22,379 bases of DNA from a virus. Positions 1 through 22,379 of the stretch are shown piece by piece (positions within the stretch are counted from its first letter, which is position 1; each line of letters opens with the position of its first letter). Made by a program: the position numbers and the translations under genes. The DNA lies in the IMG/VR virus record IMGVR_UViG_3300035698_029033, positions 1-22,379 of that record; one strand, 5' to 3'. The notes under the pieces are model-generated. The model made no database searches. It worked only from the letters and a program-made list of their open reading frames with translations, and was not told the DNA's origin.

Positions 1-616
1 AGATTTGTGGGAAAACAAAAAAGAAATAATTAAAGGTAGATTACTATCTTTATTAAAGATAAATCAAGAAAGTATTGGTGCAAGAAAAACAGAATTAAAA
101 GAAATTACATCAACAGAAGCTAATATTTTTTACGAAAACAATCATTTACAAGGAAAAACTAAAGGTTCTATACATATAGCATTATTTTATAATGAAGAAA
201 TTATATCAGCTTTAAGTATAGGAAAACGCAAAATTGGTAAAAACAAATCAGATATGTTCGAACTTTTACGTTTCTGTAACAAAATAGGGTTTAATGTTAT
301 TGGATCGTTTTCAAAGTTATTTAAATATATAAATAAAAACCATGATAAAAATTTTATTTCTTATGCTGATTTAAGTTGGGGAGAAGGAAATGTATATAAA
401 TTTGCCGGTTTTGAATTATTAGAATATTCAAAACCTAATTATTGGTATTTTATAGACAATCACAGATACCACAGATATACATTTAGAAAAAGTGAATTAA
501 TTAAAAAAGGATATGATAAAAATAAAACCGAATTTCAAATAATGAATGAAGATATTAAAGCAATTCGTATTTATGATTGTGGAAATGCAGTATGGAAATT
601 AATAAATATAAAATAA
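1..616 (+). CDS. homing-endonuclease-type protein, 5' end outside the window
   Basis: The reading frame is open from the first bases and the codon at 5-7 is TTG, so the true start almost certainly lies upstream and about 204 C-terminal residues are seen. The visible part resembles the C-terminal domain found on many phage stand-alone homing endonucleases and their free-standing relatives. Marks are an ELLRFCNKIG segment, a SYADLSWGEG..Y..AGF segment, a Tyr-rich YHRYTFRKSEL segment and a terminal RIYDCGNAVWKL. The nuclease domain itself would be upstream and is not visible. It sits 10 nt ahead of a structural-type gene, as mobile endonuclease genes in T4-like phages often do. Family assignment is from recalled sequence patterns. 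Confidence 0.6.
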   Translation, partial: DLWENKKEIIKGRLLSLLKINQESIGARKTELKEITSTEANIFYENNHLQGKTKGSIHIALFYNEEIISALSIGKRKIGKNKSDMFELLRFCNKIGFNVIGSFSKLFKYINKNHDKNFISYADLSWGEGNVYKFAGFELLEYSKPNYWYFIDNHRYHRYTFRKSELIKKGYDKNKTEFQIMNEDIKAIRIYDCGNAVWKLINIK

Positions 617-626
617 AAAAGATATT

Positions 627-1280
627 ATGATTTTAGAAGCAATTAATTTAGAAATGGACTGTTATGCTAAAACAAAAGAACTAGCAACAGGGTCAGAATA
701 TACATCTTTTGATATATTAGTTACAGATATCGTAACAGATGTAAGTGGTGCAACTACTGAATTAGCATCAAGATATGCTAAAAATATTCTTCCTAATTTT
801 GATGTTGCTTATTGTTATTTTCCAAATGATACATCTTTATTGTATACATTTAATAAATCTGATTTAAATATAATGATTGTTCAAAATCCATCATTATCAA
901 AATATGTTGTTGAAAATAATATTATCATTAAAGAAGATGATCCAACTATAGATGGTATATACTTAAATTTAATTTTTCCTGTTCATGAAGCTTTATTTAA
1001 TACATTTCCATATCAATTTTATACTAATCTATCTATTGTAAGAAGTCCAGAAACTCCTTTAATATGGGCACAAGTTGAAAAAGATTATAGATGTGTTGTA
1101 TCAACAACTGGTTTAGCTGAACTTTATAGAGATGCATCAATAGCAATGAGCATTTCTCCTGTTGTAATTGAATCTCAATGGAGACAATATTCGTTCTTAT
1201 ATTATAATGATGCAGATTTATCATCAGGAGATAAAGATTTGTTAACAAGCAAAGGTGCAGAATACGAAGCAAAACCTTAA
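627..1280 (+). CDS. unknown protein, possible virion component
   Basis: This is a 217-residue protein that I do not recognise. It has no transmembrane segment or signal peptide, is rich in aromatic residues and beta-branched residues, and has few charged clusters, which suits a folded structural protein. The ATG at 627 is preceded by the 12-mer ATATAAAATAAA (606-617), found at the same distance before three other genes here. It lies directly upstream of the gp4-type gene (5-nt gap). In T4 the DNA-end protector gene 2 precedes gene 4, so a gp2-like role is conceivable from position alone, but I see no sequence support for that. Confidence 0.75.
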   Translation: MILEAINLEMDCYAKTKELATGSEYTSFDILVTDIVTDVSGATTELASRYAKNILPNFDVAYCYFPNDTSLLYTFNKSDLNIMIVQNPSLSKYVVENNIIIKEDDPTIDGIYLNLIFPVHEALFNTFPYQFYTNLSIVRSPETPLIWAQVEKDYRCVVSTTGLAELYRDASIAMSISPVVIESQWRQYSFLYYNDADLSSGDKDLLTSKGAEYEAKP

Positions 1281-1284
1281 ATAA

Positions 1285-1890
1285 ATGAGTCATAATTCGA
1301 GTTATAAAAATTGGCACAAGCCAGATCAAAGAGAAACTGCTCGGACAAAACAGGGATATTATAAAGTTTCTAATATAAAAAAGTATGTTGGAGATCCTAA
1401 TCTTGTTATCTATAGAAGTTCATGGGAATTTTCTTTTTGTAAATTTTGTGATTTTTCACTTTCAATTTTAAGGTGGTCATCTGAACCTATTAAAATTCCT
1501 TATTATGATAGAGTTTCAAAATTAGACGAATTACAAAAACTTGGATTAAATCCTAATGAACCTAGAAATTGGGTTAAAAAAAATTATAATACTGATTTCT
1601 GGGTTGAAATTGATAAAGGCGGTAATGAAATAGAAAAATGGTTTATTGAAATCAAACCTAAACATCATTTAAGAAAGCCTAAGCCTCCTACATCTAATGC
1701 TACTTTGAAAGAAACAAAAAGATTTAATATGATGGCTAAAGCTTATTTGATTAATGAAGCTAAATTTGCTGCATTAAATGCATGGGCTAAAAAGAATAAT
1801 TGTAAATTCTATGTTTTTACAGAAACAGAACTAATGAAATTTGGAATAATAGGAGGACGATTTGATCTACCAAATAAAGATAAAGACTAA
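1285..1890 (+). CDS. 4: gp4-like head completion nuclease
   Basis: The 201-residue protein matches the T4 gp4 head-completion family. Near the N-terminus are GYYKVSNIKKYVGDP and then the hallmark YRSSWEFSFCKFCD, followed by ILRWSSEPIKIPYY. The core reads as a PD-(D/E)XK-type site: Glu in RSSWE (about residue 48), Asp in the TDFWVE segment (about 105) and E-x-K in FIEIKPKHH (about 125). The C-terminal segment KRFNMMAKAYLINEAKFAALNAWAKKN with FYVFTETEL is also typical. The family is needed to finish filled heads before tail joining. It is longer than the ~150 residues of T4 gp4, mainly from an insert around residues 75-100. The stop is immediately followed by the next ATG. Confidence 0.85.
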   Translation: MSHNSSYKNWHKPDQRETARTKQGYYKVSNIKKYVGDPNLVIYRSSWEFSFCKFCDFSLSILRWSSEPIKIPYYDRVSKLDELQKLGLNPNEPRNWVKKNYNTDFWVEIDKGGNEIEKWFIEIKPKHHLRKPKPPTSNATLKETKRFNMMAKAYLINEAKFAALNAWAKKNNCKFYVFTETELMKFGIIGGRFDLPNKDKD

Positions 1891-2562
1891 ATGGAATCAC
1901 CAAATAAACAATATAAGTATCTAAAAGATGTAAATAATATAAGTGACATAGCGTATTTCACTTTATTTGAAAAATATTTAATTCAAAACGTTAAAGGAAA
2001 TGATAAACTTTTTGAATTAGATTCTACAGATCAAGAATCATTACTTGTTAGTAGAGCTGGTGGATATCCATTCCCGGGTTTTACATATACTTTTGTTTAT
2101 AAAGGAAAAGATGTTAAAATAGGACCAGATCAATTTTCTGATTTTGCTCCTATTGTCTTTTGTATGAATTCGGGAAATGGGCATTATTTTTCTGGACTCA
2201 ATTTAAATATGATGCCCCCAAAAGATAGATTAACATTCTTACAGAGCTTTTATGATACATTTAAAGATTTTTATAAAAATGAAGTAGATGAGCTAGCACA
2301 AAATTCTAAGCTAGCTCTTAATAAAAGATTTATAGACTATATTAAAAAAGGTGGCGGAGCTGAAATGTTAAAATCGTTTAGTAAAAAAAACAGTTCTAAC
2401 TATAGCTTTGCTTATCGCAAATATATATTACCTAAAGTAAGAAATTTTAGGATGATCGAATATCAGGAAATCTTTAAATATGCTCCTTTTTATAAACCAA
2501 AGGATGCATTCAGAAAGATGAGTTATGCTCAAGTGCATAAATTGTATAACAGAGCTAAATAA
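1891..2562 (+). CDS. unknown protein in the head/tail completion cluster
   Basis: This 223-residue protein starts directly after the gp4-type stop, so the two are probably translated together. The middle holds a well-formed beta-rich block, YTFVYKGKDVKIGPDQFSDF, then CMNSGNGHYFSGLNLNMMPP, followed by a helical, basic C-terminal half ending FRKMSYAQVHKLYNRAK. In T4 the gene after 4 is 53 (baseplate wedge), but I see no convincing gp53 similarity. A virion or DNA-handling role is inferred from position only. Confidence 0.75.
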   Translation: MESPNKQYKYLKDVNNISDIAYFTLFEKYLIQNVKGNDKLFELDSTDQESLLVSRAGGYPFPGFTYTFVYKGKDVKIGPDQFSDFAPIVFCMNSGNGHYFSGLNLNMMPPKDRLTFLQSFYDTFKDFYKNEVDELAQNSKLALNKRFIDYIKKGGGAEMLKSFSKKNSSNYSFAYRKYILPKVRNFRMIEYQEIFKYAPFYKPKDAFRKMSYAQVHKLYNRAK

Positions 2563-2611
2563 ATCTCGATATCTTTCTAGGATATATAAACTAAATGACA
2601 GGTTTAACGTT

Positions 2612-3280
2612 ATGGAAAAGGTTGGTTTTGTTTATATTACGACGAATTTAAAAAATGGAAAACAATACGTAGGATATCATTTCGGAAAAGAAAATGATGG
2701 ATATTTTGGAAGCGGAGTAATATTTTTGCGAGCATTTAAAAAATATGGTAAAAAAAACTTTAAAAGAGAAATATTAGAACATTGTGATATCAATACTAAT
2801 TTAATCTTAGAAGAAAAATACATAGAAAAATTTAATACTATAACACCTAATGGATATAATATTAGTCCAATAGGTGGTTTTACAAAATGGGGTGGAACAC
2901 ATAGTGATGAATCAAAACAAATAATGAGCGAATTAGCTAAAGAAAGATTAAAAGATAAAACCAATCATCCTTTTTATAATAAACATCATACAGAAGAATC
3001 ATTAAAATTAATGTCTGAAAATAGAAAAGGAAAACATAAAGGGAAGAATCATCATTATTTTAATAAAAAGAGAGATAAAAAAACTAAGGATAAAATATCT
3101 CAGTCTTTAAAAGAAAATTTCAAGAATAATCCGGTTTCTGAAGAGACTAGAAAGAAGTTGAGTAACTCTTTAAAAAATGTAAAAAGAGTCAAATGTGATC
3201 ATTGTGGTAATTACTTTACACCTTGGGGAATAGTTAGTCATAAAAAAGGAATAAATAAACTAAATAAAGAAAATTCATGA
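2612..3280 (+). CDS. GIY-YIG homing endonuclease
   Basis: The 222-residue protein begins at the ATG at 2612 because the GIY-YIG domain starts there (MEKVGFVYITTN, then KQYVGYHFG); an in-frame ATG at 2525 would overlap the preceding gene by 38 nt. The catalytic domain covers about residues 1-95, with a Glu in LEEKYIEKFN and the GYNISPIGG end typical of phage Seg/I-TevI-type proteins. Three or four NUMOD3-like DNA-binding motifs follow (THSDESKQIMSELAKER, HHTEESLKLMSENRKGK, KTKDKISQSLKEN, SEETRKKLSNSLKN). A C-terminal CxxC...H zinc-binding-like motif (CDHCGNYF...SHK) ends it. The TGA overlaps the portal ATG (ATGA at 3277-3280), so this mobile gene is translationally coupled to an essential gene. 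Confidence 0.93.
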   Translation: MEKVGFVYITTNLKNGKQYVGYHFGKENDGYFGSGVIFLRAFKKYGKKNFKREILEHCDINTNLILEEKYIEKFNTITPNGYNISPIGGFTKWGGTHSDESKQIMSELAKERLKDKTNHPFYNKHHTEESLKLMSENRKGKHKGKNHHYFNKKRDKKTKDKISQSLKENFKNNPVSEETRKKLSNSLKNVKRVKCDHCGNYFTPWGIVSHKKGINKLNKENS

Positions 3281-5154
3281 GCGGTTTCACTCTTCGCCCA
3301 ATAGGGTCATCTGGACAATCTGGAAGTACTGGATGGTTAGGAAAAATACAAAGAAATATACGATATCTTTCTGCATTAGGAATGCGATGGGAAGATGAAG
3401 TAGTAAAACAATCTAAAGCAGTTGGTATTTCTGAAGCTCAGATGGATTCTATGTTTGGTATGTATTATCAACAAGGAATAGGATCTATTGGTGCTGATTA
3501 TGGCCAAAAAGAATTTATAGCTTATTATGATAAAGAATATCCGACAAGGAGAGATTTCTTACGTAAATTTGCAATGAATGGAGAGATTGAACATGTTCTT
3601 GAAGTTATAACAGATGAAACTATTATTACTGATAAAAACAATTATTTTGGATATCCTGCAACAGAACAATTAAAATCTGTTTTAAAACAAGAAAAAGCAA
3701 AAGAAATTATTGATGATCTTAATGAATCTTATAGAAAAGTTTATTATGCTCATGGATTTAATCAAGGACATGATGCATGGCATTATTTAAAGAAATTCTT
3801 GATTGATGGATTCTTATCATTTGAAATTATTTATGATGAAAACGATGATGATGATGCTAAAAACATTATAGGATTTAAAGAATTAGATCCAATATCATTA
3901 GAACCTGAATTGAGAGTTGATGAAGATGGAAAAGAATATAGAGTTTGGGTTCAATATCGTGGAGATGCAGATAAGCAAAGAGAATTATTAGATGCTAATT
4001 TAATTTATATTTCATGGGCACGTGGTAATTTTATTTCTAGATTATTTTATGTAGAAAGATTAGTACGTTCATTTAATATGTTAAGAACTCTTGAAAATTC
4101 AAGAATTATCTGGAATGTATGGAATGCTCAAATGAGAGTTAAAATATTAGTTCCTATTGGTACACAATCTGAATCTAAAGCACGTACAAGACTTTCTGAA
4201 TTAAGAGGTATGTACAAAGAAGAACTTAATATTGATGATCAATCAGGAGAAGTAACTTACAATGGACAACCTCAATTTAATTTTGCAAAAACATTCGTTA
4301 TTCCAACTAAAGAAGGTGTTCAAACTGAGATTGATGGTTTCCAACCTCAAGGGTATGATTTAAGTAACACTGATGCTCTTAAATATTTCTGGTATAGATT
4401 CATAATAGAAACTAAATGTCCTCAATCTAGATACTCAATGGATCCTACAACAGGATCTAGTGGAACATGGTCATCAAATGCTGATGGAATTGCTAGAGAT
4501 GAAATAAGATTTGGTAATTTTATTAGTAGAATTAGAGGTATTTTTCAAGAAATATTATTAAAGCCAACTTGGTTACAATTTGCTATCAAACATCCTGAAT
4601 TTGCTAAAGATAAAGCATTAAGAGGCGTTCTAGGATTAGAATTTGTTGAAGAAAATATATTTAAAGCAGCAAAAGAAAGAGATTTAGCAGAAAAAGGAGC
4701 ATCAACTGTAAGTACATTATCAGGTATTATGCAACCTACAGTCAATTCTGATGGATCTCCTGGTCAAGAACCTTTTTATGATACTAAATTCTTAACAGAA
4801 AAATATATGAACTTTACTGAAGCTGATATGACGCTTAATGAAAAATACAAAAAAGAAAGAAGAGAAGAAGTTAAAAAACTTGCAAAAGCTTATGCACGTA
4901 TGATTACTGCACAAGGTGATCAACCAGGTGGGGGTGGAGAAGGTGGCTTTGGTGGAGAAGGAGAAGGTGGCTTTGGTGGCGGAGGATTTGCTAGTGGTGG
5001 AGCAGGTGGAGGAGATTTCGGTGGTGAATTTGGAGATGTAGGTGGAGAAGAAGGTGAAGAATTTGGTGGTGGAGAAGAAGGTGAAGTAGCTCCAGAAGAA
5101 ATTGGGAATGCAGAGGAATTAAGTAACGAACCTGATGATGAGTTAGAACTTTAA
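3277..5154 (+). CDS. 20: portal protein, T4 gp20-like
   Basis: This 625-residue protein fits the T4-type portal (head-tail connector, DNA entry ring). Supporting segments in order are NGEIEHVLEVITDETIITD (about 105), the clip/wing region around WARGNFISRLFYVERLVRSFN (about 255), the stem segment MRVKILVPIGTQSESKA (about 290), then TFVIPTKEG.QTEIDGFQPQGYDLSNTDALKYFWYRFI and PQSRYSMDP. From about residue 548 the protein turns into a long Gly/Glu/Phe-rich, low-complexity tail ending in an acidic stretch, unusual for gp20 and probably disordered. It starts inside the stop of the GIY-YIG gene and its TAA overlaps the next ATG (TAATG). Confidence 0.92.
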   Translation: MSGFTLRPIGSSGQSGSTGWLGKIQRNIRYLSALGMRWEDEVVKQSKAVGISEAQMDSMFGMYYQQGIGSIGADYGQKEFIAYYDKEYPTRRDFLRKFAMNGEIEHVLEVITDETIITDKNNYFGYPATEQLKSVLKQEKAKEIIDDLNESYRKVYYAHGFNQGHDAWHYLKKFLIDGFLSFEIIYDENDDDDAKNIIGFKELDPISLEPELRVDEDGKEYRVWVQYRGDADKQRELLDANLIYISWARGNFISRLFYVERLVRSFNMLRTLENSRIIWNVWNAQMRVKILVPIGTQSESKARTRLSELRGMYKEELNIDDQSGEVTYNGQPQFNFAKTFVIPTKEGVQTEIDGFQPQGYDLSNTDALKYFWYRFIIETKCPQSRYSMDPTTGSSGTWSSNADGIARDEIRFGNFISRIRGIFQEILLKPTWLQFAIKHPEFAKDKALRGVLGLEFVEENIFKAAKERDLAEKGASTVSTLSGIMQPTVNSDGSPGQEPFYDTKFLTEKYMNFTEADMTLNEKYKKERREEVKKLAKAYARMITAQGDQPGGGGEGGFGGEGEGGFGGGGFASGGAGGGDFGGEFGDVGGEEGEEFGGGEEGEVAPEEIGNAEELSNEPDDELEL

Positions 5155-5606
5155 TGAAAGCTAAATTTGTTAATGAATTAAATTTTAAAAGAGATATTGA
5201 TCCTAAAACAGCGATAGGTATTGGAAAAATGGAAGCTTATATTCCATTAATGGAAGATTTTCTGAAAAAAGCTGGATATGAAGTAACAAGAACTAAAATC
5301 AATGAAGATAGAAATTATTACATATGGAAAATCATATCTCCTGTCACAGGAGATAAAAATGAAATGTTTTTAGTTCCGGAACCACATTTAAATCAAGGGT
5401 TTAGTGGATTTGATGATTTTGTTCATTTTTCCCAGTCACCGACTCCATGAGAAATGGTAAAATTTCTTATTGATAGAGATTCCAAAGAAGCAGGAGAACA
5501 ATTACAAATAAAAACAGCAGAATTAGCAACCGCCACAAATGACTTAAAACAAATAAAAAAATTCATATCAAATTCAAATAATTTAGTGATACCAGATGAA
5601 AGCTAA
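5154..5606 (+). pseudogene. tag-family small protein interrupted by in-frame TGA
   Basis: The first open part (98 codons) starts at the ATG overlapping the portal stop. It begins MKAKFVNELNFKRDIDPK followed by TAIGIGK, the N-terminal module shared with several genes here. A TGA at 5448-5450 stops it after SQSPTP, but the same frame continues EMVKFLIDRDSKEAGEQ... for about 51 more codons to a TAA at 5604-5606. That second stop overlaps the ATG (5596) of the next tag gene, the tight coupling seen elsewhere in this operon. The intact gene was therefore probably about 150 residues. A single CGA-to-TGA change would explain the stop. Alternatives are readthrough, or a truly short 98-residue protein. 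Function unknown. Confidence 0.65.
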
Positions 5607-6041
5607 ATTAGTTAATGAAAATATAGCATTTAAAAGAGATATTGATCGTAAAAAAGATTAGAAACGGGAAAATTTGCGCTTTCTTCAGAAAGAAAAACTA
5701 ATCAATTAATGGCAAAACTATCTAAATACATAGATCCAGATAAAATGTATATACATTCTGATTTTCCTGGAATTCTTGCGTGTGTTTTAGAACTTAATAA
5801 AGATGAAACAATATATGCTCAATTTGTTCCAAATGATGTATCTGATAGAGAAGGATGGGATTATGCTGGATGGGTGGTAAGTAAACATAATTCAATAGAT
5901 AATAATGAGGAGTTTTGGCCTAGTGGTGATATATATGAAAACGAAGATGTTATTAGAATTATTATAAAAGAATTTTTTACTTTAGAAAAAATTAATTCTG
6001 AATTACAAAAACACGAAGAAATTAAAAATTATTTAACATAG
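5596..6041 (+). pseudogene. tag-family protein broken by a 1-nt deletion
   Basis: An ATG at 5596 opens MKAKLVNENIAFKRDIDRKK and then hits a TAG after one more codon. The frame one step away continues LETGKFALSSERKTNQLMAKLSKYIDPDK and runs without a stop to 6041. Inserting one base after G5656 (turning GA into a codon such as GCA) would restore DRKKALETGK, which matches the family pattern DPKxALxIGK. The whole gene would be about 149 residues. A shorter product could start at the ATG at 5709 (110 residues). The body has an acidic, Trp- and Tyr-containing region (EGWDYAGWVVS) and a helical C-terminus. No function recognised. Confidence 0.65.
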
Positions 6042-6063
6042 ACTTAACAATTTTAAAAGTTTA

Positions 6064-6100
6064 TTGACAAATAAATATATTATATTAAAGATAATAAGTT
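6064..6100 (+). promoter_or_regulatory. candidate promoter of the tmRNA
   Basis: A perfect TTGACA lies at 6064-6069, followed by an almost pure A/T stretch. Candidate -10 boxes are TATATT (6081) and GATAAT (6090), but neither has ideal 17-nt spacing, so the exact -10 is undecided. It sits just ahead of the GC-richer tmRNA acceptor half, after the last coding gene of the portal cluster. Confidence 0.4.
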
Positions 6101-6350
6101 CACGCCGAAAGGCTAGTTGCGAGAGGCAACCGTTTGGACCCGGTTTCGAGGCCGGCAGTTCCACTACTCTTTACTTTAGGTTTGGAGTTTACAAAGGTTT
6201 CACACTGAACCCATAAATCAGTGTATTTGGGGCTGACATGGATTTGACAGCGGCGAGCAAGTAGTAATGATAGAACTTATAACGCTAAATAAACGGCGAA
6301 TTTAACACAGAAATGGCACAAGCAGCATAAGATGCGCTTTTGCAACGAGA
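6095..6350 (+). ncRNA. ssrA: circularly permuted (two-piece) tmRNA
   Basis: The acceptor half comes first. GTTGC/GCAAC makes a hairpin (6116-6130). A T-arm-like segment GGACCCGGTTTCGAGGCCGG follows (6137-6156), then CAGTTCC plus discriminator A (6156-6163), followed by CTA rather than an encoded CCA. After a 65-nt spacer with a 7-bp hairpin (6202-6208 with 6218-6224) comes the 5' half, GGGGCTGACATGGATTTGAC from 6229, the conserved tmRNA start. GGGGCTG (6229-6235) pairs with CAGTTCC (6156-6162) over seven pairs. The third is G-U, the alanyl-tRNA synthetase identity element. The tag frame resumes at GGC 6295, after TAAAC, and reads GEFNTEMAQAA then TAA (6328-6330). A terminator follows and no second acceptor half exists downstream. 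T-arm details are slightly irregular (4-bp stem, 8-nt loop). It would rescue stalled ribosomes and tag their products. Confidence 0.85.
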
Positions 6351-6351
6351 C

Positions 6352-6382
6352 TGGTTCCTTACGTAAGTAGGAACCATTTTTT
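6352..6382 (+). terminator. intrinsic terminator after the tmRNA
   Basis: An 8-bp stem TGGTTCCT (6352-6359) pairs with AGGAACCA (6369-6376) and is followed by six T residues (6377-6382). It ends the tmRNA transcript. Confidence 0.9.
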
Positions 6383-6401
6383 ATCTCTTTAGAAATGAGA
6401 T

Positions 6402-6413
6402 ATATAAAATAAA
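6402..6413 (+). promoter_or_regulatory. ATATAAAATAAA upstream element
   Basis: One of four exact copies of the 12-mer ATATAAAATAAA ending 8-9 nt before a start codon. The others are 606-617, 6770-6781 and 7036-7047. It could be a late-type promoter (compare TATAAATA of T4) or an A-rich translation-initiation element. The constant spacing to the start codon favours a role tied to initiation of translation, or a very short leader. Confidence 0.45.
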
Positions 6414-6422
6414 ATTCTTATA

Positions 6423-6752
6423 TTGAAATTAGTTAAAGAAAACATAGCATTTAAGAGAGATGTAGATCCTAAAAGAGTATTAAAGATAGGAAATCAACGT
6501 GTACCTTATCTTGAAATACAAGATGCTATATTTTCTGATGATAATTATGAAAAATTAGAAGAAACAATACATGATCGTTTATTAGAATGCCTCGTTGGGC
6601 AAAGTGCTGTTATGTCAGGAGTTGCTGAAGATATGAAAGGAAAACAATTATATTATGAAGATTTAAAAAAAGCTATAAATAAAATGGTTAGTGAAATTAT
6701 AGATACATGGGAGCAGGGAAATAATGATGATCAAGGGTATATGCAATTGTAA
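6423..6752 (+). CDS. tag-family small protein, TTG start
   Basis: The 109-residue product begins with the shared module MKLVKENIAFKRDVDPKR then VLKIGN, which fixes the TTG at 6423 as the start: paralogues use ATG at the same place. The rest is unrelated to other family members: a helical segment QDAIFSDDNYEKLEETIHDR, a Cys-containing LLECLVG, and a lysine-rich helix before an acidic end. No enzyme motif or membrane segment is visible. It is the first gene after the tmRNA terminator and is preceded by the ATATAAAATAAA element, so it may head a new transcript. Confidence 0.8.
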   Translation: MKLVKENIAFKRDVDPKRVLKIGNQRVPYLEIQDAIFSDDNYEKLEETIHDRLLECLVGQSAVMSGVAEDMKGKQLYYEDLKKAINKMVSEIIDTWEQGNNDDQGYMQL

Positions 6753-6769
6753 CAACTAGAATTGATAAT

Positions 6770-6781
6770 ATATAAAATAAA
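6770..6781 (+). promoter_or_regulatory. ATATAAAATAAA upstream element
   Basis: Exact 12-mer copy ending 8 nt before the ATG at 6790, in the short gap after the preceding gene. Confidence 0.4.
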
Positions 6782-6789
6782 TAATTGAT

Positions 6790-7041
6790 ATGAGAATACT
6801 AATTAATGAAACTTTAAATGAATTTTTACAAAATGAAAGCGAAGGTTTCGCACAAAGTATGTATGTTCTTGAACATCAATTAGAATCTATAAATCCATCA
6901 GCATATATAAAATTTGAAACTAGTTCTGGAGAATTATGGAGAGAATTAGGTGTTGAAGATTGGGTAATGGCATTTCATTTAGATCCAATGGCCTGTTATG
7001 CGCATAAAGAAGAACTTGAATCTTATTTAAGAAATATATAA
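6790..7041 (+). CDS. small unknown acidic protein
   Basis: This 83-residue protein starts MRILINETLNEFLQNES, a short amphipathic N-terminus ending in acidic residues. That is loosely reminiscent of the leader peptides of T4 internal head proteins (MK...EFI.E), but not enough to assign. The rest (SGELWRELGVEDWVMAFHLDP...) is acidic and Trp-containing, with no known motif. Its own stop overlaps the next copy of the ATATAAAATAAA element. Confidence 0.7.
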   Translation: MRILINETLNEFLQNESEGFAQSMYVLEHQLESINPSAYIKFETSSGELWRELGVEDWVMAFHLDPMACYAHKEELESYLRNI

Positions 7042-7047
7042 AATAAA
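7036..7047 (+). promoter_or_regulatory. ATATAAAATAAA upstream element
   Basis: Exact 12-mer copy overlapping the end of the 6790 gene and ending 9 nt before the ATG at 7057. Confidence 0.4.
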
Positions 7048-7056
7048 AAGAATACT

Positions 7057-7662
7057 ATGAAAGCTGGAACGTTTAATATCCACGATTATTTAAATAAATT
7101 ATATGAAGCTGAAATTAAACCAGAAGAACCTAGAATTGATAAAATCGATCCTGATTCTATTGTGCCATCTGAAAGTAGAAAATCATATGATTGGTTAAAG
7201 AAAGAATTTAAAAAAGGTAAAACTGAAGTTAAAGTAGAAATGTCTTATCATACTTTCAAACCTGGATATTCTACTGAAGGTGTAAAAGATTTTAAGCCAG
7301 GGATGTACGGTCAGGTTAAAACTTCTGAAAATAATACGCAAAAAGATACTACACCTAAATTTCCAGAAACTAAATTTCCTGGATCTTCTGATGGAGAATC
7401 AAAATCTACTGAAGAGGGTAACCTTCCAAAAGGTGAAACTGGAAAAGTAGCAGATACAAGTGGTGGAACAAAGAGTGATGACAAAACTACTCCTCCAGAA
7501 CCTAAAGACAAACAAGAAGAACCTAAAAAAGAAGAAACAACTCCTAAAGCAGAAGCTAAAACTGTTGAAGATGATAAAGACAAAGAAGACAAAGATGATG
7601 AAAAAAAGAAAAAGGTTAACGAAACTAAGAAGGCAAAAGTCTATATAAAGTTTAAACAATAA
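7057..7662 (+). CDS. highly charged disordered protein, possible prohead-core component
   Basis: The 201-residue protein starts MKAGTFNIHDYLNKLYEAEI, a short helical leader, and then becomes low-complexity. Residues about 80-190 are dominated by Lys, Glu, Pro, Thr and Asp (for example PKDKQEEPKKEETTPKAE and DDKDKEDKDDEKKKK). No enzyme domain is visible. T4 encodes small charged core proteins (gp67, gp68) just after the portal gene, and this gene lies in an equivalent downstream position, so a scaffold or internal-head role is a reasonable inference. It could equally be an unrelated linker protein. Other-frame open stretches here are by-products of the biased codon use. Confidence 0.75.
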   Translation: MKAGTFNIHDYLNKLYEAEIKPEEPRIDKIDPDSIVPSESRKSYDWLKKEFKKGKTEVKVEMSYHTFKPGYSTEGVKDFKPGMYGQVKTSENNTQKDTTPKFPETKFPGSSDGESKSTEEGNLPKGETGKVADTSGGTKSDDKTTPPEPKDKQEEPKKEETTPKAEAKTVEDDKDKEDKDDEKKKKVNETKKAKVYIKFKQ

Positions 7663-7669
7663 AAATTAT

Positions 7670-7978
7670 ATGCTACCAGATAATGCACTGGGTGATAGAT
7701 TAACTGCTGTGAAAGATGGACAACCAATACCAGATCCACCTACACAAGACACATCTATCATACCTCAATTTCAACCTCGATTTTCATTTGGACAATTTTT
7801 CATAGATGAAGGCTATCAATTGTATAATACAATGTTGCCTACACTTTTTTATGGATTTGGATTACAAGCTCTATTTGGAACAGATTGGACTGTATTAGGA
7901 ACTTTTGGTGTTGGATTTATTGCTAATCATTTATTTTCTAATTTTATTAACATTATTTTAAAACTTTTTAAAAACTAA
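7670..7978 (+). CDS. small membrane protein, unknown
   Basis: The 102-residue protein has a Pro-rich soluble N-terminal third (PIPDPPTQDTSIIPQFQP). Two hydrophobic segments follow, around residues 60-75 (MLPTLFYGFGLQALFG) and 80-98 (VLGTFGVGFIANHLFSNFI). No signal-peptide cleavage motif is obvious. The size and two-helix layout would suit a phage membrane protein such as a holin, but nothing specific supports that. Confidence 0.65.
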   Translation: MLPDNALGDRLTAVKDGQPIPDPPTQDTSIIPQFQPRFSFGQFFIDEGYQLYNTMLPTLFYGFGLQALFGTDWTVLGTFGVGFIANHLFSNFINIILKLFKN

Positions 7979-7980
7979 AT

Positions 7981-8232
7981 CGAGAGAAATTATCTAAAGC
8001 TAGTTCAGGAAAAAATAATGGGAGGTTTGGAAAACCATCTCTTCGGGGCTCGGGTAATGGATGGTCAGGGTGGTATAAAGATGCTGAAATATATTATAAA
8101 GATAAAAATTGATAATATAAATTAATTGATCTAAAACCTTTAGAATTTAATAGCATAAAAATATTAGTAGAAGGAAAAAAAATGAAATTTATAGAAAGAT
8201 ATAATAAAAAATATAAATTATGGGCAAATTAA
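7981..8232 (+). pseudogene. remnant of a homing endonuclease with internal deletion
   Basis: One frame reads EKLSKASSGKNNGRFGKPS, then RGSGNGWSGWYKD, and stops at TGA 8110-8112, followed by TAA. After these stops the same frame resumes LKPLEFNSIKILVEGKKM, then KFIERYNKKYKLW, to a TAA at 8230. I recall the first block as typical of the linker before the nuclease domain of phage homing endonucleases, and the KFIERYxKKYK ending as typical of their C-terminus. The catalytic middle is gone. There is no start codon upstream. The last 13 nt overlap the dTMP kinase start, so the element once inserted next to tmk. This explains the 241-nt gap between neighbouring genes. Confidence 0.6.
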
Positions 8233-8978
8233 TCGTATTAGAATCATGTGATGCGGGAGGAAAATCTACTCAAGTAGAAAAAATCAAAGAATATTTCGAA
8301 GAAAAAAACTACTCATATAAATTCTTTCATTTTCCAATGTATGAGCATAATCAGTTTTCTGATTTAATAGCTAAATTTCTTAGAGGAGATTTAGGAAAAT
8401 TAGAAGATGCCGATCCTTATTTCGTTGCAACACTATATGCAATGGATAGATTTAAATTCTTACCTGAATTAAAAGAAGCATTAGAAAAAAATGATGTTGT
8501 TCTTTTAGATCGATATGTTTATTCTAATATAGCATATCAATGTGCTAAAATAATTGATAATTCTAATCAAGTTAATTATATAGCTAATTGGATTAGAAAA
8601 TTTGAATTTGGATTTTTAGATCTTCCATATCCTGATCTTAATATATTCTTTGACGTCCCTATAGAAGTAATTAGAGAGCGTTTAGAAAGTAAACGTGAAG
8701 GAGATGATAGAGATTATTTAGAAGGAAAAGAAGATATTCATGAAGCTGATTTAGAGTTTCAGTCACGCGTTAGAGATAACTATTTAAAATTTATGGAAAC
8801 AGGAGTTAATTGTAAAATAATTCCATGTGCTGTAATATCAGGAGATATGGGTAGCCAACATTGGTCCGTTTTTCATGAAGATGCATTATTTAAAGAGTAT
8901 AAAGAATCTTTAGAATATGTTATTGAAGAAAAAGGTAATGTAACATATAGAATGAATTACATGTTTAAAGATGAATAA
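8220..8978 (+). CDS. tmk: thymidylate (dTMP) kinase
   Basis: The 252-residue protein belongs to the P-loop thymidylate kinase family, which phosphorylates dTMP to dTDP for DNA synthesis. The N-terminal strand and P-loop read KLIVLESCDAGGKSTQ. The usual E-G after the strand is E-S here, but the GKST core is intact. The LLDRYVYSNIAYQ segment (about residue 95) holds the DR motif, and LNIFFDVPIEVIRERLESK supplies the LID-side Arg residues. There is an extra ~40 residues at the C-terminus compared with typical 205-215-residue enzymes. The ATG overlaps the endonuclease remnant, and the gene's end overlaps the next gene by 8 nt. Confidence 0.92.
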   Translation: MGKLIVLESCDAGGKSTQVEKIKEYFEEKNYSYKFFHFPMYEHNQFSDLIAKFLRGDLGKLEDADPYFVATLYAMDRFKFLPELKEALEKNDVVLLDRYVYSNIAYQCAKIIDNSNQVNYIANWIRKFEFGFLDLPYPDLNIFFDVPIEVIRERLESKREGDDRDYLEGKEDIHEADLEFQSRVRDNYLKFMETGVNCKIIPCAVISGDMGSQHWSVFHEDALFKEYKESLEYVIEEKGNVTYRMNYMFKDE

Positions 8979-9210
8979 AAAATATTTCCCTCAAGATTTC
9001 CCAAAGTACAAGATACATAAAAGTTTTCATAAAGGCAAATCACCTAGAACATTAATAATTGTAACGAATGATCCGGATAAATGGTTTTATGAAGTTTTTG
9101 AAATCATGACTAAATCTAAAGAAGTTGTTAATATTAGTGGAATGATTATTGAAAAAGATTTGAAAAATAGAGAAAGATGGTATAAGATTTTAGGATATGA
9201 AGAAGTTTAA
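8971..9210 (+). CDS. small unknown protein coupled to tmk
   Basis: This 79-residue protein starts within the last codons of the kinase gene, so the two are probably translationally coupled. It is basic at the N-terminus (PQDFPKYKIHKSFHKGK), then has a beta-alpha unit (RTLIIVTNDPDKWFYEVFEIM), and ends NRERWYKILGYEEV. No motif recognised. A role in nucleotide metabolism is suggested only by the coupling. Confidence 0.65.
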   Translation: MNKKYFPQDFPKYKIHKSFHKGKSPRTLIIVTNDPDKWFYEVFEIMTKSKEVVNISGMIIEKDLKNRERWYKILGYEEV

Positions 9211-9340
9211 CTAGTAATTAACTTTTTTAATAAAAATTAACATACTTTAGGTATTATATTGATTAAAACTTTTTAGTTTTTCGTGATATAAAGATATATA
9301 GTATTATAATAGAAAAAAATAAATTAAAATTAGAATTAGT
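9211..9340. other. AT-rich intergenic region
   Basis: No gene is visible. A 6-bp A/T hairpin AAAACT-TTTT-AGTTTT lies at 9265-9280, and a promoter-like A/T run with TATAAAG and TATAAT words lies at 9287-9312. Either a weak terminator or a promoter for the 9341 gene is possible. Confidence 0.3.
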
Positions 9341-9715
9341 ATGAATGAAAAAGTAGAAAATGTAGAAAAAGTAGAAAATGTAGAAAAAGTAGAAACTGAT
9401 TCAACTTCTTTTCCTGTTCCAGTTCCACAAGCTCCAGCAGAAAAACAAGAAGTTAATCCATCACAACCCGTAGAAACTAACGCATATGTTCCACAATACA
9501 AAGTTAAACCTGAATTTAAAGATGCAGTTCTTAAAGCGATTGGAAAATTTCCTTTCAATCAAATTGCTTCCATTATTCAAGCTATTAGTGTTGAAAAAAT
9601 GGATCATAATTCATTAACTCAAGTAATTAATGTTTTAGGACAATTTCCATATCAAGAAATAGCGGGAGTTTTAGCAAATGTTAATAATTATGTAGAACAA
9701 ATCATTGTCGACTAA
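9341..9715 (+). CDS. unknown protein with N-terminal VEN/VEK repeat and duplicated helical motif
   Basis: The 124-residue protein opens with an 18-bp tandem repeat encoding KVENVE (9350-9391), then a Pro-rich linker (SFPVPVPQAPAEKQ). The C-terminal 70 residues form a compact helical domain with an internal duplication: AIGKFPFNQIASIIQAIS around residue 65 and VLGQFPYQEIAGVLANVN around 98. I do not recognise the family. The gene stands alone between an AT-rich leader and a strong terminator, so it is probably a monocistronic, possibly abundant, product. Confidence 0.75.
   Translation: MNEKVENVEKVENVEKVETDSTSFPVPVPQAPAEKQEVNPSQPVETNAYVPQYKVKPEFKDAVLKAIGKFPFNQIASIIQAISVEKMDHNSLTQVINVLGQFPYQEIAGVLANVNNYVEQIIVD
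9350..9391 (+). repeat. 18-bp tandem repeat inside the 9341 gene
   Basis: About two and a third copies of the unit GTAGAAAATGTAGAAAAA, encoding alternating VEN/VEK. It may vary in copy number between isolates. Confidence 0.7.
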
Positions 9716-9719
9716 ATTA

Positions 9720-9751
9720 AATAAAGAACTCTAAAGAGTTCTTTATTTTTT
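9720..9751 (+). terminator. intrinsic terminator
   Basis: A perfect 12-bp stem AATAAAGAACTC (9720-9731) pairs with GAGTTCTTTATT (9736-9747) around a TAAA loop, and the T run continues to 9751. It separates the 9341 gene from the sigma-factor operon. Confidence 0.9.
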
Positions 9752-9779
9752 CCTAACTTTTTTAAATTAATTACCTTAT

Positions 9780-10403
9780 ATGCATAGAAAAGATAATTCA
9801 ATACAATCGCTCGCACTTGATTTTATCACACACATAGACAACAAAACATTTTCAGTACTTATAGATCGTCTTAAACCAGGATTATTAGCTTTTGTTTCAA
9901 AGTTCACTCCTGATAGAGATCTTTGTCAAGAAATAGTTTCTCAAACATTTATTTCAGTATGGGAAAAATTAGATCAATATGATGAAAAATGGAATTTTTC
10001 AACATGGGTTTATGCAATTGCTAGAAATGAAGCTCTAGGAGTTTTAAGAATACAAAAAAGGAATTTATCACACGAGAAATTAACAGAAAATCATTCTAGA
10101 GTTTTAAAAATATATTCTCCTGTTGTTACAACAGATATAGAATGTATTGGACCAAGTGGAGTAGAATTAACAGATTTTCTTTATGATAAAACAATAGAGG
10201 AAATATATAACTTAAAAGAACCATATAAATCTGTAATGATTAATAGAGAAATTAACAAAATGCAATTACAAGATATTGCTACAGAATTAGGATGGAATCT
10301 TTCAACAGTTAAAACTCGATTAAGAAAAGCTAGACACGTTATTGGTGAAAGCTTAAAAGAGAAACATCCTGAATTAATAGATGCTTATTATGGCTACGAA
10401 TAA
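9780..10403 (+). CDS. ECF-like sigma factor, probable late-transcription sigma
   Basis: The 207-residue protein is a two-domain sigma-70-family factor. Region 2 spans about residues 25-90, with DRDLCQEIVSQTFISVWEKL followed by FSTWVYAIARNEALGVLR, the classic ECF core-binding and -10 segments. Region 4 spans about residues 145-190, with LQDIATELGWNLSTVKTRLRKAR forming the helix-turn-helix for the -35. Between them is a linker of about 50 residues, longer than in most ECF factors. T4-like phages use a small sigma (gp55) for late genes. This gene, near structural genes, is the natural counterpart. It is the first gene after a terminator, and its last codons overlap the next gene. Confidence 0.85.
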   Translation: MHRKDNSIQSLALDFITHIDNKTFSVLIDRLKPGLLAFVSKFTPDRDLCQEIVSQTFISVWEKLDQYDEKWNFSTWVYAIARNEALGVLRIQKRNLSHEKLTENHSRVLKIYSPVVTTDIECIGPSGVELTDFLYDKTIEEIYNLKEPYKSVMINREINKMQLQDIATELGWNLSTVKTRLRKARHVIGESLKEKHPELIDAYYGYE

Positions 10404-10866
10404 TAGTAAAATACCATTAATTAGAGCTTTTAAAGATTTTGCTAATTATAGAGAATGGATTCGAACAATCAAAAAAGAAAAACGTAATCCTAAATCTACT
10501 TTTAACAAATTCAATATTAATCATAATGCATTTTATAATCTTTATACTGGTATAACATTACCACAAGAAGATACAGTACTTCCTGATCATATTAAACAAC
10601 TTAGAGTAGTTGAAGCATTAGCTCCTATTCATAGATATTTAGATAATGATTTAGGATTCGCTGGATATATTGTACCTGAATTTAATTATGTTGTTGACGC
10701 AGAAGGTCAAAAAACATTAACATATGTTGCAGTATATAGATTTGCATTTGATCAATTATCTTTAAAATTCTTTTTAACTAGAGGAATATTTTTAACAATA
10801 TTACTTATTGTTATGTTCAACATTCCTTGGTCAACTTTATTTACATGGATTTCAAATTTGATGTAA
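10390..10866 (+). CDS. unknown protein with C-terminal membrane anchor
   Basis: The 158-residue product is taken from the ATG at 10390, which overlaps the sigma stop; another in-frame ATG at 10381 would add three residues. It has a basic, soluble N-terminal part (WIRTIKKEKRNPKSTFNKFN), a central region, and one hydrophobic segment near the C-terminus (GIFLTILLIVMFNIPW, about residues 130-148), giving a tail-anchored layout. Not recognised. Its 3' end overlaps the nuclease gene by 22 nt. Confidence 0.7.
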   Translation: MATNNSKIPLIRAFKDFANYREWIRTIKKEKRNPKSTFNKFNINHNAFYNLYTGITLPQEDTVLPDHIKQLRVVEALAPIHRYLDNDLGFAGYIVPEFNYVVDAEGQKTLTYVAVYRFAFDQLSLKFFLTRGIFLTILLIVMFNIPWSTLFTWISNLM

Positions 10867-11642
10867 AAAACGTTTCTTGGAGTAAAGGTTACAGAAATTT
10901 ACCACAAGCTATTTATAATTTGAATGGTAAAAAACTTAAAATTAAAACTCCTTCAGTAACGACACTTACAAATGAAATGATCCCAGATCCTGGGATTGAA
11001 AAGTGGATTGAAGAAGTAGGTAAAGAAACAGCTGATAGAATAACTAAAGCTGCTCATGACCGCGGTACATCTATGCACTTATTTATAGAACAATTTCTAA
11101 ACAAATATAAAGAGTCCAAAGATCCCTCTATGGCACTTAGGCATACTCAAATTCAGTCTCCTAAATTATTGGAGGCTGAAGGTATACCTAAAAAAGGAAT
11201 TGATATAGGTAGAAACTTATTCTATAATTTTTATGAATCAGATATAGCTTCAACTGTATTAAATTCAATAGGTACTGAACTTCCTATATTTTCACCATTA
11301 TTATATTATCGCGGAATTGCTGATGTAGTTTATAAACGAATTAATGTTGCTGTTTCAGATTTTAAAACAACTAATAAACCATTATCAAAAGATTCTATAA
11401 AAGAACAAAAATATAAAACTCAATTAGGTGGTTATGCTTTAGCTTTAGAACATATGTATGCTTTTAACAGTTCAAAAGTAGAAGTAGATTATTCTTCTAT
11501 AATAAGTATGCATACTAAATCTGATCTTATTTATATTACTGAATGTTTAGGAGAAGAATTACAGAAATATAAAAATTCTTTTCGAAACTTTTGTATGTTA
11601 TGGCATAAAATTAATAACCAAGAATTTTTATTCGTAAATTAA
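10845..11642 (+). CDS. PD-(D/E)XK nuclease, RecB/MGME1-like
   Basis: The 265-residue protein starts at the ATG at 10845. Its motifs match the PDDEXK_1/Cas4-RecB-type exonuclease fold. They are KAAHDRGTSMHLFIEQFL (N-terminal helix with the His/Glu region, about residue 75), YRGIADVV with Asp at about 159, AVSDFKTTNK with the D-x-K pair at 172-174, and KTQLGGYALALEHM as the following Q-x-x-x-Y motif. Such enzymes trim or recombine DNA ends. In a T4-like phage this could act in recombination or replication-fork processing. It sits in the sigma operon with a 22-nt overlap. Confidence 0.85.
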   Translation: MDFKFDVKNVSWSKGYRNLPQAIYNLNGKKLKIKTPSVTTLTNEMIPDPGIEKWIEEVGKETADRITKAAHDRGTSMHLFIEQFLNKYKESKDPSMALRHTQIQSPKLLEAEGIPKKGIDIGRNLFYNFYESDIASTVLNSIGTELPIFSPLLYYRGIADVVYKRINVAVSDFKTTNKPLSKDSIKEQKYKTQLGGYALALEHMYAFNSSKVEVDYSSIISMHTKSDLIYITECLGEELQKYKNSFRNFCMLWHKINNQEFLFVN

Positions 11643-11653
11643 AAAAATATATT

Positions 11654-12328
11654 ATGGCAAAAAAAGATCCAAAATTAGAAATAAATGATACAAAAGAAAG
11701 AATATTAGAAACTAATGATCCTGAAAAATTAGGTACTGAATTAAATGACGCTATCAAAAACGCTGATCCACTTAATAAACCATCAGATGAAGAAGTAAAA
11801 GCTGCAGAAGAAGCTTTCAATAAAGCTGATGGAGAATTTCGTACTAAAATGTGGGAAATTGGTACAGCAGAAGATAGAGATCTAGTCACTCTTTATATCG
11901 AACAATTTATCAAAAATAGATTATTCTGGACTAAAAATGGCTGGATGGGAGTTCTTAAATTATCAGAAGAATTAGAAGAAGCTAAAAAAGTATCAACTAC
12001 AGAAAATGAACCATTACGTCTTGGATACCAAGCTGTAGAATTCCTTTATTATTCTTTATCAAATCCTGGTGGACTTGGATTTGATCAAGCAAAAGATTTC
12101 GAATCAGAATATGAAATGTTCGCAAAAATATTTAAATATACAGAAGATAAATTAAAGGAAGCTAGAGAAATAGTTCAAGATGTGCAAATATTACAAGATA
12201 AGTATGCTGCAATGGCTCAAGGATTCTATTTACAAATAGAACCTGATGGTGTTGAACAAAATCCAGAAGAAAAACCACATGATCCTGATGCACTAGTTAA
12301 TGAAGAAATGCCAGAACCAAGTGAATAA
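11654..12328 (+). CDS. unknown acidic helical protein
   Basis: The 224-residue protein is acidic and predicted to be mostly helical, with no membrane segment. An N-terminal low-complexity acidic region (about residues 1-55) leads into a Trp-containing helical core (FIKNRLFWTKNGWMGVLKLSEELEEAKK) and a long coiled-coil-like stretch (DKLKEAREIVQDVQILQDKY). The acidic, Pro-rich tail (PEEKPHDPDALVNEEMPEPSE) is probably disordered. I do not recognise the family. Confidence 0.75.
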   Translation: MAKKDPKLEINDTKERILETNDPEKLGTELNDAIKNADPLNKPSDEEVKAAEEAFNKADGEFRTKMWEIGTAEDRDLVTLYIEQFIKNRLFWTKNGWMGVLKLSEELEEAKKVSTTENEPLRLGYQAVEFLYYSLSNPGGLGFDQAKDFESEYEMFAKIFKYTEDKLKEAREIVQDVQILQDKYAAMAQGFYLQIEPDGVEQNPEEKPHDPDALVNEEMPEPSE

Positions 12329-12351
12329 ATACAAAAAATTAAATACTATTT

Positions 12352-12738
12352 ATGGAATGGTTAACAAAAAATCTAAGATACATAACTATTATAGCTATCG
12401 CACTGTTTTTATTTAAATCAGTGCAAAGTTGTAGTAGGAAAATGTCTTTGAACACAGTCACAAAACAAATAAAAGAAGAACGTGATTCAATTTATGGAGA
12501 TTACGAATTACAATTAACAGATAAAGATATTGTAATAGATTCTTTAGAAGATGTTATTAATACTAGAGATTTTGAAATTAAAGATTTTATAAATGATTTA
12601 AAAATTGCCGGTGTTAGAGTTGATGCTGCTCAAAGACGAGCAGATGCAGTCCAAAGAACTGCAGAAAGAGTTAAAACTAATACTACAATTGAAGTTAAAG
12701 GAGTAGAACAAATTATAGATACAACAAATAATAAATAA
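12352..12738 (+). CDS. N-terminally anchored coiled-coil protein, possible spanin-type
   Basis: The 128-residue protein has one membrane segment at about residues 9-24 (YITIIAIALFLFKSV) preceded by positive charges, then a Cys (SCSR). A long charged helix follows (residues 30-110, rich in Asp/Glu/Arg/Lys) that ends in a Thr-rich stretch. An inner-membrane anchor plus coiled coil is the layout of i-spanins (Rz). The neighbour downstream is also a membrane protein, so a membrane complex is equally possible. Weak call. Confidence 0.6.
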   Translation: MEWLTKNLRYITIIAIALFLFKSVQSCSRKMSLNTVTKQIKEERDSIYGDYELQLTDKDIVIDSLEDVINTRDFEIKDFINDLKIAGVRVDAAQRRADAVQRTAERVKTNTTIEVKGVEQIIDTTNNK

Positions 12739-12739
12739 A

Positions 12740-14325
12740 ATGGGAAAAGTAAAAATTAAAAATAAACTTCTTTATTGGGGTTTAATTGGTACATTCGCTG
12801 CATTATATCTTGCAGTAGCTTTTGTATCAACATTACATGCTATAACGTTTTTTCAATTAGCAAATGTTTTAAGTTTTGCTATCTTATTAGGTGCAGCTTA
12901 TGAAATAGGACAAAGTGCAGTTTTATTTTCTATATTAATGACAGAAAATAAAAATAGATTATTAGCTTGGGCTATGATGTTTTTATTGACCGCACTGCAA
13001 ATTTCAGCAAATGTATATGCTTCTTTTAAATTTATGGATGGAAGTGCATCTCAAGATTGGCAGTATTGGCAAAGATCGATATTGTTTGCAGTTCAGGCTG
13101 AATCTTCTGAAATGTATAAAATCATTATTTCATGGATATCTGGTGCTTTATTACCAATTGTTGCATTAGGTATGACTGCTTTAGTTGCTGATAATCTTAA
13201 ATTAGTTGCCGGTGAAGCAGAATCAAAACTTGAGAAAAAACCTGATATTTTAGATACTGAACAAATTGAAGATATTATTCATAACGAAGTTAATAGAAGA
13301 TTAAAAGTAAAAGAAATAAGTGTTGATTCTAGAGAATTAGATAGTAGTAAAATTTGGGAAAAAGGTACTGATATACCAGCACAATTAGAAAAAAAGATTA
13401 AAGAAGAATATAACAAATATTCTGAAGTAAATAAGGAAATGAAACAAGTTCCTATTGAACCTGAAATAGTTAATAAAACTACAGAAAAGCAAATAGTTAT
13501 ACCTCTTCATAAAACACAAGAAGAAGAGAATGCAGCTTTTTCAGAAAGAGTTGCAGCTAATCCACAAATGTATGGAATAGATGATAAGCTTGCAGCTAAT
13601 CCACAATATGGAGTAGATGATAAGTATGATGTGAAGGGAGTTGAAAAAGGTTTAGTTGATTCTGAAGATTTTGTATCTGATAAAAGAGATGAATTAGATG
13701 TTAATGTTCTTGTAGATTTTGACCCTGATAATCCTGAAGAATTAGCAAAACATATAAAAAACGATGAAGAAATAACAATACAAAAAGTTAAAGATCCAAG
13801 TACTTTAGATATTCCTGAATTAAAAGTAGATTTAAAAACTATTCAAGTTGAAGGTGGTATGTTTAATCCTGATATAAAAGATCCAGTAAATAAAGTAAGA
13901 GGATGGCATTTTTTCAAAGAGTACATTGATAATGATGGAAATGTATTTAAGAAAGGAAAGTATACTTATACAAAACATAAAACTTCACCGCCAAAAAAAG
14001 TATAGGAGCGGTAGATGAAGGAGTAAAAAAAACCGTTCCTAAAAAACGAAAGAAACGAACTCCGAAAAAAGTAATTGAAGTTAAAAGACTTCTAGAAAAA
14101 ATTAGCAAACCTACTAAAGGAGAAGAATTAATACAGAAATTAAAAGAAGAAGATAAAAAGAAACAAAAGGAGAAAAAAGATAAAAAAGATAAAAAAGATA
14201 GTTTTGCTAGTATTATAGTTGATGGAGTTGAAGTAGTTGATGTTAAAGCTATACCTAAAAAAAAGCCATTAAAAATAGACAAATTTGGCATTCCAAAAAC
14301 TAAACCAGATTGGGACAAAATTTAA
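12740..14325 (+). CDS. four-helix membrane protein with a candidate -1 frameshift extension
   Basis: The zero-frame product (12740-14005, 421 residues) has four hydrophobic segments within about residues 8-165, then a long charged cytosolic-type region containing a short duplication (AANPQMYGIDDK / AANPQYGVDDK at about 273-297). At 13993-13999 is the heptamer A AAA AAA, in register with the codons CCA AAA AAA, followed four bases later by a 9-bp stem (14004-14012 with 14032-14040). The zero frame stops at TAG 14003. The -1 frame continues 108 codons with no start codon, encoding a Lys-rich stretch and then a compact end (SIIVDGVEVVDVKAIPKKK ... TKPDWDKI) to TAA 14323-14325. The full product would be about 528 residues. 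A plain 1-nt deletion or base-calling error in the A run is the alternative. Function unknown. Confidence 0.75.
13553..13625 (+). repeat. short direct duplication inside the membrane-protein gene
   Basis: Two imperfect copies (about 39 and 36 nt) encode AANPQMYGIDDKL and AANPQYGVDDKY. The coding frame is kept. Confidence 0.6.
13993..14040 (+). promoter_or_regulatory. candidate -1 programmed ribosomal frameshift signal
   Basis: Slippery A_AAA_AAA (13993-13999), spacer GTAT, then AGGAGCGGT (14004-14012) pairing with ACCGTTCCT (14032-14040) around a 19-nt loop, with one G-U pair. The zero-frame TAG lies at the spacer/stem boundary. The downstream -1 frame is open for 108 codons. Confidence 0.65.
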
Positions 14326-14329
14326 AGTT

Positions 14330-14434
14330 ATGCGGGCAAAGAGTGTGAAGAAAAAATATAATACGATTGCAATCGACTTTGATGGTGTAATTCATTCTTA
14401 TAATAGAGGATGGACAGGAGTGAATCAGCATTGA
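14330..14434 (+). pseudogene. 5' stump of a HAD-type phosphatase gene
   Basis: The ATG at 14330 gives MRAKSVKKKYNTIAIDFDGV, then IHSYNRGWTGVNQH, and a TGA at 14432. The IAIDFDGVIH segment is the first motif (DxDG) of HAD-superfamily phosphohydrolases, and the following SYNRGW fits phage and bacterial members of that group. Only about 30 of an expected 130 or more residues remain. From about 14423 the sequence belongs to a minus-strand endonuclease, so the gene was cut by that element. Confidence 0.75.
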
Positions 14435-14709
14435 CAATATTAAATTTAAGAAAATATTTTTCTAGAAAATCTAACTCATAAGATCCTCTATAATATATTT
14501 CATCATTAAAACGTTTACATTTTAAACTTGAAATTTGTTGTTTTATATGAATATCTTTATTTTGTTGAGCAAATTCAACTCCATATTTTTTCTTTATATT
14601 TAATCTTTTTTCTTTTTCTAGAGATAAATATGATTCTACCCCATGATTTTTCATCATAGTATTTTTTATTTTTTGTTTAACTATATCATTTTGTGCAGGG
14701 TTTTTAAAT

Positions 14710-14812
14710 CCATATTTTTCTAAATTAGTTTGTTCTATTTTATCTTGAATTTTTTTTGACATAAAAACATTCTTCACACCATATTTTTCTAAATTAGTTT
14801 GTTCTATTTTAT
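14710..14812 (-). repeat. 34-nt direct repeats encoding the KYG motif
   Basis: Two identical 34-nt copies at 14710-14743 and 14779-14812, offset by 69 nt (23 codons), encode the IEQTNLEKYG unit of the endonuclease relic. Confidence 0.75.
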
Positions 14813-15175
14813 TTCTGATTTGTTCATTAGCTAATGGACTAATATTACCATATTTTTAATACATGTTTCTTTTTGCTTCTTTCTTAATTCTTTATTTAAA
14901 GAAGCTGCATGTACACTATATTTTTTAATCATTCCTTTTTTTAAATTATCGCCTTTAAATTTAAACAAACACTCTTTATTATCACACACATGATTATATC
15001 CATGTGTTAAATTTCGAAACTTTGCTTCTTTACTACATACTTTACATATGTTTCCATCACCTTCTAACATCCATTTATCATAATATTTTTTTATTCCATC
15101 ATGAAATATATTAATATGTTTTGATAAATCTGAATTTCTTGAAAACTTTTGATTGCATTCTTTACAAGTAATCAT

Positions 15176-15268
15176 AATTTATATAAATTTAAGAATATAT
15201 AAAAAAAAGAAATTATATACTTTTATTTTTATTTTTATATATATTCATTAAAAAAATAAAGAAATGAT
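15176..15268. promoter_or_regulatory. divergent AT-rich intergenic region
   Basis: This 93-bp region between the minus-strand relic and the plus-strand fibre-type gene is almost pure A/T. A perfect 14-nt palindrome AATTTATATAAATT (15176-15189) abuts the minus-strand ATG and contains a TATAAAT word like T4 late promoters. No clear plus-strand promoter can be fixed. Confidence 0.35.
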
Positions 15269-17899
15269 ATGACAGATTTATTTCAAAACCCTAGTAACGA
15301 TTATATAAATCCCGGATTAGCACCTTGCGCGGGAACTGCAGATGATAGTTTTTTTAGTTTTTTACCTGATGGTGAATTAGGAATTACAGAAGGTTCTGCA
15401 ATTAAAGCGAGATTAGATTTTTCTGATCTTTCAATTCCTGTTGATTCTTGGAGTCAACAATCAAAATTATTATTATCTGGAGAAGTAACATATATTCCTG
15501 GTTTAACTAAAGGTTTAACTAATAGAGAACAAGGTTTTACAATGCCTAATCTTACTACAACTGATGAAGATCTAGATCAATATTTTATGATTATAGATTT
15601 ATCAATCAATTATTACAGTAATTTTGCTTATACAAATGTAAATATAGATGTATCAACTAATTATGATGAAAATTTAGACATTAATACTGCATTAGATATA
15701 GCTTTAAGTGCTGCTGGAATTGGAGTTACTAGTACATATGATCCATCTATTTTAACATTTATTGGAACAGTAGCTGGATATGAATATACTATTTCAAATG
15801 TAATATTAACTCTTATTGATGCATCTCAAAATGTATTATCTCCTTTTACTCCAATTATTATTAATGGAGAAAGAAGTGATATCACTTATTCATTAGAAGA
15901 AAATCCAGATTATAATGTTTTAAATACATTATATCCTAATGGAGCAAATCAAGGTAGTGTTTTAAGAAATATATTTCCTCTTGAAACAGCAGGCGGAACT
16001 ACAATATCTACAATTGATAAATGGATTTATTTAAACCATGTTTCTGATAGAATAACTTATTATGAGACTATTAAAATTGACACATTTATTACTGATATAT
16101 CAACTTGGTTAAAAGTTAGTTATGATCCATCTACATTAATAGGTTCAAGTGATCCTGCATACACATTTGACTTTGATATATCAACACTTAGTTTTACAAT
16201 TGACACATCATTATTTGCATTAACAGTAGCTGATGCTTCTATAACAACCACTGATGCTTCAACTACATATGATCCATCAACTAAAGTTATTGATGCTTCA
16301 ATTCTTTCATATTATAATGTTTATGATTGTTCAATAAATGATACATCAATAAGTTATTCAAATGTTTACGATTCATCTATAACTGGAAACGGTGAAATAT
16401 CTAATTCTTATATCTTAGATAGTTTTATAAATGCTAGTGGTGGGATTACGTATTCTGATTTAGAAGATGTAACAATTTATGACGAAACAATATTATTTTC
16501 ATCATTAAAAACATGTGATAGTAGTTACATAAGTATAAGTTCTTCATTAATTCAAGAGTCATCATTATATGAATTTACTTGTGATGATGTAAGTATTAAA
16601 GATTCTATGCTTTATGATCTAGTAATACTAACTTCTTCTGTTGTAACTAATACAACGCTCAATACTTTAAATGATGTTTCTATATCTTTTTCTGATGTTT
16701 CAATTTATGATTCATCATTACTAAATATGGGAAAGATTGGAACTAAGTTATCAATATTCGAATCAAATATAATTAATTCAGAATTCTCTAATTCTATCAT
16801 AACAGGAGATGCTAGTCTAATATTTACTATAGATGCTTCTGTGAGACTTGAAGATTGTTCTATCGGAAGATACACAATAACTGGTGCTGATATCTTCAGC
16901 AGTGCAATAAAAGATTGTTCAATACTCTCACTAGATGCTAGTGATAATATAATAGAAAAATCTTATCTGACAGATTCAGAGATCACTTCTAGTGAACTTT
17001 TAGATAGTAGTCTTTATGATACTTCTATATGGACATCAAAGTTATCTGATGTCACATTAAGTGTTGTTGAAATAGAAGATTCTTCAATAGTAAATTCAGT
17101 TGTAAGTAGTACTACATTTAGTGGTGTAAATTATATTGATGATGTATCGATTGGAAATTCTATTTTAGGAACTGATTTAGTTAAAGATTCGTTGATTTAT
17201 GATTCTTCATTAGATTCAACAGCTATAACAGGTACTTTGATTTATGGTGGATCAGTAATTGATTCATCTATAGTTGGATCAAGTGTTATTAATAATGATG
17301 CTAGTATAAGTAACATTTATATGGATAATTCTTGGGTGAATGCTTTTAGATTATTAGTTTATATCGATGCTAGTGGAGTTCCGATATATGATTTTACAAT
17401 GGATGGATCTATGCAAGATGCAGCAGAAAATAAAGTATCAATTTATGATTCTGAAATATGGGATTGTTCAATTAACAATGCTATATTAAATGATTGTTCA
17501 ATTTATAGATGTTATTTAGAAGATGTATCACTTAATAACTGTACAATTTATAACACAGTATTAGATCCATCATTCTACATATCATTAATGGATAATAATA
17601 AAATTATAATGATAGATCCTTCAATACAAAATGCTATTGAATTAACGTATGATACATCAACATTCTATAAGAAAGTTACAAAAGTATTAGATGTAGGATT
17701 AAGTGGTACTAGTAATGATACATATTTAAGTGCAGGGGATTATTTAAGTCTTGTTGATACACAAAATGAATGGAATAAAGTAGGAGATATGTATATGTGG
17801 ACAAGTGCTCCTGATGGTGATGATAATTTAATTGATGGTTTTTATTTGTATAATCCACATGATTTCCCTGTACAAGTAGACTATCTAATCTTTGTGTAA
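15269..17899 (+). CDS. large beta-solenoid-like structural protein, possible tail fibre or adhesin
   Basis: The 876-residue protein has an N-terminal region (about 1-350) of mixed beta character. This is followed by about 350 residues dominated by irregular short repeats centred on D-x-S-I/L (DSSI, DASI, DVSI, DCSI, DTSI), typically every 10-12 residues, as expected of a parallel beta-helix. A distinct C-terminal domain (about 780-876) ends FYLYNPHDFPVQVDYLIFV. The whole protein is rich in Ser, Asp, Ile and Tyr and has almost no basic residues. There are no signal peptide or membrane segments. This composition fits virion surface proteins of Bacteroidota phages, but the exact role (fibre, baseplate decoration, neck) is not determined. 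Confidence 0.75.
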   Translation: MTDLFQNPSNDYINPGLAPCAGTADDSFFSFLPDGELGITEGSAIKARLDFSDLSIPVDSWSQQSKLLLSGEVTYIPGLTKGLTNREQGFTMPNLTTTDEDLDQYFMIIDLSINYYSNFAYTNVNIDVSTNYDENLDINTALDIALSAAGIGVTSTYDPSILTFIGTVAGYEYTISNVILTLIDASQNVLSPFTPIIINGERSDITYSLEENPDYNVLNTLYPNGANQGSVLRNIFPLETAGGTTISTIDKWIYLNHVSDRITYYETIKIDTFITDISTWLKVSYDPSTLIGSSDPAYTFDFDISTLSFTIDTSLFALTVADASITTTDASTTYDPSTKVIDASILSYYNVYDCSINDTSISYSNVYDSSITGNGEISNSYILDSFINASGGITYSDLEDVTIYDETILFSSLKTCDSSYISISSSLIQESSLYEFTCDDVSIKDSMLYDLVILTSSVVTNTTLNTLNDVSISFSDVSIYDSSLLNMGKIGTKLSIFESNIINSEFSNSIITGDASLIFTIDASVRLEDCSIGRYTITGADIFSSAIKDCSILSLDASDNIIEKSYLTDSEITSSELLDSSLYDTSIWTSKLSDVTLSVVEIEDSSIVNSVVSSTTFSGVNYIDDVSIGNSILGTDLVKDSLIYDSSLDSTAITGTLIYGGSVIDSSIVGSSVINNDASISNIYMDNSWVNAFRLLVYIDASGVPIYDFTMDGSMQDAAENKVSIYDSEIWDCSINNAILNDCSIYRCYLEDVSLNNCTIYNTVLDPSFYISLMDNNKIIMIDPSIQNAIELTYDTSTFYKKVTKVLDVGLSGTSNDTYLSAGDYLSLVDTQNEWNKVGDMYMWTSAPDGDDNLIDGFYLYNPHDFPVQVDYLIFV

Positions 17900-17903
17900 A
17901 ATT

Positions 17904-18212
17904 ATGAAAGCGAATTTTGTTTTTGAAAATATTGCATTTAAAAGAAATATTGATCCTAGATCTATATTAATAGGAGTTAAAATAATTTCTGAAGAAATTG
18001 TAAGTGATGGAAATGCTATTCGAATCATATTAGAATACAATGGACATAAATTTTTATTAAAAGGGAAAAAAGATTTGGAGCATTATTATGATGATTGGGA
18101 TTTATTTAGTATTGATCCAACTCGCACTGTAATGATAGAATTGAATATAGGATTAAACAGAGAAGAAGCATTATTTAAATCTAAAGAAGTAATAAAAGAA
18201 AAATATTCATGA
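17904..18212 (+). CDS. tag-family small protein
   Basis: The 102-residue product starts at the ATG at 17904; an in-frame ATG at 17892 would overlap the previous gene. It begins MKANFVFENIAFKRNIDPR then SILIGV, the shared N-terminal module. The body is a small alpha/beta domain (IRIILEYNGHKFLLKGKKD) with an acidic helix and a Lys-rich end. No motif recognised. Its TGA overlaps the next ATG (ATGA at 18209), so expression is coupled to the following gene. Confidence 0.8.
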   Translation: MKANFVFENIAFKRNIDPRSILIGVKIISEEIVSDGNAIRIILEYNGHKFLLKGKKDLEHYYDDWDLFSIDPTRTVMIELNIGLNREEALFKSKEVIKEKYS

Positions 18213-19243
18213 AACCTAGAAAAGTAATAGAATCAACAAAAATCCTTTACAAAGGTGTCCCTCATTGGGTTAATACAACAGATCTAGACAATCCTGATGT
18301 TAAACAACTTTTTGTCTTTAAAGATGAAGACATGAAAAAGAACTTAACAAATAATGGTATGACTGTCATCATTAAGAAAAAAGATCTACAAGAACAACTA
18401 AAAGATAAATTAGTTGAAGTCGGTGCAGGTTATGCTATTTCTGGTGGTGGAGCTAGAGGTGGTTACGGTGGAAGTGCTGGACAATATGCTGGTAGAGGTT
18501 TTGGATTTGGTAGTTCTTCTCAAAATTTAGGTGGAGGTCCAAATATGATGTATACATATTCAATTGTACCTCTTAATAAAGTTATGGAACCAGATGCTTC
18601 TAATCAAGAAGCTGAAAGAACGATACATGTTGGTGCTTTAGTTAAAGGCAGAATATTAAATACTAAAGAAGGAGATGAAAAAGAAGCTAACGGAACTGTT
18701 TTAAATATTATTGAAGATGGAGATAATAATATTAAATATTATGAAATTTTAAATAGTAAAACAGGTGAACCAGTACATTTAGATCCTACAGGCACAGAAA
18801 TATATGAACCATATGAAGATCCTATGATAGACGATGAGTTAGCACAAATTTTTGGTGATCTGGAAGATAGAGATATGGTAGAAGAAGCTTTTTATCCTAG
18901 ATTAAATATTCAAAAGAAAAAACTATTTGAAAGAGCAGATTTTGAAAAAACTTATACAGATGTCAAAGGACAAATAGAAAGAAGTAAAAAGATTCCAAAA
19001 GAAATGAAAGATAAAATAATTCCTTTACTTGTTTCTAATGGTGTTCATGGTTCTAAATACATAAATGGTAAAGTAACTGATTTAAAAATCCCTAAAGTTA
19101 CTGGTAAATCATTTAAAGGAGTTGGATTAGGAGCAGACAAAAACGGTTTTTTCGTTACAACTCATCGTGCTAGATCTAAATCAAAACCAGAAATAAAGGA
19201 TATACCAGATAAAGATATTAAATTTATAGAAAGTACAGGATGA
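18209..19243 (+). CDS. unknown phage protein with Gly-rich middle and conserved C-terminus
   Basis: The 344-residue protein begins MKPRKVIESTKILYKGVPHW, then a small domain to about residue 70. A Gly/Ala/Ser-rich segment follows (about 72-112, GGGARGGYGG, RGFGFGSSSQ), then an acidic middle (DDELAQIFGDLEDRDMVEE). The C-terminal end carries FKGVGLGADKNGFFVTTHRAR and DKDIKFIESTG, a strongly patterned tail that I recall seeing on hypothetical proteins of T4-like phages. Function unknown. A virion role is possible given the neighbours and the Gly-rich stretch that echoes the portal tail. Confidence 0.75.
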   Translation: MKPRKVIESTKILYKGVPHWVNTTDLDNPDVKQLFVFKDEDMKKNLTNNGMTVIIKKKDLQEQLKDKLVEVGAGYAISGGGARGGYGGSAGQYAGRGFGFGSSSQNLGGGPNMMYTYSIVPLNKVMEPDASNQEAERTIHVGALVKGRILNTKEGDEKEANGTVLNIIEDGDNNIKYYEILNSKTGEPVHLDPTGTEIYEPYEDPMIDDELAQIFGDLEDRDMVEEAFYPRLNIQKKKLFERADFEKTYTDVKGQIERSKKIPKEMKDKIIPLLVSNGVHGSKYINGKVTDLKIPKVTGKSFKGVGLGADKNGFFVTTHRARSKSKPEIKDIPDKDIKFIESTG

Positions 19244-19255
19244 GATGAAGAATAT

Positions 19256-19921
19256 ATGAAGACACCAATCAAAGAATCTCTTAACGAAAGTTATGAATAT
19301 TTCTTCATGAACAAATACGATGATTTGTCATTTGATGATATGGATAATTATTTTACAGATGATCTTAGTGAAGAAATGGATAAGTATAAACTTATGATAT
19401 GGGCTTCCATTGAAAAAGATTTTTTAGAACCACAAGTTATTAATGAAGAAATAGGGTTTAAAAGAAACATCAATCCTAAAAAAGCTTTAAATATAGGTAT
19501 GAAAGGTAAATGGAAAATTATTCATTTTATTTCAGAATTTATTGAAAATTATGAAGAAGATGATGAACATGATATCAGTGATATTCTTCAACCTAAAGTT
19601 AACATATTAACTGAAATTTATAAAGAGGAATTTGATCTTTATGGTGATTTAGGATTAGATGAAGATTGGATATGGATAGCTATTTCTGCAGAAGCAGAAG
19701 CACATAATTTTCATGAAGCTGGAATTTGTTTAAGTGGTAATTATAAAAATAAACATTGGGTTGATGCATTAGGATTAGAATTTATAATAAATAAAGAATT
19801 TAGCATAGGAGATGCTAGAAAAGGAATTACAGATCCTAATTGGTTTGAAAATAAATTAAACGATATCTATAATCATATAACTTATATGAAAGATATGAAA
19901 TTAGATGATGAAACTAGTTAG
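19256..19921 (+). CDS. chimeric protein with internal copy of the tag
   Basis: The 221-residue protein has a first segment (residues 1-60, MKTPIKESLNESYEYFFMNK..., acidic). It is joined at about residue 61 to a copy of the shared module, VINEEIGFKRNINPKK followed by ALNIGM. The C-terminal 130 residues are acidic and Trp-rich (LDEDWIWIAISAEAEAHNFHEAG). In other members the module is at the very N-terminus, so this looks like an in-frame fusion of a short upstream ORF to a tag gene. The stop overlaps the ATG of the next tag gene. No enzymatic motif seen. Confidence 0.75.
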   Translation: MKTPIKESLNESYEYFFMNKYDDLSFDDMDNYFTDDLSEEMDKYKLMIWASIEKDFLEPQVINEEIGFKRNINPKKALNIGMKGKWKIIHFISEFIENYEEDDEHDISDILQPKVNILTEIYKEEFDLYGDLGLDEDWIWIAISAEAEAHNFHEAGICLSGNYKNKHWVDALGLEFIINKEFSIGDARKGITDPNWFENKLNDIYNHITYMKDMKLDDETS

Positions 19922-20386
19922 AGAAAACATATCATTTAGAAGAGATTTAAATACTCAATCAGCATTGAAAGTAGGGAGAAAAGCGTTGATTGAGGATTGG
20001 TTTAAAACTTGGGTTCCAGATGTTGATTATGTTATAAATGGTTATAATATAGAGGTAAAAGGATATTTAAATTTGCGAGGAACTAACATAACCAATTTAC
20101 CAGCCGGGTTAAAAGGTAGAAGGTGGGATAGATTTGCGAGGAACTAGCATTACCAGTTTAGCCTGCTAAGTTGAAAGTAAGTCATGGGTTAGATTTGCGA
20201 GGAAGTAGCATCACTAGTTTGCCAGATGATTTAGAAGTAGGAGGTGGATTAACTTTGCGAGAAAGCAGCATAACCAGTTTGCCTGCTGGATTGAAAGTAG
20301 GTGGTTATTTAGATTTGCAAGGAACTAGCATCACTAGTTTGCCAGATGATTTAGAAGTAGGAGGAAATATATATAAAGATTTTTGA
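19908..20386 (+). pseudogene. tag-family repeat protein with two 1-nt insertions
   Basis: It starts MKLVRENISFRRDLNTQS then ALKVGRK, a short linker (WFKTWVPDVDYVINGY) and a series of 20-residue repeats of the form LDLRGTSITSLPAGLKVGG (60-bp units from about 20060 to 20365). As read, the frame breaks at about 20115 (extra G in AAAGGTAG) and is recovered after a second extra base at about 20160 (GTTTAGCCTG against GTTTGCCTG in other units). Removing both restores one continuous repeat protein of about 159 residues ending NIYKDF. The repeats resemble short leucine-rich-like units found in phage and bacterial proteins. Two separate ORFs (19908-20147 and 20171-20386) are what survives otherwise. 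Confidence 0.7.
20060..20365 (+). repeat. 60-bp tandem repeats (LDLRGTSITSLP units)
   Basis: About five units of 60 bp, each encoding L-L-G-S/T-I-T-S-LP-L-VGG-type motifs. Units alternate between an AGL/AKL version and a DDLEVGG version, so the higher-order period is 120 bp. Confidence 0.85.
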
Positions 20387-20495
20387 TGAAACTAGTTAGA
20401 GAAAACATATCGATGATCTTCAAATCCCCATGACTAGTATACAATATGTAGGTGACAAAATAAATAAAGTCATTAAAGAACTTATGCTTTCTTAA
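20386..20495 (+). pseudogene. truncated tag gene fused to a foreign C-terminal remnant
   Basis: The ATG at 20386 overlaps the preceding TGA and gives MKLVRENIS, identical at DNA level to the start of the 19908 gene, then MIFKSP and a stop. From 20412, in a different frame, the sequence reads DDLQIPMTSIQYVGDKIN then KVIKELMLS, ending at TAA 20493-20495, which looks like the real C-terminus of a lost protein. A deletion probably joined the two out of frame. Confidence 0.55.
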
Positions 20496-20514
20496 CTTCC
20501 CAAGGAACTTTTAA

Positions 20515-21348
20515 TCATACCTTTGTTTCTATTCTCCCATTTTTTAACCAGGGAACTTCAAATTTATGTATTTTAACATCTAATTTTTTGACGGACACTT
20601 TGTTAGAGGGAACATTGAAGAGCATTATCGCGTCCTCTCCTTCTTTCCAGTTTTCCCAACGCTTTACAGCTTCATCAATTAATTCTTTTTTGAAATGATT
20701 CTTAGCACTCCAATTCACAAGCTTCTTTCTAATGTCTTTACGTATCCACGCTGCATGGCCCATTCTAATCTCTTCATCAGTAAAGATATAAGTTCCTAAA
20801 TTAGAAGGGTTTTGAATGCGTCTGGTAGGATCCGTCGGCATTGGAGCTGGGCCCTGATACGTATAATTAAAGTATATTGAATGTATAAATGGAACTCCTG
20901 GTCTAAATGGATAAACCAAATAATGTTCAAAGTCCTTATAATAATTTACATATGAACAATATGTTATTCCCCAACCATTTTTGTTGATCATATCCTTAGC
21001 ATGTCTAAATTGATCCTTGTCATAAAATTCGTCAGCATCTGTATTTAAAATATGACTTGAACCATTTTGTTTCATTAATTCTATTCCCATATTTCTTTTA
21101 TCACATTCTTGTTCTCTAGAATATTTTGTAAAATTAGGTTTGAATTCAATTAGTTCATCAATTAAACCAATATTTTTAAGTCTAATCAATTCATCCATGT
21201 CCTCTTTAGCCATAGGATTATTCCAATAAGATTTTTTTTGATATATAGCCGCCACGTGATCAACTTGATCTCTTATTTCAGATATTACTTGAAATAATAA
21301 TTCTGTTGCATCAAAACTGTTTATTGTTAATGAAAGTTTTTTAATCAT
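20515..21348 (-). CDS. glycosyltransferase, GT-A/GT2-like
   Basis: The 277-residue protein starts MIKKLSLTINSFDATELLFQ and carries the GT-A arrangement expected of family-2-type glycosyltransferases. The donor-binding stretch is REQECDKRNMGIELMKQNG, followed by SHILNTDADEFYDKDQF with the D-x-D metal-binding motif (about residues 102-106). An acceptor-side region is rich in Tyr and Pro (YPFRPGVPFIHSIYFNY), and GHAAWIRKDIRKK resembles a late His motif. A phage enzyme of this type could glycosylate virion proteins, modified DNA bases or host surface. The sequence does not say which. It is the last gene of a minus-strand operon. Confidence 0.8.
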   Translation of the reverse strand: MIKKLSLTINSFDATELLFQVISEIRDQVDHVAAIYQKKSYWNNPMAKEDMDELIRLKNIGLIDELIEFKPNFTKYSREQECDKRNMGIELMKQNGSSHILNTDADEFYDKDQFRHAKDMINKNGWGITYCSYVNYYKDFEHYLVYPFRPGVPFIHSIYFNYTYQGPAPMPTDPTRRIQNPSNLGTYIFTDEEIRMGHAAWIRKDIRKKLVNWSAKNHFKKELIDEAVKRWENWKEGEDAIMLFNVPSNKVSVKKLDVKIHKFEVPWLKNGRIETKV

Positions 21349-21388
21349 ATTAAAGAAAATATTATAACTTTTTACTTATTTTTAATTT

Positions 21389-21775
21389 CTAATTAATTTC
21401 TAAATTATATTTATTTATAAAGAATTCTAATTCATCTTCTTTTACATAGATAAACAAAAAATAAGATGGACTCTGCATAGTAGAGAATCCTATCTCTAAA
21501 CACCATGATGTTTTAAAATATTCTGTATTTTTCCAACTTTCATATCCCTTTCTGTTTATTACAACAAAATGTGAACCATCGCTTATTTTTTTAAGTATAT
21601 CATCAAAAGATATATCAATATGTTGTCTTGACCAACTAACATTACAATCTAAGATATCAGTTTGAATATCATATGATTTGTTTTTAGCATCAATTAATAA
21701 TTCTTTTTTCTCTTCAACAGATAATTTTTTATTGTTATAAAATATATCATGTTCATGTTTATCTTTATCACTCAT
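21389..21775 (-). CDS. unknown small protein
   Basis: The 128-residue protein has a charged N-terminal helix (SVEEKKELLIDAKNK), then a mixed beta region (HIDISFDDILKKISDGSHFVVINRKG) and an aromatic C-terminus (SPSYFLFIYVKEDELEFFINKY). It overlaps the upstream minus-strand gene by 8 nt. Not recognised. Confidence 0.7.
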   Translation of the reverse strand: MSDKDKHEHDIFYNNKKLSVEEKKELLIDAKNKSYDIQTDILDCNVSWSRQHIDISFDDILKKISDGSHFVVINRKGYESWKNTEYFKTSWCLEIGFSTMQSPSYFLFIYVKEDELEFFINKYNLEIN

Positions 21776-22076
21776 CTTCTTCGTTTATTATTGACGGAGC
21801 TGTGTTTAATTTAATCCAACAAGATTGTGTTTTTATATAATCTTTTTTAAAACCTGAATATTCTTTAAATAATCTATTTTCTAACCAACTCACCCATTCA
21901 TCATGTTGCTCTTGAGTAACTTTATAAGTGCTATAAAAATCTCGAGTATGTTCTTCAGGTTTTTCCATCCATTCAGGATGAGTTTCTTTTACTTCTTTTA
22001 AAGTAATATTGTGAAATCTAGTTAACCACCAATCTAATATTTCTTCTTCTGTTAATTCTTTTTTTGTTTTATTCAT
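21768..22076 (-). CDS. unknown Trp-rich acidic small protein
   Basis: The 102-residue protein has six Trp residues and a strongly acidic N-terminal helix (ELTEEEILDWWLTRFHN), a central HPEWMEKPEEHTRDF segment and the end APSIINEEDE. Start and stop overlap both neighbours (ATGA-type at 22073-22076), so it belongs to the minus-strand operon. No family recognised. Confidence 0.7.
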   Translation of the reverse strand: MNKTKKELTEEEILDWWLTRFHNITLKEVKETHPEWMEKPEEHTRDFYSTYKVTQEQHDEWVSWLENRLFKEYSGFKKDYIKTQSCWIKLNTAPSIINEEDE

Positions 22077-22379
22077 TTTTTAAGTTTTATAGCATTTTTA
22101 TCTAAAGTTAAATTATTTTTTATTAAATTATTAAATTTATTATAATCTTTTTCTATAATCATTATAAAATTATATCCGTTATTAATAACAGTTTTTTCTT
22201 TTATTTTTAGAATATCTTTATCTTTTTTTGCTAAAAATTTATTTTTACATTCAATTATTAAATTTAATTTAGTAATATAAAAATCACTATGATAATAATG
22301 TTTTTTCCCACTAATTATGTATAATATTCTAGGACCTCTTACAATATCATTAAATATATCAAAATATTTTTCCAAAAAA
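22073..22379 (-). CDS. C-terminal part of a homing endonuclease (start beyond window)
   Basis: About 102 residues are visible, and the frame is open to the window edge; the first possible start is a TTG at 22375, an unlikely one. The sequence LEKYFDIFNDIVRGP.. then KKHYYHSDFYI, LNLIIECKN and FLAKKDKDILKIKEK is the C-terminal nuclease-like domain that follows KYG-repeat regions in phage homing endonucleases. The SDFYI...ECK pattern (D ... E-x-K) suggests a PD-(D/E)XK or Vsr-type site. It is the same type as the minus-strand relic at 14328-15175, which lacks exactly this part. Confidence 0.75.
   Translation of the reverse strand, partial: FLEKYFDIFNDIVRGPRILYIISGKKHYYHSDFYITKLNLIIECKNKFLAKKDKDILKIKEKTVINNGYNFIMIIEKDYNKFNNLIKNNLTLDKNAIKLKK

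Follow-up and report, generated by a model that had tools for sequence, protein, structure and literature searches.

How does a tmRNA gene come to lie in a phage genome with its acceptor half ahead of its coding half, and does it still make a working RNA? The window examined here, the whole 22,379-nucleotide stretch of viral DNA given by positions 1 to 22,379 of IMG/VR record IMGVR_UViG_3300035698_029033, raises this question at a locus that a sequence-only reading had taken for a circularly permuted phage tmRNA at 6095-6384. A comparison with all Rfam models (cmscan) confirms a permuted gene: positions 6104-6382 of the plus strand, on which all parts of the gene and the portal gene lie, match RF04321 (tmRNA_permuted; cut-off 47) at 47.9 bits and E 8e-7, the sole match over cut-off in the window. 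This score barely exceeds the cut-off; the family of relatives described below supplies the firm evidence. A permissive search with the one-piece model RF00023 and the alpha, cyano, and mitochondrial tmRNA models found no window match at E<=0.5, and the beta_tmRNA model reached 22.8 bits against its cut-off of 84. The locus therefore stands as first proposed, with an altered start: the upstream part of the gene begins near 6090-6104. No close DNA relative was found among named phages, and an exact 20-mer of the coding half had no match in IMG/VR.

Immediately 5' of the gene lies a weak promoter-like TATATTA (6081-6087), with a TTGACA at 6064-6069; TATATT[AG] occurs upstream in 15 of 33 family members, compared with 3.9 expected from mononucleotide shuffles of this AT-rich sequence. 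Near the 5' end of the acceptor piece, a GCC-GAAA-GGC hairpin (6104-6113) can be read from the sequence, and its counterpart, with bases changed, is readable in most relatives. The acceptor piece continues with one strand of the P2 helix (CCGTTTG, 6130-6136), which in the alignment of 16 sequences pairs with CAGCGG at 6248-6253 in the coding piece, and with the T arm (6139-6155), aligned by RF04321 as a 4-bp stem around an 8-nt loop (CCGG-TTTCGAGG-CCGG, loop TTTCGAGG). Judged by a 5-bp T stem with a TTCRA loop, most relatives are regular; the window copy has four pairs and an 8-nt loop, which contains TTTCGA, and this stem and loop size is probably why ARAGORN called no tmRNA there. The acceptor 3' strand CAGTTCC (6156-6162) and discriminator A6163 are followed by CTA. 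CCA is thus not encoded, as had been noted, an ordinary trait given that 25 of 30 Bacteroidota one-piece tmRNAs are also without it.

Between both acceptor strands lies a segment of 65 nt (6164-6228), presumably excised from the transcript, whose length ranges from 15 to 186 nt across relatives. The acceptor 5' strand GGGGCTG (6229-6235) opens with G1 at 6229, the expected RNase P site. All seven acceptor pairs form; pair 3 is the G.U of alanine identity (G3.U70), and pair 4 is G.U too. The coding half, 3' of the spacer, reads GGGGCTGACATGGATTTGACAGCGG...TAAAC-GGC..., and its tag frame (6295-6330, GGC...GCATAA) resumes at GGC after TAAAC, encodes GEFNTEMAQAA, and stops at TAA, with the frame and the -AA end kept in relatives. 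A rho-independent terminator (6352-6382; stem 6352-6376 plus T6) is indicated by folding energy: positions 6330-6385 fold at -16 kcal/mol (z -3.1), and 0 of 200 shuffles did equally well. A terminator scan overlooked it because its loop exceeds 8 nt. The order of the halves, their seven-pair helix with a G-U third pair, the tag and its AA end, the strong terminator, and the absence of a second acceptor half 3' of the tag had all been proposed from the letters, and each was borne out.

The synteny landmark of the locus is the upstream portal protein gene (gp20-like; 3277-5154, PHROG 213, E 1e-39). By eye, a putative GIY-YIG homing endonuclease open reading frame occupies 2525-3280, flanked by the DNA end protector and portal genes. 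Close to their N termini, five small open reading frames of the window (5154-5450, 6423-6752, 17892-18212, 19256-19921, and 19905-20147) share a peptide resembling ENIxFKRDxDPKxxLxIG, which may be a signal for head targeting or cleavage.

Relatives were gathered from IMG/VR through this portal protein, and RF04321 matched 18 of 21 and 19 of 44 further records at E 2e-8 or better, with scores reaching 81.1 bits. Altogether, the portal protein led to 36 IMG/VR contigs with a permuted tmRNA, or 37 including one (L113) found by a DNA pattern. In all records inspected, the permuted gene lies directly downstream of the portal gene, and several records lacking an RF04321 match end near that gene; no permuted tmRNA was present in the longer records L019/L159 (42 kb), L151 (33 kb), and L188 (220 kb). 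RF00023 was over cut-off in 0 of 21 relatives and in no permuted record. Many relatives were called permuted by ARAGORN, GENKTEMAMAA and GEQFNEYRIAA being among their tags.

Covariation in an alignment of 16 different sequences supports the helices that join the two halves. Across the 19 pairs of the acceptor stem, T stem, and P2, 94.7% of helix cells are paired, compared with 72.7% in shuffles and 40-49% when partners are slid by 1-3 columns. Double-change cells number 60 against 17.8 +/- 3.3 in shuffles, and 13 of 19 pairs vary in both partners. Every P2 pair (7/7) shows double changes, with 85.7% of its cells paired across the 16 sequences, and the T stem is paired in 16 of 16 sequences with double changes in 5 of 5 pairs, the window copy being aligned with a one-base gap. 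RNAalifold recovers the same helices along with a P2 extension. Pairs 4-7 of the acceptor stem vary, and G3.U70 is invariant in 35 of 35 permuted phage sequences; C74 in the same table is partly a matter of construction, as the parser demanded AC after the acceptor strand. T loops without TTCRA occur in L037, L196, and L198 (GGC[AG]GAA), L040 (AGGCATA), and L210 (GGCGGTT), where the T stem is kept through compensating changes.

Several observations point to Bacteroidota as hosts. The portal protein of the window is closest to those of LR756500, the Lak phages of Prevotella, and other huge phages, and huge phages of this kind have been assigned to Bacteroidetes (PMC7162821). The same phage family appears in a Bacteroidales metagenome bin (L074; L110) that also holds a one-piece tmRNA, where L110 has its own permuted tmRNA with tag GENVYEMNLAA, a co-occurrence that as binning is no proof of host. 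One-piece tmRNAs were over cut-off in 141 of 148 sampled Bacteroidota genomes and RF04321 in only 2 of 296; one of these two is a contig of the window's phage family, and the other is a permuted gene with tRNA genes next to it, similar to that of the crAss-like phage cr60_1 (L109, G257:C1:986035-986308). GE-type tags are ordinary among Bacteroidota. Host tags mostly end in YALAA, YRLAA, or YAMAA; phage tags keep the -AA end and differ upstream of it, which bears on the earlier suggestion that the gene may serve to escape or reprogram host rescue. Together with the host-like resume context and the missing CCA, the portal affinity and the Bacteroidales bin make it likely that the phage infects Bacteroidota.

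The nearest phages outside the permuted set carry the RNA in standard order. RF04321 was over cut-off in none of 10 named huge or jumbo phages, four of which have a one-piece tmRNA instead, and one-piece genes were found in LR756500, LR756504, Lak-A1, Lak-B4, and, among relatives at 38-50% portal identity, seven IMG/VR contigs. The split is clean: no record examined holds both forms. The one-piece genes of Lak, LR756500, and LR756504 share with the permuted ones a related portal gene, tag ends (EMRMAA, FRMAA), and often a place adjoining the portal gene; in Lak and L182-L185, the one-piece gene is immediately upstream of the portal gene, while the permuted gene is downstream. One-piece tags GEYNEYRMAA and GNNAEMRMAA (the latter from LR756500) resemble the permuted tags GEQFNEYRIAA, GENSYEYRMAA, and GETVNEMRMAA, and the ends NEYR[MI]AA and EM[RKA]MAA are common to both sorts of phage gene. 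Apart from order, they differ in the distance from G1 to the resume codon, 61-69 nt in permuted genes versus 89-102 nt in one-piece genes (91-101 nt in Lak, LR756500, and LR756504), about 30 nt shorter, as if pseudoknot 1 had been lost. Two Lak-related contigs, L211 and L212, have a tRNA with a CTA anticodon near their one-piece tmRNA, which suggests TAG recoding.

An order-independent core tree of 123 columns placed permuted and one-piece phage genes together (95/89), apart from hosts and from the Rfam permuted consensus, although with so few columns, AT-rich phages, and long branches, this grouping could be partly compositional. The bacterial permuted lineages were represented in it by the Rfam beta and merged permuted consensus only, with no individual alpha, beta, or cyano sequences. 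A portal tree neither showed nor rejected one permuted clade (p-AU 0.45). Because the swapped gene sits at one place across a group of giant phages, with the normal order retained in their sisters and hosts, viruses may be where the swap took place. Our best reading, which we hold with somewhat more belief than doubt, is that a one-piece phage tmRNA next to the portal gene became permuted within the phage lineage.

The gene could also have become permuted once in other Bacteroidota phages, such as the crAss-like ones, and spread by transfer, with the jumbo clade importing it. tmRNA genes do move between hosts and phages, given that the one-piece phage tmRNAs of L208 and L210 group with host sequences. 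Permuted tmRNAs are found in cr60_1, in genome G257, and in other phages with tags like GKTINLFREVAIAA; these have a spacer module, module B (see below), in common with the jumbo clade, so that the gene may have originated outside it. In the core tree, crAss-like sequences share one half with the jumbo genes. The human gut phage cr60_1 (NC_055891), whose gene is annotated SsrA and called permuted by ARAGORN, differs from the window's phage in tag type (GNTSYVMDYTRLAA) and in the genome place of the gene; its record (L118) also bears RAGATH-9 and RAGATH-20 RNAs. Against such an import, jumbo tags (NEYRIAA, EMRMAA) match the one-piece relatives of their own lineage and not the GK-I-MF type, and the place beside the portal gene is conserved. 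We consider the transfer unlikely, if worth keeping in mind, and favor permutation within the phage lineage.

The segment that permutation places between the two pieces is itself structured. Module A, a hairpin plus an H-type pseudoknot recognized by comparative pairing (AAAGGTTT...TGAACC...TCA; 6165-6225), takes up 61 of the 65 spacer bases in the window. It is laid out as a hairpin, AAAGG[CT]TT, a stem, TGA[AG]CC within the loop of that stem, and TCA; in 16 sequences, 93.7% of the cells of the putative pseudoknot are paired, and double-change cells number 43, versus 16 +/- 3.7 when shuffled. Spacers of L028, L035, and L198 contain it as well. Its pattern has 47 IMG/VR matches, many by chance, and module A is not a spacer-only motif: among 26 examined copies with a well-paired stem, 5 are in permuted tmRNA by a strict test and 21 elsewhere, in phage tRNA arrays or intergenic regions (L241, L247, L250, L254, L262, and L273 among the records). 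In L262, it lies near Rfam abiF and DUF3800-VIII RNAs. The pattern also occurs in 3 of 296 Bacteroidota genomes, where the best copy adjoins a Fic-like gene. Module A matched no known Rfam RNA; beyond the tmRNA models, the spacer (6164-6228) had no Rfam match at E<=0.5, nor did those of relatives at E<=3.

Module B is 23 nt long (GCTAACCCGTCGCGTTAGTACGG) and has ten exact IMG/VR matches, all in permuted tmRNA spacers of quite different phages (L196, L204, L223, L225-L229, L231, and L232), with eight of these matches lying beyond the portal clade. A relaxed version of the pattern gave 16 matches, 15 of them in such spacers, and variants (L037, L234, L235, L238) exchange GC..GC for GT..AC; no Rfam family was found for it. 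Three more modules recur in spacers: C in L032, L035, and L194, D in L039, L190, L201, and L203, and E in L190 and L199, with E and D in tandem in L190 and C joined with A in L035. One conjecture, which we rather doubt, is that a permutation of viral origin made the tmRNA gene a carrier whose pseudoknot RNAs (modules A-E) would be released with defined ends by tRNA processing and might, for instance, counter RNA-dependent host defense as decoys or antidotes.

Two-piece tmRNAs arise when tRNA-processing enzymes cut a precursor; the RNA then receives its CCA and is charged with alanine, and SmpB brings it to ribosomes that have stalled. We think it probable that the window holds a working gene of this kind, belonging to a giant T4-like phage that is related to Lak and infects Bacteroidota. 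Folding of the transcript (6090-6382) would pair both acceptor strands and the two strands of P2; cuts by tRNA-processing enzymes on the 5' side of G6229 and the 3' side of A6163 would free the 65-nt spacer, and the acceptor and coding pieces would stay joined by pairing. CCA would then be added and alanine charged via G3.U70. With host SmpB, the RNA would free stalled ribosomes during infection and append GEFNTEMAQAA. Huge phages are known to carry both tmRNA and SmpB (PMC7162821), and SmpB is encoded in Lak and LR756504. It was not found in LR756500 or in permuted contigs up to 405 kb, some of which may be incomplete, and host SmpB is assumed for this reason. Ribosome rescue while host mRNA is degraded is a plausible benefit to the phage; that altered tag ends could change the fate of tagged proteins is speculation.

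An improbable alternative is that the gene in this phage is decaying or, rather than rescuing ribosomes, serves as a decoy to titrate SmpB or AlaRS. The 4-bp T stem, the ARAGORN miss, and the unusual AQAA tag end fit such a reading, as does the reported strong inhibition of tmRNA by a TLD-only tmRNA-like RNA, perhaps via SmpB titration (Mao et al., as cited in PMC4131195), yet the tag frame, the seven acceptor pairs, P2, and the terminator are intact, and L039 has the same type of T arm. A functional two-piece RNA stays the reading we prefer.

Permuted tmRNAs have been attributed to a few bacterial lineages. The expectation that none had been described in a T4-like phage proved wrong, since T4-like marine myophages with two-piece tmRNAs have been published (PMC9004378), although the claim of one in this T4-like phage is supported. 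ARAGORN suggested 53 two-piece tmRNAs in 18,146 phage genomes (PMC9004378), and the merged permuted model RF04321 was already published (PMC11915505). The marine myophage Melnitz of OM43 and the pelagiphage Mosig likewise carry permuted tmRNAs, which were described as akin to SAR11/alphaproteobacterial genes and tied to a glutamine riboswitch (PMC9004378), in contrast to the Bacteroidota phages here, in which there was no riboswitch match. In a partial literature search, no paper dealt with permuted tmRNAs of Bacteroidota phages or with the spacer modules; the tmRNA database lists 79 phage sequences, whose forms may include permuted ones. A cyano-type consensus search for phage controls gave weak matches only.

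The phage genes share with the Rfam permuted lineages (RF04321; alpha RF01849, beta RF01850, cyano RF01851) the order of acceptor half, spacer, and coding half, the acceptor stem, T arm, P2, and tag frame, but they stay below each lineage cut-off of RF01849-51 (at best 49.6 versus 84 for beta and 48.0 versus 70 for cyano) and differ in their short G1-to-resume span, GE-type tag, non-encoded CCA, and structured spacer modules. Acquisition from an alpha- or betaproteobacterial or cyanobacterial permuted lineage would account for the identical gene order and some similarity to the beta and cyano models (49.6 bits at most), but is very improbable when all three lineage models fall below cut-off, the resume context, tag type, and missing CCA fit Bacteroidota, and the core tree separates phage genes from the Rfam beta and merged permuted consensus. 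The closest relatives are instead the one-piece tmRNAs of sister huge phages, which supports the earlier suggestion of a new lineage; the permuted tmRNA appears to represent one.

The spacer modules suggest that phages have an unexplored class of small RNAs located between the pieces of a processed RNA. With one phage lineage having both forms beside the same portal gene, and with likely hosts that keep the one-piece form, how and why an RNA gene becomes permuted becomes testable in close relatives.
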